A stretch of 64,000 nucleotides of DNA, taken from assembly GCA_958295935.1 (NCBI GenBank), contig OY282385.1, forward strand, positions 1,550,001 through 1,614,000. Reading direction: 5' to 3'. The position numbers and the translations under genes were made by a program. The first letter of the stretch is position 1; every line of letters begins with the position of its first letter. Below are positions 1 through 64,000 of this stretch, one piece after another. The notes below the pieces were generated by a model. It saw only the letters and a program-made list of their open reading frames with translations. It had not been told where the DNA came from and made no database searches. The DNA comes from an uncultured Dehalococcoidia bacterium. Lineage in GTDB: Bacteria > Chloroflexota > Dehalococcoidia > Lucifugimonadales > Lucifugimonadaceae.

Positions 1-410
1 ACGCCGATCGCGTCGTGGTCACCAACGGCGACAACCTGACCTCGCAGAGGCTGGACGAACTGCTGGAACTTCACGTTGCCCGGAACGCCATGGCCACGAT
101 GATGCTAACGCCCTTCCCAAGCCAGTACGGAGTGGTCGAGTCGGACGAGTCGAACATGGTCACCTCGTTCATCGAGAAGGGCAAACTGCCGGTCTGGATA
201 AACGCCGGCGTATACGTCTTCTCGACCGACATAGCCAACCTGCTCCCCGAAAGAGGAGACCACGAGACCACCGCGTTCCCCGCCCTCGCCGCCCGGCGGA
301 GGATGGCCGCGCTGCGTTCCACAGCCCCCTGGTACACCATCGACAGCCCAAAGGAACTGCGCGAGGTCTCGGAACTCGTGAAGAGCGGCGCGCTGCTTTC
401 CGCACGCTGA
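1..410 (+). CDS. Sugar nucleotidyltransferase, C-terminal part (5' truncated by window edge)
   Basis: The open frame runs in from the left edge, so the N-terminal nucleotide-binding half is missing. The visible part contains a VTNGDNL segment, which matches the metal-binding G-D region after the core of NTP_transferase enzymes. It also has the later motifs INAGVYVFS and WYTIDSPKEL, typical of mannose-1-phosphate guanylyltransferase or glucose-1-phosphate thymidylyl/uridylyltransferase relatives. Such enzymes make NDP-sugars in the cytosol for glycan synthesis. Which sugar and which nucleotide cannot be told from this fragment. A GTG at 15 is an internal Val codon, not a start. No partner gene follows; the next gene is on the other strand. 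Confidence 0.8.
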   Translation, partial: ADRVVVTNGDNLTSQRLDELLELHVARNAMATMMLTPFPSQYGVVESDESNMVTSFIEKGKLPVWINAGVYVFSTDIANLLPERGDHETTAFPALAARRRMAALRSTAPWYTIDSPKELREVSELVKSGALLSAR

Positions 411-538
411 CCGGGGCCGACGGCGCTAGAGCCTGCCTACCCCTCGCTCCGGAGAAACCGACAAGCCGCAACCATGAGGTCGCGTTCTACCGCGCCGCTG
501 CTCCCGACCGAGCTAAAGACGAAGAAGGCGCGCTGGCC

Positions 539-1384
539 TTACTTTTCGATCGGAGCTCCCACCAGGCTGCCGTACTCCGTCCAGGAACCATCGTAGTTGC
601 TGACGTTGTCATAGCCCAGCAACTGCGTGAGCGCGAACCAGGTGTGCGCCGACCTCTCGCCGATGCGGCAGTACGTGATCACGTCCGAGCTTCCGTCAAT
701 GCCCTTCAAGCCGTATATCTCACCGAGTTCCGCAGCAGACTTGAAGGTCCCGTCGTCGTTCACCGCAGTAAGCCAAGGGATGCTCGCCGCGCCAGGAACG
801 TGGCCGGAACGCTGCGCACCCTCCTGAGGCATGTTCTCAGGCGCTATCACCTCGCCGGAGAACTCCGCAGGCGAGCGAACGTCCACAAGTTGCGTACCCC
901 CCGAGGCAACCGCCGCCAGAACCTGGTCCCTAAGCGCTCTGGTACTAGCGTCAGCGCTGGGAACCGAGTAACTGACCGCATCCGGGCTGGGAACCTCGTC
1001 GGTCAAGGCCCGTCCTTCTGCCACCCACTTGGCCCGCCCGCCGTTCATCAACTTGGCGTTGCCGTGACCGTACATCCGCAGAAACCAGAACGCCCACGCA
1101 GCAAACCAGTTGTTGTTGTCGCCGTAGAGTACGACCGTGGTGTCGTTAGATATGCCGGATCGACCAAGCACGTCCGCCAACTCTTCGCCGGTAAGGAGCT
1201 CGCGCGTAAGGGTGTTCTGCAGATCCGTCTGCCAGTTCCAGCCCACCGCTCCCTCGACGTGGCCCGACTCATAGGCCGAGGTGTCCACGTCTACCTCGGC
1301 CAGCACGATGCCCGGTTCGCCGAGGCGGTCGGCCACCCATTGCGTGTCCACGAGCGAGTCAGGGTGTGCGTATTCGGTTGTCAT
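539..1384 (-). CDS. Thiosulfate/3-mercaptopyruvate sulfurtransferase (two rhodanese domains)
   Basis: A 281-residue protein, the usual length for a tandem-rhodanese enzyme. The N-terminal domain (about 10-130) is the inactive rhodanese copy. The C-terminal domain (about 155-278) carries the active-site loop YCRIGERSAHTW, whose Cys takes the sulfane sulfur. The CRIGERS form is typical of CysA/SseA-type thiosulfate sulfurtransferases, so thiosulfate is the likelier donor than mercaptopyruvate. It acts in the cytosol in sulfur transfer, cyanide detoxification or redox buffering. Its stop is 154 nt from any other gene on the left. The Sec-peroxiredoxin, in the same orientation, lies 135 nt upstream, so the two could share a redox or sulfur-stress context. 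ATG start at 1384 with a G-rich stretch just upstream. Confidence 0.9.
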   Translation of the reverse strand: MTTEYAHPDSLVDTQWVADRLGEPGIVLAEVDVDTSAYESGHVEGAVGWNWQTDLQNTLTRELLTGEELADVLGRSGISNDTTVVLYGDNNNWFAAWAFWFLRMYGHGNAKLMNGGRAKWVAEGRALTDEVPSPDAVSYSVPSADASTRALRDQVLAAVASGGTQLVDVRSPAEFSGEVIAPENMPQEGAQRSGHVPGAASIPWLTAVNDDGTFKSAAELGEIYGLKGIDGSSDVITYCRIGERSAHTWFALTQLLGYDNVSNYDGSWTEYGSLVGAPIEK

Positions 1385-1519
1385 GTAGTCGATCCCCCCT
1401 GCCGGCGCCTATCGCGCGCCAAGCCAGTCATCTTGTTTGCGCCCATTATCGCACTAAGCGCGTCAATAGTCATAGCCAGAGTTGCGAGCGGCGGGAAACG
1501 AGGGCCGACAGCCGCCTAG

Positions 1520-1981
1520 CTACAGCCCCTTGGCCGTTTCCAGAAGCGCAACCGGGTCGGGAAACTCCCCAGGCGGATAGGCGCGGGAGTCGCGTATGAC
1601 GCCGCCCCTGTCGATGACGAACGACGCCCGCCCCGCGATCCCCCGCTCGCCGTTGTAGATGCCGTATGCCTTGGCCACCGCCCCCTTTGGGTGAAAGTCC
1701 GCCAGCAGTGGAAAGCCCACTCCTCCCAGAGACTCGGCCCAAGCCTTCTGCACAGGCGCGTTGTCCACGCTTATCTCCAGCAGCCGTATCCCGGCGGCCA
1801 GGTAAGCCTCGTAGTTCGCACGGAACTCACTAACCTGATTGGTTCAGCCACCAGTGAAACTGGCCGGATGAAAGGCCAGCACCACCGGCGCCCCGCGGTA
1901 GTCGGACAGCGACACCGGGGCGCCTTCGTGTGACGTGAGCGTGAAATCCGGGGCTACCGTCCCGGCCTTGAGTGGGGGCAT
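1520..1981 (-). CDS. Peroxiredoxin (AhpE/BCP-like) with in-frame UGA at the peroxidatic position: candidate selenoprotein
   Basis: Read on the minus strand, one frame from the ATG at 1981 to 1520 is interrupted only by UGA at 1844-1846. Sequence before it (APDFTLTSHEGAPVSLSDYRG, then FHPASFTGG) and after it (TNQVSEFR, LLEISVD, FPLLADF, SFVIDRGGVIR) is peroxiredoxin in the same frame. The UGA falls exactly where family members have the peroxidatic Cys (FTxxC). Reading it as selenocysteine gives a 153-residue, 1-Sec enzyme with no Cys at all, so no resolving Cys. It would reduce H2O2 or organic peroxides in the cytosol. A small hairpin suited to a bacterial SECIS follows the UGA. A simple nonsense mutation is the alternative, but decay would be expected to produce other lesions and there are none. 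No sel genes are in this window. Confidence 0.8.
1800..1846 (-). promoter_or_regulatory. Candidate bacterial SECIS element just downstream of the UGA codon
   Basis: Counting from the base after UGA, bases 17-21 (AGUUC) pair perfectly with bases 27-31 (GAACU). They close a five-base loop CGUGC, at 1813-1827 on the plus strand. The loop lies about 22-26 nt after UGA and has G as its second base, in line with the general description of bacterial SECIS elements (apical loop roughly 16-37 nt downstream, G among the first two loop bases). The stem is short, and whether SelB binds it is inference. Confidence 0.5.
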
Positions 1982-2042
1982 ACGCGGGGAAACTCCTGTA
2001 CGACTTGGGCGGATGGCAGGTCTGGCAATAAGGATAACCCGT

Positions 2043-3228
2043 AAAGTGCTCCTTCGGGGCCGTCCGAACGTGACTCGCATGAACTACATGGATTGTGCAT
2101 GGGCCCGAGACCCGCCCAACCCCCTACGCTTTAACGTGTAACATTGCCGGCAATACTCAAAATGAGTTCCTACCTGCGGAGGAGCGGTTAGCGTGTTGCT
2201 GAACGAAATTAACGAAGTTGTTGGCAAGCTCAAGGGGCACATTGACCTGCACGGGGACGCGCTGTCCAGGAACGAAATTGCGACCCGATATGCGCTGATC
2301 GACCCACTGCTAACTGCCCTTGGGTGGGACGTGTCAGACCCTGCCCAGGTGCAGCCCGAATACAGTACCGGCGCCGGCCGCGCCGATTACGCCATGCTTG
2401 CTGGCAGAGATGAGCCCAGCCTCGTTATCGAGGCAAAGAAGCTGGGTCGGTTCATAGGCGACGGGATCGACCAGTCGATCATGTACTGCATGAAGGAGAA
2501 CATCCCGTACTTTGTCGTTACGAACGGCGAGCGCTGGGCGGCCTACGAAACGTACAGGAGAACTCCTATCAATGAGAAGCGTTTAGTCGAATTCAGCATC
2601 TCGGATCCCACCCAGAGTACGGTGATGAAGGCGCTGTGGCTCTGGCGGGGCAATTTTGAGTTGGACTCTCCTGTCAAGCCAACTTTGCCGGAGAATCTGA
2701 AACTAGGACCAACGACGCCTCCTGTTCCGCCGCCAATGCCGCCAGACCCGAAACAGTCCTCGCAGCAGGCAGCGCGAGGTGTTCCGCTCAGCGAATTTGA
2801 AGGACGCTCTGGTGGCACACCACCCGCCGCCCTGATCTTTCCCGACGGGACGGAGAAGTCAGTCGACCAGTGGTGGTATCAGATGCAACTCGCAACTGTG
2901 GAGTGGCTGACTGAGACGGGCCGCCTGACGGCAGGCCACTGCCCTATCGCAACTCAGTACGGCGCTTACCTCGTGAACACATCTCCACACCGCAGTGACG
3001 GCAAAGAATTCAGTAATGGAGTGTTGGTCAATGGCCTGTGGATAGACAAAGGCAAGAGTGCACGCGATCACGTCAAGACGGTAAAACAGATCCTGACACA
3101 CCTCGGCGTTGATCTGACCCAGGTTCGAGTTGTGGAGAAATAGGACGGTCGGAAGGCTTGAGACCGCGGATTGAAGATTTGCGAGGTCAGCCGGGCCAAG
3201 CCTGATCCGCGAACTTGGACGCCGGGCG
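2043..3228 (+). repeat. Tandem duplication, copy A (upstream region, nuclease gene, recO 3' fragment)
   Basis: The stretch from the sequence AAAGTGCTCC near 2043, through the 150-nt leader and the nuclease gene, to the end of a recO-derived tail is repeated at 3388-4549 with scattered substitutions. The leader (GTGTAACATTGCCGGCAATA and flanks) is nearly identical in both copies. Copy A ends by running directly into a second, partial copy of the peroxiredoxin 3' end. Confidence 0.85.
2193..3143 (+). CDS. HsdR_N-type PD-(D/E)XK nuclease-domain protein, copy A
   Basis: The N-terminal domain (about 20-150) resembles the nuclease domain of type I restriction R subunits and of stand-alone predicted type IV restriction proteins. 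ADYAML gives the Asp, VIEAKK the E-x-K, and QSIMY the QxxxY motif that often follows. A Pro-rich linker (about 170-190) leads to a C-terminal domain of about 110 residues (FPDGTEKSVDQW, EWLTETGRLT, LTHLGVDLTQVRV) that I do not recognise; it may bind DNA or a protein. No helicase or methylase is adjacent, so it is not a full type I system. GTG start at 2193 with GGAGGAG about 8 nt upstream. The gene is tandemly duplicated (copy B starts at 3537), and both copies are open. Confidence 0.7.
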   Translation: MLLNEINEVVGKLKGHIDLHGDALSRNEIATRYALIDPLLTALGWDVSDPAQVQPEYSTGAGRADYAMLAGRDEPSLVIEAKKLGRFIGDGIDQSIMYCMKENIPYFVVTNGERWAAYETYRRTPINEKRLVEFSISDPTQSTVMKALWLWRGNFELDSPVKPTLPENLKLGPTTPPVPPPMPPDPKQSSQQAARGVPLSEFEGRSGGTPPAALIFPDGTEKSVDQWWYQMQLATVEWLTETGRLTAGHCPIATQYGAYLVNTSPHRSDGKEFSNGVLVNGLWIDKGKSARDHVKTVKQILTHLGVDLTQVRVVEK

Positions 3229-3231
3229 GCG
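3184..3231 (-). pseudogene. recO 3'-end fragment (duplication relic)
   Basis: These 48 bases match the 3' end of the intact recO at 4504-4549 and read on the minus strand as its last 15 or so codons plus stop, with a few substitutions. The fragment is abruptly joined to peroxiredoxin-derived sequence at a shared GCGGCGG. It marks the right end of duplication copy A and has no function of its own. Confidence 0.75.
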
Positions 3232-3387
3232 GGAAACGAGGGCCGAAGGCCGCCTGGCTACAGCCCTTTGGCCGTTTCCAGAAGCGCAACCGGGTCGGGA
3301 AGCTCCCCAGGCGGATAGGCCGAGGGAGTCGCGTATGACGCCGCCCCCATCGATGACGAACGCCGCCCGGCCCGCGATCCCCCCGCT
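3229..3387 (-). pseudogene. Peroxiredoxin 3'-end relic
   Basis: Plus-strand bases 3229-3387 match 1491-1649, the 3' flank and last 40-odd codons of the Sec-peroxiredoxin, at roughly 90% identity by eye. The match stops at 3387 and resumes with sequence from 2043, so about 390 bp are missing. That missing part includes the start codon, the UGA codon and the candidate SECIS. The relic therefore cannot encode a peroxiredoxin. It shows that the duplicated unit originally ran from the peroxiredoxin end to the recO end. Confidence 0.8.
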
Positions 3388-4549
3388 AAGGCGCTCCCTC
3401 CGGGCCGTCTGAATGTGACTCGCATGAACTACAGGGATTGTGCATGGGCCCGAGGCCCAACCAACCTCCTACGTTTTAGCGTGTAACATTGCCGGCAATA
3501 CTCAAAATGAGTTCCTACCTGCAAAGGAGCGGTCGAGTGGGGATCGACGAAATTAACGAAGTTGTTGAAAAGCTCAAGGGGCGTATTGACCTGCGCAGGG
3601 ACGCGCTGTCCAAGAACGAAACTGCGACCCGATATGCGCTGATCGACCCACTGCTAACTGCCTTGGGGTGGGACGTGTCAGAGCCTGCCCAGGTGCAGCC
3701 CGAATACCGTGCCGGTGACGGCTACGCCGACTACGCCATGCTTGCTGGCAGAGATAAGCCCAGCCTCGTTATCGAGGCGAAGAGGCTGGGGCGGCCTATA
3801 AGCGATGGGATAAGCCAGTCGATCACGTACTGCATCGAGGAGGGCATCGAGTATTTTGTCGTTACGAACGGCGAGCGCTGGGCGGCCTATGAAACGCACA
3901 AGCCGGCTCCTATCAATGAGAAACGCTTAGTCGAGTTCAGCATCTCGGATCCCACCCAGACTACGGTGATGAAGGCGCTATGGCTCTGGCGGGGCAATTT
4001 TGAGTTGGTCTCTTCTGTCAAGCCAACTTCGCTGGGGGGTCTGGAGGATCCGGGACCAGAAAAACCACCAAATGAGCCGCCGAAACCCCCAGTGCCAAGC
4101 GTTCCGCTCAGCAAACTTAAAGCAAAGTCTGGTGATCCGGCACCCGCCACCCTGATCTTTCCCGACGGGAAGGAGAAGTCAGTCACCAAGTGGAATCAGG
4201 TGCAAATAGCAACTGTGGAGTGGCTGACTGAGACGAATCGCCTGACGCCAGACCACTGCCCTCTCACAACTCCGCGCGGCACTTACCTAGTGAATACCTC
4301 TAATCACCGCCATGACGGCAAAGAATTCAGTTATGGAGTCCAAGTCAATGGCCTGTATATAGACAAAAACAAGAGTATACCCAATCACGTCAGTACGACA
4401 AAACAGATCCTGACACACCTCGGCGTTGATCTGACCCAGGTTCGAGTTGTGGAGAAATAGGACGGTCGGAAGGCTTGAGACCGCGGATCGAAGATTTGGG
4501 CGGTCAGCCGGGCCGGACCTGATCCACGAACTTGGATACCGGGCGGCGG
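3388..4549 (+). repeat. Tandem duplication, copy B (upstream region, nuclease gene, recO 3' end)
   Basis: This is the second copy of the unit at 2043-3228, again containing the leader, the nuclease-like gene and the end of recO. Here recO is the intact, functional gene. The nuclease gene of this copy is 27 nt shorter, mainly because the Pro-rich linker differs. Confidence 0.85.
3537..4460 (+). CDS. HsdR_N-type PD-(D/E)XK nuclease-domain protein, copy B
   Basis: Close paralogue of the gene at 2193. The nuclease motifs are kept: YADYAML, VIEAKR and QSITY. The linker differs (rich in KPP/EPP) and the C-terminal domain is conserved (FPDGKEKSVTKW, EWLTETNRLT, LGVDLTQVRV). The frame is open further upstream to an ATG at 3489. 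Alignment with copy A and the AAAGGAG about 8 nt upstream favour the GTG at 3537, giving 307 residues. Two intact, diverged copies side by side suggest selection, possibly for a new specificity, but a recent duplication without function is not excluded. It is expected to act on DNA in the cytosol as a restriction-type enzyme; this is inferred from the domain only. Confidence 0.7.
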   Translation: MGIDEINEVVEKLKGRIDLRRDALSKNETATRYALIDPLLTALGWDVSEPAQVQPEYRAGDGYADYAMLAGRDKPSLVIEAKRLGRPISDGISQSITYCIEEGIEYFVVTNGERWAAYETHKPAPINEKRLVEFSISDPTQTTVMKALWLWRGNFELVSSVKPTSLGGLEDPGPEKPPNEPPKPPVPSVPLSKLKAKSGDPAPATLIFPDGKEKSVTKWNQVQIATVEWLTETNRLTPDHCPLTTPRGTYLVNTSNHRHDGKEFSYGVQVNGLYIDKNKSIPNHVSTTKQILTHLGVDLTQVRVVEK

Positions 4550-5307
4550 CTCACCTCGTCCAGAAAAGCCGTGGAACGAATAGAGTGGTCGAGGACGTAG
4601 CGCAGGTAGGCCCGCAGTACGCGGCCGGCCTGGCGGAAATCCTCGCCAGGAACGCCGATTCTCTCTACCCTGTCCCAGTCCGCTGTCCGCAAAAACCTGA
4701 GGAACTTTATCGTCCCCGCGCCCGCGGGTACGAGAACGTCCCCGCCGCCCACCCTGCATTGCGGGCACAGGATGCCGCCGCGCTCCGATGAAAATACGTG
4801 CGGCGACTCCGCCAGACGAGCCCCGCACTCGACGCAGACCTCCAGTTCAGGCAGGAAGCCCGACAAGGACAGAAGCCTCATCTCGAAGCAGCGCGCCAGA
4901 CTTTGGGGCCGGGCCGACGATTCGAGCCGGCCAAGCGCGGAGACCAGCAGACGGAACAGCGGAGGGTTGGCGCCGCCCTCGACGCTGAAACGCTCCGCCA
5001 ACTCAGCAACGTACGAACCCACGGATGCCTTAACCAGGTCGCTGCGCAACTCCCTGAAGCCGGAAATCGTCTCGACCTGGCTCACGTGGTCTAAAGAGCG
5101 TCCCGAGCGCAGAGAGAGGGTGACGTGGCGCAGCAGGTCGATGTGCCCGCCAAGCTTCGAAGCCGGTTTCCTCGCACCTCTGGCTGTACAGCGAACTATG
5201 CCGCGGTCCGGAGTGATCACCCACAGCAGCCGGTCGGCCTCCCCAATGTCGCGCTGGCGCACTACGACTCCCTCAGTGGAGTATGCGCGGCTGCGGGTAG
5301 TCACCAC
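4504..5307 (-). CDS. recO: DNA repair protein RecO
   Basis: A 267-residue RecO. The N-terminal OB fold starts with AYSTEGVVVRQRDIGEADRL, the middle is helical, and a zinc site is formed by CVEC and CPQC at about 158-184. With RecR it loads RecA onto SSB-coated gaps in recombinational repair. recR follows 48 nt upstream on the same strand, a natural partnership. The last bases of the gene form the edge of the tandem duplication, so its 3' end exists a second time as a relic near 3184. Confidence 0.93.
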   Translation of the reverse strand: MVTTRSRAYSTEGVVVRQRDIGEADRLLWVITPDRGIVRCTARGARKPASKLGGHIDLLRHVTLSLRSGRSLDHVSQVETISGFRELRSDLVKASVGSYVAELAERFSVEGGANPPLFRLLVSALGRLESSARPQSLARCFEMRLLSLSGFLPELEVCVECGARLAESPHVFSSERGGILCPQCRVGGGDVLVPAGAGTIKFLRFLRTADWDRVERIGVPGEDFRQAGRVLRAYLRYVLDHSIRSTAFLDEVSRRPVSKFVDQVRPG

Positions 5308-5355
5308 TATCGGCCCGAAGCGTCAGATCCCAGAAGCGCCTTATCCGCCGCGCGC

Positions 5356-6003
5356 CTACTCTTCACCCGGCTCCGGCCGCGGTTCGTCCAGCCGGGTGCG
5401 CGCTTCGAGAGCATGGGCAAGAGTGGCGTCGTCCGCGTATTCGAGGTCCGAGCCTGAAGGCAAGCCTCTCGCCAGGCGGCTTACGCGGATACCGAGAGGG
5501 GCTATCAGCCTCTGAAGGTACATCCCCGTCGCCTCGCCCTCCAAGTTCGGGTTGGTGGCCAGAATCACCTCCTGCACCTGATCGCCCTTCAGCCGTTCCA
5601 GGAGTTCCCGCACCTTGAGGTCCTCAGGACCCACTCCATTGACGGGCGATATCACCCCGTGCAATACGTGGTAAGAACCCCTGAAGGCCCTCGTCCGCTC
5701 TATCGCCGCCACGTCGAGAGGCTCTTCCACAACGCATATGCGGGAGCGGTCGCGGGTCAGATCCGCGCAGACGACGCACTCCCCGCCCTCTCCGATATTC
5801 GTACACGTACGGCACAGCGTGATGCGGTCCTTTACCGAAAGGATAGCCTGCGCCAGTTCCTCCGCCTCCTGCCTAGGCATACGTATGAGGTAGTAGGTGA
5901 GCCGTTGCGCACCCTTTGGGCCAATGCCTGGAAGCCGGTGGAAGGCCTCTATAAGCCTTGCAACGGGAGGCGCGGCGGACGGCGCTATGCCGGAAGTGGT
6001 CAT
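5356..6003 (-). CDS. recR: Recombination protein RecR
   Basis: Typical RecR of 215 residues. It has the helix-hairpin-helix LPGIGPKGAQRLTYYLI near the N-terminus, the zinc finger CRTCTNIGEGGECVVC, and a Toprim domain with VVEEPLDVAAIE and ILATNPNLEGEAT. It works with RecO in the RecF pathway. It sits 2 nt downstream of the YbaB/EbfC gene, and the dnaX-ybaB-recR order is the common conserved arrangement. The C-terminus is a little longer and acidic (RPEPGEE). Confidence 0.95.
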   Translation of the reverse strand: MTTSGIAPSAAPPVARLIEAFHRLPGIGPKGAQRLTYYLIRMPRQEAEELAQAILSVKDRITLCRTCTNIGEGGECVVCADLTRDRSRICVVEEPLDVAAIERTRAFRGSYHVLHGVISPVNGVGPEDLKVRELLERLKGDQVQEVILATNPNLEGEATGMYLQRLIAPLGIRVSRLARGLPSGSDLEYADDATLAHALEARTRLDEPRPEPGEE

Positions 6004-6005
6004 CT

Positions 6006-6311
6006 TCAGAATAAGCCGGGAATGTTCAGGCCGCCGGTTATAGCCCCCATCTTGGAAGCCGCGTTTGCCTGAGCGGACTCTAGCGCCTCGTTGACAGCCG
6101 CCTTTACCAGATCTTCGAGTATCTCGACGTCCTCAGGATCCACCACCTCAGGAGAGATTTCTATGGACTCGACCCGGCTGCCGCCCACAACCACAGCCTT
6201 CACGACTCCCCCGCCGGCGTTGGCCTCCGTGCGCGCCTCCGCGAGCTCCTGCTGGACGGAGGCGAGACGGGCCTGCATCTGTCTCGCCTGCTTCATCAGG
6301 TTTCGGTTCAT
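6006..6311 (-). CDS. YbaB/EbfC family nucleoid-associated protein
   Basis: A 101-residue protein with the family pattern: an N-terminal helix rich in Q, A and R (LMKQARQMQARLASVQQEL), a central beta region (VVKAVVVGGSRVESIEISPE) and a closing helix. Dimers bind DNA and help organise the nucleoid. It lies between dnaX and recR as in many bacteria, which supports the call. The N-terminal helix could also form a short coiled coil. Confidence 0.9.
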   Translation of the reverse strand: MNRNLMKQARQMQARLASVQQELAEARTEANAGGGVVKAVVVGGSRVESIEISPEVVDPEDVEILEDLVKAAVNEALESAQANAASKMGAITGGLNIPGLF

Positions 6312-6441
6312 GGTTGGGGGACCGCCTCGCCCCTGGACGTGTCAGTGAGCCGCACGCACCCGCGCCGCACAGCCCGCCGAACCGCGTTATGTTCTTCGCT
6401 CAGTGCAAATGTTACCGGTTACGGACAAACAAAACCGCCGC

Positions 6442-8112
6442 CTAGGCCGGGCCGCTGCCGGAAGGCGCGTCTTCCGTTCCCACGACGCGAGCCCCCATGG
6501 CCAGCGCGGCGCGAACCAGCGGACTGGCTTCCGCCGATGGATCCTTCTCCCGCTGCGCTCCCACTGCGGCGCCGTTGGATTCGATATCAACCTGGAGCTC
6601 GGCGCCGTAGGCCTCCTTCACGGCGCTATCCAGGGCGCTCCGCGCTCTGGGATCCTGCAACTCTTCGATCAGATTTTCACGCAGGGACTTGCTCTTGAAG
6701 TTCAACTGCAAGCGCCCATCAACCGGCCCGATAGCTTCCGCATTCTTGAGCAGCGCCCCGATCACGTACTTGCGGAACTTGGTGCGGCGCAGGGTCCACT
6801 GAACCCGACTCCATCTTTGCTGTTCCGGAGTCAGGTCTCTGCTGCGAGAGGGCGCAGCATCGGGCCTGACGCCGTACTGTGGCGACTCGGGTGGCATGGG
6901 CTGGGGCGGCGGCGCACGACGACCCGGCCTTTCCGGTCTGCGGCTGGCCGGGGGCGGCGGCGCGGCGGCGCGGGTACTATCGGCGACCGACGCCGAATGA
7001 GTCGAGGTGTCCCGCACCGGCGCCGAAGCAGCCTTTAGAACCGCTAGCTCAAGCGGCAAGGGAGAAGACGTGTCGCCCCTGATCTTCGCCTGTCCGACGA
7101 CCGACAGCACGTGCAGCAGACGATCCATCGATGCGTTTTGCCCCGCTGCGCGCATCGCCCTGACCATCTCCTCAGACTGGCCTCGCGCATCGCGTACGCC
7201 CGCCTTCATCAACAGACTGGCCCGAAGAGCGTCGACCGCACCATTGCGCAGGCCCTGCAGATCAGCGCCTCGCTCCGCCTCCGCGTTGATTACCGCGAGG
7301 GCCTTGGCCGTGTCCGCTTCCAGCAGCGCGGCCGCGAGATCCAGAGAAGAGCTGCTATCGCCCAAGCCGAGCAGGTCGCGCGCATGAGACTCGGTAATTG
7401 TCACCGCGCCGTCTTCCTGGCGCTCAGAAGCGTTGGAGACCGCCAGCTGTTCCAGCACGTTTTCAGCGTCTCGCAGGCTCCCCCATGCGGCTATGGCGAT
7501 CAAGTCCAGGACCGCCGGCTCGCACTCGATCTCCTCGGCCCCGCAAACCTCGGCAAGCCGGTCGATAACGTCCTCGTTGCTGAGGCGCTTGAAGTCGAAC
7601 CGCTGGCAGCGGCTGATGATGGTGAGAGGAACCGTATGCACGTCGGTGGTCGCCAGCACCATCACCGTCCTGGGCGGAGGCTCTTCAAGAGTCTTGAGAA
7701 GGGCGTTAAACGCGGGAAGAGTCATCATGTGGACTTCGTCGATGATGTAAACCTTCCAGCGGCCCGCTACCGGCTCGAACCTAACGTTGTCCCGCAGGTT
7801 GCGAACGTCGTTTATGCCCCTGTTGGAAGCGGCGTCGATCTCGATGAGATCCATCATCCGGTCTTCGTTGACCGCCAAGCAGTTTTCACAAGTGTTGTCC
7901 GGCTCGCCAGTCGACGGAGACAGACAGTTGAGGGCCTTGGCCAGTATCCGCGCGCAGGAGGTCTTACCCACGCCGCGAGGCCCCGTGAAGAGGTACGCGT
8001 GCGCGACGCGTCCGCTGGACACGGCTCGGCGCAGCGTCCGGGTGACGTGTTCTTGCCCGGCCACCTCGCCAAAGCGCTGCGGCCGCCACTTGCGATAGAA
8101 GACCTGGGTCAT
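6442..8112 (-). CDS. dnaX: DNA polymerase III subunit gamma/tau
   Basis: A 556-residue clamp-loader ATPase. Walker A is TGPRGVGKTSCARILAKA and Walker B is YIIDEVHM. The sensor and SRC-type motif is ISRCQRF, and Cys residues around CENC form the zinc module. The AAA+ core spans about 1-240 and domain III about 240-360. A Pro/Arg-rich linker (about 370-440) precedes a tau-like C-terminal domain (from VQWTLRRTKFRKYVIG). It loads the sliding clamp and couples polymerase to helicase. A frameshift site producing gamma was not identified. Start at ATG 8112; ybeY ends 17 nt upstream. Confidence 0.95.
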   Translation of the reverse strand: MTQVFYRKWRPQRFGEVAGQEHVTRTLRRAVSSGRVAHAYLFTGPRGVGKTSCARILAKALNCLSPSTGEPDNTCENCLAVNEDRMMDLIEIDAASNRGINDVRNLRDNVRFEPVAGRWKVYIIDEVHMMTLPAFNALLKTLEEPPPRTVMVLATTDVHTVPLTIISRCQRFDFKRLSNEDVIDRLAEVCGAEEIECEPAVLDLIAIAAWGSLRDAENVLEQLAVSNASERQEDGAVTITESHARDLLGLGDSSSSLDLAAALLEADTAKALAVINAEAERGADLQGLRNGAVDALRASLLMKAGVRDARGQSEEMVRAMRAAGQNASMDRLLHVLSVVGQAKIRGDTSSPLPLELAVLKAASAPVRDTSTHSASVADSTRAAAPPPPASRRPERPGRRAPPPQPMPPESPQYGVRPDAAPSRSRDLTPEQQRWSRVQWTLRRTKFRKYVIGALLKNAEAIGPVDGRLQLNFKSKSLRENLIEELQDPRARSALDSAVKEAYGAELQVDIESNGAAVGAQREKDPSAEASPLVRAALAMGARVVGTEDAPSGSGPA

Positions 8113-8129
8113 GGAAGTAGCGTGAGAGG

Positions 8130-8645
8130 TTACCGCGAATCAGGGAAGAGGCGAGGCTCGAAGAGCCTCTCCAGTATCCGATCGGTCTTGTCGAACATCA
8201 CCCGTTCCTCTTCGGGATCCGCGTGGTCGTATCCGAGCAGGTGCAGGACTCCGTGGGCGGCTAGCATGGCGATCTCGCGTTCTACGGAGCGCCCGGCCCT
8301 TTCCGCCTGCCTAGTGGCTTGCGGCACCGAAATGGCGATCTCGCCGAGGACGGCGGAGCGCTCCCCCTGACCCGGGAACGCCTCGAAGTCCTCGAAGGCT
8401 AGTACGTCGGTTGTATTGTCCACCCCGGCAAAACGCCGATTCAGATCGCGCAGCGTATCGTCATCAGTTAGCAGAACGGTTAACGAGCCGTTTTTCTTTC
8501 CATCGGATAGACCAACGCCCCGGTCAGTCATACCCGCTGAGGTGTCTGGGCTGCACTCCATTTCCAGTGTGATAAGAGCCGCGCGCCGCACCAGATCGAG
8601 TGGCAGCCGCTCATCGTCCAACCCTTCGTCGACGATCACCTCCAC
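8130..8645 (-). CDS. ybeY: Endoribonuclease YbeY
   Basis: The zinc-binding motif HGVLHLLGYDHADPEE (the HGxLHLxGYDH signature) and the upstream LNRRFAGVDNTTDVLAFE are both present, which identifies YbeY/UPF0054. It is a metal-dependent RNase for 16S rRNA 3'-end maturation and ribosome quality control. The 171-residue length is normal for a version with a 30-residue N-terminal lead. The start is GTG at 8645; a second GTG two codons in is possible. It precedes dnaX and is probably co-transcribed with it. Confidence 0.93.
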   Translation of the reverse strand: MEVIVDEGLDDERLPLDLVRRAALITLEMECSPDTSAGMTDRGVGLSDGKKNGSLTVLLTDDDTLRDLNRRFAGVDNTTDVLAFEDFEAFPGQGERSAVLGEIAISVPQATRQAERAGRSVEREIAMLAAHGVLHLLGYDHADPEEERVMFDKTDRILERLFEPRLFPDSR

Positions 8646-8716
8646 GGCGCTAACCGGGAGTGTCTGCGAAAGCCCGCCGGGAATATGGTCATGCTAGCAC
8701 AGGACATTTGAGAGCC

Positions 8717-9073
8717 CTACTTTGGGGCGGCTGAGGACGCCGCTTCGAGGAGTATCCTTAACCGGCTGAAAAGGAGAGAGTACCTGGTATCCCCGTCGAG
8801 CAGGCTGCCGGCTAGCCTTGCCGCCTTGGCAATGCCAAGTCTGATCTCCGGCGCCCCGTACATGGACAACTCAGCATAGGAACGAGCATCGTACAGGGCA
8901 GGGACAAGCTCGTCTCTCAAGCGCGCTGCCGCCCAGCGGTCTGCTGGCGGCGCAGCCAACTCCTCCGCCAAGCGCACGGCATCGTCCAGCAAATCGGTCA
9001 GCGACAGCGCACCGGGCGCATCCTCTCTGGGCATGTTGGCCAAAATCATACTCCCTTGCGAGACCAATCGCAC
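8717..9073 (-). CDS. Hypothetical small helical protein
   Basis: Not recognised. The product is at most 118 residues, mostly helix-forming (LTDLLDDAVRLAEELA, RLRDELVPALYDARSYAELS), with no Cys, no signal peptide and no membrane segment. Start choice is unclear: GTG at 9073 has no ribosome site, while ATG at 9049 follows AAGGGAG very closely. It lies 71 nt upstream of ybeY on the same strand and could lead the ybeY-dnaX operon. The frame has coding-like composition and no competing gene on the other strand, which is the main support. Confidence 0.5.
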   Translation of the reverse strand: MRLVSQGSMILANMPREDAPGALSLTDLLDDAVRLAEELAAPPADRWAAARLRDELVPALYDARSYAELSMYGAPEIRLGIAKAARLAGSLLDGDTRYSLLFSRLRILLEAASSAAPK

Positions 9074-9159
9074 AGGTAGCGCCGCTCGGTCGTTTCAGGC
9101 TGGATCTGGAAGGAAGTTGGATCGGGCGTGTGTATGATGACCATTTGATGGAGGATTCG

Positions 9160-10032
9160 ATGGAAGAGGACAAGGTTGAACGCGCACCCACGGCCAACCC
9201 GCGCGACGCGGGCAACGCCAAGCTGTTGGAGGCTGCCCTCGACGCATCCAGCGCAGCCACTGAGGCGCTGATGGGCAGATTCAGCACACTGGGCGCAGGC
9301 AAGATGCGGCGCTGGATGAAGAGCCCGGGGGCATTGGTGACAGAGGCCGACCTAGAGGCCGATAGAGTGATCGCCGAGACGCTGGACGCACACGGCGTCC
9401 CGGGGGACATATGGTCCGAGGAAAGCCGCTCCGACCGAGGCGGGGGAGACGCCGCATGGCTGATAGACCCACTGTGCGGCACCGTACCTTTCAGCAACGG
9501 TATGCCGCATTGGGGAGTAAATATCGCGCTGCGACGCGGCGGTGAAATCGAATTGGGGGTTATCTCCATACCGCACGCAAAGGAGCGGCTGGCAGCGGTT
9601 CGGGGACGGCGCGTCGCCAGAAACGGCTCGCCGTGGTCGCCGACTCCGGTAACGGGAGAGTTGGCCGGGCTAACCGTGGGGCTTGAGATAGACGGGGGGC
9701 CGGAATGGAAGAGGCTGCTGGAGATAGGGTCCCTGGACTGGCTGGAGGCCGTAGGCCAAGCCAACATTTTCTCCTCCGCCGCGTACCCGTTGGCCCAATT
9801 GTGCGCCGGACGGCTGGCAGCGGTCGTCTTCTACGGCGTACAAGAGCCTGTTCACGTGGCCGCGGGAGTCTGCATCGCATATGAACTCGGGATAGAGGTC
9901 ACGGACGCCCGCGGTGAACCGATCGACTGGTCCAAAAACGACCAAATACCCATGGTTGCATTCGGCTGGCCGGAGCCTCACCGCCAGTTGATCGAGGCCA
10001 TGGGGCGTAGCCAACGCACCGTCCAGGCGTGA
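9160..10032 (+). CDS. Inositol monophosphatase-family protein with altered metal ligands
   Basis: The fold is recognisable: VTEADLEADRVI, SEES (E87-E88), IDPLCGTVPF at 102-111, then VHVAAG at about 231-236. In active IMPases the second motif is DPxDGT and the third is WDxAAG, with Asp in both places binding the catalytic metals. Here those are Cys106 and His232. Asp103 and the Glu of the first motif remain. The protein may therefore use a changed metal site, act on a different substrate, or be inactive. The ATG at 9160 is chosen because GGAGG sits 5 nt upstream; in-frame starts at 9130 and 9148 are weaker. A short decayed relic of a similar gene follows at 10278. Confidence 0.75.
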   Translation: MEEDKVERAPTANPRDAGNAKLLEAALDASSAATEALMGRFSTLGAGKMRRWMKSPGALVTEADLEADRVIAETLDAHGVPGDIWSEESRSDRGGGDAAWLIDPLCGTVPFSNGMPHWGVNIALRRGGEIELGVISIPHAKERLAAVRGRRVARNGSPWSPTPVTGELAGLTVGLEIDGGPEWKRLLEIGSLDWLEAVGQANIFSSAAYPLAQLCAGRLAAVVFYGVQEPVHVAAGVCIAYELGIEVTDARGEPIDWSKNDQIPMVAFGWPEPHRQLIEAMGRSQRTVQA

Positions 10033-10355
10033 CCATGCGCCAATAGAATCCGGTATACCACCGCGCCCATGCCGGCCAGATCCGTGAGTGGCCGCGCTGA
10101 AGCCTCTTCACCAGGTCAGTGAGAACTGCCCGGATTCCCTCTCCAAACCTGCGCGTGAGACATTGACGCTAATCGAGGTATAGAATCCCGACCGCGACAT
10201 ATCCCCATCCTCCCGCGCCGCGCACTCGATGGAACTGGCTATTAGACCGGGACAGAGCCTCGTTCCGACAGCGCGGGACAAAATACCTTTCAGCAAATTT
10301 GAGTAGTCGGAGCCGCATCGCCAGGTGATCGAAGCCGCGAGCGGGTGTGAAAAGC
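10033..10355. other. Intergenic stretch with no intact gene
   Basis: Apart from the relic at 10278-10338 I see no credible coding sequence, terminator or RNA gene here. Open frames on the minus strand in this stretch are extensions of antisense frames from the SDR gene. Confidence 0.6.
10278..10338 (+). pseudogene. Relic of an IMPase-like 3' end
   Basis: About 60 bases align with the 3' end of the intact IMPase-like gene (around 9945-10005), sharing stretches such as AAATACC and GATCGA-GCC. The frame EPHRQ-IEA is still readable, but a TAG precedes it. This looks like the last trace of a paralogous gene that once preceded the SDR gene. The match is short, so this is tentative. Confidence 0.35.
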
Positions 10356-11129
10356 ATGGACGTACACCGAGGGATGAAGATCGATCTGGGCGGCCAGGTA
10401 GCCTTTGTGAGCGGCGCCTCGAAAGGCATCGGAGTGGCCATCGCAGAAACCCTTGCCGATGCCGGCGCCTCTTTGGCCTTGACAGCGCGCGATGAAACGG
10501 GGCTTGAGGCAACCGCGGAAGCTGCCCGACGGCGCGGAGTCGAGGCTTGGACCCATACCGCCGAACTCGCCCAGCCGGAGCAGGTCAGGTCCCTGGGTAA
10601 AGCGACTCTCGACAAGTTCGGTAGGGTAGACATACTCATCAACAACGCCGGGTTGACCCACCCGCAGAAAGTGCTCGACGTTGAACTCCCAGAGTGGCGT
10701 AACACACTGGACGTAAACCTGCTCGCGCCGCTATTGCTGGCCCAATCCTTCGCTCCCGGCATGATCGAGCAACGACGCGGGAAGATCGTAAACGTCACTT
10801 CACGCGCAGGGCTGGGAGCGCTGGACGAGCACGCCGCGTACAGCGCATCCAAGGCCGGCCTGCAGTTGCTGACCATGACCATGGCGGTCGAGTTCGGGCC
10901 GTACAACGTTCAGGCGAACGCCATAGCCCCCACCGTAATAGCCACGCCCATGGCCGAGGCGGTATGGACGCCCGGACCCAGAACGGATTTCAAACTGGCG
11001 GGCGTACCCATGGGACGCTTTGGCAAACCCCAGGAAGTGGCCAATGCGGTACTGTTCCTCGCATCGCCGCTGTCCGACTACGTGAACGGAGTGATACTAC
11101 CGGTGGACGGAGGCGAGGGAGCGCGCTGA
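10356..11129 (+). CDS. SDR-family NAD(P)-dependent oxidoreductase
   Basis: Classical short-chain dehydrogenase of about 257 residues. It has the cofactor motif SGASKGIG (TGxxxGxG), NNAG, catalytic Ser in NVTSRAG, YSASK (Y-x3-K), and a C-terminal PVDGGEGAR resembling the common end of 3-oxoacyl-ACP reductase/glucose dehydrogenase types. It would interconvert an alcohol and a ketone with NAD(P)H in the cytosol; the substrate is unknown. ATG at 10356 is used. A later ATG at 10374 gives the most typical N-terminus but has GAGGG touching it. The following polyol dehydrogenase, 77 nt downstream, suggests sugar or polyol catabolism. Confidence 0.88.
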   Translation: MDVHRGMKIDLGGQVAFVSGASKGIGVAIAETLADAGASLALTARDETGLEATAEAARRRGVEAWTHTAELAQPEQVRSLGKATLDKFGRVDILINNAGLTHPQKVLDVELPEWRNTLDVNLLAPLLLAQSFAPGMIEQRRGKIVNVTSRAGLGALDEHAAYSASKAGLQLLTMTMAVEFGPYNVQANAIAPTVIATPMAEAVWTPGPRTDFKLAGVPMGRFGKPQEVANAVLFLASPLSDYVNGVILPVDGGEGAR

Positions 11130-11206
11130 CCACCCGAGGGTTTGTCAGCCCCTGCAATGATTCCCCCCTGTAGCGAAAATCCACTGCGAGGGCAAGCAAT
11201 ACCGCA

Positions 11207-12238
11207 ATGAAGGCTCTGGTATTGAACAGTCCGCTGAATCTGGCGGTCCATGACGTTCCCGACCCCGGCGAGCCGGGGCCGGGCCAGGTACGAGTCCAGG
11301 TCCAGTCGGTCGGCATCTGCGGCAGCGACGTCCACTACTACGAGCACGGGCGGATAGGCGACTTCGTCTTGAAAAGCCCGATGGTACTTGGCCATGAGGC
11401 GGCCGGGGTCGTCCACCAGGTAGGTGAAGGCGTAGAGTCTCTCTCCCCCGGTGACTTGGTCGCCATGGAACCCGGTGTGCCCTGCGGCATCTGCACGGAG
11501 TGCAAAAGCGGCCGTTACAACTTGTGCCGGGACGTTCGCTTTTGGGCCACGCCCCCCTATGACGGCGCCCTTGCAGAGTTCGTCCTGCACCCAGCCGCCC
11601 TGACTTACCGACTGCCTGAATGTATGACCTCCGAGGAAGGCGCGCTCATGGAACCGCTCGCCGTGGGCGTCCACGCCTGCAACCGAGGCGGCGTGCGGCC
11701 TGGATGCGTAGTCGCAATAAACGGTGCCGGGACTATCGGATGCGCAACGCTCATGACGGCCCTGGCATACGGCGCGTCAAAGACTATCGTCGCAGACATG
11801 ATACCCGCCCGCCTTGAGCGCGCCAGGAGGTTGGGCGCAGAGGTGCTCGTGGACGCAAGGTCCGGGTCCATCTCAGAGGCCGCCATACACGCCACCGGAG
11901 GCCGGGGCGCGGACGTCGGCGTCGAGTGCTCAGGCCATCCCGGAGGCGCACAGGCGCTCGTCGATGCAGCCGCACCGGCTGGACGGGTCGTTCTCGTCGG
12001 AATGGGGCCGCAGCCGACACAGATCGACACCGTCGCCGCAATGGTGAAAGAAGTAGACCTCGCCACGGTCTTTCGCTACGCCAACGCATATCCGACCGCG
12101 ATAGAACTGACGAGCCGAGGTCGCACTCCTGTAGCCCAACTCGTAACGGACCGCTTCCCGTTCAGCAACGCTGTCAGCGCCTTCGAATTCGCCCGCTCAC
12201 CGCGCCCGGATACCTGCAAGATTATGATCGACCTGTAG
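11207..12238 (+). CDS. Zinc-dependent medium-chain alcohol dehydrogenase (sorbitol/L-iditol dehydrogenase-like)
   Basis: A 343-residue MDR enzyme. Catalytic zinc ligands are in SVGICGSDVHYYEHG and GHEAAG, with Glu in LMEPLAVGVHA. The structural-zinc lobe has CGICTECKSGRYNLC. The Rossmann motif is NGAGTIGCAT. The DVHYYEHGRIG stretch is typical of polyol dehydrogenases (sorbitol, xylitol, L-threonine group), so oxidation of a polyol to a keto-sugar with NAD is likely. It follows an SDR on the same strand and the two may act on successive steps. ATG at 11207. Confidence 0.9.
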   Translation: MKALVLNSPLNLAVHDVPDPGEPGPGQVRVQVQSVGICGSDVHYYEHGRIGDFVLKSPMVLGHEAAGVVHQVGEGVESLSPGDLVAMEPGVPCGICTECKSGRYNLCRDVRFWATPPYDGALAEFVLHPAALTYRLPECMTSEEGALMEPLAVGVHACNRGGVRPGCVVAINGAGTIGCATLMTALAYGASKTIVADMIPARLERARRLGAEVLVDARSGSISEAAIHATGGRGADVGVECSGHPGGAQALVDAAAPAGRVVLVGMGPQPTQIDTVAAMVKEVDLATVFRYANAYPTAIELTSRGRTPVAQLVTDRFPFSNAVSAFEFARSPRPDTCKIMIDL

Positions 12239-12269
12239 GCCACGCGTCCGCCCCGGGTAGACCGCACCA

Positions 12270-12377
12270 TGACAATGACAACGTCACAAAGATTGTCACG
12301 TAAATTTACCCCATTCCTAGTTTGAATAGCCCTATAGTATCATTGACATTGTCAATGATGTTGTCAAGGCCAGTGTC
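12270..12377 (+). promoter_or_regulatory. Operator-like repeats and promoter upstream of fic
   Basis: The stretch contains TGACAA twice in direct succession (12270-12281), TTGTCA (12293-12298), a perfect 15-bp palindrome ATTGACATTGTCAAT (12342-12356) and another TTGTCAA (12361-12367). A TATAGT at 12333-12338 lies between the groups and could be the -10 box. Repeated half-sites on both sides of a promoter suggest binding of a dimeric repressor, possibly the Fic product, whose C-terminus looks winged-helix-like. Confidence 0.5.
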
Positions 12378-12422
12378 ACAAGCAACGAGCCCGCCGAAAG
12401 ACGCTTACCCAGGAGCCGCGCC

Positions 12423-13562
12423 ATGCCGCGATGGAACGTTCACTTCGACATGAGCCTGGATCACCGCTCAGCGGAACTCATGGCGCTAATTGACACTGTG
12501 CACGCAAACGCAAAGCTGATCAGCAGGTTGCCCTTACCGCCTGTGGCGGAGGCCAAATTGAACTCGTTGAACATAGTCAGGGCGGTCGTTGGCACCACCG
12601 GCATCGAAGGAGCGGATCTGACGACTGACGAGGTTACCGAGATTCTTCAAAGCCCGGAGACGCAAGTACTGCCTCCTTCGAGAGAGCGGGAAGAGATGGA
12701 GGCTCGAAACGCCCACGCGGTAATGAAGTTCGTCGAAGAGACCCCTGAGACAGAGATCACGGAGCCGCTCATACGCCAGATACACCGGCTCACGACTCAG
12801 AGCATCGAATACGATAACAACGAGCCTGGCCTGTATAGGTCGCACCCAGCACACGCCGGCGACTACCTGCCGCCTCAGACCAACGACGAAGTACGCCGGT
12901 TGATGGGCCAGTTCGTTTCGTGGATCAACTCAGGGGAGAGGCGAGGGTGGGATTGCCTGATCAAGGCCGTAGTCAGCCACTTCTACCTGGTGAGCATTCA
13001 CCCGTTCGGCGACGGCAACGGACGGACTTCCAGGGCGGTTGAGAGTTTCGTCCTGTTCAAGGGCGGCGTCAACGTGCGCGGTTTCTACTCGCTGTCGAAT
13101 TACTACTACAGGAATCGCGCAGAGTACATACGTATTCTCGATTACACGCGATTCCGCTCCAACGACGACCTGACCCCTCTGGCGCTGTTCGCATTGAGAG
13201 GGTTGAAGGAAGAACTTGACTGGGTGAGTGACCAAGTGGTGAGGTATATGCGTTTGATAGCGTTCAGGGACTATGCGCGGGAGCAGATATTTGAGCCGGA
13301 TAGCCCTGCCACGCTCGCGGTTGCCCAGCGTCAGTTCTCTCTGACCGGGGCGGTGCCGGAGAAAGGAATGTCTACGCCGGACTTGATTGATTTCGTTCGG
13401 GCGTATTTGCCGGAGTATCGAAAAGTGGGGGAGCGGAGCGTAAGAAGAGATATAGCGAACCTGATAGCGCTTCAGGTCCTGAAGCTCGAGCACAACAAAG
13501 TGGCTCCGAACTTAGGGGTGATGGACAGGTTTGCGCGGTCACAGACTCGCGCAAAGCCGTAG
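12423..13562 (+). CDS. Fic-domain protein (putative AMPylase), class II
   Basis: The core Fic motif HPFGDGNGRTSR is at 193-204 with the catalytic His. The inhibitory helix motif [S/T]xxxE[G/N] is at 58-63 (T-TGI-EG), N-terminal to the core, which defines the class II architecture. Such proteins transfer AMP from ATP to target proteins, and the inhibitory Glu keeps them low until relieved. The C-terminal 70 residues (ERSVRRDIANLIALQVLK) look like a winged helix and may bind DNA. It stands alone, without a separate antitoxin. ATG at 12423 follows AGGAGCCGCGCC. The target is unknown; a second fic gene is at 54251. Confidence 0.88.
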   Translation: MPRWNVHFDMSLDHRSAELMALIDTVHANAKLISRLPLPPVAEAKLNSLNIVRAVVGTTGIEGADLTTDEVTEILQSPETQVLPPSREREEMEARNAHAVMKFVEETPETEITEPLIRQIHRLTTQSIEYDNNEPGLYRSHPAHAGDYLPPQTNDEVRRLMGQFVSWINSGERRGWDCLIKAVVSHFYLVSIHPFGDGNGRTSRAVESFVLFKGGVNVRGFYSLSNYYYRNRAEYIRILDYTRFRSNDDLTPLALFALRGLKEELDWVSDQVVRYMRLIAFRDYAREQIFEPDSPATLAVAQRQFSLTGAVPEKGMSTPDLIDFVRAYLPEYRKVGERSVRRDIANLIALQVLKLEHNKVAPNLGVMDRFARSQTRAKP

Positions 13563-13623
13563 CCGCATCCGATAAAACAGAGAGGAGTACTCTGAGATCA
13601 GGCCGCCGGATGCTCCTGCCAAG

Positions 13624-14352
13624 TCAACCCATCTTGAATACCTTGAAGGACTCAGCCCACTTTACCCCTATCTTCTCGCCAGTCCTCGCCCGCCAGCTCT
13701 TCATCCACTCGCCCGACTGATCAGGGTCGCTGACTTGGCTTGCGTGGCTCGCGAGCGCTTTGGCTGACTTTTCCACGTCCACCTCTTCCAGGATGTTGTA
13801 GCGGTCGGCGCTTTCCCGGTACATCATCATCCACACCTCGGACACCTTGTGAGGCTCCAGCCCTTCCTCCTCGAAGAGTTCAGGAAACGAAAGGTGGTCA
13901 CGAGCCGACGGAAAGACTGCCGAAAGCGCGGCCTCACCAGCCGCAAAGTGGTCGGGGTGGCCGATGTAGCGACCATTCGACAGGTCGCGCGTTGGGTTGG
14001 TGGTAACCAGTATGTCCGGCCTGTACTTTCTGATTTCCCTCACGATGTCCCGGCGGAGATCGAGTGAAGGTTCCAGGTAGCCGTCGGGGTAGCCAAGAAA
14101 GGACACGTGCTTGAGACCCAGTACCTTGCCGGCCTCGATCTGTTCCCGCTTACGAATCCGGATCAGATCATCGGAAGTGAGACTGCGGTCCTCCGTGCCT
14201 TTCGAACCGTCGGTGCATAACACGTACACAACCTCCCAGCCCAGCCTGCACCACTTCGCCACGCTGCCGGAACAGCCGTACTCCGCGTCATCCGGGTGCG
14301 CTACCACCACCATGGCGCGAGAGTAATTTGACTCGTTGTTTTCGTCTCCCAT
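13624..14352 (-). CDS. PIG-L/LmbE family deacetylase
   Basis: A 242-residue protein with the zinc motif AHPDDAEYGCSGS near the N-terminus (catalytic Asp in HPDD) and the distal GHPDHFAAGEAA that supplies the third ligand. The family hydrolyses N-acetyl groups from GlcNAc-type substrates, as in mycothiol or bacillithiol synthesis and glycan catabolism. Specificity cannot be read here. ATG at 14352 follows AAGGTGACC. It is flanked by unrelated genes and is probably a single-gene unit. Confidence 0.9.
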   Translation of the reverse strand: MGDENNESNYSRAMVVVAHPDDAEYGCSGSVAKWCRLGWEVVYVLCTDGSKGTEDRSLTSDDLIRIRKREQIEAGKVLGLKHVSFLGYPDGYLEPSLDLRRDIVREIRKYRPDILVTTNPTRDLSNGRYIGHPDHFAAGEAALSAVFPSARDHLSFPELFEEEGLEPHKVSEVWMMMYRESADRYNILEEVDVEKSAKALASHASQVSDPDQSGEWMKSWRARTGEKIGVKWAESFKVFKMG

Positions 14353-14479
14353 GCAGAGGTCACCTTAACCGGATGCAGAAATGAACAAGCGCGGGTTGCC
14401 CGATGGCTTGGCGCGCTCGCCGCTGATCACTGAACAACCTAACCCAAAGTATTGATGGTAGCGCCTATGCCCCGCCTGC

Positions 14480-15238
14480 TCACACGCCTGCAGGGAGATG
14501 CCGACCCGAAACGCGGGCCATGAAACCAAGCACGACGGGAAGGGATAGGCGGCTATGTCTGAACGAGCCGTCGTGGTCCACACCCGGAAGCGCGAGAAAT
14601 TCTCCGTACCGCATGGCCCGCGCAGCCTCATGCGCCCCGAGGTAGTAGGGATCCTTATCCCCGCAAACCATGAGCAACGGAGATTCGATCCGGTGTATCA
14701 GGTCCCACACGCCTCGCCAACGGGCCACTCCCTCCAGTGACAGCGCGAGTGACTCCGCGTCATTCCCGTTCGGTCTTTGTCGATCCTGCCGAAGCGAGAG
14801 TACCCGCCCGCTGCGCAAGGCCCTCACTCTGGGCGTGATCCGGCGCACGTCTTCGGCCGTCATGCGAGCCTTCATCCCGATCACTACCGCGCCCGCAAGA
14901 GCCGCACAGCGCGAGGCTGCGAGCTCCAACGCCGCCCTGCCTCCCAGTGAGAAGCCCACCACCCCGAACTTCTGAAAACCCAGGTGCGCGGCCAGACCGG
15001 CAACGGCCTGAGCACGGGAAGAGATGAGGTATCCCGAGGGGTCGCCGCCTCTATCGCTTTTGCCATGCCCAAGGGCGTCGAGCGAAACAATCGTGAAGCT
15101 CTTGGCCAGTTCCACAGCCCAGCCAGCCTCCTCCCACGACTCTCCCGACTGGCCAAAGCCGTGGTGCAACATCCACGGCGGCCCTGAACCGCGCACGTGG
15201 TAATAGAGTGTCCTTCCGCAGTATTCGAATTCCGGCAT
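14480..15238 (-). CDS. Alpha/beta-fold hydrolase
   Basis: The protein has an [11 protein letters not shown] oxyanion-hole region, the nucleophile elbow GFSLGG, an acid in CGDKDPY and a His in VDHDGSF or FRHS. Together these make a complete Ser-Asp-His triad. The protein is about 252 residues from the ATG at 15238 ([17 protein letters not shown]). The frame is open to 15313, but that part overlaps the purE promoter region and looks non-coding. It is probably a cytosolic esterase or carboxylic ester/lactone hydrolase with unknown substrate. It is divergent from purE, about 100 nt apart. Confidence 0.85.
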
Positions 15239-15336
15239 GGGGTTGCATTTTAGAGCCTCCGCCCCAACCTCCGACGGAATGTAAACTTGGGCGGGTCGTC
15301 TGGCCGATCTCAAAGTACGAACATGGAGAGCAAGAG

Positions 15337-15834
15337 TTGAGCAAACCGCTGGTAGGGGTGATCATGGGCAGCAGGTCTGACCTGGACACCATGAGGCACG
15401 CGTCAGATGTACTGGAAGAGTTGGCAATACCCTGCGAGGTGCGCATAGTGTCTGCGCACCGCACCCCGGACGCCATGTTTGAGTACGCACAGTCGGCCGC
15501 AGAGCGCGGCCTGGAGGTGATCATCGCGGGAGCAGGAGGCGCAGCGCACCTGCCAGGCATGACGGCAGCCAAGACGACGCTGCCTGTCATCGGCGTACCC
15601 GTAGAGAGCGCCGCGCTCAGCGGGCTCGATTCCTTGCTCTCGATAGTGCAGATGCCGCGCGGCGTGCCGGTAGCCACCGTAGCCATAGGACGAGCCGGGG
15701 CGGTCAACGCCGGGTTGCTGGCAGCGCAGATCCTGGCTGGCAATCGGCCGGCTCTCAGAACGCGGCTGGAAGCTCGGCGGAGGGCGGCGGCCGAAGAGGT
15801 CATGGCGGACAGCGCCATTGGAAATCGGGGCTGA
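15337..15834 (+). CDS. purE: 5-(carboxyamino)imidazole ribonucleotide mutase (PurE)
   Basis: The CAIR/N5-CAIR mutase signature is clear: [25 protein letters not shown], and [11 protein letters not shown]. The frame is open upstream, but the family N-terminus begins at the TTG at 15337 ([14 protein letters not shown]), with GGAGAG 7 nt upstream, giving 165 residues. It acts in purine synthesis, converting N5-CAIR made by PurK to CAIR. Stop and purK start overlap in TGATG, so the pair is translationally coupled. Confidence 0.95.
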
Positions 15835-17000
15835 TGCCTCTCCCATCACGCCAGATCCCCCTCCCGCCGGGCTCTCGCATCGGCATCATCGGCGGCGGGC
15901 AGCTGGGACGTATGACCGCCATGGCGGCGGCCCGCGTGGGCTACCGCGTGAGCGTGCTCGACCCGGACGGTGACAGCCCCGCAGCGCAAGTAGCCGATGA
16001 CTGCATCGCCGCCGCCTACGAAGACCGCGACGCGGTTCGCGATCTTGCGCGTCGCTCTGACGTGGTCACGTACGAGTTCGAAAACGTGGACCCCGGCGCC
16101 ATAGAGGCCGCAACGGCAATGGCCCCGGTGCGCCCGTCGGTTGAAGTCCTCAGAATTACGCAGGACAGAATCAAGGAAAAAGGCGCGCTGACAGAGGCAG
16201 GATTCCCGGTAGCCCCTTACCGTGCGGTCAGGAATCCGGACGACCTACAACGCGCAATAGGGGAAATTGGCACGCCCGCCGTTCTCAAGACCGCACGGAT
16301 GGGTTACGACGGGAAGGGTCAGGCCATAATCGACTCGGGCGCGAGCGCCGAATCGGCTTTCGACAAGCTGAAGAGGCCCGGGGGGCTGATCCTGGAGCGA
16401 TTTGTTCCCTTTGCCATGGAACTCTCCGTAATCTGCGCGCGCAACGGGGAGGGTCGCACCCGAACTTTCCCTTGCACCGAGAACGTCCACGAGAACGGCA
16501 TCCTGGACCTATCCATTGCGCCGGCCAGAGTGCCAGAGAACAGCGCCAGGGAGGCCGCCAGGCTGGCCAGCGCGATTGCGGAAGAACTCGGAGTGATAGG
16601 GCTGCTCGCGGTCGAGATGTTCCTTACTAGAGAGGGTGGCTTGCTGGTGAACGAACTCGCACCCCGGCCTCACAACTCAGGCCACTACACCATGGACGCT
16701 TCCCGTACCTCACAGTTCGAGCAACTGGTACGAATCTTGTGCAACCTGCCGCTGGGCGACGTGAGCATGCAGCGCAACGCGGCGATGGCCAATCTGTTGG
16801 GCGACGTGTGGCTGGAAGCCGGCGGAAATCCCGACTTTGCCAGAGCCTTATCGCTGAACAGTGTGTCGCTGCACCTTTACGGAAAGTCGAAGGTGCGGAC
16901 AGGGCGCAAGATGGGCCACTTAACCGCCATGGCAAGCGACGTGGAGACCGCGCGCTCACTGGTCTTGGAGGCTCGTAGAATCGCACGGCGCGCCTCCTGA
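15834..17000 (+). CDS. purK: 5-(carboxyamino)imidazole ribonucleotide synthase (PurK)
   Basis: ATP-grasp enzyme of 388 residues. The N-terminal GIIGGGQLGRMTAMAA, the EFENVD motif, the ATP-grasp core (VLKTARMGYDGKGQ, ILERFVPF) and the C-terminal NELAPRPHNSGHYT are all in place. It converts AIR, ATP and bicarbonate to N5-CAIR for PurE. The start ATG overlaps the purE stop by one base. No other pur genes are in the window, so the remaining pathway must be elsewhere. Confidence 0.96.
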   Translation: MPLPSRQIPLPPGSRIGIIGGGQLGRMTAMAAARVGYRVSVLDPDGDSPAAQVADDCIAAAYEDRDAVRDLARRSDVVTYEFENVDPGAIEAATAMAPVRPSVEVLRITQDRIKEKGALTEAGFPVAPYRAVRNPDDLQRAIGEIGTPAVLKTARMGYDGKGQAIIDSGASAESAFDKLKRPGGLILERFVPFAMELSVICARNGEGRTRTFPCTENVHENGILDLSIAPARVPENSAREAARLASAIAEELGVIGLLAVEMFLTREGGLLVNELAPRPHNSGHYTMDASRTSQFEQLVRILCNLPLGDVSMQRNAAMANLLGDVWLEAGGNPDFARALSLNSVSLHLYGKSKVRTGRKMGHLTAMASDVETARSLVLEARRIARRAS

Positions 17001-17069
17001 GCCCCGGGAGCAAGCGCGGACCACGGGATCGCTATCCCACCGCGTGCGGCGACAGAACGCCAGGGTGAC

Positions 17070-18038
17070 TTATTCGCCCTCACGAGGATCATTGAGGCGT
17101 TTTGGCCTCATGAACAGCGAGTGGTCGACCTCCTGAAGGTCACCCCGCTCTTGCCCTTTTGCCTCTTCTTCCAAGGGCGCCCGTTCGCCCTCAGGGTGCG
17201 CGTCCTCATCGCGTACGAGTGTAGTGTCCGGCGCGGCGAGGCCGGCGGGCTGGGCCGGGCCGGCGCTTTGCACCGGCGGACTGGGCTCCCTATAGAGTTC
17301 CGAAGGCTGATGGGCCGCCGGTTCGTACCTTCCCTCCGCGGTAAGAGCCAGGCTGCCATCGTGAAAGCGATAGATGTCGTCCGCCAGGTCGAGGAGTGTC
17401 TGGTCGTGAGTCGTAGCGACTACGGTCATGCGTTCACTGTCCACCATCTTGCGGAAAAGCCCAAAGATGGCAGCCGCGTTTCCGGAGTCCAACTCCCCGG
17501 TCGGCTCGTCGGCCAGCAGCACGTCGGGCCGCATGGCAATGGCGCGAGCGATGGACACGCGCTGCTGCTCTCCGCCGGAGAGTTCATAAGGCCTGTGCCC
17601 GGCCCGGCGTTCCAGACCGACGATCCCCAACACCTCCCGAGCCCTTCTCATTCTCTCCCCGCTCCCCACGCCCGAGATGCGGAGCGGCAGTTCGACGTTC
17701 TCGTAAGCGGAGAGCAGAGGCAGCAGGGCAAAGGACTGGAACACGATACCGAGACGGCGGCGGCGAAGTTCATTCACGTCCCGCTCCCTGAAAGTCGCGA
17801 GGTCCCGGCCGTCGAACATCACCGCGCCTGAAGTGGGAGAGTCCAAGCCCGCCATCAGGTTCAACAGGGTCGTCTTGCCTGAGCCGGACCGCCCCACCAG
17901 GGTGATGAATCTTCCGCGCGAGATCTTGAGGTTCACGTCTCTCACCGCGTGCACACTCTGTGAACCGATACTGAAGACACGTGACACAGAGCGTGTCTCG
18001 ATGATGGGCGATGCCCCAGGGACATCGTTGTTTGACAA
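17070..18038 (-). CDS. ABC transporter ATP-binding protein (LolD/MacB type) with acidic C-terminal tail
   Basis: Walker A is VGRSGSGKTTLLN, the signature is LSGGEQQRVSIARA, Walker B is DVLLADEPTGELD, and the switch His is in TTHD. The MacB/LolD/FtsE-type subfamily pairs with FtsX-like permeases in lipoprotein or peptide export. The last 80 or so residues are a Pro/Ala/Glu-rich tail absent from most relatives. The start is TTG at 18038 with GGAG 10 nt upstream. It lies 4 nt after the other ATPase gene. No permease gene is adjacent on either side, so the membrane partner must be encoded elsewhere. Confidence 0.87.
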   Translation of the reverse strand: MSNNDVPGASPIIETRSVSRVFSIGSQSVHAVRDVNLKISRGRFITLVGRSGSGKTTLLNLMAGLDSPTSGAVMFDGRDLATFRERDVNELRRRRLGIVFQSFALLPLLSAYENVELPLRISGVGSGERMRRAREVLGIVGLERRAGHRPYELSGGEQQRVSIARAIAMRPDVLLADEPTGELDSGNAAAIFGLFRKMVDSERMTVVATTHDQTLLDLADDIYRFHDGSLALTAEGRYEPAAHQPSELYREPSPPVQSAGPAQPAGLAAPDTTLVRDEDAHPEGERAPLEEEAKGQERGDLQEVDHSLFMRPKRLNDPREGE

Positions 18039-18042
18039 CCGC

Positions 18043-18921
18043 TCAGTCTCCGGATTCCAGCGTAACCTTGCCGCCCTGAACAGATGCCCTCACGCGCCTG
18101 CTCACGTCCAATTGATCGAGCATGTCACGGGGTATCTGAACCGAGCCGCCAGAGTCGACTATGAGGTACTCACGAGTACCCTGTGCATCACCGCCGATCT
18201 GCTTGTTGAATGACACCTCTCGGACGGTCTCCGTACTTGTCTTGCCGTCGCGAATGGCTATCGCCCTGCCCACGCTGGTGGCGATCGCGGGATCGTGGGT
18301 CACTATCACAATGGTCGTCCCCAGCTCCTGGTTCAGTTCATTGAGCAACTCCAGGGCCTCGGCCCCGGTCTCGTTGTCGAGTTCGCCGGTAGGTTCGTCG
18401 GCCAGAAGAAGAGGCGGTCTGTTTGCCAAGGCCACTGCTATGGCCACGCGCTGTTGTTCACCGCCCGAAAGCTGGGCCGGACGGTGCCCTGAGCGGTGTG
18501 ACAGGCCCACCATCTCCAGCAGCCTTGGCGCCCACTCACTGCGCTCGTAATCAGGAGCGCCCGCCAGAAGCATCGGCAGTTCGACGTTCTCCAGGGCAGT
18601 AAGGTATGGAAACAGGTTTCGGGAGGTCTCTTGCCAGACGAAACCCACCCCCCGGCGCCTGTATTCAACCACCTCCTTACCGCTCATCTGGAGCAGATCG
18701 TACTCTCCCACAGTCACTCTTCCCGCAGAGGGTGCATCGTATCCCGCGAGGATATTCAGCAGGGTGGACTTCCCGCTCCCGGAGGCCCCCACGATGGCAA
18801 TGATCTCACCGGATTCAACCGCCAGTTCGAGGCCGCGCAGAGCCACGACCTCAAGATCCGCAACCTTGTAGATCTTGTAAAGGCCCCTACAGGATATGTA
18901 AGTGTCGCCGTGCTGCCTCAT
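18043..18921 (-). CDS. ABC transporter ATP-binding protein with C-terminal AbrB-like domain
   Basis: The ATPase core has VGASGSGKSTLLN, LSGGEQQRVAIAVAL, LLLADEPTGELD and VTHD, again of the MacB/LolD type. About 43 residues at the C-terminus (roughly 250-292) read SGGSVQIPRDMLDQLDVS then RVRASVQGGKVTLE. This is the pattern of an AbrB/SpoVT swapped-hairpin domain, normally a DNA-binding or dimerisation module. The fusion could dimerise or regulate the ATPase. ATG at 18921 is used; a GTG six codons upstream is the alternative, and neither has a good ribosome site. Two adjacent non-identical ATPases suggest a heterodimeric exporter. Confidence 0.82.
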   Translation of the reverse strand: MRQHGDTYISCRGLYKIYKVADLEVVALRGLELAVESGEIIAIVGASGSGKSTLLNILAGYDAPSAGRVTVGEYDLLQMSGKEVVEYRRRGVGFVWQETSRNLFPYLTALENVELPMLLAGAPDYERSEWAPRLLEMVGLSHRSGHRPAQLSGGEQQRVAIAVALANRPPLLLADEPTGELDNETGAEALELLNELNQELGTTIVIVTHDPAIATSVGRAIAIRDGKTSTETVREVSFNKQIGGDAQGTREYLIVDSGGSVQIPRDMLDQLDVSRRVRASVQGGKVTLESGD

Positions 18922-18939
18922 CGCCTTGGTAGTGTGCAC

Positions 18940-19384
18940 CTCATGCTAGTCAGGCCATGTGATTCTATCGCGGCCGCCGCCGCCGAGACGCGAGCTAGCC
19001 CCCTATTGTTCAGCTGGAACGTGTTGACGGGAACGACCGCGCACCAGTACGAATACACCATGTGGTAAACCAACAGGAAATTGCAGGCCCAAAGCGCGAT
19101 TGTCAGCCGACCAAGGGCGTCATCGTCCTATACGGAGTACCCAAATACGCGCCAAGTGCAGCGGATCTATTCACCTCGCGACATGGCCGAGCGAGCGAAT
19201 CCCGGCAGCCTGACGATAACCGGAATCTGCACACCGCGGACGCAGACTCCCCCGACCAGCCGCGCCGTGTGACGATCCTGGGATCCTGATCCGCATGGCT
19301 TGAAAGTTGTGTCCAAAGACGCCCTTTTCCGACATACTATTCCCCGAACACTCGCAGACCACTTCACAAAACCTGCCCTTTGGC
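18940..19384. other. Intergenic stretch, nothing recognised
   Basis: About 440 bases between divergent units. Only short, low-quality frames occur, with no ribosome sites and no homology I recognise. It should hold the promoters of both the ABC pair and the sulfatase operon, but no clear -35/-10 pair stands out. Confidence 0.5.
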
Positions 19385-19960
19385 ATGCCGCCTCGTACCT
19401 TGCAAGAAAACCCTACCGACCTGCGCCGATTGCGCTTCAACGAGAACGTGAGGTCGCCCAACCTCGTGTACCTCGGTTCGGGCGGCCTGCTGGGACTGAT
19501 GGCCGGGGCTCTGACCGCCCTGCCCATCGCTGGAGCCGTGGATGGCGCGCAGGCGTTGAGCGTATATGCCGCGCTGGGAACAGCCAGCTTGATCACCGCC
19601 TTTGTGATGCTGAACTTCCTTGCGCTCATGACCACGGTCAGCGAAGGCGGGTTGGAGTTTCGCCTTGGCCTGTTTGCGCGGCGCTTCTCATGGAACCAGA
19701 TCAAGAGAGCTGAGACCAAGCGATACCAGTGGACGGCCTTTCTTGGATGGGGAGTGCGGGTAGCTCCCGGCGGACGCCGCGCCTGGAGCCTGCCGGGTGT
19801 GTCGGGAGGCGTCGAAGTACAGATAGTCAATGCCCGCGGCGCAGAACTCAGCTACTTCATCTCCTCTGCGCGCGGCCAAGAGTTGGCCGCGGTCTTGCAG
19901 CGGGGCATCGAGGAATACCGCGCCGGGCCGCGCGCAGCGACCCACGGAGAAACTTCATGA
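19385..19960 (+). CDS. Hypothetical membrane protein with two N-terminal transmembrane segments
   Basis: Not assigned to a named family. After a charged N-terminus (about 1-30) there are two hydrophobic segments, LGSGGLLGLMAGALTALPIAG and YAALGTASLITAFVMLNFLAL. A soluble beta-rich part follows (FRLGLFARRFSWNQIKRAE, WGVRVAPGGRRAW, VEVQIVNARG), resembling small bacterial PH-like domains. The start is uncertain: ATG at 19385 is preferred, with a GTG at 19307 possible. The stop overlaps the sulfatase start (ATGA), so the two are co-translated. This suggests a role near the sulfatase system at the membrane. Confidence 0.65.
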   Translation: MPPRTLQENPTDLRRLRFNENVRSPNLVYLGSGGLLGLMAGALTALPIAGAVDGAQALSVYAALGTASLITAFVMLNFLALMTTVSEGGLEFRLGLFARRFSWNQIKRAETKRYQWTAFLGWGVRVAPGGRRAWSLPGVSGGVEVQIVNARGAELSYFISSARGQELAAVLQRGIEEYRAGPRAATHGETS

Positions 19961-21435
19961 GCAAGCCAAACGTCGTTTTCCTCTTTCCAGACCAGATGCG
20001 GGCCGATTTTCTGAGTTGCTACGGCGCAGAATTCCTATCCACGCCGCATATCGACTCCCTCGCCGGACGCGGCGCGCGCTACCCCAACGCATTCTCAGCC
20101 TCCCCGGTGTGCGTACCCGCTCGTACCGCCCTGCTAACCGGCATGAACGCCATCCGCAACGGTGTTGCCAACAACCTCGGCAACCTGCGCCCCGACTACA
20201 GGGACGCCGGCATTCGGACCTGGCCGGAACTGCTGGCCGAGAGCGGCTACTACACCGCCGCCATCGGAAAGATGCACTTCTACCCATGGGACGACCGGCG
20301 CGGGTTTCAGTACCGGGTAGCCGCAGAGGACAAGCGCTGGTTGCAAGTCCGGGATGACTACTACCACTTTCTGAAGGCGAAGGGTTTGCGGAAATATCAC
20401 GGCAACGAGCACGACGGCTACCACGAGGGCAAGGGAGCCGTTGTGAGCCGCACTCCGTGGGAATACTCCTGGGACCGCTTCGTAGGAATGGAAGCGACGC
20501 GCTTCATACGCCAGTACGGCGGCGATGGCCCGTTCGCCATGATGGTCGGGTTTCCAGGACCGCACTGTCCCTACGACCCCGCTGAAGAATTCCTCCAAGA
20601 GGTGGACGAGTCGAAGCTGCCCGAGGCGGTCCCGGCCGTCGAAGCCGACACGGCGCGGCTGCGGAAAGCAAACGTAGAGGGAAACCGACGGCCCTGGAAC
20701 GGCGTCGACTATGCCGCCTTCCCCGCAAAAGCCAAGATGCGCATACGCAAGCACTACGCGGCCTTGGTAAAGCAGATCGACCACGAAGTGGGAGAAATCA
20801 TCGAGGCCCTAAAGTCGATCGACCAGTACGAGAACACCGTGATAATCCTGTCCTCCGACCACGGAGACTACCTTGGCGATCACGACTTCATAGGCAAAGC
20901 CTCCTTCTACGAAGCCGCGATCCGAGTGCCCATGATCGTCCGAATCCCGTGGGCCAAGGGTGCGGCAGTCGTGGATGACATGGTCGAACTGCGAGACGTC
21001 ATGGCAACCATGCTGGGTTTCGCAGGCGTGGAATTGCCCGCCTACGCGGACGCACGGCCCATGCCCGGTTTGGGCCTACCCGGGGGCAGAGGACGAGAGC
21101 GCATCTTCGGAATGCTGGCCGACGGCTGGATGAACTTCGATGGCCGATTCAAACTACACAAATACGCCACCGGAGACGAGATGCTGTACGACCTGGAAAA
21201 CGACCCCCATGAACAGCGAAACCTGGCAGGCGACCCAACCCACGCCGAGACACTCCGACGGCTCGACGCAGAACTCTCCAGCGAGGTGATGCTCTCAATG
21301 GCCCAATCGATGCATGACCGGCTCGCTCACTCGGGCGACATGTCACAGGACCCGGCTTTCGGCAAAGAGGGCTGGTCGAGGCCCTGGCCCCATCCGATTC
21401 TCGATGCCGACGACTCGGTAACGCCGCGAGGGTGA
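19957..21435 (+). CDS. Sulfatase (formylglycine-dependent, CxPAR type)
   Basis: A 492-residue alkaline-phosphatase-superfamily sulfatase. FLFPDQMRADF gives early metal ligands. SPVCVPARTALLTG contains the modification motif C52-V-P-A-R56, in which Cys is oxidised to formylglycine; Ala replaces the common Ser. Later LSSDHGDYLGDHDF supplies further metal and catalytic residues. There is no signal peptide, so it probably acts in the cytosol on small or imported sulfate esters. The ATG at 19957 overlaps the previous stop. The next gene encodes the matching maturase, 10 nt downstream, making a self-contained sulfatase module. Confidence 0.92.
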   Translation: MSKPNVVFLFPDQMRADFLSCYGAEFLSTPHIDSLAGRGARYPNAFSASPVCVPARTALLTGMNAIRNGVANNLGNLRPDYRDAGIRTWPELLAESGYYTAAIGKMHFYPWDDRRGFQYRVAAEDKRWLQVRDDYYHFLKAKGLRKYHGNEHDGYHEGKGAVVSRTPWEYSWDRFVGMEATRFIRQYGGDGPFAMMVGFPGPHCPYDPAEEFLQEVDESKLPEAVPAVEADTARLRKANVEGNRRPWNGVDYAAFPAKAKMRIRKHYAALVKQIDHEVGEIIEALKSIDQYENTVIILSSDHGDYLGDHDFIGKASFYEAAIRVPMIVRIPWAKGAAVVDDMVELRDVMATMLGFAGVELPAYADARPMPGLGLPGGRGRERIFGMLADGWMNFDGRFKLHKYATGDEMLYDLENDPHEQRNLAGDPTHAETLRRLDAELSSEVMLSMAQSMHDRLAHSGDMSQDPAFGKEGWSRPWPHPILDADDSVTPRG

Positions 21436-21445
21436 TGGAGGCCCC

Positions 21446-22402
21446 ATGAGCCCCGCTTCCCCCAGCGCATGCTGCACGCCGCCTTCCTCGACGAGGCGGC
21501 CAACCCCCCGCAAGAGGACCGTTCGAGACACGCGCCGACGACCCTCTCTAGAGGGTATGGAGAAATTGGCAGGCGGCGAATTTTTGATGGGATCAGAGGA
21601 CCGCGACGCCTTTCCAGCAGACGGCGAGGACCCGGTGCGCAGCGTCACGGTCAACCCGTTCTACATCGACCAGGCCCACGTTACGAACGAGCAGTTCGCC
21701 GAATTCATACGGTCCACGAGGTACCGCACCGAAGCCGAGCGGTTCGGCTGGTCCTTCGTGTTCTATCAGTTCGTACCGCCGGTTATAGCACGCCGGGTGC
21801 AGCAGGCCGTGAAAGGCGCCGAGTGGTGGTGGCCAGTGAAAGGCGCCCAGTGGAACCGCCCAAACGGGCCCGGCTCCAACCTGAAGGGGCGGCGCGACCA
21901 CCCCGTAGCGCACGTTTCATGGAACGACGCCAACGAGTACGCAGCTTGGGCAGGCAAGCGCTTGCCCACCGAGGCGGAATGGGAGTACGCGGCGCGAGGA
22001 GGGCTGGAACAGGCCAGGTTCCCCTGGGGCGATGAACTGACCCCCGACGGAGAGCACCGGTGCAACATATGGCAGGGCGAATTTCCTGAAAAGAACACGC
22101 TGGAGGACGGCTACCATGGCACCGCCCCGGCGCGCGCCTTCAAGCCCAACGGGTTCGGCCTGCACAACGTGGCCGGAAACGTCTGGGAATGGTGCTCCGA
22201 CTGGTTCAACCCGGTCTTTCACAGAACCGGGCCGTCACTCAACCCCGAAGGCCCGCCCAACGGCCAGGCGAGAGTGATTCGGGGCGGCTCTTACCTTTGC
22301 CACGTCTCCTACTGCAACCGCTACCGCGTCGCCGCAAGAAGCTCCAACACCCCCGACTCAACCACCGGCAACCTGGGCTTTCGCTGCGCGGCAGACGCGT
22401 AA
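21446..22402 (+). CDS. Formylglycine-generating enzyme (sulfatase-modifying factor)
   Basis: A 318-residue FGE-sulfatase domain protein. It has the N-terminal GGEFLMGSEDRDAFPADGE, the LPTEAEWEYAARGG block, GNVWEWCSDWF, and the active-site segment GGSYLCHVSYCNRYR with Cys285 and Cys290. These two residues are the copper-binding pair that marks true FGEs, as opposed to the many FGE-fold relatives that lack them. NTPDSTTGNLGFR closes the domain. It oxidises the sulfatase Cys to formylglycine with O2. GGAGG lies 5 nt before ATG 21446. It is encoded directly after its probable substrate. Confidence 0.93.
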   Translation: MSPASPSACCTPPSSTRRPTPRKRTVRDTRRRPSLEGMEKLAGGEFLMGSEDRDAFPADGEDPVRSVTVNPFYIDQAHVTNEQFAEFIRSTRYRTEAERFGWSFVFYQFVPPVIARRVQQAVKGAEWWWPVKGAQWNRPNGPGSNLKGRRDHPVAHVSWNDANEYAAWAGKRLPTEAEWEYAARGGLEQARFPWGDELTPDGEHRCNIWQGEFPEKNTLEDGYHGTAPARAFKPNGFGLHNVAGNVWEWCSDWFNPVFHRTGPSLNPEGPPNGQARVIRGGSYLCHVSYCNRYRVAARSSNTPDSTTGNLGFRCAADA

Positions 22403-22467
22403 GACCATACCCGCGGGTGCGCCGGATCCGGGCAGGGCGCAAGGGATGAAGACAATCGGAGGAATAC

Positions 22468-24162
22468 TTGAAAGTCATTCATGATTTGGAAACACCCATG
22501 CGCGACGCTACCATCCTGCGGGCCGACGCATATCTGCCAGAAGGACCAGGCCCCTTCCCAACCCTGCTTCGTCGCACGCCATACGACAAGATGAGCGAGT
22601 CCGCCTCACGGCACGCTGAGCGTTTCGCCCAGCGGGGATATGCCGTCGTCGTACAGGACGTACGCGGCCGGCACGCCTCCAACGGTGAACTCAAAATGGG
22701 CTTCTTCAGCCCGGACGTGAACGACGCAGAAGACGGCTACGACACAGTGGAATGGACCGCCGAGCAAGCCTGGTCGAACGGGCGCGTCGGGACCTGGGGC
22801 AGCTCTTACGACGGCTGGACACAGTGGGCAATGGCCCACACCCGGCCGCCGCACTTGGTCGCCATGGTCCCCGGCATGATCGCCGCAAATCTCTTGGATC
22901 GGGAACTGTCCGGCGTACTGCGACTCGGCAGGGTTCTCACCTGGTGCGTGACGAACCTCAGCGTCGACACACGGCGACGGTTTGGCATGAGCGGCGCACT
23001 GGATCGAGATGAAGCGGCCAGGCAGTTCGTGGAGAAGGACCGATCAAAGTGGCTTTGGTACCTGCCGCTCGCCGAAATACCTGAGGAAGCGCTCGGCGGC
23101 ACCGCCCAGCTATGGCGCGCATGGCTCGCAGACCACGCCAGCGACCACTTCGGCTTTCAGCGCACCCATCACCACACCAACGTACCTGCCCTCTCCATCA
23201 CTGGATGGTACGACCAGCAGATCGGGACTATAAAGCACTTCACCGGTATGTCCGCCAATGGCATGACCCAGTTCGCGCGCGAAAACCAGAAGCTCATCAT
23301 TGGGCCATGGACCCACGGCTACGACCTGAACGATACGGTCGGCGAGGTGGACTTCGGCCCCGAAGCCAACGCAGACTACGTGAGCATTTGCTCGGAATGG
23401 TTCGACCTGTGGCTAAAGGGTGAGACCCGCGGCGCAGCGAGCAAGTGGCCGCCAGTCCAACTCTTCGTCATGGGCGAAAACCGATGGCGGGCCGAACAGG
23501 AGTGGCCACTCGCCCGCACCAGGTACGTGGACTACTACCTGCGAGGCCGCGGGCAGGCCAACACCCCGGCCGGAGACGGACGGTTATCCGTCGATCCCCC
23601 AAACTCCGACGAACAGGCGGACACCTACCTGTACGACCCCAGAAACCCGCTGATGACGCTTTACTCGCCGGTCGGCCAGCAGGAGCCATACGACCAGCGC
23701 GCCCTCGATGGTCGAAGGGACGTGTTGGTGTACCAGACCCCGCCGCTGGAACGGCCCCTGGAGGCCACCGGCCCCATTGCCGTAACGCTCTTCGCATCCT
23801 CCTCAGCCCTGGATACCGACTGGGTTATCAAACTGCATGACGTTTGGCCCAGCGGGTTTACTCAAGAACTCTCCCACGGCATCCTGAGGGCGCGCTACCG
23901 AAACGGCTGCGACGCCCCCGCCATGCTGAAACCGGGCGAGGTGTACGAATTCACCATCGAGGTGAATCCCACCAGCAACCTGTTCAGACCAGGTCACCGG
24001 ATCCGCCTGGACGTGACAAGCTCTGACTTCCCTAACTTCGACCGCAACCACAACACCGGCGGAAGCGACTACTTCGAGTCAGAACTTCGCTCCGCAAGAC
24101 AGACCGTCTACCACGACTCCGCGCACCCGTCGCGCATCACCTTGCCGATTATTCCGCGTTAG
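22468..24162 (+). CDS. CocE/NonD family alpha/beta hydrolase (X-Pro dipeptidyl-peptidase S15 type)
   Basis: A 564-residue protein of CocE architecture. The N-terminal hydrolase has the nucleophile elbow GSSYDG (Ser113), the upstream YAVVVQDVRGRHAS is typical, a helical cap lies around 160-260, and WTHGYD may supply the catalytic His. A C-terminal jelly-roll follows (LFASSSALDTDWVIKL, VTSSDFPNFDRN). The family cleaves esters, amides or acyl-amino acids; the substrate here is unknown. The start is TTG at 22468 with GGAGGA 4 nt upstream. It follows the sulfatase/FGE pair by 65 nt on the same strand. Confidence 0.88.
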   Translation: MKVIHDLETPMRDATILRADAYLPEGPGPFPTLLRRTPYDKMSESASRHAERFAQRGYAVVVQDVRGRHASNGELKMGFFSPDVNDAEDGYDTVEWTAEQAWSNGRVGTWGSSYDGWTQWAMAHTRPPHLVAMVPGMIAANLLDRELSGVLRLGRVLTWCVTNLSVDTRRRFGMSGALDRDEAARQFVEKDRSKWLWYLPLAEIPEEALGGTAQLWRAWLADHASDHFGFQRTHHHTNVPALSITGWYDQQIGTIKHFTGMSANGMTQFARENQKLIIGPWTHGYDLNDTVGEVDFGPEANADYVSICSEWFDLWLKGETRGAASKWPPVQLFVMGENRWRAEQEWPLARTRYVDYYLRGRGQANTPAGDGRLSVDPPNSDEQADTYLYDPRNPLMTLYSPVGQQEPYDQRALDGRRDVLVYQTPPLERPLEATGPIAVTLFASSSALDTDWVIKLHDVWPSGFTQELSHGILRARYRNGCDAPAMLKPGEVYEFTIEVNPTSNLFRPGHRIRLDVTSSDFPNFDRNHNTGGSDYFESELRSARQTVYHDSAHPSRITLPIIPR

Positions 24163-24290
24163 GGAAGCAGGCAGAGGGACAAGGGCCACAAAAACAATCC
24201 GACCAGCCGAGGATCGACTTTGCCCGCGCAAAACAGAATGACTCAAGTCTGAAACAGACGCCCAGACCGCCGGTAGCGGAAGAGAGGAGC

Positions 24291-25796
24291 CTACCCCGCG
24301 GCCGCGTACTCGGCGTTCTGCTCGAAGGGGTACAAAGGTCGGCGGCGGCGGCGATAGGTGAAGGTCGAGAGGTCCGCGGTGGTGACGCCGGGCGTGTTCA
24401 CCAGAATGACGCGCGAGGCTATAGGCTCGTACGCAGGCCGTGGGGACACCACGCCTTTGGCAACCACGATGCGGTACCGCTCGGGGCGCAGCCCCAAGGA
24501 ATACATCTGCTCACGAGAGGTGTTCCCGTCCCGGCGGCTGGTAAGCACGAGAGTATGGGCATCCGCTGTTTCCAGCACCGCGGTCGTTCCGGAGTCGAAG
24601 AAGCGGTAACCGCCGTGCGTGGGCCCCGTGTCCTCGTATTTACCGTCCGACAAACGCGTAACCCGTGCCCGCACCCGCACCGGATCGCCGTGCATCGCGT
24701 CAGTCTTGGCCCCCGCGAGAATATCCACCTCGCCCCCCACACCCGCTTCCGTACATGCTCGCACCGCATCAGGGTCATAAAGAGTCTGCAACAGGTTTCG
24801 TACGCCCATTCGCTGAGCCTCGGCCAATATGAACGTGGAATCTGCCGAGGAACCCCCTCCGATGTTATCCCCAACGTCCATGAGGACCACCGGCCCGTCA
24901 GAAGGGTGCGCGGCCAAGTGTCTTTCGGCCATCTCCAGGGCCTCCCTAACCCCCGGCACGTGCACGTTCATCTCGGCTCTGCGATGCCAAGCCCGCTGCG
25001 CCATCCAACGGGACCGAGCGCGGGCCAAGCCGAGGTCGCCGTCCGCAATGGCCAGAAACGACATGCCCATCTCCTCGACGTCAGCGTATGGGTATCCCTC
25101 CGCGACGGAAGTCGAGACCATCCCCGGCTCCGCCTGCGCATGCAGAGAGTCACCGACCAGCGACTTCATGGGCTCTTCACCGGTGAACTGCTTGACGATG
25201 TTGACCACCATAGGCGGCATTTCGAGCCACTGGATCGGGCGAAGCTCTCCCCGCGCGGTGCGAAAGACGATCTCCGCACACTCGAACGCGCGCTCGCGGG
25301 CGTCGAGGTGAGGATTCGTCCGGTAGATGGTGACCGCGGTCGTGTAGCTAACCATCTTCTGCGAGATGTTCCCGTGCATGTCCAAAGCCATCCCCACCGG
25401 CACGTCGGGCCCAACGACTTCACGCACCCGCCTCGCCACCTCCCCGTCAACGTCCGGAAACTCCTCGGAAACCGCCGCCCCGTGGTTAGCGAGAAGCACG
25501 CCGTCCCAAGGGCCGTTATCACTCAACAGATCGATCATCTCGCCGGCTATACGGTCGAAGGCCCCTTTCGTAATAGTGCCTATGGGACCGGTGCGGGCGT
25601 GTATCAGCGGCACCCCCTGGAATCCCAACTCCCGAGCCGCTTGGAGGAAGCCCGCGGCAGTCGCTTCAGAATCTCCAAAGACCTCGGCGATCTCTCCGCC
25701 TCTGAGGATGCCCTCCGCCCCGAAGCTGGCGTAGTCGGCCTTCACAGGGGAAAAGGTATTCGTCTCGTGCGATATTCCAAGTATGGCGAATCTCAT
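24291..25796 (-). CDS. M81 family metallopeptidase (MlrC-like)
   Basis: A 501-residue protein with two MlrC domains. The N-terminal part (FAILGISHETNTFSP, LLANHGAAV, ALDMHGNIS) and the C-terminal part (VVLMDVGDNIGGGSSADS) carry the metal-binding D-x-H-x-N and DVxDNxGGG motifs. MlrC from sphingomonads opens linearised microcystin, but most relatives act on unknown small peptides or amides. The ATG at 25796 overlaps the stop of the dipeptidase gene (ATGA) and has GGGAGGG just upstream, so the two are a coupled pair for peptide or amide breakdown. Confidence 0.88.
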   Translation of the reverse strand: MRFAILGISHETNTFSPVKADYASFGAEGILRGGEIAEVFGDSEATAAGFLQAARELGFQGVPLIHARTGPIGTITKGAFDRIAGEMIDLLSDNGPWDGVLLANHGAAVSEEFPDVDGEVARRVREVVGPDVPVGMALDMHGNISQKMVSYTTAVTIYRTNPHLDARERAFECAEIVFRTARGELRPIQWLEMPPMVVNIVKQFTGEEPMKSLVGDSLHAQAEPGMVSTSVAEGYPYADVEEMGMSFLAIADGDLGLARARSRWMAQRAWHRRAEMNVHVPGVREALEMAERHLAAHPSDGPVVLMDVGDNIGGGSSADSTFILAEAQRMGVRNLLQTLYDPDAVRACTEAGVGGEVDILAGAKTDAMHGDPVRVRARVTRLSDGKYEDTGPTHGGYRFFDSGTTAVLETADAHTLVLTSRRDGNTSREQMYSLGLRPERYRIVVAKGVVSPRPAYEPIASRVILVNTPGVTTADLSTFTYRRRRRPLYPFEQNAEYAAAG

Positions 25797-26806
25797 TCTA
25801 TGCCCTCCCATACTTGCGCAAAAAGCCGCAGCCAGTTGCCGCCGATGATCTTGCGCACGTCGTCATCTCCGTATCCGCGGCCGCTCAGACCCGCCGCAAT
25901 GTTTCCGAACTGCCTGGTCCCTTCCAGGCCGTGCAGATGACGGTATGGGTGGGGAGTGTACGCGACCTCGCGAGCCGGTATCGTCCCCTGGCTCGCGAAG
26001 AGCCACTCGAACCATGCTCGAGACTGCTCCTGACAAAAGTCCGTCCCCACGGCAACGTGCTCCGGCCCAACCATTTCCAACAGGTACTCTATGGCGTCCA
26101 GATAGTCGTCCAGGGTTGAGTCAAACCCATTTGGAAAGAACATGGGGAAGGCGTTCGCGCCTATCACCCCGCCTTTCGCAACAAGAGCCCGGATGGCCTC
26201 GTCAGTCTTGTTGCGCGGGTGGTCGCACTGCGAGCGGGCGTTCGCATGAGTGAACGCCACCGGAGCCGCCGAGCGCTCTATGGTCTCCATGACCGTCCTA
26301 TCGCCGGTGTGAGACAGATCTATGAGTATGCCCACCCGGTTCATCTCGTCTATAGCCGCCTGCCCAAACTTGGATAGCCCGTCGTCCTTGCGCTCGTAGC
26401 AGCCGTTTCCAAGGAGATTGCGCTCGTTATAGGTGAGTTGGACTATGCGCACCCCAAGCCGGTGGAACAGGGCCAGCCGATCAAGGCTGTTGCCGATCGG
26501 CGTAGCGTTCTGCCAGCCAAAGATGATCCCGCACCTGTTCTCGGACTTGGCCGAGTGGATGTCCGCCGCGCTATGGACGGGCCGTATGAACTCGCTGAAC
26601 TGATCGAACCAAGCCAACCATCGGGCGATGTTGTCCATCGTGGAATTGAAATCATCCCAGATGGCGATAGTGGCGTTGATCGCCGTCACGCCCCCGTCCC
26701 GAAGGTCCCTGAAAACCGACTCGACGCCCCAGCGGGAGGTATCCAGCCCGTCAATCGCTATGCATGAACCGTAGAGAGAATCGGCCTTGCCGGTGGAGAA
26801 AGACAT
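25793..26806 (-). CDS. Membrane dipeptidase (M19) family hydrolase, divergent subgroup
   Basis: The amidohydrolase-type barrel is recognisable by RIVQLTYNERNLLG, GILIDLSHTGDRT, FTHANARS and HVAVGTDF. The usual N-terminal His-x-Asp (DGHND) reads DGLDTS here, and the usual bridging Glu region (EG) reads WQNATP. Two or three canonical metal ligands are therefore missing, as in a known divergent branch of the family. A peptidase activity should not be assumed. The start is uncertain; ATG 26806 (SFSTGKADSLYGS) matches relatives best. It is coupled by an ATGA overlap to the MlrC gene. It has no signal peptide, so it is cytosolic. Confidence 0.8.
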   Translation of the reverse strand: MSFSTGKADSLYGSCIAIDGLDTSRWGVESVFRDLRDGGVTAINATIAIWDDFNSTMDNIARWLAWFDQFSEFIRPVHSAADIHSAKSENRCGIIFGWQNATPIGNSLDRLALFHRLGVRIVQLTYNERNLLGNGCYERKDDGLSKFGQAAIDEMNRVGILIDLSHTGDRTVMETIERSAAPVAFTHANARSQCDHPRNKTDEAIRALVAKGGVIGANAFPMFFPNGFDSTLDDYLDAIEYLLEMVGPEHVAVGTDFCQEQSRAWFEWLFASQGTIPAREVAYTPHPYRHLHGLEGTRQFGNIAAGLSGRGYGDDDVRKIIGGNWLRLFAQVWEGIE

Positions 26807-27080
26807 GCTGCAGTCAATGAATCGGCTTATCAGGCGCGGCGCCATCGCCGTGCCACACGCTTTCGTCGCAGTGCACAGGGTATTCTGATACCTCCCGCCC
26901 CGCTGCGCAACGCCGCGCACCGAATGGATAGATCCTCCCCCGGCACACGCGTCGCACTAACGAGCGGGCGTTCCCTGATGTGCCGTATGCGTAGGGAGGA
27001 GGAGGACGTGCCAAACCAGAACTCGCTCCGGTAGAAGATGCGCCAATCCCCCATCTGCCCGGCCTTACCAGCTTATCTAT

Positions 27081-28862
27081 CTACTCTTCAGGGTACGGAA
27101 TTTCTACCTCGAACATCCCTTCTTCATCTTCACCGCCTACCGCTTTGCCCATGGCCGCCTCAATACGATCCAGTAATGCATTAGCACGCGCCTCATAGAA
27201 ACCAGAGAAATCATCGGTCCTCAATGCATCGGCAGAGATGCAGTGTGAAGTTAATATCTCATCCATCTTAGATGAATCTATTCCAGCATCTCTTTCAAGC
27301 GATGGCAAGTACGCAGAAGGCGCTTTCTTCCCAATCATGCCGTTAGTATGCGCGGCCAAAGGTGTCTTGTTGATGATGCTGTTGAAGATGTTTCGCGGGA
27401 TTCCTATCTTCTCACACCACGCCTTGGGGAATATATGGTGTATATCGATTCTATCATCGAAAAATATCTGGTACTCCATAGCAAGTCCCTTGCGGAAATC
27501 ACGGCTTCCGTCACGCATCAGCAGTGCGTGGATACCCTTGTAAGCCGCACTGTTGCGCGTTCTCAGCGTCAGAAGGCGATTTGCTTGGAAATTTGCGTCC
27601 CGAATTGTCGACGGTTCTTCGCCGCCGCCTCTTACCCATCCCGCCACTTCCGAGAAATCTCTGACTAGCTGGGTTTCTGTTGGACCTCCGTAAATCTCTC
27701 CAAAAACGCCGCACCAGTACCAGCGAGTCAGCTTCTGGTGTACGCCTTCGGTGTCGCCCTGGCTTCCCAGATCCGCAAAAATGGCGGCTAGCCCTGTCAA
27801 CTGAGTCTGGTAGGGGAGGTCCGAGGCGTTGAAGATCTTTTGCCCATGCAAAAAACGGGCAGCCTGGATAAATCCCGTCTCAACCTGATCCGCCCAACTC
27901 TGGTATTCAGACACAGTAAGACGCAAGATGTCTCGACGCCTGCAACTTACCGCGCTATCTGAGTTGCTGTTGGTCGCGAGCAAGGTGACAGCCTGCAAAA
28001 ATTCAGTGTTCTCAACACTTTCCAGAACAGGGTGCTCGTCCTTGAGTCTCTCGTGCCTGCCTTGCCAGTCATCTCGCAGTTGAAAATCCTCTCCAGCAAA
28101 CGAAGCTGTTAGCAGCTCGAATACAGTCAGAGTAACTCCGCCTGTATTGACTTTCTCAAAAACTTTGCAGACGGCTTCCTTTGGAGTGTCTTTACCCAAG
28201 ATAATAACAGGTACGTTATATTGTTCAACCTTCTTGATTATATTTGCCTCGAAAGTATCAAACAGTTTCGCTTTTTCTTCCGTGTATTCATGATATTTGT
28301 TGTATCCACGTCTCCAATCAGCAGAATTGAAAATCTTATGCGCAGGAAACATACCATGTTCATATTCTTGTTTATCGGACGACAAATCTAGCAAAATTTC
28401 ATTCCGGAAATTCTTTGAAATCCGGTTTTCTGGTACGGAAATCACTGCCTCTTCCCTGTCGAACCGTTCGTCGAGGCATTTTTCCATGTCAAAATAGTAC
28501 CAGCGGCTGGTTTCTTGTCCCCTGGAGTTTTTTGTCTTGACCGGCCGCCCGGCCCGTAATGACTGAAACAACGAGGTCAAGCGTTGTTGGCCGTCCAGTA
28601 TCAGAGTGTCAGGAGTCTTCTGTTCGGTTGACTCGTCGGTTCCTTCTACAGGGCGAGGCTTGAAATTGGCGCCATCGCCACCCGTCGTAAGCGTCATCAC
28701 AGTGCCGATCGGGAATGATTGTGAAATGCTGGCCAGCAAGTCTCGAATGTGCTGGTCGTCCCATATCCAGCCGCGCTGGAAATCTGGCAACTGCGCCTCG
28801 CCAGAAGATACGCTCTTGAGAATTTCGAGTAGCGGGTGTTTGTCGAAGGTGATGACGTTCAT
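27081..28862 (-). CDS. DUF262/DUF1524 protein (GmrSD-like type IV restriction enzyme)
   Basis: A 593-residue single-chain protein. The N-terminal DUF262 domain has LPDFQRGWIWDD at about 25-36 and the ParB/Srx-like DGQQRLTSL at 90-98, the NTP-binding part in GmrS. The C-terminal DUF1524 domain has DIHHIFPKAWCEK near 471 and NSIINKTPLAAHTN, a His-Me/HNH nuclease as in GmrD. Such fused GmrSD enzymes cut DNA with modified (often glucosylated) cytosine, protecting against phages. The gene is visibly AT-richer than its neighbours, with runs near one third G+C around 28200, so it was probably acquired by transfer. No methylase is nearby, fitting a modification-dependent enzyme. Confidence 0.85.
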   Translation of the reverse strand: MNVITFDKHPLLEILKSVSSGEAQLPDFQRGWIWDDQHIRDLLASISQSFPIGTVMTLTTGGDGANFKPRPVEGTDESTEQKTPDTLILDGQQRLTSLFQSLRAGRPVKTKNSRGQETSRWYYFDMEKCLDERFDREEAVISVPENRISKNFRNEILLDLSSDKQEYEHGMFPAHKIFNSADWRRGYNKYHEYTEEKAKLFDTFEANIIKKVEQYNVPVIILGKDTPKEAVCKVFEKVNTGGVTLTVFELLTASFAGEDFQLRDDWQGRHERLKDEHPVLESVENTEFLQAVTLLATNSNSDSAVSCRRRDILRLTVSEYQSWADQVETGFIQAARFLHGQKIFNASDLPYQTQLTGLAAIFADLGSQGDTEGVHQKLTRWYWCGVFGEIYGGPTETQLVRDFSEVAGWVRGGGEEPSTIRDANFQANRLLTLRTRNSAAYKGIHALLMRDGSRDFRKGLAMEYQIFFDDRIDIHHIFPKAWCEKIGIPRNIFNSIINKTPLAAHTNGMIGKKAPSAYLPSLERDAGIDSSKMDEILTSHCISADALRTDDFSGFYEARANALLDRIEAAMGKAVGGEDEEGMFEVEIPYPEE

Positions 28863-28950
28863 TCGATTGGTGACTCCCCATGATGTGCCGCCCGCCCCAG
28901 CCCCCGCGCTATTCGTAAGCCTAGATCATTGTAACGGCGCCACCACCCAA

Positions 28951-29137
28951 ATCAACCCGAATGCAAAGCCACGGGGACACCACAACCGCGCATACAATTC
29001 CCTCACCAGCCGCCCAGGACTTCTCAGCAAGGCAGACCAACGTGAAACTCTCCCAACCCATACTCGCCCATCAGGAAATCACCTGCCAAAACGGCATGGT
29101 CGTAGCCCAGCACCCGCTAGGCGCACAGGCCGGCCTC
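28951..29137. repeat. 187-bp direct repeat, left copy (truncated 5' end of ggt)
   Basis: Identical to 30414-30600 except for two substitutions. It contains the leader and first 32 codons of ggt (GTG at 29042), then stops abruptly. The last 21 bases serve, on the other strand, as the final six codons and stop of the XRE-ImmA gene. It flanks that gene on the left. Confidence 0.95.
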
Positions 29138-30205
29138 TTCGCAATCCTGCAGAGGCATGCTCATGCGGTTGTCCAGATCACGGACTGATATACCCAGCAA
29201 CTCCGCCGCCTTGGCCTCTGAGATCACGTCCTCAGCCAACGCCCGGTAGCACAGACGCTCAAAACGCCTCGACTCCTCACCCGGAAATCCATACGGCTCT
29301 TCATACGGTGGCTTGCGCCAGCCGCGACGCACAAATTCTCTGAAGAGATCACGGAACAACCTGTCATTGAATATCCCCAGATCGTGACCCCGATACGTCA
29401 AAGCCTGCACGCTCACGCGATATAGGCCCTTCAGCTCGAACAGCTCCCCCCATCCGAAGGATTGGCGCCGCTTCCCAATCTCCGGCCGTAGTGACTCCGC
29501 AGGCATCAGGAACGAACCAGCGAAGCGGTTTGCTGCCTTCTCCTCACCGACCTCCTTGACGACGTCCATGACCAAGTGGCCCAGTTCGTGCGCCAACGTG
29601 AAACGCTGGCGCTCACCTCGGGAAGCCCCGTTCACCACAATCACCGGCAGGCTTGCTCCGTCTGAGCGCGTTGCATGAGCCGTCAGACCCGAAATGCTGG
29701 AGGGAAGATCCATAGACAGCACCTTGACGCCGCGCTCCTCCATCGTCTCGACCATGTTCGCTATCGGATCGATGCCAAGTCGCCAGCAACTTCTCACCAT
29801 TCCGGCCGCTCTTTCAGCATCCGCCAATTCGCGAACCCGATAGGGAGCCTCATCCGGCTGATCCCAAACCGCGCTAGGCAGGTCGAGTAACTCCTCGATC
29901 GCCAGGTACCGGTCGACCAGCTCCAGTGTGCGGGCCTCGACCTGCGCCCTATCACGCTTGCGCTTCAGGCTATTCTTACGAAACTCAACCCCCACGAAGG
30001 CAGCCGCGTTACGTCCAAGCAAATACTCCACGGACGTATTCAGCCCCTCGGCAAGCGCTATCAACACCTTCGAACCCGGCATTGCCTCGTTCCGCTCGTA
30101 CTTTCCAATAGCCTGGGCGGTGACGAGCTTGTCAATCCGCCCTTCCAAAGCCCTCAGTGACAACCCTGACCCCGCCCTGGCGACCCTGAGCCTCTGTCCA
30201 ATCAT
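29117..30205 (-). CDS. XRE-family regulator fused to ImmA/IrrE-type metallopeptidase
   Basis: A 362-residue protein. An N-terminal helix-turn-helix (about 3-60: LRVARAGSGLSLRALEGRI, AQAIGKYERNEAMP) is followed by a zinc-peptidase domain with H206-E-L-G-H210 in FTLAHELGHLVMD and a later Glu in EEKAANRFAG. In ICE and prophage regulators, ImmA-type proteases destroy a repressor; stand-alone fusions behave as stress or antitoxin-like regulators. AAGGAG lies about 9 nt before ATG 30205. The gene lies between 187-bp direct repeats, and its last six residues and stop are encoded by the left repeat, so the C-terminus was created by the insertion. A dyad-rich operator sits upstream. Confidence 0.87.
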   Translation of the reverse strand: MIGQRLRVARAGSGLSLRALEGRIDKLVTAQAIGKYERNEAMPGSKVLIALAEGLNTSVEYLLGRNAAAFVGVEFRKNSLKRKRDRAQVEARTLELVDRYLAIEELLDLPSAVWDQPDEAPYRVRELADAERAAGMVRSCWRLGIDPIANMVETMEERGVKVLSMDLPSSISGLTAHATRSDGASLPVIVVNGASRGERQRFTLAHELGHLVMDVVKEVGEEKAANRFAGSFLMPAESLRPEIGKRRQSFGWGELFELKGLYRVSVQALTYRGHDLGIFNDRLFRDLFREFVRRGWRKPPYEEPYGFPGEESRRFERLCYRALAEDVISEAKAAELLGISVRDLDNRMSMPLQDCEEAGLCA

Positions 30206-30230
30206 TCATCTTCTCTCCTTGATCTATTTA

Positions 30231-30267
30231 GTTTACAACAAACAAGATATTCTTGCTATTTGTAAAC
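30231..30267 (-). promoter_or_regulatory. Nested dyads upstream of the XRE-ImmA gene (candidate operator)
   Basis: GTTTACAA (30231-30238) and TTGTAAAC (30260-30267) are perfect inverted repeats. Between them CAAGATATTCTTG (30243-30255) is itself a perfect dyad. The stretch is AT-rich and ends about 25 nt from the gene start, so it probably overlaps the promoter. Autoregulation by the XRE domain is the natural reading. Confidence 0.6.
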
Positions 30268-30413
30268 CATTGAGAATTTTCGGCATCGCGCTCAGCAATC
30301 AGGGCAGTCGCCGGCCTCTGCCATCCCCGCCATCGCGGGCCGAGGTCTGTGGAAAGTGGAAGGAGACATGCGGCCCGGCTCGATCCTGCACATAGCGGCC
30401 CCCCCGCCCCCCA

Positions 30414-30600
30414 ATCAAGCCGAATGCAAAGCCACGGGGACACCACAACCGCGCATACAATTCCCTCACCAGCCGCCCAGGACTTCCCAGCAAGGCAGAC
30501 CAACGTGAAACTCTCCCAACCCATACTCGCCCATCAGGAAATCACCTGCCAAAACGGCATGGTCGTAGCCCAGCACCCGCTAGGCGCACAGGCCGGCCTC
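30414..30600. repeat. 187-bp direct repeat, right copy (native 5' end of ggt)
   Basis: Matches 28951-29137 with two substitutions (at 30419 and in ACTTCCCAGC). It continues without a break into the intact ggt, so this is the native copy. The unique segment between the repeats, 29138-30413, carries only the XRE-ImmA gene and its operator. Confidence 0.95.
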
Positions 30601-32217
30601 GAAGTACTCCAGCGAGGCGGAAACGCCGTGGACGCAGCCGTGACCACCGCCTTCGCCATGGGCGTGCTACAGCCCCTCATGAACGGCATCGGCGGAGGTG
30701 GCCTGATGGTCGTCCACCTCGACGGCGCAGACGGCGGAACCGTCAACTACGGAATGCAGGCCCCCGGCATGGCACGGGGCGATATGTATGAACTCGAGGA
30801 CCAACTAGCCCCGCTCGACGTCAACTCCATACGCCTGTCCCGACGATTCTCCTATCCCATCGTCAAGGAACAGGCCAACCTCGAGGGCTACACCTCCATA
30901 GCCATCCCCGGCGCCGTTGCCGGGCTAGCCGCAGCCCTCGACAAATGGGGGTCGATAGACCTCGATCAAGCCATCGCCCCCGCCGTTCGCATCGCCGAGA
31001 AAGGATTCCCCATGGGCCATCGAATGGCCCTCTGGCTGCTGGAAAAACGAGACCTGCTGCTGCGGTTTGGAGAAACAGCGAAGGTCTACTACCCAGGCGG
31101 ATGGCCCCCGAACCCAGGCGAAACCTGGATGCAAAGCGACCACGCCAAGACGCTCAGCAAGATCGCCCGACACGGCCCCGACGCCTTCTACCAAGGCGAA
31201 ATCGCCGAAATGATCTGCGAAGACACCGCCAACAACGGCGGATACCTACGCAAGCCGGACTTCGCTCAATATCGACCCATACTGTCGGAGTCCGCGCTGG
31301 AAGGAACCTATCGCGGCATAGGCATCCGCGCGGTCGACGGCCCAGCCGCCGGAATCACCCTGATGCAAATCCTCAACATACTCGAACACGCCGACCCCAC
31401 ACTCCTGAAACGAACCGACGCGAACTCATTACACCTGCTGATCGAGGCCATCAAACTGGCCGGCGTCGACCGCTTCACCTACATGGGCGACCCGGCCATC
31501 GCAGCGCTGCCCATGGACGCACTGACGAAGAAGGAATTCGCCGCAACCCGCTGGGACGCACTCGATAGCCGCATCGCCTCCCAACCGCCGCCCGGCGACC
31601 CATGGCCATTCTCCAGGCACGACCGATACGACGACTTTCCAGCCCCGGCAGGAGTGGCCTCCGATGACGGAACCACACACCTCACCGTCGTCGACCGACA
31701 CAGGAACGCCGTGAGCCTGACGCAGACCAACCACGGCTACTCCGGCGTGGTCAACCCCGGAGTCGGCGTGATGATGAACAACGGCATGGGATGGGGCTGC
31801 CCAATCCCCGGAACCGTCAACTCCCACGCACCGCACGCACGATCCCTCAACAACATGACCCCCGTCGTACTGCACGAAGAAGGCAAGCTGCGAGCCGCGC
31901 TCGGAGCATCCGGCGGAAGGCGCATCTGGACCGCCATCGCCCAATCCATAGTGAACCGCGTCGACCGGGGCATGAGCCTGCAGCACGCTATCCAGGCCCC
32001 CAGAATCCACACCGAGACAGACGTGGTAACCGTGGACGGCCGCATAGATGAGACTATAACGAAAGAACTGGCCCGCAGAGGACATGAATTGATAGAAATC
32101 ACCCCGCACTACACATACTCCCCATACTCCGAACCAAACGGAATAGCCGCCGAAGGAGATATACTCAAAAGCGCAGTATACCCCGTAGCAAAACCCACCC
32201 ACGCCGCAGGATATTAG
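30505..32217 (+). CDS. ggt: Gamma-glutamyltransferase family protein
   Basis: The protein has the opening MVVAQHPLGAQAGLEVLQRG and GGNAVDAAVTTAFAMGV of the family, and the autoprocessing site GTTHLTVVD with the likely nucleophile Thr390, where the proenzyme splits into large and small subunits. GASGGRRIWTA and APRIHTE are in the small subunit. The family transfers or hydrolyses gamma-glutamyl groups of glutathione-like compounds; some members are cephalosporin acylases. GTG at 30505 is preferred, with AAGG 9 nt upstream, giving 570 residues; an in-frame ATG at 30424 would add 27. No signal peptide is evident, so it is probably cytosolic. Confidence 0.9.
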   Translation: MKLSQPILAHQEITCQNGMVVAQHPLGAQAGLEVLQRGGNAVDAAVTTAFAMGVLQPLMNGIGGGGLMVVHLDGADGGTVNYGMQAPGMARGDMYELEDQLAPLDVNSIRLSRRFSYPIVKEQANLEGYTSIAIPGAVAGLAAALDKWGSIDLDQAIAPAVRIAEKGFPMGHRMALWLLEKRDLLLRFGETAKVYYPGGWPPNPGETWMQSDHAKTLSKIARHGPDAFYQGEIAEMICEDTANNGGYLRKPDFAQYRPILSESALEGTYRGIGIRAVDGPAAGITLMQILNILEHADPTLLKRTDANSLHLLIEAIKLAGVDRFTYMGDPAIAALPMDALTKKEFAATRWDALDSRIASQPPPGDPWPFSRHDRYDDFPAPAGVASDDGTTHLTVVDRHRNAVSLTQTNHGYSGVVNPGVGVMMNNGMGWGCPIPGTVNSHAPHARSLNNMTPVVLHEEGKLRAALGASGGRRIWTAIAQSIVNRVDRGMSLQHAIQAPRIHTETDVVTVDGRIDETITKELARRGHELIEITPHYTYSPYSEPNGIAAEGDILKSAVYPVAKPTHAAGY

Positions 32218-32305
32218 ACACGGAAAGCATAACGAGAACTATGTATGATGAAGGCCTTGGGCACTCTGTACAGTTGACAAATCCCAGAGCCGTAAGAGAT
32301 TTCCC

Positions 32306-34111
32306 GTGAAAGAACGAGAAGCTTATAGGGGCCGCAGACACCCGGCTCACTGTACGTGTGTCAGGTGCACCAAGAATCGTCTAAGACGTTTGGGCTTAGA
32401 CCGGAGTAAGGGGCGGCATCCTGCTGAAGTTCGTGAACCAACGCCCAGGCCCAATCCTCCGAGGCGATACGGGCGGTCCACTGCTGAAGTTCGTGAACCA
32501 AATCCCGTTCCGAAGGGCACACAGAACCGGCCCGCCAAAAAATCAGCCGCATGTCTGGCCGCCAAACTTTTAATTTTCGTCACGATAATCGCATACGCAA
32601 CAGCGACAGTCATTCATCTCTCAAATAACTTCGCCTTCGGCAATGCTCTCACTGGCGGCATGAAGGACGCACGCGTGGCCGCCCTCTGCGCGAAAAATCC
32701 CAAATCTATCTGGCTGTTCGTAGATCGAGACGCATGGTCAGACGCAGCATTCACCTCCCTCGGGAACCCATACGATGCAATACAGTGCGAAGACTCCCCG
32801 CTAGCATTCGTGGCGGACATGCGCCCGGAAACGCCCCGACCGCAGAACGAACAGCAGGTTCAGCCGACCGCTACGCCTGCAATCCTACCCGCTGTGCCTC
32901 CCCCACCACCAACCATCCAGACATTACCGATAGCCACTCCGGTCCCTTCCGTTGCACCGCTCCCTACCATCGCCCCACCGCCGCCTACTCCAACACCCCG
33001 TCCAACCGCAACTCCTACTCCCGCGCCGCTCCCAACCATCGCCCCGCCCTCGCCTACTCCAACACCCCGTCCAACCGCAACTCCTACTCCTGCACCGCCC
33101 CAACTCCGACACATAGAAGAAAAACGCTACATGCTCCAATTGATCAATGATGAACATACTCAAGCCGGCCTTGATCCTGTCGTATTGGGGGACAACGTAG
33201 CGCCACAGCTGCACGCAGAATCATCGCTGGAGAATTGCTTCATGTCCCACTGGGGCATTGACGGCCTGAAACCATATATGCGATACGGCTTGGCTGGCGG
33301 CTATCAAGCCAACGGCGAGAACGGTCGTGGGCCCAGATACTGCATTAAGGCCTATGAAAGGTATCAACCTCTTGCCGGTATCAAGCAAGAGATCGAGGAG
33401 GCAATGGAAGGCTGGATGGGCAGTCGCGGCCATCGACGTAACATCCTCGGCAAGTGGCACAAGAAAGTGAACATCGGCTTTGCCTGGGACAAATACAATT
33501 TCTTTGCCTACCAACATTTTGAGGGCGATTATGTCGAGTATGATCAACTGCCCATAATTAGTAGCGATGTTCTGACCTTGTCGGGAAAAGTCAAGAATGG
33601 AGCGCGATTTGCCAAGGCCGATGACCTTCGTGTACAGATCTACTTCGACCCGCCGCCCCACCCGCTAAGGCCAACCCAGATCTCGCGCACTGAGTGCTAC
33701 GATCTTGGCCGGCCTGTAGCCGCCCTGCGGGAGCCTCTCCCAGACGGTTGGCGTTATTCTACCAATTATTTTCATACATTTCATGATACCTGCCCCAACC
33801 CATATTTTGTTCCACAAAACACACCCGCATTCACTTCACCTCAGGAGGCAAGCCGCTGGATCGATCCCTCCAGTCTATTTCAGAACCTTATTAGCATTAC
33901 TGTGCCGTGGATCACTGCATCAAAATGGACAGTAAGCAGCACAACCTTTTCCGTAGAAACCCCACTGTACAGTATTCTGCGTAAAGGCGAAGGCGTCTAT
34001 ACGATCATCTTATGGGGCCCCATCGACGGCGAAGACGTAGCCATTTCCCAATACTCCATCTTCCACGGCATAACACCGCCCGACACGTACAATCCAGACA
34101 ACTACAACTAG
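32306..34111 (+). CDS. Membrane-anchored CAP (SCP/PR1)-domain protein with Pro/Thr-rich stalk
   Basis: A cytosolic N-terminus has CTCVRCTKNR (a possible zinc knuckle at 16-25) and a twice-repeated AEVREP segment, also repeated in the DNA at 32421 and 32480. A transmembrane helix lies at about 82-104. A stalk at 165-270 contains TPTPRPTATPTPAPLPTIAP-type repeats. A CAP domain at about 275-410 has HWGIDG, GENG and SRGHRRNIL, the positions of the family's His-Glu-His cavity. The last 180 residues are beta-rich and unrecognised. The protein probably projects outward and binds the cell surface or a partner. GTG start at 32306. Lower G+C than the flanking genes suggests transfer. Confidence 0.78.
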   Translation: MKEREAYRGRRHPAHCTCVRCTKNRLRRLGLDRSKGRHPAEVREPTPRPNPPRRYGRSTAEVREPNPVPKGTQNRPAKKSAACLAAKLLIFVTIIAYATATVIHLSNNFAFGNALTGGMKDARVAALCAKNPKSIWLFVDRDAWSDAAFTSLGNPYDAIQCEDSPLAFVADMRPETPRPQNEQQVQPTATPAILPAVPPPPPTIQTLPIATPVPSVAPLPTIAPPPPTPTPRPTATPTPAPLPTIAPPSPTPTPRPTATPTPAPPQLRHIEEKRYMLQLINDEHTQAGLDPVVLGDNVAPQLHAESSLENCFMSHWGIDGLKPYMRYGLAGGYQANGENGRGPRYCIKAYERYQPLAGIKQEIEEAMEGWMGSRGHRRNILGKWHKKVNIGFAWDKYNFFAYQHFEGDYVEYDQLPIISSDVLTLSGKVKNGARFAKADDLRVQIYFDPPPHPLRPTQISRTECYDLGRPVAALREPLPDGWRYSTNYFHTFHDTCPNPYFVPQNTPAFTSPQEASRWIDPSSLFQNLISITVPWITASKWTVSSTTFSVETPLYSILRKGEGVYTIILWGPIDGEDVAISQYSIFHGITPPDTYNPDNYN

Positions 34112-34177
34112 ACGGCCCCTACGGCCGCCACCCCGGATCGAAGCACGCTCCCCCGAAAGAGGCGCCGCCAAGCCCCC

Positions 34178-35383
34178 CTACACCTCCCTGACTCGCCGCA
34201 ACGTCTTCTGACGCCGGTAGCGGGTCTGATAATACACGTACTCATGCCACGTCCCCGGCTCCCAACTCGCCCCACCTGATTCCTCGCCCGGCGTCCCGGT
34301 ATTGCCGCGGCTGGGATACCTCGCCGCCACAGCCTCATCTATGTCAACCCCCAGACCGGGCCGGTCGGGCACCTCGATGTAACCGTCAACCGTCTCCGGA
34401 TGCGGAACCACCACCTCATACCGGCTCGGCGAATCGAACTCCACCCGCTCCAGTATCAACGCATTCGGGATCGAAGCCAGCACGTGCAGCGCAGCGTACT
34501 CGCCCACCGGCCCGAGAGAACCGGAGTGCGGGGCCACCGTGATGTAGTGCGCCTCCGCCATCGCCGCAATCTTCTTCAACTGCGTGATCCCCCCGATCCG
34601 GCCAGAATCCGGCTGCACCACGTCCACTATCTCGCGCTCTATCAGCTGCCTCACTCCCCAAATGTGAGAATGACGCTCCCCCGCCGCAATGGGAATGTCC
34701 ACGTTCTCCTGCACCCGCGCAAGCGCATCCACGTTGTCCGGCGGCACAGGGTCCTCGTAGAACAACAGGTTGTACGGCTCAAGCGCCTTGCCAACCAGAA
34801 TCGCATCCTTGGTCGTAAACCACGGCGGGCCGTGCGCATCCACCATGATGTCCATCTCATCGCCCACCGCCTTGCGAATCGCCTCCACCCGGTCCACCGG
34901 ATCGATCACGCCCCCCGTCTTGACGCCGGTAATGCCCTTCTCTTTGAGACGCAGGGCCTCCTCCGCAGTCGCCGCGTGGCCGTAAACCCGAATCCGGTCG
35001 CGGACCTTGCCGCCCAGCAAATTCCACACAGGCGTGTTCAGAACCTTGCCCTTGATGTCCCACAGAGCCATGTCGATCCCGTTCATGGCCCCCGAGCCAA
35101 TAGTACCCGTCATTCCGTTGCCCATCGTGGCCGTCAGAATCTTCTGCCAAATGCGCTCGATGTGCGTCGGGTCCTCGCCGATGAGTATCGGCGCTATGTC
35201 CCGGACAGCCGTCTCGATCACCCTGGGCCAGCCGCTACCCTCGCCTATCCCCACAACGCCCTCGTCGGTATACACCTTCACGAAAAGCCAGTTGCGAGCC
35301 GACCAGCCCCCGCCGGGTTTTCCCTCACCCCGAGGCCTCGCCGGAGGCGACATGAGAAACGTCTTGACATCTGTGATCTTCAT
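34178..35383 (-). CDS. Mandelate racemase/muconate lactonizing (enolase superfamily) sugar-acid dehydratase-like
   Basis: A 401-residue enolase-superfamily enzyme. Metal ligands are Asp182 (VDAHG, with His184 two residues on), Glu210 (FYEDP) and Glu236 (AAGERH), with base His286 in APHSG and Asp259 in QPDSGRIGG. This D-x-H arrangement is that of the D-galactonate/mannonate dehydratase subgroups, which dehydrate aldonic acids to 2-keto-3-deoxy sugars. The C-terminus has the WEPGT segment shared with the paralogue at 36498. It is the last gene of a minus-strand run MR/MLE - formamidase - MR/MLE. ATG at 35383 with GGGGAAGAAGC upstream. Confidence 0.9.
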   Translation of the reverse strand: MKITDVKTFLMSPPARPRGEGKPGGGWSARNWLFVKVYTDEGVVGIGEGSGWPRVIETAVRDIAPILIGEDPTHIERIWQKILTATMGNGMTGTIGSGAMNGIDMALWDIKGKVLNTPVWNLLGGKVRDRIRVYGHAATAEEALRLKEKGITGVKTGGVIDPVDRVEAIRKAVGDEMDIMVDAHGPPWFTTKDAILVGKALEPYNLLFYEDPVPPDNVDALARVQENVDIPIAAGERHSHIWGVRQLIEREIVDVVQPDSGRIGGITQLKKIAAMAEAHYITVAPHSGSLGPVGEYAALHVLASIPNALILERVEFDSPSRYEVVVPHPETVDGYIEVPDRPGLGVDIDEAVAARYPSRGNTGTPGEESGGASWEPGTWHEYVYYQTRYRRQKTLRRVREV

Positions 35384-35545
35384 TGCTTCTTCCCCTCTGA
35401 CGACCCCGGTAGTTCCGGGGCTGATGCTGAGTCTAACGACTTTCCCGATTGCGGGTGGAGCAGGTACGGAGTGGATCGGAGTGCCTTTTTGTTCCTTCCA
35501 CCTGCGGGATTCCGGCGCTGCTCCGACCGGCCTCGACTCCGCCGA

Positions 35546-36493
35546 TCAAGGCAGATACTTCCTGGGAAGCTCCGCCCCCACCGAGGCCAGACCGAGAGTG
35601 TACTGGTAGATGTTTATACGGAACTCAGGATTGACGCACGCGTGCATGTACGCCATCCCGGGATCCACGCCGTAGTCCTCGACCAGCCACTGCATCATGT
35701 CCTGCACAGCCTGATGCACCAGCACGTCCAGAGACGCGCCCGCCCTAACCGCAATGATCGAGGCCGCCAGTTCGAGCCGTATGAAGGGAATCCGCTTGTT
35801 CTTGATGACTCGGCACGAAAGTTGTACCTCCGCACGCGTCTCGTCTGCCGTACCGTAGTACTCCGTATCGGCCTGTGAGCCGTGAACGTCCCCCGCGAAG
35901 AGCAGCCCGCCGGGATGATAGACGTTGAGGTAAACCCTCGCACCCTCCTTCACGTCCCGCATGTCGAGGTTCCCGCCGGATACCCCCTGCCCCATTGCGG
36001 AAGTGATTACCTCCCGCTCAGGCGCAACCCCGATGCACCCTATCATTGGCCGAAGCTCCCACAAAGGCTTGCCGTTCAGCACCGCTACGCCGTCACGGGT
36101 AGTACCGCTTGGGCCGGGCTGGTGTTCCAGTATCTTCACCGTCCAGCGGTTTAGGTCCGGCCAACGATGATCGTCCCCCACCGCTGTTCGACCGGGGCCC
36201 CAATTTGTAAAACCCTGAGAATCCACCTCGACCCGCTCGATCGAAACCTCCAGCAGATCCCCCGGCTCCGCTCCAATCACGTACACCGGCCCGCCCATTG
36301 GATTGCCCTTCGGAGGAGTAGCCTTGCGCGTCGGCATGTGAACCAGGCGCGGCGCAACATCCTCGCTCCGAACCTGACCGGATCCCGCATCCTCCGTCTC
36401 GATGATGAAGCTCTCACCCTGACCGACCGTGAGAACAGGCGCCTTCGCCGAGAACTCGTACTCCAGGGCATTCTGACGAATTATGCGCTGCAT
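35546..36493 (-). CDS. Acetamidase/formamidase family protein
   Basis: A 315-residue FmdA_AmdA-fold protein. GGPVYVIGAEPGDLLEVSIE, LRPMIGCIGVAPE, GGNLDMRDVKEGARVYLNVY and LLFAGDVHGSQADTEYYGTA are family landmarks (GDxHxxQGxGE-like region). Members hydrolyse short-chain amides such as formamide or acetamide, releasing ammonia. ATG 36493 follows AAAGGAG at 8 nt; an open frame upstream to 36700 overlaps the previous gene and is not used. It starts 4 nt after the stop of the MR/MLE gene, so it is tightly co-transcribed. The combination with two sugar-acid dehydratases suggests breakdown of an amide-containing sugar acid. Confidence 0.88.
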   Translation of the reverse strand: MQRIIRQNALEYEFSAKAPVLTVGQGESFIIETEDAGSGQVRSEDVAPRLVHMPTRKATPPKGNPMGGPVYVIGAEPGDLLEVSIERVEVDSQGFTNWGPGRTAVGDDHRWPDLNRWTVKILEHQPGPSGTTRDGVAVLNGKPLWELRPMIGCIGVAPEREVITSAMGQGVSGGNLDMRDVKEGARVYLNVYHPGGLLFAGDVHGSQADTEYYGTADETRAEVQLSCRVIKNKRIPFIRLELAASIIAVRAGASLDVLVHQAVQDMMQWLVEDYGVDPGMAYMHACVNPEFRINIYQYTLGLASVGAELPRKYLP

Positions 36494-36497
36494 CAGC

Positions 36498-37736
36498 TCA
36501 ACTCCTTTGACGAGATCCTGAACGCGGCTCCCGAAACGAGGGCAAAGTCGCTTGCCGGCGGTACCGGGACTGAAAATAGAGCTGCTCGAACCAGGTCCCC
36601 GGCTCCCACTTGTGCATCGCAGGCTCCCGACGCCTGGCCCCCGGCGAGTTGCCCCTGCTCGGATACTTCGCAATGGCCTCCTCGACGATCTCCACCCCAA
36701 GACCCGGCCTGTCAGGCACCGGAACGTGGCCCTCGACGGTCGGCGGGTGGCGGTCTACCACCTCGTAGCGCGCAGGATGATCGAACTCCACGCGCTCAAG
36801 CGCAAGAGCGTTCGGTATCGAGGCCATCACGTGGAGAGCGCCGTACTCCCCGACCGGGCCGAGCGTGCCCGAGTGCGGGGCAACAGTAATGTAATGCGCC
36901 TCCGCCATCGCAGCCAGCTTCTTCAACTGCGATATCCCCCCCACTCGACCAGCGTCCGGCTGGATGACGTCCACCAGTTCACGCTCGATGTGCTCCCGAA
37001 GACCCCAAATATATGAATGCCGCTCACCGACCGCTATAGGCACGTTCACCGCATCCTGCAGACGAGCCAGCGCCTGGAGGTTCTCCGGGGCCACCGCGTC
37101 CTCGTAGAACATCACGTTGTACGGCTCCAACGCCTTGCCCACCAGAATCGCGTCCTTCACCGTCATCCAAGGCGGCGGACCGCACTCCACCATGATGTCC
37201 ATCTCATCCCCCACCGCTGCGCGCACATCCTCCACGGCCCCCACCGATTCCACTCCCTGGCCCGTTTTGACTGCCGTATAGCCCACGTCCCTCAGTTCCA
37301 GAGCACGCTCCGCCACCGTCATCCCGTCCGCAGCCCCGCTGATGCCCATCTTGTATCGAAAAGCGTGCCCATACACCCGCACCCGGTCGCGCACCTTGCC
37401 CCCAAGCAGATTCCAAACCGGCGTGTTGAGAGCCTTCCCCTTGATGTCCCAAAGAGCCATCTCGATGCCGTTGATGGCCCCGGATCCCACTACGCCGGTC
37501 ATACCATGACCCATCATGCCCACGTAGAGAATCTGCCAGATCCGCTCGATGTGCATCGGATCCTCGCCGATCAGCATCGGGGAAATATCGTCAATCGCGG
37601 CCCGAATGACCGCCGGCCAGCCGCTGCTCTCACCCACACCGGTTATCCCCTCGTCCGTATAGACCTTCACGAACAGCCAGTTGCGAGGCGTATCACCAAC
37701 CTCCATCAAGAACGTCTTAACTTCTGTGATCTTCAT
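36498..37736 (-). CDS. Enolase-superfamily protein, paralogue with altered D-x-H motif
   Basis: Close paralogue of the gene at 34178, with the same flanking blocks (NWLFVKVYTDEG, ALWDIKGK, FYED, GERHSYIWG, APHSGTLGPVGEY). In place of the ligand/catalytic VDAHG it reads VECGP: Glu184 where Asp binds metal, and Gly186 where the His base sits. The other ligands, Glu212 and Glu238, and His in APHSG remain. It also has about 13 extra residues around 125-140. The enzyme may catalyse a different reaction using only the other acid/base face. ATG 37736 (KITEVKTFLM) is used, since GAGGCG lies just upstream; an ATG six codons earlier is possible. Confidence 0.88.
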   Translation of the reverse strand: MKITEVKTFLMEVGDTPRNWLFVKVYTDEGITGVGESSGWPAVIRAAIDDISPMLIGEDPMHIERIWQILYVGMMGHGMTGVVGSGAINGIEMALWDIKGKALNTPVWNLLGGKVRDRVRVYGHAFRYKMGISGAADGMTVAERALELRDVGYTAVKTGQGVESVGAVEDVRAAVGDEMDIMVECGPPPWMTVKDAILVGKALEPYNVMFYEDAVAPENLQALARLQDAVNVPIAVGERHSYIWGLREHIERELVDVIQPDAGRVGGISQLKKLAAMAEAHYITVAPHSGTLGPVGEYGALHVMASIPNALALERVEFDHPARYEVVDRHPPTVEGHVPVPDRPGLGVEIVEEAIAKYPSRGNSPGARRREPAMHKWEPGTWFEQLYFQSRYRRQATLPSFREPRSGSRQRS

Positions 37737-38008
37737 CGTTTCGCCTCGCTCCAACGACTAATGAAGGCCGGACGCACCAAGACCCGGCAAATAACCGCCC
37801 TGAATCGCCCAACCCGGCCGCCCTTGGACGTCACGGAAGGTTACCGCGCCGCCAATGCCCTGTGTGGTATATCACGCCTCGCCGCCCAGGTTGACCCCCA
37901 ACAGCGGCTTACTGAACACCTAAACGGCTCGCCCGTCACCGGATTTCGTAGTAAGTTGTGCCCATGGCAATCCAAGCACGGCGAGACTTGAAGAAAGCGG
38001 GAGTTCAG
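37737..38008. other. Intergenic stretch, no supported gene
   Basis: A plus-strand frame of about 76 codons (37764-37991) exists but has no ribosome site and no recognisable features. I regard it as chance. Promoters for the divergent MR/MLE operon and the CDGSH gene must lie here. Confidence 0.45.
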
Positions 38009-38209
38009 ATGACGGACGTTACGGTAAACCTCTACGACAACGGCCCATACGAGGTGTCCGGAGAGTTCCAGATAAAGGACGGCGAAGGCAACGAGTTCTC
38101 CATCGAAGGAACCCAGTACCTCTGCCGATGCGGACAGTCCAGCGACAAGCCGTTCTGCGACGGCTCACACCGGCGGGCCGGTTTTGAAGACCAGGCCAGA
38201 GCAGGCTGA
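38009..38209 (+). CDS. CDGSH iron-sulfur domain protein
   Basis: A 66-residue protein with Cys39, Cys41, Cys50 and His54 in LCRCGQSSDKPFCDGSH, the complete 3Cys-1His ligand set for a [2Fe-2S] cluster. The short N-terminal beta part (VTVNLYDNGPYEVSGEF) is typical of small bacterial members. It likely carries electrons or senses redox state in the cytosol. ATG 38009 follows GGGAG at 5 nt; an upstream in-frame ATG at 37964 is less suited. It stands alone between convergent and divergent neighbours. Confidence 0.92.
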   Translation: MTDVTVNLYDNGPYEVSGEFQIKDGEGNEFSIEGTQYLCRCGQSSDKPFCDGSHRRAGFEDQARAG

Positions 38210-38322
38210 CCAAACAAGAAACCCGGACCGAGCCGAGCGCCAAAAGCCCGTCCCGTCCCGCTCAACTCCAACCCATCGCGTAGCAGGCTGCGCTATCGCA
38301 CCTGCTCGCGCTGACGAATGGC

Positions 38323-39351
38323 CTAGCCGAAATGCTCCTTCCAACAGGGGCGGCAGAAAGGCTTGGCGTAGGTCGTACTCTTTTTCTTGCCGCATCCATG
38401 GCAGTACTTTTCCTTGTACTCCGGATTCTTGAACTTGTTCCATGATTTGTAATGTTCGTCACATAGGGGCTTCTCATCATCAAAATCTATTGATTCGCCG
38501 CACCGCACACAGTAAGCACTGACCAAATAATCGCTGTTGCACTCATCACAGAAGGGTTCGGCGTAGGTCGTACTCTTTTTCTTGCCGCACCTATGGCAGT
38601 ACTTTTCCTTGTAATCGGGATTTTTGAACTTGTTCCACGACTTGTAATGCTCATCACATAGAGGCTTCTCAGTATTAAAGTCAATCGAATCGCCGCACCG
38701 CACACAGTAAGCTTCGCCCGAAGTTGCCTTGCCGCGGTTCGTCTTTGCTGTTCTCTGCCCAGTTCCGCCTGTAGTATATCTTGAGCGTCTTTCACGCACG
38801 ACCTTAGGCGCATCCACTTCTGGTTCCGAAGTCGTTGTGTTATTGATCCGCCGTACTCTAACGGCATGCTGACTAAGATCTTCAACATAATCATGAATGT
38901 CCTTGTGCAATTTTTCTTCTTCTATAGATATACATATTTCGCGCGAGCCTTTGGCAGAGCCTTCAAGCAAGTTCATGGAAGTTATCAGTACCTGAGTTTC
39001 ATTCATGTAAATCTTGGCGTGCAGATCCTCGACAGCATACACGGAAGCACCTTGATTCATAAGCCAATCGATGTTTTCATCGCGCTTACCCTCCCGGTAA
39101 AACATGGTGACTTTAACACCCTGCTTGACCGCGTTTTCTAGAGCAATACTGAAGTGTCCCCACGACATGAATTTGTTATAGGGAGATACCAGAATAACCC
39201 ATTTCCCGGCGTTTCTCAGTATGTCCAACACAGCAGACGAAATCTGGCCGTCCGTAAATATTCGTACAGACTCGCGATCTACTGCATCCTTACGTCGGCC
39301 TATTCCTACAATTCGGCTCAGGCCCACGGACAGGCCGCTCTCTGATGGCAA
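38323..39351 (-). CDS. Phospholipase D-like domain protein with two tandem zinc-ribbon repeats
   Basis: The N-terminal PLD-like domain (about 25-165) has one HKD-type motif, DLHAKIY with His111 and Lys113, and SMNLLEGS with Asn127. A single motif suggests a dimeric nuclease or lipase of the Nuc/BfiI kind. Two repeats of about 64 residues follow (214-278 and 279-342). Each has CVRCG, LCDEHYKSW, YCHxCGKKK and FC-x2-C, giving four CxxC-type knuckles in all. The repeats are also near-identical in DNA, implying recent duplication. The gene is AT-richer than its surroundings, so transfer is likely. TTG start at 39351 with AAAGGA 8-10 nt upstream. Confidence 0.82.
   Translation of the reverse strand: MPSESGLSVGLSRIVGIGRRKDAVDRESVRIFTDGQISSAVLDILRNAGKWVILVSPYNKFMSWGHFSIALENAVKQGVKVTMFYREGKRDENIDWLMNQGASVYAVEDLHAKIYMNETQVLITSMNLLEGSAKGSREICISIEEEKLHKDIHDYVEDLSQHAVRVRRINNTTTSEPEVDAPKVVRERRSRYTTGGTGQRTAKTNRGKATSGEAYCVRCGDSIDFNTEKPLCDEHYKSWNKFKNPDYKEKYCHRCGKKKSTTYAEPFCDECNSDYLVSAYCVRCGESIDFDDEKPLCDEHYKSWNKFKNPEYKEKYCHGCGKKKSTTYAKPFCRPCWKEHFG
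38326..38712 (-). repeat. Internal tandem repeat (two units of about 193 bp) encoding zinc ribbons
   Basis: 38518-38712 and 38326-38517 encode the two zinc-ribbon units of the PLD-like protein. They share long near-identical stretches, such as those encoding EHYKSWNKFKNP and EKYCH-CGKKKSTTYA. Confidence 0.85.
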
Positions 39352-39387
39352 GTGACTGTTTTCCTTTCGACGCCGTAGACGGTCCGC

Positions 39388-39630
39388 TCAAGCAGTTCGA
39401 GCCCGGTCCCGCGCAGCCGCGAGGTCGGGGTGCTGTTCCTCGAATTCCCCCAGAGCGTGCCGTATGTCCTGACCCACGGCCGCCCAGTCCGAACGGATGG
39501 CAAAGTAGTCCGCCTGTTTCGGCGTTAGAGCTCGGTTGTACTCGAACGTCACGCCAAACAGGTCTATACAACTGCCAAAGCCTGTCCAGAAAGATGGGCG
39601 GGCGAATAGATAAGAGGAGTGTTCAATCAT
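39388..39630 (-). CDS. Hypothetical small protein (80 residues)
   Basis: The product begins MIEHSSYLFARPSFWTGFGS and continues TFEYNRALTPKQADYFAIRS. No named function is recognised. It has no membrane segment and one Cys. GGAGG lies 11 nt before ATG 39630. It ends 36 nt upstream of the PLD-like gene on the same strand, so the two may form a small unit. Its composition is closer to the genome average than that of the PLD gene. Confidence 0.6.
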   Translation of the reverse strand: MIEHSSYLFARPSFWTGFGSCIDLFGVTFEYNRALTPKQADYFAIRSDWAAVGQDIRHALGEFEEQHPDLAAARDRARTA

Positions 39631-39757
39631 GACGGCATCAGCCTCCAGTTAGCAACCCGACAAGCGACCCATAGTTTATTGAAGTGTAGCGCTTTGTAAA
39701 GCGACACGACCCCCAAGCCGCCGCCATCCTACGCGCACGTCGCCCAATGCGCCGCCC

Positions 39758-40816
39758 TCACCCTCCCACCACCACCTCGGCCCTTCGCCGCAAGCTCTCG
39801 ATTGCCGCCAGGCAGAACCCCAACACCCGCCGAGCAGACTCCGAGTCGAGGTCGATCTGACGACCCTCCAACGCCGCCTTGGCAAACTCGTGCGCACCAT
39901 CGCGAAAACTATGACCCCAGTCCGTCTCCATATCGTCGAATCGGCGCACCTTCCCATCCCGGTAGAGCAAGACCGGCGCCTCGTCCAGCATCCTGCCGCT
40001 GCACCTCGTCGACCACAATATGCCACGCGTACCGGTTATCTCCATCCACTCGTCCTCCGCAAAGAATGAGGTCGGAACAAGCATCTCAGGAGAGTACACG
40101 TTCTCCCAAGTCCCGAATCCACCGCTCGCGCTCTCCCACGTTATGAAGTACGACGCTCCCAGGTCGGGAGACTCGCCGCCCGCACGCGTCATCGCGTGAG
40201 TACGGGACACAGGCCCGAAGTAGTACTCCACCATCGAGGCAACGTGGTAACCATGATCCAGTATCGGAGGAGGCCCGCCCCCGATGCGCTCGTCGAAACG
40301 CCATACGCGCGACTCCGGCGTCACCTCCACTCCCCCTACGCCGATACCCCTGTTCACCCTGTACCGCATCGACACCAGCTCGCCGATCTCGTCCGCATCG
40401 ATCATTTCACGGATACGTATGTAAGGCTGATATGAGCGGAAGTTCTCGAACACCCGGAACACGACGGGAGACCTCGCAACCGCTTCCACGATCCGATCAG
40501 CCTCCTCCAGCGTTCGAGTGACCGGCTTCTGCAGAGACACGTGCTTCCCCGCAGCAAGAGCCTCCAGCGTGACCGGCAGGTGCAGATCGTGCGGAAGAAG
40601 GATCTCGACCGCATCGATCGATGGGTCGCCAAGCAGGTCGCGGTAGTCCGTGCACCACTTCGCAGCCCCATAATCCTCCGCCCGGGAGCGCGCCGTATCC
40701 TCGTTGATATCCGCAACCGCCTCAAGCGAGGCATAAGGGTTCGTTTCGTAACCAAGCGCATGCAGCCGCGATATGCCGCCCGCGCCTATGAATCCGACTC
40801 TCAACTTGTCGCTCAT
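39758..40816 (-). CDS. Gfo/Idh/MocA family oxidoreductase
   Basis: A 352-residue protein with the N-terminal NAD(P)-binding GFIGAGGISRLHALGY, then EILLPHDLHLPVTLEAL and AAGKHVSLQKPVTRT (the EKP-like motif is here QKP, with the catalytic Lys kept), and a C-terminal beta-sheet domain with LDHGYHVASMVEY. It oxidises or reduces a sugar, inositol or similar compound, unidentified. ATG 40816 follows AAGGAAG at 8 nt. The open frame further upstream to 41044 overlaps the copper operon start and is not used. It is divergent from that operon. Confidence 0.9.
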   Translation of the reverse strand: MSDKLRVGFIGAGGISRLHALGYETNPYASLEAVADINEDTARSRAEDYGAAKWCTDYRDLLGDPSIDAVEILLPHDLHLPVTLEALAAGKHVSLQKPVTRTLEEADRIVEAVARSPVVFRVFENFRSYQPYIRIREMIDADEIGELVSMRYRVNRGIGVGGVEVTPESRVWRFDERIGGGPPPILDHGYHVASMVEYYFGPVSRTHAMTRAGGESPDLGASYFITWESASGGFGTWENVYSPEMLVPTSFFAEDEWMEITGTRGILWSTRCSGRMLDEAPVLLYRDGKVRRFDDMETDWGHSFRDGAHEFAKAALEGRQIDLDSESARRVLGFCLAAIESLRRRAEVVVGG

Positions 40817-40864
40817 CTTCTGCGCTTCCTTAACAAAAGTTTCCGCAAAGCGTAGCAAGCGGAC

Positions 40865-40899
40865 TTGGCACCGTGAACGATACACGGTGGACGTATACT
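40865..40899 (+). promoter_or_regulatory. Dyad and -10-like box upstream of the copper operon
   Basis: CACCGTG (40869-40875) and CACGGTG (40883-40889) form a perfect 7-bp inverted repeat with a 7-nt spacer. TATACT at 40894-40899 follows directly and would suit as -10 box for the gene starting at 40959. A TTGGCA at 40865 overlaps the dyad but is 23 bp away from TATACT, too far for a standard promoter. A repressor or metal-responsive activator site is plausible. Confidence 0.45.
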
Positions 40900-40958
40900 C
40901 TACCTGCGGGAGCGGCCCGCGCATCGACGACCCCAGGCCGCTGAAAACGAATGCCGCG

Positions 40959-41369
40959 ATGTATGTAAACCTCACGCAACATACGGACAGGGTCTTGCGA
41001 ACTTGGCCCACCGCGCTTTCCGCCGCCGTCGCTGCCGCCATCATCGTCTCCGTAGCCGGCCCCGCGCTCGACCACCACTTCGCCGAACGACTGCCCTACC
41101 ACGCCCACGTGCAACTCTGGGGCGACCTCGCCCACCACTCCCACGAGGCGCACAACCCGCAGAGCGGAGCCGCAGCCGACGGCGTAATCTCAATAGTCGA
41201 TCCCAGCTCCACGCAGATAGGCGGGGCAGGATTCGCGCTCAACGCAGCCCCCTGCAATGACGACGACGCACTCCGACCGTCCACAGCCAGATTCGTTCGC
41301 GCCGCCTCGAACGACGACGCACCGCCGCAACACGAGTTCGCACCTTCTCCTGGACCACCCCGGGGTTGA
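40959..41369 (+). CDS. His-rich membrane-anchored protein, probable copper-operon member
   Basis: A 136-residue protein. One transmembrane helix (about 18-37, LSAAVAAAIIVSVAGPAL) is followed by a very His-rich stretch: DHHFAER, YHAHVQLWGD and HHSHEAH. This could hold copper or another metal outside the membrane. The rest (IVDPSSTQIGGAGFALN) is unrecognised and the C-terminus is Pro-rich. ATG 40959 is the first start matching the membrane-protein pattern. It precedes a cupredoxin-type gene by 86 nt in the same direction, and the dyad at 40869 lies upstream. Confidence 0.6.
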   Translation: MYVNLTQHTDRVLRTWPTALSAAVAAAIIVSVAGPALDHHFAERLPYHAHVQLWGDLAHHSHEAHNPQSGAAADGVISIVDPSSTQIGGAGFALNAAPCNDDDALRPSTARFVRAASNDDAPPQHEFAPSPGPPRG

Positions 41370-41455
41370 TCAGACCTCCCACGTAAAACCCCGTCCAGCA
41401 GCGTCCGCGGCACCCCTGCGCCCCCTCCCGGACGCATCCAGGAGCAGCAAACACA

Positions 41456-42499
41456 GTGAAGACCATCCTTGTTCGCAGGGCGTACTCCGCCGCGATTGCA
41501 GCCGTGCTAGCCGCAATCGTGGCCTCCTCAGCCGCCAACGCCCACGAAGGCCGAGAGACCGGCGACCTCGAATTGACCGTCGGCTTCCTGCAAGAACCCG
41601 CCTATGAGGGCCTCCCCAACGGCGTCTCCATTCGCATGGAAAGAGCAACCGCCGCCGGCAGCCAGGGGCACGGCGATAGCCGAGACGCGCCCACGGGAAT
41701 CGATGGACCCGACTTACAGTCCCACGGGGCAGCCTTCGCATCAGGCGCCATCCCGACGGACGGCGAGTTCCACTTCACCTTTACGCAAGAGTACGAAGGA
41801 CTAACCGTCCCCTACCATGACCACCTCTCCGGCAAAGCCGGGATTGTCAAGGTTGGACGTCAGGCCGCAGAGGCGCCCAACGTCGTCATCGAGTTCGACG
41901 GACGAGGGTTCTCACCTGCAGAGGTTGAAATCCGCCCCGGCGACGCCGTGAAGTGGGTCAACAAGCATGACGGCCACGCCACGGTGATAAGTGGCCCACA
42001 CACCTCCGCCGCCCACTTAACCGAGAATACGGAACAGCCGAACGATGGAAGAAACAGCCCCCTCGCGCCAGTCACGGGAGTGCTCGGGCTGCAGGTCGAG
42101 ATCACCCACCAGGCGACCGGAGCGGTAAAAGTCCTCAGCCTGAACGAGGTATTCGACGACCCGGGCCACTACGTCGCCGACCTCATTCCCACCGCGCCCG
42201 GCGCCTACCAGTTCCGCGTATTCGGCAACGTGGAAGGCGAGGAAATCGACGAAGCCTTCGTCGGCGGCCCAAACACCTTCGACGAGGTGCAGCCCCAAAG
42301 GGTCATTCAATTCCCGGTCGAACTGCCGCAACCACGCGAGATCGAGGGAGCCGCGCGAGGCGCGCAAGACACAGCCCGGGATGCCGACGACGCGGCCTCA
42401 CGCGCAAGTACCCTCGCCGCCATAGCGATCATAGTCGGGGCCGTAGGAATCGCAGTCGGCGCAGGCGGGGTGGCCCTCGCACTCAGGAAACCTGAATGA
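41456..42499 (+). CDS. Exported copper-binding protein: cupredoxin-like halves inserted in a YtkA-like domain
   Basis: The signal peptide ends at ANA, leaving an N-terminal His30 as in CopC-like copper proteins. Residues 30-60 (DLELTVGFLQEPAYEG) and 205-290 (GLQVEITHQATG, PGAYQFRVFGNVEG) read as one YtkA-like domain. Between them lie a cupredoxin C-terminal half (90-134, GEFHFTF, PYHDHLSGKAGIVKV) and then an N-terminal half (140-180, VVIEFDGRGFSPAEVEIRPG, VKWVNKHDGHATVISG), the reverse of the normal order. The usual type 1 Cys is a His in YHDH. A TM helix at about 320-342 anchors the C-terminus. Its probable role is periplasmic or surface copper binding. The start ATG or GTG is near 41456; the next gene overlaps by ATGA. 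Confidence 0.78.
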   Translation: MKTILVRRAYSAAIAAVLAAIVASSAANAHEGRETGDLELTVGFLQEPAYEGLPNGVSIRMERATAAGSQGHGDSRDAPTGIDGPDLQSHGAAFASGAIPTDGEFHFTFTQEYEGLTVPYHDHLSGKAGIVKVGRQAAEAPNVVIEFDGRGFSPAEVEIRPGDAVKWVNKHDGHATVISGPHTSAAHLTENTEQPNDGRNSPLAPVTGVLGLQVEITHQATGAVKVLSLNEVFDDPGHYVADLIPTAPGAYQFRVFGNVEGEEIDEAFVGGPNTFDEVQPQRVIQFPVELPQPREIEGAARGAQDTARDADDAASRASTLAAIAIIVGAVGIAVGAGGVALALRKPE

Positions 42500-42729
42500 C
42501 CCCCAACGGGAAGAACATCGTGCAGCTTTCCGACACGCTCACTGCCACAGAAGAAAACGTGACCAACACTTGGACGACACTGCCTCTTCTACACGGGGCC
42601 ACTGGAATATGGGACGAGGTCGTCATCTACGGCGGCATCGGCCTCATACTCATAACCCTTCTGTTCCTGTCACGACGCGCCAGCAAGGAGAGGGAAAGAA
42701 AACGCCGCCGACGCGGAGGCCGCACGTGA
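42496..42729 (+). CDS. Small single-pass membrane protein of the copper operon
   Basis: A 77-residue protein with a polar N-terminus, one transmembrane helix (VVIYGGIGLILITLLFL) and a strongly basic tail (RRASKERERKRRRRGG). It is translationally coupled on both sides: its ATG overlaps the cupredoxin stop (ATGA) and its stop overlaps the CopC-CopD GTG start (GTGA). This positioning argues that it is a real gene acting with them, perhaps as an assembly partner. Function unknown. Confidence 0.75.
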   Translation: MTPNGKNIVQLSDTLTATEENVTNTWTTLPLLHGATGIWDEVVIYGGIGLILITLLFLSRRASKERERKRRRRGGRT

Positions 42730-45029
42730 GTTGGCGCGGCGCCCGACGGGCCGCGCTGCTCTTCGCCGCGGCGTTCACGCTGATGACCGCCGCCTCGCTC
42801 GTCGAAGGCGAAAGACGGGTCGCGGCGCATGCCAATCTGATCCGCTCCAGCCCAGCCCCCAACGCACAACTACGCGAACCGCCCGACAGAGTAATAGTGT
42901 GGTTCAGCGAACCCGTCGAGGCCGCATTCAGCGAAATATCAGTCCTCGACACCGAAGGACGCCGCGTCGACAACGGCGACGGCAGACTCGACCCAACCGA
43001 GCCCACCGCCATGCTGGTCAGCCTGCCACATGGCCTGCCAGACGGCCCATATACGGTAGCGTGGCGAAACCTCTCCACCGTCGACGGCCACAAGGTGCGC
43101 GGTTCCTACCTGTTTTCCGTGGGCGAACCATTGGCCGGAAACGCAGCCGTCGCACACGACCAACAGCCTCTGTTGCAGTCCACCGCAGATCCGTGGCTCC
43201 GTTGGTCAGTGCTCGTAGGACTCTCTTTGCTCGTCGGCGGTCTTGCCTTTGAGGTCTTGGTAACCGGACCAGCCCTCGCCGACTCTGAAGCAGGGTCGGC
43301 CGCGGCCCGCGCCGCCAACCGATTGTCCGGACGACTGTTGACAATCGCCGCCGTAGGCTTGGCCCTGGCCGCAGTCGGCGCAGTAGGGCAACTCGTCCAG
43401 CAGGCATCGATCGCATACGAGACCTCCTGGTACAGGGTCCTGGGCGAGCCCGCGCGGGCAACCTTGACCGAATCCGCATGGGGACGGCAATGGATAGCGC
43501 GCACCGCCTTGACGGCCCTCGCGGGGTTCGCTCTACTGGCCGCCGGCAGGTTGAGGCGGACAAGACAGGACGACGAAACCCCGGGACTCCTGACCGACTC
43601 GGTATCCGGCCTGTTGGCCCTGCTGTTCGGCATAGGCGCGCTCCTAACCATCACCCTGGGAAGTCACAACGCCGCAACCCCGCCCGACGTCAGAACCCCG
43701 GCGGTCGTCTCAGACCTCGCTCACCTGCTAGCGGCCGCAATATGGGTGGGAGGCGTGGCATACCTCGCGCTGGCCTTGCCCCTCCTCTGGCGAGATATGA
43801 CCCCCCATGAGCGCAGGGACGTCTTGGCCTCCATCGTGCCGAGATTCTCGACCGTGGCCATGCTAAGCGCCGGAGTACTGATCGTGACCGGCCTCTTCTC
43901 CGGCTGGATGCAGGTCACCATTCCAGCCGCGGCCAATACCCCCTACGGCTGGACGATGGTCGCCAAAATCGCACTCGTGCTGCCACTCATCGGATTGGCA
44001 GCCTTCAACTCGTTCAGGCTACGGCCCCGTCTGACGTCAGACGACCGAGCCGCCGGCATCCTTCGGAGACTGCTCAGGTGGGAAGCCCTCGCCATGCTAC
44101 TCGTTCTGCTTGCAGTCGGGTGGCTCGCAAGCCTGGAACCCGCACGTCAGTACGCCGGCCGAAAGGGCATAGGCGTAGAGCAAGGCGCCTCTTTCACAGA
44201 CACGCAGGAAGGCATGAGGATGCGCCTCGAAGTACAACCCGCGGAAGTGGGAGCCAATACCCTCACCCTCAAGCTGCACAACCGGCGCGGCGAGCCTGTC
44301 CTCAACGCCAGCGACGTCCGCATTCGTACGGTCTTTCTAGACCAGGACCTTGGCAGCGAGCTCATTTCAGCCGAGGAACAGGGCGAGGGAATCTGGAAAA
44401 TCAAAGGCCTCACTCTTGGCCTCTCAGGGCTATGGCAGGTCGAAGCGACCGTAATCAGGCCCGACGGCTTCGACGCACGCACCGCCTTCCGGTTCGACGT
44501 TAACTCAGAACCCGGCGCCAAAGATGCCATCAGGCCCTCCCAGGATGCGACCCTCGTCCTGTTCGGTATAGAACTGCTGCTGCTGGGCGCATTCGCAACC
44601 GCCATACTCGTACCCGCAGCCCGAGGACCCCTCAGGAAAGCCGCAGGCTACGCAGCCCCCGGAATCGCCGTCGCAGCGGTCGGCGTAGCCCTTCTGGTCA
44701 ACGTGCAGTTCACCCGCGTAGGACTGCCGGAACAGCTGGTCAACCCGTTTCCAGTCACCTCGGAGTCCGTGGCTCAGGGACGCGCCGCGTATGCCGCGCA
44801 CTGCTCCACCTGCCACGGTGACCGGGGCAGGGGAGACGGCCCGGCCGCTTCAGGCTTGAACCCGCCGCCCGCAGACCTCGCCGTTCACGTACCGCTGCAC
44901 TCCGACGCCGACCTGTACGGCTTCATGCGAGACGGTATCCCCGGTTCGGCAATGACCGCGTTCTCAGAACGGCTCAGTCCCGAGGAAATATGGCGCGTGA
45001 TCAACTTTCTGCGCACCCTCGAAGAGTAG
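42726..45029 (+). CDS. CopC-CopD copper protein fused to YtkA-like and cytochrome c domains
   Basis: A 767-residue protein with a signal peptide at about 1-34, giving a mature N-terminal His (AAHANLIRSSPAPNAQL). The CopC domain (35-138) has DGHKVRGSYLFSVG. About eight transmembrane helices of CopD type follow (155-510). A YtkA-like beta domain (about 545-640: MRMRLEVQPAEVGAN, GLSGLWQVEATVIRPDG) is followed by two more helices and a C-terminal mono-heme cytochrome c with CSTCHGD and MTAF. CopC binds Cu(II) and CopD moves it across the membrane. The cytochrome may link uptake to electron flow or oxidases. GTG 42726 overlaps the previous stop. Confidence 0.87.
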   Translation: MSWRGARRAALLFAAAFTLMTAASLVEGERRVAAHANLIRSSPAPNAQLREPPDRVIVWFSEPVEAAFSEISVLDTEGRRVDNGDGRLDPTEPTAMLVSLPHGLPDGPYTVAWRNLSTVDGHKVRGSYLFSVGEPLAGNAAVAHDQQPLLQSTADPWLRWSVLVGLSLLVGGLAFEVLVTGPALADSEAGSAAARAANRLSGRLLTIAAVGLALAAVGAVGQLVQQASIAYETSWYRVLGEPARATLTESAWGRQWIARTALTALAGFALLAAGRLRRTRQDDETPGLLTDSVSGLLALLFGIGALLTITLGSHNAATPPDVRTPAVVSDLAHLLAAAIWVGGVAYLALALPLLWRDMTPHERRDVLASIVPRFSTVAMLSAGVLIVTGLFSGWMQVTIPAAANTPYGWTMVAKIALVLPLIGLAAFNSFRLRPRLTSDDRAAGILRRLLRWEALAMLLVLLAVGWLASLEPARQYAGRKGIGVEQGASFTDTQEGMRMRLEVQPAEVGANTLTLKLHNRRGEPVLNASDVRIRTVFLDQDLGSELISAEEQGEGIWKIKGLTLGLSGLWQVEATVIRPDGFDARTAFRFDVNSEPGAKDAIRPSQDATLVLFGIELLLLGAFATAILVPAARGPLRKAAGYAAPGIAVAAVGVALLVNVQFTRVGLPEQLVNPFPVTSESVAQGRAAYAAHCSTCHGDRGRGDGPAASGLNPPPADLAVHVPLHSDADLYGFMRDGIPGSAMTAFSERLSPEEIWRVINFLRTLEE

Positions 45030-45063
45030 CCCAGCGGAAAGGATTGAAAGACCGGAACGCCCG

Positions 45064-46047
45064 TCATGACAACGCGCCAACTCCGCTCATGAACACGCCG
45101 GCGCCGTCATCTTCATCATCATCGAGTTCTTCTGCCAGAATATCGTCCAGCGTGGGAGTATCGCCCTTTGGCAACGCAATACTGTCCATGTCCATCAACG
45201 TTTCGATCACGTTGATCAGAAACCACGAATCGAAGACCCCCTCCAGAATAAACGTCTCGGGCTTTGCCCTCGCCGTATCCCTCATGATACCCAGCCCGTT
45301 CGAATACGGCTCGAAGGACACGATCTTCTCCAGCCTTACCCGGAATCTCTTCTCCTTACCCCCAAAGTAGATGTGCTTAGTCGTGATCCCCAGCATCCCG
45401 GAGTCCGTGCGCTCCATCGACTTTGATTCGACCGTTCTGCCCCGAAACGTCCCGGGACGAATGTAAACGCCCTTGGCAACGCGGAAACTCGCACCCATGG
45501 AACTACCCCGGTACTCGCGGCGCGTTATCTGCTCCATATAGCCCACGTCGTCGAACACCCAGATCAACGCCTCGCTCTTCATGAAATTGAACGGCAACTG
45601 TCCGAACTCGGCACGCGCTGCCCTGCGGTCGAACCGGGGAACTATCCCGCTATCGCTCAAGGACCCCAGCAAGTTCATCATCCTGAACAATCTGAAGTGG
45701 CCGCGGCTGTCCAATTGCTCTTCAGTAAGCCCAAACCGCTCGCGATATCTGTTCAGTCCGCGTTTTTCCGAGGACGAAAGCGAGTGGTCCTCCATTGACT
45801 CCTGCACCGCAATGCACCAACCCGACGACAGTGTGTCCACCAACTCATCGTCCGACATCTCCATAAAGCCTTTGGATGCAGCCTCGCGGATTCTCGAAGG
45901 CAACGCATCGAGATCCGCGTTGTTGAGAACCGCATCCACGCACAAGTCTTTGATTGCATGCGATGCTCTCTCGTGCCTGTCCGAGCACTCTTTGTGCTCA
46001 CCGCGCAAGAAACCCGCGGAATCTCCACAGTACTTGCAAGCGCCCAT
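45064..46047 (-). CDS. Hypothetical protein with N-terminal zinc-ribbon-like motif
   Basis: A 327-residue cytosolic protein. Cys4, Cys7, His18 and Cys21 (CKYCG, EHKEC) could form a zinc site. The middle is helical. Residues about 195-300 (GVYIRPGTFRGR, GMLGITTKHIYFGGKEKRFR, LEKIVSFEPYSNGL) are beta-rich and resemble a PH-like or short C-terminal sensor domain. The tail is highly acidic (EELDDDEDDG). No function is recognised. It is convergent with the copper operon, 34 nt from its end, and stands alone. Confidence 0.75.
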   Translation of the reverse strand: MGACKYCGDSAGFLRGEHKECSDRHERASHAIKDLCVDAVLNNADLDALPSRIREAASKGFMEMSDDELVDTLSSGWCIAVQESMEDHSLSSSEKRGLNRYRERFGLTEEQLDSRGHFRLFRMMNLLGSLSDSGIVPRFDRRAARAEFGQLPFNFMKSEALIWVFDDVGYMEQITRREYRGSSMGASFRVAKGVYIRPGTFRGRTVESKSMERTDSGMLGITTKHIYFGGKEKRFRVRLEKIVSFEPYSNGLGIMRDTARAKPETFILEGVFDSWFLINVIETLMDMDSIALPKGDTPTLDDILAEELDDDEDDGAGVFMSGVGALS

Positions 46048-46086
46048 CGTCCTATCCTCCTGACACTGTCTTGGGAAGCAGAGTTC

Positions 46087-47304
46087 CTAGCCCGCCGCGC
46101 CCAAAGACCTCAGCTCCTCGATCTCCGCCCGCGAATATCCGGCCTGCTCCAGCGCCTCGCCGGTGTGCTGACCCAGGGTGGGCGCAGCTCTCTCGAAGCG
46201 GCCAGGCGTGCCGTACAGCTTAGCCGCGTGGCCGATGTGATGCACCGCTCCCGCAGAGGGATGATCCAGCACAACGTCCATCCCGCGGGCCTTCACCTGC
46301 TCATTGCTCCACACCTGAGCCATGTCCAGCACAGGCCCGGCAGGTACCCCCGCGCTTTCCAGAAGCTCCAGCCAGTCCTCAACGTCACGCTCCACAAGCG
46401 TCCTCTCCAGCTCCAACTCCAACTCCGACCGGTTCGCCATTCGACCGGCGTTGTCTGCAAAACGTTCGTCCAACAACAGATCGTCCCTACCCAGCGCCCG
46501 AGCCAGCCGTTCCCAATTGGCGTCGTTCGGCGCACCAACGTTTATGTAACCCCGCTTGGTCTTCAGGCTCTGGTATGGAGCCGACAGACGATGCGCCGAA
46601 CCAAGCGGGCCAGACACGGCGCCAGTCGTGAAGTAGATCCCGGACTCCCACACCATGTAGGCCAGAGCAGCCTCCAGCAGAGACACCTCGACGTACTGCC
46701 CTTGGCCCGTCTTGAGCTTGTGGATGTAGGCCGCCAGAATTCCGTACGTTGCGAACATACCGGCGTTTAGATCCGCCATGGGCACACCCACCTTGACCGG
46801 CGGCGAATCCGGCAAGCCGGTGATGCTCATAAGGCCGCTCATTCCTTGGGCTATCAGGTCGTAACCCGCGCGTTGGGAATATGGGCCGGTACGCCCAAAA
46901 CCCGAAATGGAGCAGTAGATGAGCGAGGGATTCATACGCGAAAACTCCCCGTACCCCAAGCCCAACCGCTCCATCGTGCCCGCGCGGTAGTTCTCGATGA
47001 CCACGTCCGCATCGGCTGCAAGCCGCCGCACAGCCTCGATGCCGCGCTCGTGCTTGAAATTCAGCGCCACGCTCCGTTTGTTGCGGTTCATGGCAAGGAA
47101 CGCCGCCGACTCGCCCCCCACGAACGGAGGACCCATGTGACGGGTATCGTCGCCCCGCAAGGGTCGCTCGATCTTGATTACGTCCGCGCCCATGTCCGCC
47201 AGCAACATCGTGCAAAACGGACCCGCCAGCACCTGGCTACAATCGACTACCTTCATGCCCGCGAGGGCCAGCGGCATCGAGGGAGTGTGAACGGGCAGTT
47301 CCAT
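46087..47304 (-). CDS. CaiB/BaiF family CoA transferase (class III)
   Basis: A 405-residue class III CoA transferase. It shows the N-terminal VVDCSQVLAGPFCTMLLADMG, catalytic Asp in VGVPMADLNAGMFA, IKIERP, and GQYVEVSLLEAAL. It moves CoA between a carboxylic acid and an acyl-CoA (formyl-CoA:oxalate, carnitine and succinyl-CoA types are relatives). The true substrate is unknown. ATG 47304 has GGTGAG just upstream, though a GTG three codons earlier is possible. An SDR is divergently transcribed on its left side. Confidence 0.92.
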   Translation of the reverse strand: MELPVHTPSMPLALAGMKVVDCSQVLAGPFCTMLLADMGADVIKIERPLRGDDTRHMGPPFVGGESAAFLAMNRNKRSVALNFKHERGIEAVRRLAADADVVIENYRAGTMERLGLGYGEFSRMNPSLIYCSISGFGRTGPYSQRAGYDLIAQGMSGLMSITGLPDSPPVKVGVPMADLNAGMFATYGILAAYIHKLKTGQGQYVEVSLLEAALAYMVWESGIYFTTGAVSGPLGSAHRLSAPYQSLKTKRGYINVGAPNDANWERLARALGRDDLLLDERFADNAGRMANRSELELELERTLVERDVEDWLELLESAGVPAGPVLDMAQVWSNEQVKARGMDVVLDHPSAGAVHHIGHAAKLYGTPGRFERAAPTLGQHTGEALEQAGYSRAEIEELRSLGAAG

Positions 47305-47452
47305 TTGGCTCACCCGGCTTTGTGTCCTATAACGGTCAGAATGGTGATGAACACTGGAATGTTATTGGAATTTCGCCCCTGACCGGCAGGCCCTGGCAGG
47401 GCTAAGATAACGACCGAACCGGGGTACGGGGAACAGCAGGCCCGGAGGACGC

Positions 47453-48220
47453 ATGGTAAAGAACATATTCGATCTCACGGGCCGAGTCGCGCTGGTGACA
47501 GGAGGCAACGGCGGGATAGGGTTCGGAATAGCCAGGGGACTGGCAGGCGCAGGAGCCGCCGTGGCCATAGCCGGGCGAAACGAGAACAAGAACCGCGCTG
47601 CCCTGCAAAGATTGACCGCCGCGGGCCTGCCCGCCATCGCTCTGAAGTGCGACGTAACCGATCCCGCGGCGGTCGCAAAGATGGTAGACACAACCGTGGA
47701 CAAGCTTGGCGGCCTGAACATATTGGTGAACAACGCCGGTACCAACCGACGAACCGACGAACCGCAGAATCTGACCCTGGATGACTGGCAACTCGTGGTC
47801 GACACCAACCTCACCAGCCTGCACGTCGTCAGCGCCGCGGCCTTCCCGCATCTCAAGTCCAATGGCGGAAAGGTGATCAACATAGGGTCGATGATGTCCG
47901 TCTTAGCCACCGGATACGCACCCGCGTACGCCGCCAGCAAGGGCGGAGTGGTCCAGTACTCCAAGAGTTTGGCAGTCGGCTGGGCGCGCCACGACATTCA
48001 GGTCAATTGCATACTGCCAGGGTGGGTGCGCACCGACATGACAGAAGGGTTCCTCAAGATGTTCCCCGAGCGGTACCAGGTCATCGTCGACCGCACCCCC
48101 GCGGGCAGATGGGCAGAACCCCAGGAACTTGCCGGTACAGCCATCTATCTGGCGAGCCGGGCATCCGACTTTGTGACCGGCGCGGCGATACCGGTGGACG
48201 GCGGCTACCTTGTCCAATGA
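47453..48220 (+). CDS. SDR-family NAD(P)-dependent oxidoreductase
   Basis: A 255-residue classical SDR: TGGNGGIGFGIARG, NNAGTNR, catalytic Ser in INIGSMMS, YAASKGG (Y-x3-K), and a PVDGGYLVQ end. It resembles gluconate 5-dehydrogenase and 2-deoxy-D-gluconate 3-dehydrogenase types (NNAGTNRR, the WAEPQELAG region), but this is only a hint. GGAGG lies 4 nt before ATG 47453. Divergent from the CoA transferase. Confidence 0.9.
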   Translation: MVKNIFDLTGRVALVTGGNGGIGFGIARGLAGAGAAVAIAGRNENKNRAALQRLTAAGLPAIALKCDVTDPAAVAKMVDTTVDKLGGLNILVNNAGTNRRTDEPQNLTLDDWQLVVDTNLTSLHVVSAAAFPHLKSNGGKVINIGSMMSVLATGYAPAYAASKGGVVQYSKSLAVGWARHDIQVNCILPGWVRTDMTEGFLKMFPERYQVIVDRTPAGRWAEPQELAGTAIYLASRASDFVTGAAIPVDGGYLVQ

Positions 48221-48315
48221 CCTCGCAGCCGTCTGAGGAAACGGATAGACGGCGCCCGAAACGCCCGGCACCAAGGTCATAGACGGACCGGATACCGAGC
48301 GAGTACGTAAAACCC

Positions 48316-48726
48316 CTACGCGCCCTCACCGACACGCCCGTAGTCGTCCTCCACTCTGACGATATCGTCCTCACCCAGATAATCCCCCGTCTGTACCTCG
48401 ATGACCTCCAGAGGCTCTATGCGGGAAATGTTCTCGATCCGGTGCACCACGGTTCGAGCCACGGTGATCGACTCGCCGCGACCCAGCGTGCACTCCCTTT
48501 CGCCAACCGCAACACGGGCCGTACCGCGCGCCACGACCCAATGCTCGTCGCGATGCCGGTGCCATTGCAATGAAAAGCGCTGACCAGGGTCTACCGAAAT
48601 GCGCTTGACCTGAAAACCGGGGCCGGACGTGAGTATCTCGTACGAACCCCAGGGACGCTTATCCTTCACTCTCCCCGAACGTTTCTGGGTCTCGAACCGA
48701 ACTGAGCGTGGCTGCTCCACTGGCAT
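48316..48726 (-). CDS. Cupin, mannose-6-phosphate isomerase type II C-terminal-like
   Basis: A 136-residue single cupin. RPWGSYEILT, KRISVDPGQRFSLQWHRHRDEHWVVARG, and VVHRIENI, EVIEVQTGDYLGEDDIVR match the PMI-type II cupin with its metal-binding His/Glu set (H-x-H, E, H). In full-length proteins this domain follows a GDP-mannose pyrophosphorylase; here it is alone, so it would isomerise mannose-6-phosphate and fructose-6-phosphate or bind sugar phosphates. Compare the nucleotidyltransferase fragment at the left edge, about 48 kb away. ATG 48726. Confidence 0.85.
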   Translation of the reverse strand: MPVEQPRSVRFETQKRSGRVKDKRPWGSYEILTSGPGFQVKRISVDPGQRFSLQWHRHRDEHWVVARGTARVAVGERECTLGRGESITVARTVVHRIENISRIEPLEVIEVQTGDYLGEDDIVRVEDDYGRVGEGA

Positions 48727-48850
48727 TGCCCATCTGCTTCTCTGGCGATTGGTACTCTATAGGTGCATTCTATGCCAGTTGCAGGTCTGAATCACTCGCC
48801 ACAAAATACCAGTCCGTCTACTTTGGGCAGGTCAGCAGTCGTTCGATTTT

Positions 48851-49537
48851 ATGGCAGCCGAAATCTTCAGCCAACGCTCCCCGCTCATTAAGCGCTCGAT
48901 CTCGCTCGCAGCGGTCGTAGCCCCATGGCTAAGTATCGCCGCCAGCATACAACTCGGCGGGATCGACCTACTCCTCGCCTTCAACACACCCGGATACGAC
49001 GCAGCCGGCGAAACCATAAGCCAGATGCAGGCGGCCGATGCAGCCTACTCCGCCGCATCTCGCATCAGCCTGATAGCCTTCTGCTTGCTAGTAATACCCT
49101 TCACGATACAGCTGACCTCCCTGCCCGGACTCCGGAGACCCTGGCCCTATCTCATGGCGTTCGGTTTCTGCGTGCACGTGATGATCGGCTTTGCCACGGC
49201 CGGTTTCCAGTCCGAGTCCCGCACCATAGTATTTGCCCCCTACACGGTAAACGACCTGCACGACGCCATGGGCCACATAATGTACGTTGGAGCCGTGACC
49301 GGAGTGGTGGGATACGTCATGGCTATCGGAGGACCGCTCGCCAAGAGGCTCGCAACATTCTCCACAATCGTCGCAGCCATCATGATACTGACCGGGTTGA
49401 TGTTCGTTCTTCGCATAGCAACCGATTACAAGGGGGTCGAGGAACGCATAGGCTTCGCCGCCTATCTGCTGTGGGTAGGAGTAGTCTCCGTGTACTTGCA
49501 GAGAGTGCGACGCACAGACAGCCGACCACAGGGATGA
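48851..49537 (+). CDS. DUF998-type integral membrane protein
   Basis: A 228-residue protein with about six transmembrane helices (for example VVAPWLSIAASIQLGG, SLIAFCLLVIPFTIQL, YLMAFGFCVHVMIGFATAG, VGAVTGVVGYVMAIGG, TIVAAIMILTGLMFVL and LLWVGVVSVYLQRV). DAAGETISQMQAADA after helix one fits the DUF998 pattern. Function is unknown for the family. ATG 48851 has no strong ribosome site. Single gene. Confidence 0.75.
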   Translation: MAAEIFSQRSPLIKRSISLAAVVAPWLSIAASIQLGGIDLLLAFNTPGYDAAGETISQMQAADAAYSAASRISLIAFCLLVIPFTIQLTSLPGLRRPWPYLMAFGFCVHVMIGFATAGFQSESRTIVFAPYTVNDLHDAMGHIMYVGAVTGVVGYVMAIGGPLAKRLATFSTIVAAIMILTGLMFVLRIATDYKGVEERIGFAAYLLWVGVVSVYLQRVRRTDSRPQG

Positions 49538-49644
49538 ACCACGCCGAAACGGTCATTGCTGGTATGCTAGCGTCCGCATTTCACGAAGAGCCGGGCTGAC
49601 AGTCCGGCACGCTGCCACAACCAATATCGTTGGCCGGGTGAGCC

Positions 49645-50649
49645 ATGACCGAACCACTGCTTGAGGTCAAAAACCTCAAGACATACTTCCATTCGTCCGC
49701 AGGACAGGTGCGTGCCGTCGATGGATCCTCCTTCTACATACACGAAGGAGAGACGCTTGGCCTCGTGGGGGAGAGCGGCTGCGGGAAGAGCGTTTCGGCC
49801 CTTTCGGTAATGCGCCTCATCCCTAATCCCCCGGGAAGAATCGAGGACGGAGAGGTCATCTTCGAAGGAAGAGACCTCCTGCAGCTTACCGAAGCCGAAA
49901 TGCGCGAAGTGCGCGGTAGCAAAATAGGCATGATCTTCCAGGAGCCCATGACCTCGCTGAACCCGGTGCTCACCATCGGCCGGCAGCTAACGGAAACGTT
50001 GGAACTGCACCTCAAGATGACCAAGCAGATCGCAAACCGGCGGGCGGCCGAACTGTTGGATATGGTGGGCATAGCAGACCCGGAGCAGCGGCTGAAGGAC
50101 CATCCCCACCAGCTGTCGGGAGGGCAGCGGCAACGGGTGATGATAGCCATAGCAATGTCATGCAATCCCAAATTGCTCATCGCGGACGAGGCCACCACCG
50201 CCCTAGACGTCACCATCCAGGCACAAATACTGGAACTCATGATGCAGCTCACCAACGAGCTTGGAACTGGGCTGCTCATAATCACCCACAACCTCGGCGT
50301 CGTCGCACGATACGCCGACAGGGTGAACGTGATGTACGCAGGCAAGATCCGCGAGACCGGCCCGGCGATAGACCTTTACCGCAACCCAAAGCACCCATAC
50401 ACAGTCGGACTGCTGAACTCTGTGCCAAGACTCGACAGCCGATCCGGTTCCCGCCTCATCCCCATCGAGGGAGAAATACCCGACCCAGCCAACCTGCCCA
50501 CAGGTTGCGCCTTTAGGCCCCGCTGTCAATGGGCCGTGGATAAGTGCGCATCTGAAGACCCCCCCCTCGTTGAAGCTGCAGAAGGCCAGATGACGGCCTG
50601 CTGGGAGCATGAAAATGTAACGCGCACACCCACCGGAGCGCTCGCATGA
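49645..50649 (+). CDS. Oligopeptide/dipeptide ABC transporter ATP-binding protein (DppD/OppD type)
   Basis: A 334-residue ATPase: [45 protein letters not shown] and ITHN. The C-terminal oligopeptide extension has [15 protein letters not shown] and [14 protein letters not shown], whose Cys residues belong to the family's Fe-S-like site. Note Ala in DEATTALD, where many have DEPT. It energises peptide import with a partner ATPase. The stop overlaps the next ATG (ATGA). No permease or binding-protein gene is in the window, so the transporter is split or these ATPases serve several permeases. Confidence 0.93.
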
Positions 50650-51707
50650 CACTGGTACAAGAGCAAACGCCCACAACCGCGACCGACGAGGAGAGCGGAG
50701 GCCCGCTGCTCGAAGTCAGCGATCTCAAAGTCCACTTCCCGGTAAAGAGGGGCCTCATATTCGACCGCACCGTAGGCCTCATCAAGGCCGTGGACGGCGT
50801 CAGCTTTTCGATCATGCCCGGTGAAACCTTGGGCCTCGTGGGCGAATCAGGCTCAGGAAAGACCACCACCGGAAGGGCCATCTTGCAGCTGGTGAAGGCC
50901 ACCAGCGGACGCGTCATGTTCGAGGGTGCAGACCTCGTTTCGCTGAGCGGAAACAACATGCGCCGCATGCGCCGCAGGCTCGGCATGGTGTTCCAGGACC
51001 CTTACGGAGCGCTAAACCCGCGCATGACCGCCGGCGACATCATCGGAGAACCCCTCGTCGTACACAAGCTGTACCAGGGTAGGCAGGACCTCCGCCGCCA
51101 GGTCGGAGAACTCCTGGAAACCGTGGGTTTGAACAGGTCCATGGTAGACCGATACCCTCACGAGTTCAGCGGAGGTCAGAGACAGCGCATAGGAGTGGCC
51201 CGGGCGCTGGCCGCGAGACCCAGCTTCATGGTATTGGACGAACCGGTTTCGGCCCTCGACGTCTCGATCCAGGCACAGATCATCAACCTTCTGCAGAACC
51301 TACAGGACGAATTCGAACTCTCCTATCTGTTCATCGCACATGACCTGTCTGTGGTGCGCCACATCAGCGACCGCGTGGCAGTGATGTACTTGGGCAAGAT
51401 CGTCGAGGTCGCACAGTGCGACGAACTCTATGAAAACCCGCTCCACCCATACACCAAGGCCCTGCTTTCGGCGATACCCATCCCCGACCCCGAGCTGGAC
51501 CGCCGCAGAGACCGGATCGTGCTGGAAGGCGATATACCCAGCCCGCTAAATCCCCCGTCGGGATGCGTCTTTCACACCCGATGCCCCGTGGCCGTGGAAG
51601 ATTGCCCCGCCTACGTGCCCGAATTGCGGGAGGTGGCTCCCGGCCACTGGGTCGCCTGCATACGCGCCGACGGCTACGGCCAATACTATACCTCCACGGC
51701 CGGCTGA
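50646..51707 (+). CDS. Oligopeptide/dipeptide ABC transporter ATP-binding protein (DppF/OppF type)
   Basis: A 353-residue partner of the preceding ATPase. The DppF-style lead [16 protein letters not shown] precedes Walker [16 protein letters not shown], signature [15 protein letters not shown], Walker [11 protein letters not shown] and AHDLSVV. The C-terminal motif [15 protein letters not shown] and [14 protein letters not shown] are typical. It is coupled by a 4-nt overlap. Together they form the heterodimeric ATPase of a peptide or related solute importer. The ORF ends 295 nt before acoX, which is convergent. Confidence 0.93.
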
Positions 51708-52002
51708 CGCCCACGAGCGCAGCGCTCACAACGCCATCCCGCTCCGTCCACGGCGCAGACGGCAAGCTAAACGTATCGTCCTTCCTAGGCGCCCCGAACC
51801 ATGTCCCCACCAGGCATGAGCCAGGGGTCTGGGCCGCCTATTGCGCCCGCACAGCCGTTGACTTCACACCCGCCTTTCGCATCTGCAAGCGCCGAGACCG
51901 CAGCGCCCCAGGCCGGGAGAGGCCAATGCGGCCTACGTATCGCCGATCGCGCTTGGCCGTCTTGAAGCGAAACATGCATATTCGGACGCAGGAAAGGCTA
52001 TG
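51708..52002. other. Intergenic stretch between convergent genes, nothing recognised
   Basis: No coding sequence, clear terminator or repeat stands out. Short frames here are continuations of shadows from flanking genes. Confidence 0.5.
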
Positions 52003-53001
52003 TCAGAATGAGGGAGGTTCCGCTCCCGCCTGCGCCAGCAGCTCATGGGTCCGCACGATGTCTAGAACGCGGGGGCCGGCAGAATTGAGACCTATCTCGA
52101 CGGTCTTGCCCCGCATCAACTCGATCTCGCGCTCGCCGTCCAGCGCGATAGTTCCTCTACGCTGCTCGATCCCTCGACGTTGGCTCGGACGCAGGGTTGA
52201 CCACTCCGCGATGCGTATGTCCAAAACCATGCCGGGGGCTACAGGCGCGCGCACCACCGTCGAGCTATCTGACCCCTCCCCTTGCAGACGCACGTACAAA
52301 CCCTCCGGGCCGTCAATCCCGATAGGCTTCAGACGAGAGCCGATAGAAGAAAGCCCAATGCTGGCAGGTTCCGCCCTCGTAAGGAACATCTCCACCAGAC
52401 CGCTTGTGTCCCAGACCGCGCGGGCGCCGACAAACGTCTGGTTTGTAACCGCAGCGTCGACAAGGGCAATGTCCGACAATTCACCGTCGATGAATACGTC
52501 CAGTCTCTTGCTCCTCCGGCAAACTGGCTGAGACGGGACTTTTCCCGTCGCCAGAGCCCCCGCGGCAAGCCCGGCCAAGGTCCCTTCCACCATTTGAGGA
52601 AAAACGTTGTTGGTACCGGTCGAGATGGGAACGATAGGCGTACTCCCGCACCCCTTGGCCACAACGCGGTTCGTCCCGTCGCCACCGAGCGTCACGATGC
52701 ATGACGCTCCGGCCCGGGACATAGCCCTTGCCGCCCTGGTGGAATCGTCCTGAGCGTCCGCGGGACGCATATCAACATAGTCGATGGACATCCGGTCTCG
52801 ATTCTCCGCTGCCGCAGCTCGGCTGAGCCCCGACAGGTCCGGCATCACCAACACCCGCCCGACACCCATAGCAGCCAAACCGACGAACACCCGGCGAAGT
52901 GTGTTGGACTTCTCCTGATTGGATACGACGCGACCCTGCGCCACCAGACGGCGGATGTCTTTCCCCGCAGCGGGATTGGCGATGATTCCGACGACGCTCA
53001 T
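52003..53001 (-). CDS. acoX: ATP-NAD kinase family protein, AcoX type
   Basis: A 332-residue protein with IIANPAAGKDIRRLV at the N-terminus, the NAD-kinase signature TLGGDGTNRVVAKG, and STGTNNVFPQ. This is the AcoX/NAD-kinase-like family found beside acetoin dehydrogenase genes; its biochemical role in acetoin breakdown is unclear. The location directly after the E2 gene (53 nt) supports the name. The region 170-200 (CRRSKRLDVFIDG) may shape nucleotide binding. ATG 53001. Confidence 0.85.
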   Translation of the reverse strand: MSVVGIIANPAAGKDIRRLVAQGRVVSNQEKSNTLRRVFVGLAAMGVGRVLVMPDLSGLSRAAAAENRDRMSIDYVDMRPADAQDDSTRAARAMSRAGASCIVTLGGDGTNRVVAKGCGSTPIVPISTGTNNVFPQMVEGTLAGLAAGALATGKVPSQPVCRRSKRLDVFIDGELSDIALVDAAVTNQTFVGARAVWDTSGLVEMFLTRAEPASIGLSSIGSRLKPIGIDGPEGLYVRLQGEGSDSSTVVRAPVAPGMVLDIRIAEWSTLRPSQRRGIEQRRGTIALDGEREIELMRGKTVEIGLNSAGPRVLDIVRTHELLAQAGAEPPSF

Positions 53002-53053
53002 GCGGATGGGCCCCAGGACGAACCGGTGTGGTCGACGAGAGAGCGGGCGACTG

Positions 53054-54241
53054 TCAGCCGACCATCCAACCAGGGTCGCTCAGCCGTCGCACGACGGAAC
53101 TCAGAAACGCCGCGGCGGGAGCCCCGTCCCACGCGCGGTGATCGAAGGTGAGACTCAGATGGCCGATGGAACGAGCCTGCACCTCGCCGTCGATTATCGA
53201 GGGACGATCCTCCACCTTCCCCAACCCCAGGATGCCCACCTCCGGGGGGTTCAGCAAAGGATCGAAGTGCTCCACGTCGTAAGCCCCGAGATTGGTAATC
53301 GTAAAGGTGCCGCCGGTCATCTCCTCGGCCCCCAGAGAACGGCTCTTTGCCTTGCGCGCCAACTGCCGCACCTCCTGCGCCAGCTCCAGCAAGGACATAC
53401 CGTCCGCATTGCGTATCACAGGCACCACCAACCCCTCAGGTATCGCCACGGCCACCCCGAGGTTCACCTCGTCCAGCACGCGCACCTCCTCCCCAACGAG
53501 ATGGGCGTTCGCAATAGGAGTCTCCACGAGCGCGGCCGCAACCGCGGCCAGAGCCAGATCCTGGTACTGAGGCCTGAGCCGATGAGGACGCCACACCGGC
53601 GTCAGACGCCTCTGCAATTCCACCGCGGCGGTCACGTCCGCATGCGTGTTCAGCGTCACGGTAGGCGCTTGGGAACTCTCTGCCATACGTTTGGCAATGG
53701 CCCCGCGCAGGCCGATCAGCGGAATTGTCTCCCGAACAGGCACAGTCGACGGTCCCGCCGCAGCGCTCTCGGCAGCCCGCCTTACGTCGTCCTCGGTGAC
53801 CCGCCCGCTTGGACCGGTTCCCTCGACGGCCCCCAGGTCAACCCCCAATTCATTCGCCAGGCGGCGCGCTCGAGGAGTAATAACCTGTCTGCGCCCGCCG
53901 GATGGCCGCGACCGGGCCCCGAGGGATGGAGTCGGCGTAGGTCTCGCCTGAGGACCGGACGCAACAGGCGCCTCGATAGATTCAAGAACAGAAGGATCCT
54001 CGCCGGGCGAAAGCATTACGGCGAGGCGTGAACCTACCGGCACCTCCACACCCTCGCTCACCAGTATCTTCCCAAGCAGGCCGTCCGCAGGAGCCTCGAC
54101 CTCGCTGTTCACCTTCGCCGATTCGATCTCCACTAGCGGGTCGCCTTTTGTGACCTCGTCGCCCTCGCTCTTAAGCCACTTGACGACTTGGCCCTCGTTC
54201 ATACCCATGCCCCACTGGGGCAACAGAACGTCAGTTGGCAT
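53054..54241 (-). CDS. acoC: Dihydrolipoamide acyltransferase (E2) of an acetoin dehydrogenase-like complex
   Basis: A 395-residue E2. The lipoyl domain (1-78) has the modified Lys43 in IESAKVNSEVEAP. A Pro-rich linker follows at 85-115. The E1/E3-binding domain (about 118-155) reads ITPRARRLANELGVD and GPSGRVTEDDV. The catalytic domain has His368 and Asp372 in FDHRAWDG. It takes the acyl group from E1 to CoA. AcoX next door and split alpha/beta E1 genes upstream favour acetoin over pyruvate or branched-chain acids. Its ribosome site GAGGTAAG overlaps the fic stop, 9 nt upstream, so fic is now directly upstream in the transcript. Confidence 0.88.
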   Translation of the reverse strand: MPTDVLLPQWGMGMNEGQVVKWLKSEGDEVTKGDPLVEIESAKVNSEVEAPADGLLGKILVSEGVEVPVGSRLAVMLSPGEDPSVLESIEAPVASGPQARPTPTPSLGARSRPSGGRRQVITPRARRLANELGVDLGAVEGTGPSGRVTEDDVRRAAESAAAGPSTVPVRETIPLIGLRGAIAKRMAESSQAPTVTLNTHADVTAAVELQRRLTPVWRPHRLRPQYQDLALAAVAAALVETPIANAHLVGEEVRVLDEVNLGVAVAIPEGLVVPVIRNADGMSLLELAQEVRQLARKAKSRSLGAEEMTGGTFTITNLGAYDVEHFDPLLNPPEVGILGLGKVEDRPSIIDGEVQARSIGHLSLTFDHRAWDGAPAAAFLSSVVRRLSDPGWMVG

Positions 54242-54250
54242 GTTCTTACC

Positions 54251-55483
54251 TCAAGTCCAGGGGGGAGAACCACCTCCACCCCTCGCTGGCTCCAACGTGG
54301 CACCGTCGACCACAGAGTATATGTCCTGGGCAGGGGGCGCGTTAATTATGCGGCTCACCTCAGCGGCAAAGTAGACTCGGTTGCGCTTCCGATTGCCAAT
54401 CTCCCGAAGAATATCCGCGTCCACAAGAGTCTGTATCACCGTGCGGGCGGTCTGCGAAGTGACTTTGTACTTGTTAGCCACGCGGCGAGACAGGACGACA
54501 GGCAACTCGAACACGTCGTCCACCAGCTGCTGCGCAATGCTGGAACGCGTCAGTCCAAGTACCGCGTCGCGGTACCTCTCGCGCAGGTCAACAAGCTTTT
54601 GGGCGCGTTCCGCCCCCTCCCGCGACTCCGCGATCACCGCGCGCAGGAAGAAATCGACCCAGCCCTGCCAGTCTCCCCTGGCGCTCACCGCGTAGAGCGA
54701 GTCCACGTACCCCGATCGCGCCCGTTCAAACTGAGCGCTGAGGCTCATGACCGGAACGTCGAGCATCCCCCAGTGACGGAGAAGTATAGGCATGAGCAGC
54801 CTCCCCACCCGCCCGTTGCCGTCGGTAAATGGATGGATCGTCTCAAACTGGTAGTGGATGAGAGCCAGCTCGATAAGACGAGGCCACCCGCCTGAAGGAC
54901 GGTTGATGTACGCCTCCAGGTCGTTCATCAGAGTCTGCACCTCGCCCGGAGGCGGGGGTACGAAACGCGCCTCAGACGGCTGTCTACCGCTCCCGGCAAT
55001 GTAGTTCTGAACCTTGCGATATTCACCCAGACCATGCTCGCCCCCGCGGACACCGCCGAGTAGCCGTTCGTGCAACTCCCAAATCAACCTGTGACATGGG
55101 GCTATGTCGCCCAGCCTGTCCAGCCCATGTTGCAAGGCCGTGACGTAATTAAGCACTTCCTGCGTGTCTGGAGCGGCTGACCTGTCCCTTGGGTCGGCCT
55201 CGAACAAGACGAGCTGGTCGAAAGACGTTACGGTCCCCTCGATCCTGCTGGATAGCACCGCTTCACGGCGGATGAACGGGTTAGCCAGCAATCCGGGGTT
55301 CGGCAGCTGCCGTATTGAGCCTCTCAAGTCGCCCATCATCTGGTCCGCCGTCGACTGGAGCCGCAAGGTCGATCTGTCCAACTCTATGTCCGGCGGCAGC
55401 GGGTCGGGAATGTAGGCCCAGCCCGCTTTAGCGACCGCAACGAGCCGCCCCGGGGCTTCAGATGTAAATTGGGATGGCTCCAT
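54251..55483 (-). CDS. Fic-domain protein, class II, inserted between acoB and acoC
   Basis: A 410-residue protein. The N-terminal Fic_N-type region has the inhibitory motif S78-SRI-E82-G83. The core motif HPFTDGNGRVGR is at 217-228. The C-terminal 90 residues are winged-helix-like (SRRVANKYKVTSQTARTVIQTLVDADILREIGN), followed by a YFAAEV strand. It probably AMPylates a protein using ATP, held back by Glu82; the DNA-binding tail suggests self-control. It lies between two aco genes that normally adjoin. Its upstream region carries a 71-bp repeat array with six identical dyads, the nearest overlapping its promoter. ATG 55483. No antitoxin gene. Confidence 0.88.
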   Translation of the reverse strand: MEPSQFTSEAPGRLVAVAKAGWAYIPDPLPPDIELDRSTLRLQSTADQMMGDLRGSIRQLPNPGLLANPFIRREAVLSSRIEGTVTSFDQLVLFEADPRDRSAAPDTQEVLNYVTALQHGLDRLGDIAPCHRLIWELHERLLGGVRGGEHGLGEYRKVQNYIAGSGRQPSEARFVPPPPGEVQTLMNDLEAYINRPSGGWPRLIELALIHYQFETIHPFTDGNGRVGRLLMPILLRHWGMLDVPVMSLSAQFERARSGYVDSLYAVSARGDWQGWVDFFLRAVIAESREGAERAQKLVDLRERYRDAVLGLTRSSIAQQLVDDVFELPVVLSRRVANKYKVTSQTARTVIQTLVDADILREIGNRKRNRVYFAAEVSRIINAPPAQDIYSVVDGATLEPARGGGGSPPWT

Positions 55484-55515
55484 AGAACCGCTGTCCGATG
55501 CGCTAGGTCCGCGAG

Positions 55516-55950
55516 TTTCCTTGTCTTAGAGTAATTATAAACAAGTAAAACCCATGTTTGCTTGCCTATCCAGCCAGATGAACAAGTTCCCTTGCCTTAG
55601 CAGAGCCATAGACAAGCAAATCCACGGTTTGCTTGCCTATCCAACCAGATGAACAAGTTTCCCTGCCCTAGCAGAGCCATAAACAAGCAAATCCACGGTT
55701 TGCTTGCCTATCCAGCCAGATGAGCAAGTTCCCTTGCCCTAGCAGAGCCATAAACAAGCAAATCCACGGTTTGCTTGCCTATCCAACCAGATGAACAAGT
55801 TCCCTTGCCTTAGCAGAGCCATAAACAAGCAAATCCACGGTTTGCTTGCCTATCCAACCAGATGAACAAGTTCCCTTGCCTTAGCAGAGCCATAAACAAG
55901 CAAATCCACGGTTTGCTTGCCTATCCAACCAGATGAACAAGTTCCCTTGC
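55516..55950. repeat. 71-bp tandem repeat array (five full units plus partial ends)
   Basis: Full units start at 55557, 55628, 55699, 55770 and 55841, with a final partial unit at 55912-55950 and a degenerate half unit at 55516-55556. Units differ by only a few bases. Each boundary carries a 23-bp dyad, CAAGCAAA-N7-TTTGCTTG, at 55613, 55684, 55755, 55826 and 55897, with a variant at 55542-55564. A second short dyad-like element CAAGTTCCCTTG sits mid-unit. The array fills the gap between acoB and fic. It is not CRISPR because there are no unique spacers. Confidence 0.95.
55534..55564 (-). promoter_or_regulatory. Probable fic promoter overlapped by the proximal dyad
   Basis: On the minus strand TATAAT (55539-55534) lies about 50 nt before the fic ATG. 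Directly upstream is the variant dyad CAAGTAAA-N7-TTTGCTTG (55542-55564), which covers the -35 area. A protein bound to the dyad would block or recruit polymerase. No good -35 hexamer is seen, consistent with regulation. Confidence 0.5.
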
Positions 55951-56004
55951 GCACCGCGGTCTCGACTGAAGCCGGAGTGCCGGGGCGGAGGTCGGGGCCG
56001 CGCC

Positions 56005-56970
56005 CTAATCCAGAGTCTCGCGCACGGCCTCTACGATCTTGTCCTTGGTCGGGTATACCAGCTTTTCGAGGGCCGGCGTGTAGGGAATGTGCACTTGCTC
56101 CGAGGCGACCTTGACCACGGGAGCCTGAAGCGACCAAAAACCCTCCTGAGCCACAATCGACGCGATCTCGCTGGCAGCGCTGCATACCTTATGCGCAGGG
56201 TCTACGCACACGAGCCGACCGGTCTTCTCCACGGAATCGAGGATGGTCTGCTTGTCCAGAGGCACCATAGTCCGGGGATCTATCACCTCCACGGAAACGC
56301 CCTCGGCCACCAGCTCCTCCGCCGCGTTCATCGCCATGGACACCGACCCCGCAATGGCCACGACGGTGCAGTCCTCCCCTTGTCTAAGCACGTTCGCCTT
56401 GCCGAACTCAACCAGGCGGTCGCCGTCAGGCACCTCGCCGCGCGAGCCGGCCAATGTGCCGTCCTCGAACACGATGCAAGGGTCGTCGTCCCGTATGGCC
56501 GTCTTGAGAAGGCCCTTCACGTCCGCAGGGCTGGAGGGCACGATGATCTTCAGGCCCGGCATGTTCATGAACATAGGGTACGAGCGGTCCGAGTGGTGAG
56601 CCGCAGACCCGCCCCCGTAGAACATCGTAGCCCGGTACACCACCGGAAGCCTTGCCTGACCGCCGAACATGTAGCGCATCTTGGCCGCTTGGCTGATCAG
56701 CTGGTCCATGCCAACCCACATAAAACTCGTCAGCGTCTCCACGATGGGCCTCATGCCCACCAGCGAGGCCCCGATGGCCGCACCGAAGAAACCGTTTTCG
56801 GAAAGGGGAGTGTCGATTACACGCTTCTCCCCAAACTCCTCCAACAGATTGGCCGTGGCACCGTACACCGACCGACGTATGTCCTCGCCCATGATGAACA
56901 CCGACTCGTCGCGGCGCATCTCTTCGATGATGGCTTGGTTAATGGCCTCGCCAAATATGGTCTGTGCCAA
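56005..56970 (-). CDS. acoB: Thiamine-dependent dehydrogenase E1 beta subunit (acetoin dehydrogenase-like)
   Basis: A 321-residue E1 beta. It begins GEAINQAIIEEMRRDESVFIMGEDI and continues with LEEFGEKRVIDTPLSENGFFGAAIGASLVGMRP, TMFYGGGSAAHHSDRSY, IIVPSSPADVKGLL and IDPRTMVPLDKQTI, all standard for the transketolase-like beta chain of 2-oxo acid or acetoin dehydrogenases. It pairs with AcoA, encoded 87 nt upstream. Downstream, where acoC is expected, there is the repeat array and fic. The AHHSD segment is common in the acetoin and pyruvate types. Confidence 0.9.
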   Translation of the reverse strand: MAQTIFGEAINQAIIEEMRRDESVFIMGEDIRRSVYGATANLLEEFGEKRVIDTPLSENGFFGAAIGASLVGMRPIVETLTSFMWVGMDQLISQAAKMRYMFGGQARLPVVYRATMFYGGGSAAHHSDRSYPMFMNMPGLKIIVPSSPADVKGLLKTAIRDDDPCIVFEDGTLAGSRGEVPDGDRLVEFGKANVLRQGEDCTVVAIAGSVSMAMNAAEELVAEGVSVEVIDPRTMVPLDKQTILDSVEKTGRLVCVDPAHKVCSAASEIASIVAQEGFWSLQAPVVKVASEQVHIPYTPALEKLVYPTKDKIVEAVRETLD

Positions 56971-57057
56971 TTGCTTGTCCCTCGGATGTCCGTCCTTGAT
57001 CGCGGTTGTGGCAGGTATCTCGCGCAGCCAGGCCGCGCGAGGCTCCTTCGTATCGAC

Positions 57058-58047
57058 TCAGGGCACCGCTATCGGGTTTGCCCACATGTCCTCGTGCAGT
57101 TCACTCGGCTCCGGGTATGGACTGTTACGCGCAAACTCCACCGCCTCTTCAACCTTGAGCCTCTCCTCTTCCGATATAGCCTCGCAATCAGCCTCGCTCA
57201 ACTCGCCCAAACTGACCACGCGACGCGTGAATATCTCTATCGGATCGCGCTTCTTCCACTTCTCGATCTCCTCCTCGCTCCTGTAAGCGCCTCTCCGAAC
57301 CCTACCCAAGCCGAGGGAATGCTCATCGAAACGGTAGGTCAGCCCCTCTATCAGGGTCGGACCCTGACCAGACCTGGCCCGCTTGACGGCCTCCATCGAG
57401 GCCTCGTACATCGCGATCACGTCCTGCCCGTCCACTGATACGCCAGGCATGTTGTACGCCACAGCCCGGTCCGCAACGTGCTCAACCGCGACCGAGTCCT
57501 TATAAGACGTGGTCACCGCATACTGGTTGTTCTCGCACACGAAGATAACCGGCAGGTCCCATATCGACGCGAGGTTCATCGACTCGTGGCAAGCCCCCTG
57601 GTTCGACGCGCCGTCACCAAAGAAGACCGCAGATACAAAGTCATCGCCGCGAATCTTCGCCGCAAGAGCCGCACCGGTGGCAACCGGCACCGAGGACCCC
57701 ACGATACCGGACTCCCCAAGAATCCCTATCGAAAAATCGGCCAGGTGCATCGAGCCGCCCTTGCCCTTGCAGTAACCATCCACGCGACCGTACAACTCGG
57801 CCATAGCGCCCTTCACGTCACCGCCCTTGGCCAAGGGGTGACCGTGTGAACGGTGGTTGCCGGCTATGTAGTCCGTGTCCTCGAGAGCTGCACAAACCCC
57901 TACCGCAACGGCCTCTTCACCTATGTAGGGGTGAGCACCCCCGGTGAACTCTCCGGCTGAGTGAACCTCGATGACCTTCACTTCAAAATGCCTGATCGTC
58001 CACATACGCCGCAGCATCAGCCGCAGCAGCTCTTTGTCGATGTTCAC
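57058..58047 (-). CDS. acoA: Thiamine-dependent dehydrogenase E1 alpha subunit (acetoin dehydrogenase-like)
   Basis: A 329-residue E1 alpha. It has MWTIRHFEVKVIEVHSAGEF, GNHRSHGHPLAKGGDV, KGKGGSMH, and the TPP-binding motif FFGDGASNQGACHESMN with VCENNQYAVTTSY (GDG to NN spacing normal). It decarboxylates or cleaves the substrate with TPP and passes the acyl group to the E2 lipoate. The GTG at 58047 is chosen, with AGGGG about 8 nt upstream; the longer frame to 58152 overlaps the gyrB promoter region. First gene of the aco cluster, divergent from gyrB. Confidence 0.9.
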   Translation of the reverse strand: MNIDKELLRLMLRRMWTIRHFEVKVIEVHSAGEFTGGAHPYIGEEAVAVGVCAALEDTDYIAGNHRSHGHPLAKGGDVKGAMAELYGRVDGYCKGKGGSMHLADFSIGILGESGIVGSSVPVATGAALAAKIRGDDFVSAVFFGDGASNQGACHESMNLASIWDLPVIFVCENNQYAVTTSYKDSVAVEHVADRAVAYNMPGVSVDGQDVIAMYEASMEAVKRARSGQGPTLIEGLTYRFDEHSLGLGRVRRGAYRSEEEIEKWKKRDPIEIFTRRVVSLGELSEADCEAISEEERLKVEEAVEFARNSPYPEPSELHEDMWANPIAVP

Positions 58048-60839
<2,792 letters not shown>

Positions 60840-60857
60840 AACAGCCCCCCGCTTGGA

Positions 60858-61442
60858 TCAGTCGCCATCGGTCAGCTGAACCTCCCCGTCCGCGTCGGCC
60901 TCCCACATCGCATAGAAGGGGATCCCGAGGCCGCGCACAGCCTCGCTTCCACCCTGCATCCGGTCGAGCACGCACAAGACGAGGACCACCCTGCACCCAA
61001 CCGCCTCGACCGCGCCGATAGCCGACAGCAGACTACCGCCGGTGGACACTGTGTCATCGAACACCGCCACCCGCATACCCCCCCGGATCCGCCCCTCCAC
61101 CTGCTGACCGGTCCCATGCCCTTTCGCCTCGGGACGGACGAAGAAACCGCTGATCGGCCTGCCCTCCAGGCCGCTCCGTACGACTAACGCGCCCGCGATA
61201 GGTATAGCCGCGGCTGCTGGGCCGCCCGCAGCCTCTACCCCGGCAGCCTCTATCCTGTCGAGAAACACCGACGAAATCAGGGCGGATCCCTCCGGATCCA
61301 AGGTCAAGATCCTCCCGTCGAAGTAATAACCGCTAGACCCGCCGGAGGACAGCGTGAACTTCCCAAATCTGAGAGCCCCAAGCTCCTTCGCACGCTCCAA
61401 CAACCGCGCAGCCCTATGACGACGTCCCATCTTGTCGCTCAC
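60858..61442 (-). CDS. pyrE: Orotate phosphoribosyltransferase
   Basis: The PRPP-binding motif VAVFDDTVSTGGSLLSAI, the N-terminal KFTLSSGGSSGYYFDGRI and FFVRPEAKGHGTGQQVEG identify PyrE, which joins orotate to PRPP in UMP synthesis. The frame is open to 61637, but that part overlaps the nadD end. GTG at 61442 or ATG at 61430 is the likely start, giving about 190-194 residues, which is normal. It is convergent with gyrB (18 nt apart) and follows nadD. Confidence 0.92.
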   Translation of the reverse strand: MSDKMGRRHRAARLLERAKELGALRFGKFTLSSGGSSGYYFDGRILTLDPEGSALISSVFLDRIEAAGVEAAGGPAAAAIPIAGALVVRSGLEGRPISGFFVRPEAKGHGTGQQVEGRIRGGMRVAVFDDTVSTGGSLLSAIGAVEAVGCRVVLVLCVLDRMQGGSEAVRGLGIPFYAMWEADADGEVQLTDGD

Positions 61443-61482
61443 GGAATCACAGCCCGGCTCATCGGCCTCACAGATACTCCGA

Positions 61483-62160
61483 TCATACGCCGCACCGAGG
61501 GCCCGGCTCCTCTCCGGCCCTCGACCCCCCCACAAGTCCATACAGCCCCCGGCTAGCCATGTACCTCGCCGCGGCCACAGGAACCTGACCCACAGGCAGC
61601 TCGCCCCGCAGCAGAGTATCCCTGATGCCCGACCCACTGACCTCGTTCATAGGCCCTTCCAGGAAAATCGCCCCTCTAGCCGGGTGACCTTCAGGCAGCC
61701 CGGACAAAGGAAACATCCCCGGCCTGCCAACCACTACCACACTGCACCTAGAAGAAAGTCGAGACGCATACCGCCAAAGGTGCATACCGTAGGCCGTATC
61801 CGCACCCACTATCAGATACAGACGAGCAGCGCGGCAGTACCCGGCCTGAAGGTCCCGCAGCGTATCGACCGTATACGTAGGACCCGGACGCCTTACGTCA
61901 ACGTCCGAGCAAGAGAACCCCTCCTGCCCCTCTACGGCAAGGCGAACCATTTCCAGACGCTCCACGGGAGAAGTCTCAGGACGCCTATCCCTCATCCAAG
62001 GCCTACCTGCCGGAACGAACACCACCTCATCGAGCCCCAAAGCTGCCATCACGAACCTGCCGACCGCAAGGTGCCCGTTGTGAATCGGATCGAACGTACC
62101 GCCAAGCACTCCAATCCTTCTGACCGGCCCGCTGCCCGACGATTGTGAGGTCTCGCCCAT
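61483..62160 (-). CDS. nadD: Nicotinate-nucleotide adenylyltransferase
   Basis: A 225-residue protein with the nucleotidyltransferase motif GVLGGTFDPIHNGHLAVG, VFVPAGRPWMRD (substrate loop with the P-x-G pattern), DTLRDLQAGY, YLIVGADTA, and the C-terminal VSGSGIRDTLLRGE (the ISxTxIR motif). It makes nicotinate adenine dinucleotide in NAD synthesis. It follows obgE by 10 nt, a conserved obgE-nadD pairing. The C-terminal 20 residues are a basic, Gly-rich extension. Confidence 0.94.
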   Translation of the reverse strand: MGETSQSSGSGPVRRIGVLGGTFDPIHNGHLAVGRFVMAALGLDEVVFVPAGRPWMRDRRPETSPVERLEMVRLAVEGQEGFSCSDVDVRRPGPTYTVDTLRDLQAGYCRAARLYLIVGADTAYGMHLWRYASRLSSRCSVVVVGRPGMFPLSGLPEGHPARGAIFLEGPMNEVSGSGIRDTLLRGELPVGQVPVAAARYMASRGLYGLVGGSRAGEEPGPRCGV

Positions 62161-62170
62161 CAGCTACGAC

Positions 62171-63448
62171 TCACCCCCACTGGAAATCCCAATCCCCGAC
62201 AAGCACCGTATCGCCCTTGCCAACTCCCAGAGTACCCAGAGCCTTATTCACCCCCAAACGATCGAGCACAGCGTGGTACTGCACCCGGGTCGACCAGTCC
62301 TTCAGATTAGAACCCATGGCCAGCCTTACCGCACGAGGATGCACTATCCGGTAAACACCTTCCGCCTCCCTGACCGCCTGGGTCCTTTCATCCACCGATG
62401 CCGGCCGCAACACGGGTAGCCCAGTCTCCGCGTGAAGGGGCGGCGGCCCCCCATCTGCCTGCACCGCCAAATAACGACCGATCCTCCCAACGAGGCCCCC
62501 AAGACCCTCACGCGTAATAGCCGACACATAGCAGACCTCAGTACCGCGGGAAATAGATCCAACCAACTCTTCTTCCAACCTACTACGCCGCTCCCCATCC
62601 CCCAACAGATCCATCTTGTTGACAGCCAACAACTTGGGCAACCCCCCCAGGACCGAGCCGTACTGCTCCAATTCACGGTCGATGGTCGCTACCCGCCCAG
62701 GCAAATCCTCCATCGAACCATCAACCACGTGCACCAGCAGCCTCGTCCTCTCCGCATGTTTGAGGAACTCATCGCCAAGACCCGCGCCCTCGTGAGCGCC
62801 CTCGATCAAACCCGGTACGTCCACCATCACAAACGCGTCCAAACCCATCTCTACCACGCCCAGCACAGGCTCGATAGTGGTAAACGGATACGAAGCCACC
62901 TTTGGCCTCGCCGCAGACAACGCAGCCAGGATGCTCGACTTCCCAGCATTCGGCATACCCACCAAGCCAACGTCCGCAAGCAGCTTCAGCTCAAGCCGTA
63001 TCCTGCGCCTAACGCCCTGTTCCCCTACCTCAGCAAGGAGAGGGTACTGATTGACCGAAGAAACGAACCGCGAATTCCCTGCACCACCGCGGCCGGCCGC
63101 GGCAGCCGCCACCGAGTCGCCGTGCGAAGACAAATCCACTACCATCTCGCCAAGGTCCTCGTCCCACACCTCCGTGCCAACAGGCACGCCGATGCGCACG
63201 TGGTCCCCGTTCGCGCCCCGACGCTTGTTAGGCCCGCCTCTCCCACCGGCATGAGCCCTGAAGACCCTATGCCGGCGGAACTTGTAAAGCGTGCTCTCCG
63301 CTTGATCGGCGTAGACGATCACGGTTCCTCCATTCCCGCCGGCGCCCCCATCCGGCCCGCCGCGAGGATTCATAGCCTCACGAGCAGAAGAGACCAAGCC
63401 GTCTCCACCTTTTCCACCCTCCACTTCTATGACTACCGAATCAATCAT
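62171..63448 (-). CDS. obgE: GTPase Obg (CgtA)
   Basis: A 425-residue Obg. The Gly-rich N-terminal Obg fold (1-158) has VEGGKGGDGLVSSAREA and GGPDGGAGGNGGTVIV. The G domain has GMPNAGKSSILAALSAA, DVPGLIEGAHEGAGLG and NKMDL. The C-terminal OCT domain (about 345-425) has VYRIVHPRAVRLAMG and GVNKALGTLGVGKGDTVLVG. It assists 50S ribosome assembly and stringent control. ATG 63448 with AAAGATC-type leader. First gene after the candidate origin. Confidence 0.96.
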   Translation of the reverse strand: MIDSVVIEVEGGKGGDGLVSSAREAMNPRGGPDGGAGGNGGTVIVYADQAESTLYKFRRHRVFRAHAGGRGGPNKRRGANGDHVRIGVPVGTEVWDEDLGEMVVDLSSHGDSVAAAAAGRGGAGNSRFVSSVNQYPLLAEVGEQGVRRRIRLELKLLADVGLVGMPNAGKSSILAALSAARPKVASYPFTTIEPVLGVVEMGLDAFVMVDVPGLIEGAHEGAGLGDEFLKHAERTRLLVHVVDGSMEDLPGRVATIDRELEQYGSVLGGLPKLLAVNKMDLLGDGERRSRLEEELVGSISRGTEVCYVSAITREGLGGLVGRIGRYLAVQADGGPPPLHAETGLPVLRPASVDERTQAVREAEGVYRIVHPRAVRLAMGSNLKDWSTRVQYHAVLDRLGVNKALGTLGVGKGDTVLVGDWDFQWG

Positions 63449-63479
63449 TGAAAGATCTCTGGGTTCCTATAGGGAACAG

Positions 63480-63728
63480 TATCAGTATTAGAGTCGGTGG
63501 AAATCTTGGAATCCACTTGTGGCTGAGTTCAGCCGATGTGTGAATCGTTTGTTGATAACTCGCCTGTGGCAGGGTATTCCGGTGGACAGGTGGCGCCGGT
63601 TTGTGGGAATCGTCGCGGCGCGCCTGTTCTCTGTGTCAGGTTTTCCACAGCTAATGATAGTTTTCCACAATAAATACCAAGTTTTCCACCACTGATAAAC
63701 AGTCCGTTAGACAGCAGCCCAATGCTGC
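63480..63728. other. Candidate replication origin region (DnaA boxes) between dnaA and obgE
   Basis: TTTTCCACA occurs at 63641-63649 and 63661-63669, matching the DnaA-box consensus TTWTNCACA, with a one-mismatch copy TTTTCCACC at 63682-63690. They are regularly spaced by 20-21 bp in the same orientation, within a locally AT-richer stretch next to dnaA. Origins commonly flank dnaA. Only three boxes are visible and no clear AT-rich unwinding region, so the call is moderate. Confidence 0.5.
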
Positions 63729-64000
63729 CTAGGCGTCTTTCGTGACTGCCAAAGACGTTCGGATTGCCGCCAGCATATGCCGAATAGAAGGGTCGGCAAC
63801 CAGCAGCTGGGCCACTTTGCGTTGGCCGTAGAGTACCGAAGAGTGGTCCTTGCCGCCCAGGACCTCGCCCACTTTGGTCGAAGGGAGCTGGCTCTCTTCC
63901 CTGAGAAGGTACATCGCAATGTGTCGGGCCTGTACCGTACGCTTGTCGCGGCGGGGCCCCTTCAAAGCCTCCACGTCAACGCCTGTGTGCTCCGCAACGG
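63729..64000 (-). CDS. dnaA: Chromosomal replication initiator DnaA, C-terminal part (cut by window edge)
   Basis: The frame is open to the right edge. The visible part is domain IV: VAEHTGVDVEALKGPRRDK, then ARHIAMYLLREESQLPSTKVG and GGKDHSSVLYGQRKV. The last matches the DnaA signature (GxRDHSTV) that reads DnaA boxes in the major groove; Lys replaces the usual Arg in GGKDHS. The AAA+ domain lies outside the window. It initiates replication at boxes such as those just downstream. Confidence 0.93.
   Translation of the reverse strand, partial: VAEHTGVDVEALKGPRRDKRTVQARHIAMYLLREESQLPSTKVGEVLGGKDHSSVLYGQRKVAQLLVADPSIRHMLAAIRTSLAVTKDA

Follow-up and report, generated by a model that had tools for sequence, protein, structure and literature searches.

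That SoFic-type proteins carry a winged-helix tail is an old observation. Iteron arrays such as parC/ParR are composed of regular tandem sites that are cooperatively bound by the product of the adjacent gene and function in partition or replication, whereas the locus analyzed here is chromosomal and lies beside a defence gene. In operators of the Phd-Doc type, the DNA is bound by a separate antitoxin, unlike the self-binding by a Fic protein that is proposed below. The operators of Phd-Doc and other type II toxin-antitoxin systems are palindromic, like the sites described here, and are associated with autoregulation of a Fic-fold toxin (PMC2686095), and helix-turn-helix (HTH) domains fused to Fic were suggested by Kinch et al. 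in 2009 to regulate fic (PMC2686095).

The closest experimentally described case is CccR of Yersinia pseudotuberculosis, a class II Fic protein that carries its HTH at the C terminus. As a dimer, it represses its own promoter by binding a palindrome there, with both footprint and autorepression proven (PMC9755527). It has in common with the Fic protein of this locus the class II organization, the N-terminal S..EG inhibitory motif, and the C-terminal HTH, but is distant in sequence and has a DUF4172 N-terminus. Its operator is a single 46-nt site, AGATAATCAT-N26-ATGATAATCT, with half-sites far apart and no tandem phased array reported (PMC9755527). At the locus described here an inverted repeat likewise lies near the candidate fic promoter, although its half-sites are separated by N7 (or, counted as CAAG-N15-CTTG, by 15 bp) rather than by the ~26 bp of CccR.

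Closer still in family, fold, and domain order is the anti-phage toxin SoFic (Shewanella oneidensis structures 3eqx and 3zcn; the PADLOC SoFic family; E. coli Sofic, PMC12249575). DNA binding by SoFic was undemonstrated as of 2023 (PMC10628234), and the E. coli study treats Sofic toxicity and the C-terminal domain without mention of repeats, palindromes, or transcription (PMC12249575). SoFic operators are not described. Tandem or phased Fic operators were not found in a search of the openly accessible journal literature. An equivalent of AS1, the antitoxin gene downstream of Sofic, was considered for the present locus and rejected as there is no space for it between fic and acoC.

A tandem array of inverted repeats between acoB and fic

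The window (the whole stretch of DNA analyzed, 64,000 nucleotides) carries, in minus-strand order, acoA, acoB, the array, fic, acoC, and an NAD-kinase-like gene (acoX), all neighbors being on the same strand. The array thus occupies the acoB-fic intergenic DNA, upstream of fic. Its features and those around it are as follows.

53054-54241, minus strand: acoC-like gene (E2), starting 9 bp past the fic stop (profile match)
54251-55483, minus strand: fic, SoFic-family AMPylase with HPFTDGNGR motif and class II inhibitory SSRIEG (Pfam Fic_N and Fic; PADLOC SoFic, E=6.6e-108)
54344-54541, minus strand: predicted C-terminal winged helix of Fic (residues 315-380), proposed array binder (AlphaFold2; Foldseek)
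55512-55950, no strand: proposed operator array, 5.8 copies of the 71-bp unit together with a degenerate half copy (sequence and TRF)
55512-55523, no strand: small dyad, degenerate extra copy (sequence)
55534-55539, minus strand: TATAAT, candidate -10 of fic without a -35 match (sequence and promoter scan)
55537-55569, no strand: large dyad copy 1, nearest fic and most diverged, 33 bp with outer arms (core 55542-55564, one mismatch)
55608-55640, no strand: large dyad copy 2 (core 55613-55635, exact)
55679-55711, no strand: large dyad copy 3 (core 55684-55706, exact)
55750-55782, no strand: large dyad copy 4 (core 55755-55777, exact)
55821-55853, no strand: large dyad copy 5 (core 55826-55848, exact)
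55892-55924, no strand: large dyad copy 6 (core 55897-55919, exact)
55583-55594, no strand: small dyad CAAG-TTCC-CTTG, first of six (sequence)
55654-55665 (mutated), 55725-55736, 55796-55807, 55867-55878, and 55938-55949, no strand: small dyads 2 to 6 (sequence)
56005-56970, minus strand: acoB-like gene (PDH/acetoin E1 beta), 5' of the array (profile matches)

The preliminary description of this DNA had reported six nearly identical 23-bp dyads at 71-bp spacing, and these were recovered independently: TRF returned a single array, 55537-55950, with a period of 71 bp, 5.8 copies, and 94% match, in which five copies match the 23-bp core CAAGCAAA-N7-TTTGCTTG exactly and the sixth, closest to fic, departs from it at one position. 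Shuffled windows contain a mean of 0.10 matches to this dyad and none reaches six. A degenerate half copy, CGAGTTTCCTTG, prolongs the array on the fic side at 55512-55523, placing the start close to the 55516 given earlier. Inclusion of the outer arms brings the large dyad to 33 bp, ATAGGCAAGCAAA-N7-TTTGCTTGTTTAT, with 1-3 mismatched pairs. The three fic-distal copies are identical across their shared length, and the copy nearest fic is the most diverged.

Each 71-bp unit holds two dyads, a large one (CAAG-N15-CTTG) and a small one (CAAG-N4-CTTG). The CAAG half-sites fall at 55542, 55583, 55613, 55654, and so on to 55938, in a strict 41/30-bp alternation that runs through 12 sites without exception. 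As read from these positions, 18 bp separate each intact CTTG from the CAAG that follows, and the dyad interiors of 15 and 4 bp differ by one helical turn. The dyad nearest fic had also been described as overlapping a TATAAT box; this holds for the outer arm, which the box (55539-55534 on the fic strand) touches, but the 23-bp core is clear of it, and a promoter scan upstream of fic returned no sigma-70 promoter and no acceptable -35.

Genomic context of the array

The gyrB/acoA-acoB-acoC-acoX order is conserved in relatives, several of which have only 20-46 bp between acoB and acoC while others hold different genes there, including a haloacid-dehalogenase (HAD)-like ORF assigned by eye. The content of this gyrB-proximal junction varies across the compared loci (L200-L217), which are empty there or carry the HAD-like ORF or several genes. 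Because the junction varies in this way, fic looks like a local insertion, with which the array would have come or arisen. Comparison with 59 relatives returned only chance-level matches to the array DNA, of 16-32 bases. The dnaA gene lies ~8 kb from the array; an 81-aa DnaA-like ORF, considered as a fragment, proved to be the end of full-length dnaA, and GC-skew sampling of the genome gave no clear placement of the origin.

Within the 2.75-Mb single-contig genome the 71-bp unit is confined to one locus, and the dyad is approached at only four other places, each with three mismatches and together fewer than for a reversed-pattern control. Recurrence as a generic intergenic repeat, which had been named as the outcome that would count against a link to fic, was therefore not what the genome search found. 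A REP or other dispersed intergenic repeat is rejected by this single location, and a CRISPR array by conservation of the entire 71-bp unit without variable spacers.

Several other repetitive regions came to light in the course of the survey. One (L143, genome positions 1700925-1714626) is a very large and unusually long CRISPR-like region in which the repeat GGTCTATCCCCGCGCGTGCGGGGGAGCC returns every 61 bp for more than 13 kb. Another (L139 9783-19992, genome about 1309783-1319992) contains long 273-bp tandem repeats, one run having ~21 copies, and is probably a gene for a giant repetitive surface protein. A third (L146, genome 2150001-2170000) combines extreme GC skew (-0.33) with many short tandem repeats. 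In the window itself, 38354-38712 holds 1.8 copies of a 195-bp unit with 87% match.

The Fic protein and its predicted winged helix

The protein encoded downstream of the array is, on sequence evidence, an AMPylase of the SoFic (anti-phage defence) family. Its HPFTDGNGR and SSRIEG agree with the Fic consensus HPFx[D/N]GNGR and the class II inhibitory consensus (S/T)xxxE(G/N), respectively. The PADLOC SoFic profile covers residues 22-380; the NCBIfam SoFic equivalog also matches, at 159 bits against a cut-off of 550. No second Fic_N gene was found in the genome. A C-terminal winged helix is confidently predicted: in the AlphaFold2 model (mean pLDDT 92.6) the recognition helix corresponds to residues 343-355, and Foldseek aligns the protein over its full length with SoFic 3zcn and 3eqx (TM 0.78/0.87 for 3zcn).

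Dyads and helical phasing upstream of fic in other lineages

Homologous fic loci were gathered from named genomes, relatives, and viral contigs (262 loci, 245 with non-redundant upstream DNA) and compared with 400 control genes taken from the same stretches and from this genome. Strong dyads, defined by a score of at least 10 within -150 to +30, occur at 83 of the 245 fic loci (34%) and at 15 of the 400 control genes (3.75%; Fisher p=5e-25), and in 0.7% of dinucleotide shuffles. Their median center lies at -59. A clear dyad is nevertheless present in just 34-43% of fic loci, and the locus described here scores 6 in this survey, below the threshold. As the dyad sequences vary from lineage to lineage, it is the kind of site rather than its sequence that is conserved. 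One control array (c224, in L111) sits directly downstream of a fic gene and is itself a 40-bp dyad array, so that the control set is slightly contaminated in the conservative direction. This array, 3.2 copies at about 7070-7160 of L111, lies just 3' of that fic gene and ahead of the next one, which may also be under Fic control.

Spacing provides a second pattern. Taking the best direct-repeat lag (score at least 12) in the 250 bp upstream, lags at fic loci cluster at 30-31, 40-42, 50-52, 69-73, 81-84, and 92 bp, and a period of 10.5 bp fits them best (z=37, n=107); the highest z reached in controls is 7.4. The window fits the tandem spacing set of 30/31, 40-42, 50-52, and 69-73 bp through its 41/30 alternation and 71-bp period. 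None of the 107 repeat-bearing loci (among 245 surveyed) has a lag of 53-68 bp, even though a lag of 61 bp would fit the phase. Loci up to L307 gave the first sign of the periodicity, and loci L308-L397 were held out and tested against the discovery phase; phasing was confirmed by the V-test (p=1.1e-7, or 4.4e-6 without proteins more than 70% identical; controls p=0.1). De-duplication at 60% Fic identity leaves 36 loci and a marginal result, and at 50% leaves 19 loci and a result that is not significant, the weakness being due to the few loci that remain. Greedy clustering was used here, as single-linkage clustering chained the Fic proteins into 24 clusters, too few loci for the phasing test.

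The particular geometry of the window also recurs. Among the other loci with a lag of 69-73 bp, 16 of 20 have a 30/31 or 40/41 sub-lag (random lag sets: mean 4.2, maximum 10), and the 41+30=71 arrangement is thus common to loci of unrelated sequence. Arrays of at least three copies lie upstream of fic in L331, L325, L339, L118, L033, L081, L031, L100, and L275, and the present array is among the longest in the compared set.

Which protein may bind the array

The dyad of this array, searched for as AGCAAA-N4..10-TTTGCT, is found at one of 261 other fic loci (L319, as AGCAAA-N6-TTTGCT) and at none of 618 controls. The winged helix of L319 is the most similar to that of the Fic protein studied here (48%, rank 1 of 236), with a Fic-domain identity of 46%, and a second AGCAAAC can be read 31 bp upstream of the L319 dyad. 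For pairs of proteins at 55-70% Fic-domain identity, a shared recognition helix is accompanied by closer dyads (0.615 vs 0.429, p=8e-6, an optimistic value as the pairs overlap and are not independent). Over all pairs, a partial Mantel test relating recognition helices to dyads gives a weak association (r=0.11), the Fic domain gives a similar signal, and distant pairs show no recognition helix-dyad association. Taken from sequence comparison, these results favor Fic itself, though not decisively, as the binder of the array.

Competing explanations

The proposal that the array is an operator bound by the winged-helix tail of Fic, already put forward in the preliminary description, draws comparative support from the dyad enrichment, the held-out phasing, the L319 match, and the precedent of CccR. 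We assign a probability of roughly 0.75 to the reading in which amplification has produced a helically phased set of operator sites through which the SoFic-family protein encoded downstream regulates its own gene. Points against it are the degeneracy of the promoter-proximal copy, the sub-threshold dyad score of this locus, the negative promoter scan, and the weak association in the Mantel test.

A possible but doubtful alternative is that an ancestral single dyad is the Fic operator and that its growth to six copies reflects neutral replication slippage with no added function. Identical distal copies would be expected from recent duplication, and six other non-coding tandem arrays with a period of at least 30 bp occur in the 864 kb surveyed. 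However, none of those six has a dyad score of at least 8, and many lineages have phased multi-site arrays in front of fic, with the held-out loci confirming the phasing.

It is rather unlikely that the array acts primarily as a decoy or store that titrates Fic, or that DNA binding controls AMPylation, in place of promoter repression. The sites outnumber the needs of simple repression, DNA binding is reported to stimulate the Fic enzyme CbFic2 (PMC10628234), and the C-terminal domain of Sofic governs toxicity (PMC12249575). Set against these observations are the placement of the sites at the promoter region and the plain autorepression by CccR (PMC9755527).

The transcribed hairpins that had been suggested as an alternative, here considered as elements for processing, attenuation, or stability in a read-through acoAB-fic-acoC transcript, are very improbable. 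All the genes run in the same direction, minus-strand RNA folding of the array beats shuffles (z=-4.2), and the small dyad would form CAAG-GGAA-CUUG with a GNRA loop; yet good folding is expected of any dyad repeat, and copy 1 has a broken pair (C-A) in the transcribed strand. Moreover, a 10.5-bp helical phase is a property of double-stranded DNA, dyads also occur at fic genes outside aco operons, and an Rfam search of the array gave no match at the gathering score, with sub-threshold matches only. Sites for another regulator, or replication/partition iterons as the nearby dnaA and gyrB might suggest, have very little probability, since relatives with conserved gyrB-aco synteny lack the array, whose architecture tracks fic across phyla rather than gyrB or dnaA.

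A proposed mechanism and its implications

Under the operator reading, Fic dimers would use the C-terminal winged helix to bind the CAAG...CTTG dyads. As the sites repeat near whole helical turns (30/41 bp, summing to 71), neighboring dimers would stand in a fixed angular relation, an arrangement that could favor cooperative contacts spreading over ~440 bp to the fic promoter region. The outcome would be a steep, low-leak autorepression of a toxic AMPylase. The acoC-like gene would come under the fic promoter, and repression would probably extend to the downstream acoC-acoX. The array itself may have originated by tandem duplication of an ancestral phased operator. A further suggestion, that cooperative rows of phased SoFic-family dimers on their own operator arrays also hold AMPylation in check, release from the DNA upon phage takeover then both derepressing and activating the toxin, is speculative and on balance improbable.

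Autoregulation by a Fic protein is a known kind of control; the helically phased multi-site architecture appears to be new to the openly accessible literature. The comparative data provide predicted operators specific to each lineage together with a general spacing rule that is directly testable, and they suggest that an anti-phage toxin which is widespread and encoded by a single gene is controlled by multi-site autoregulation.
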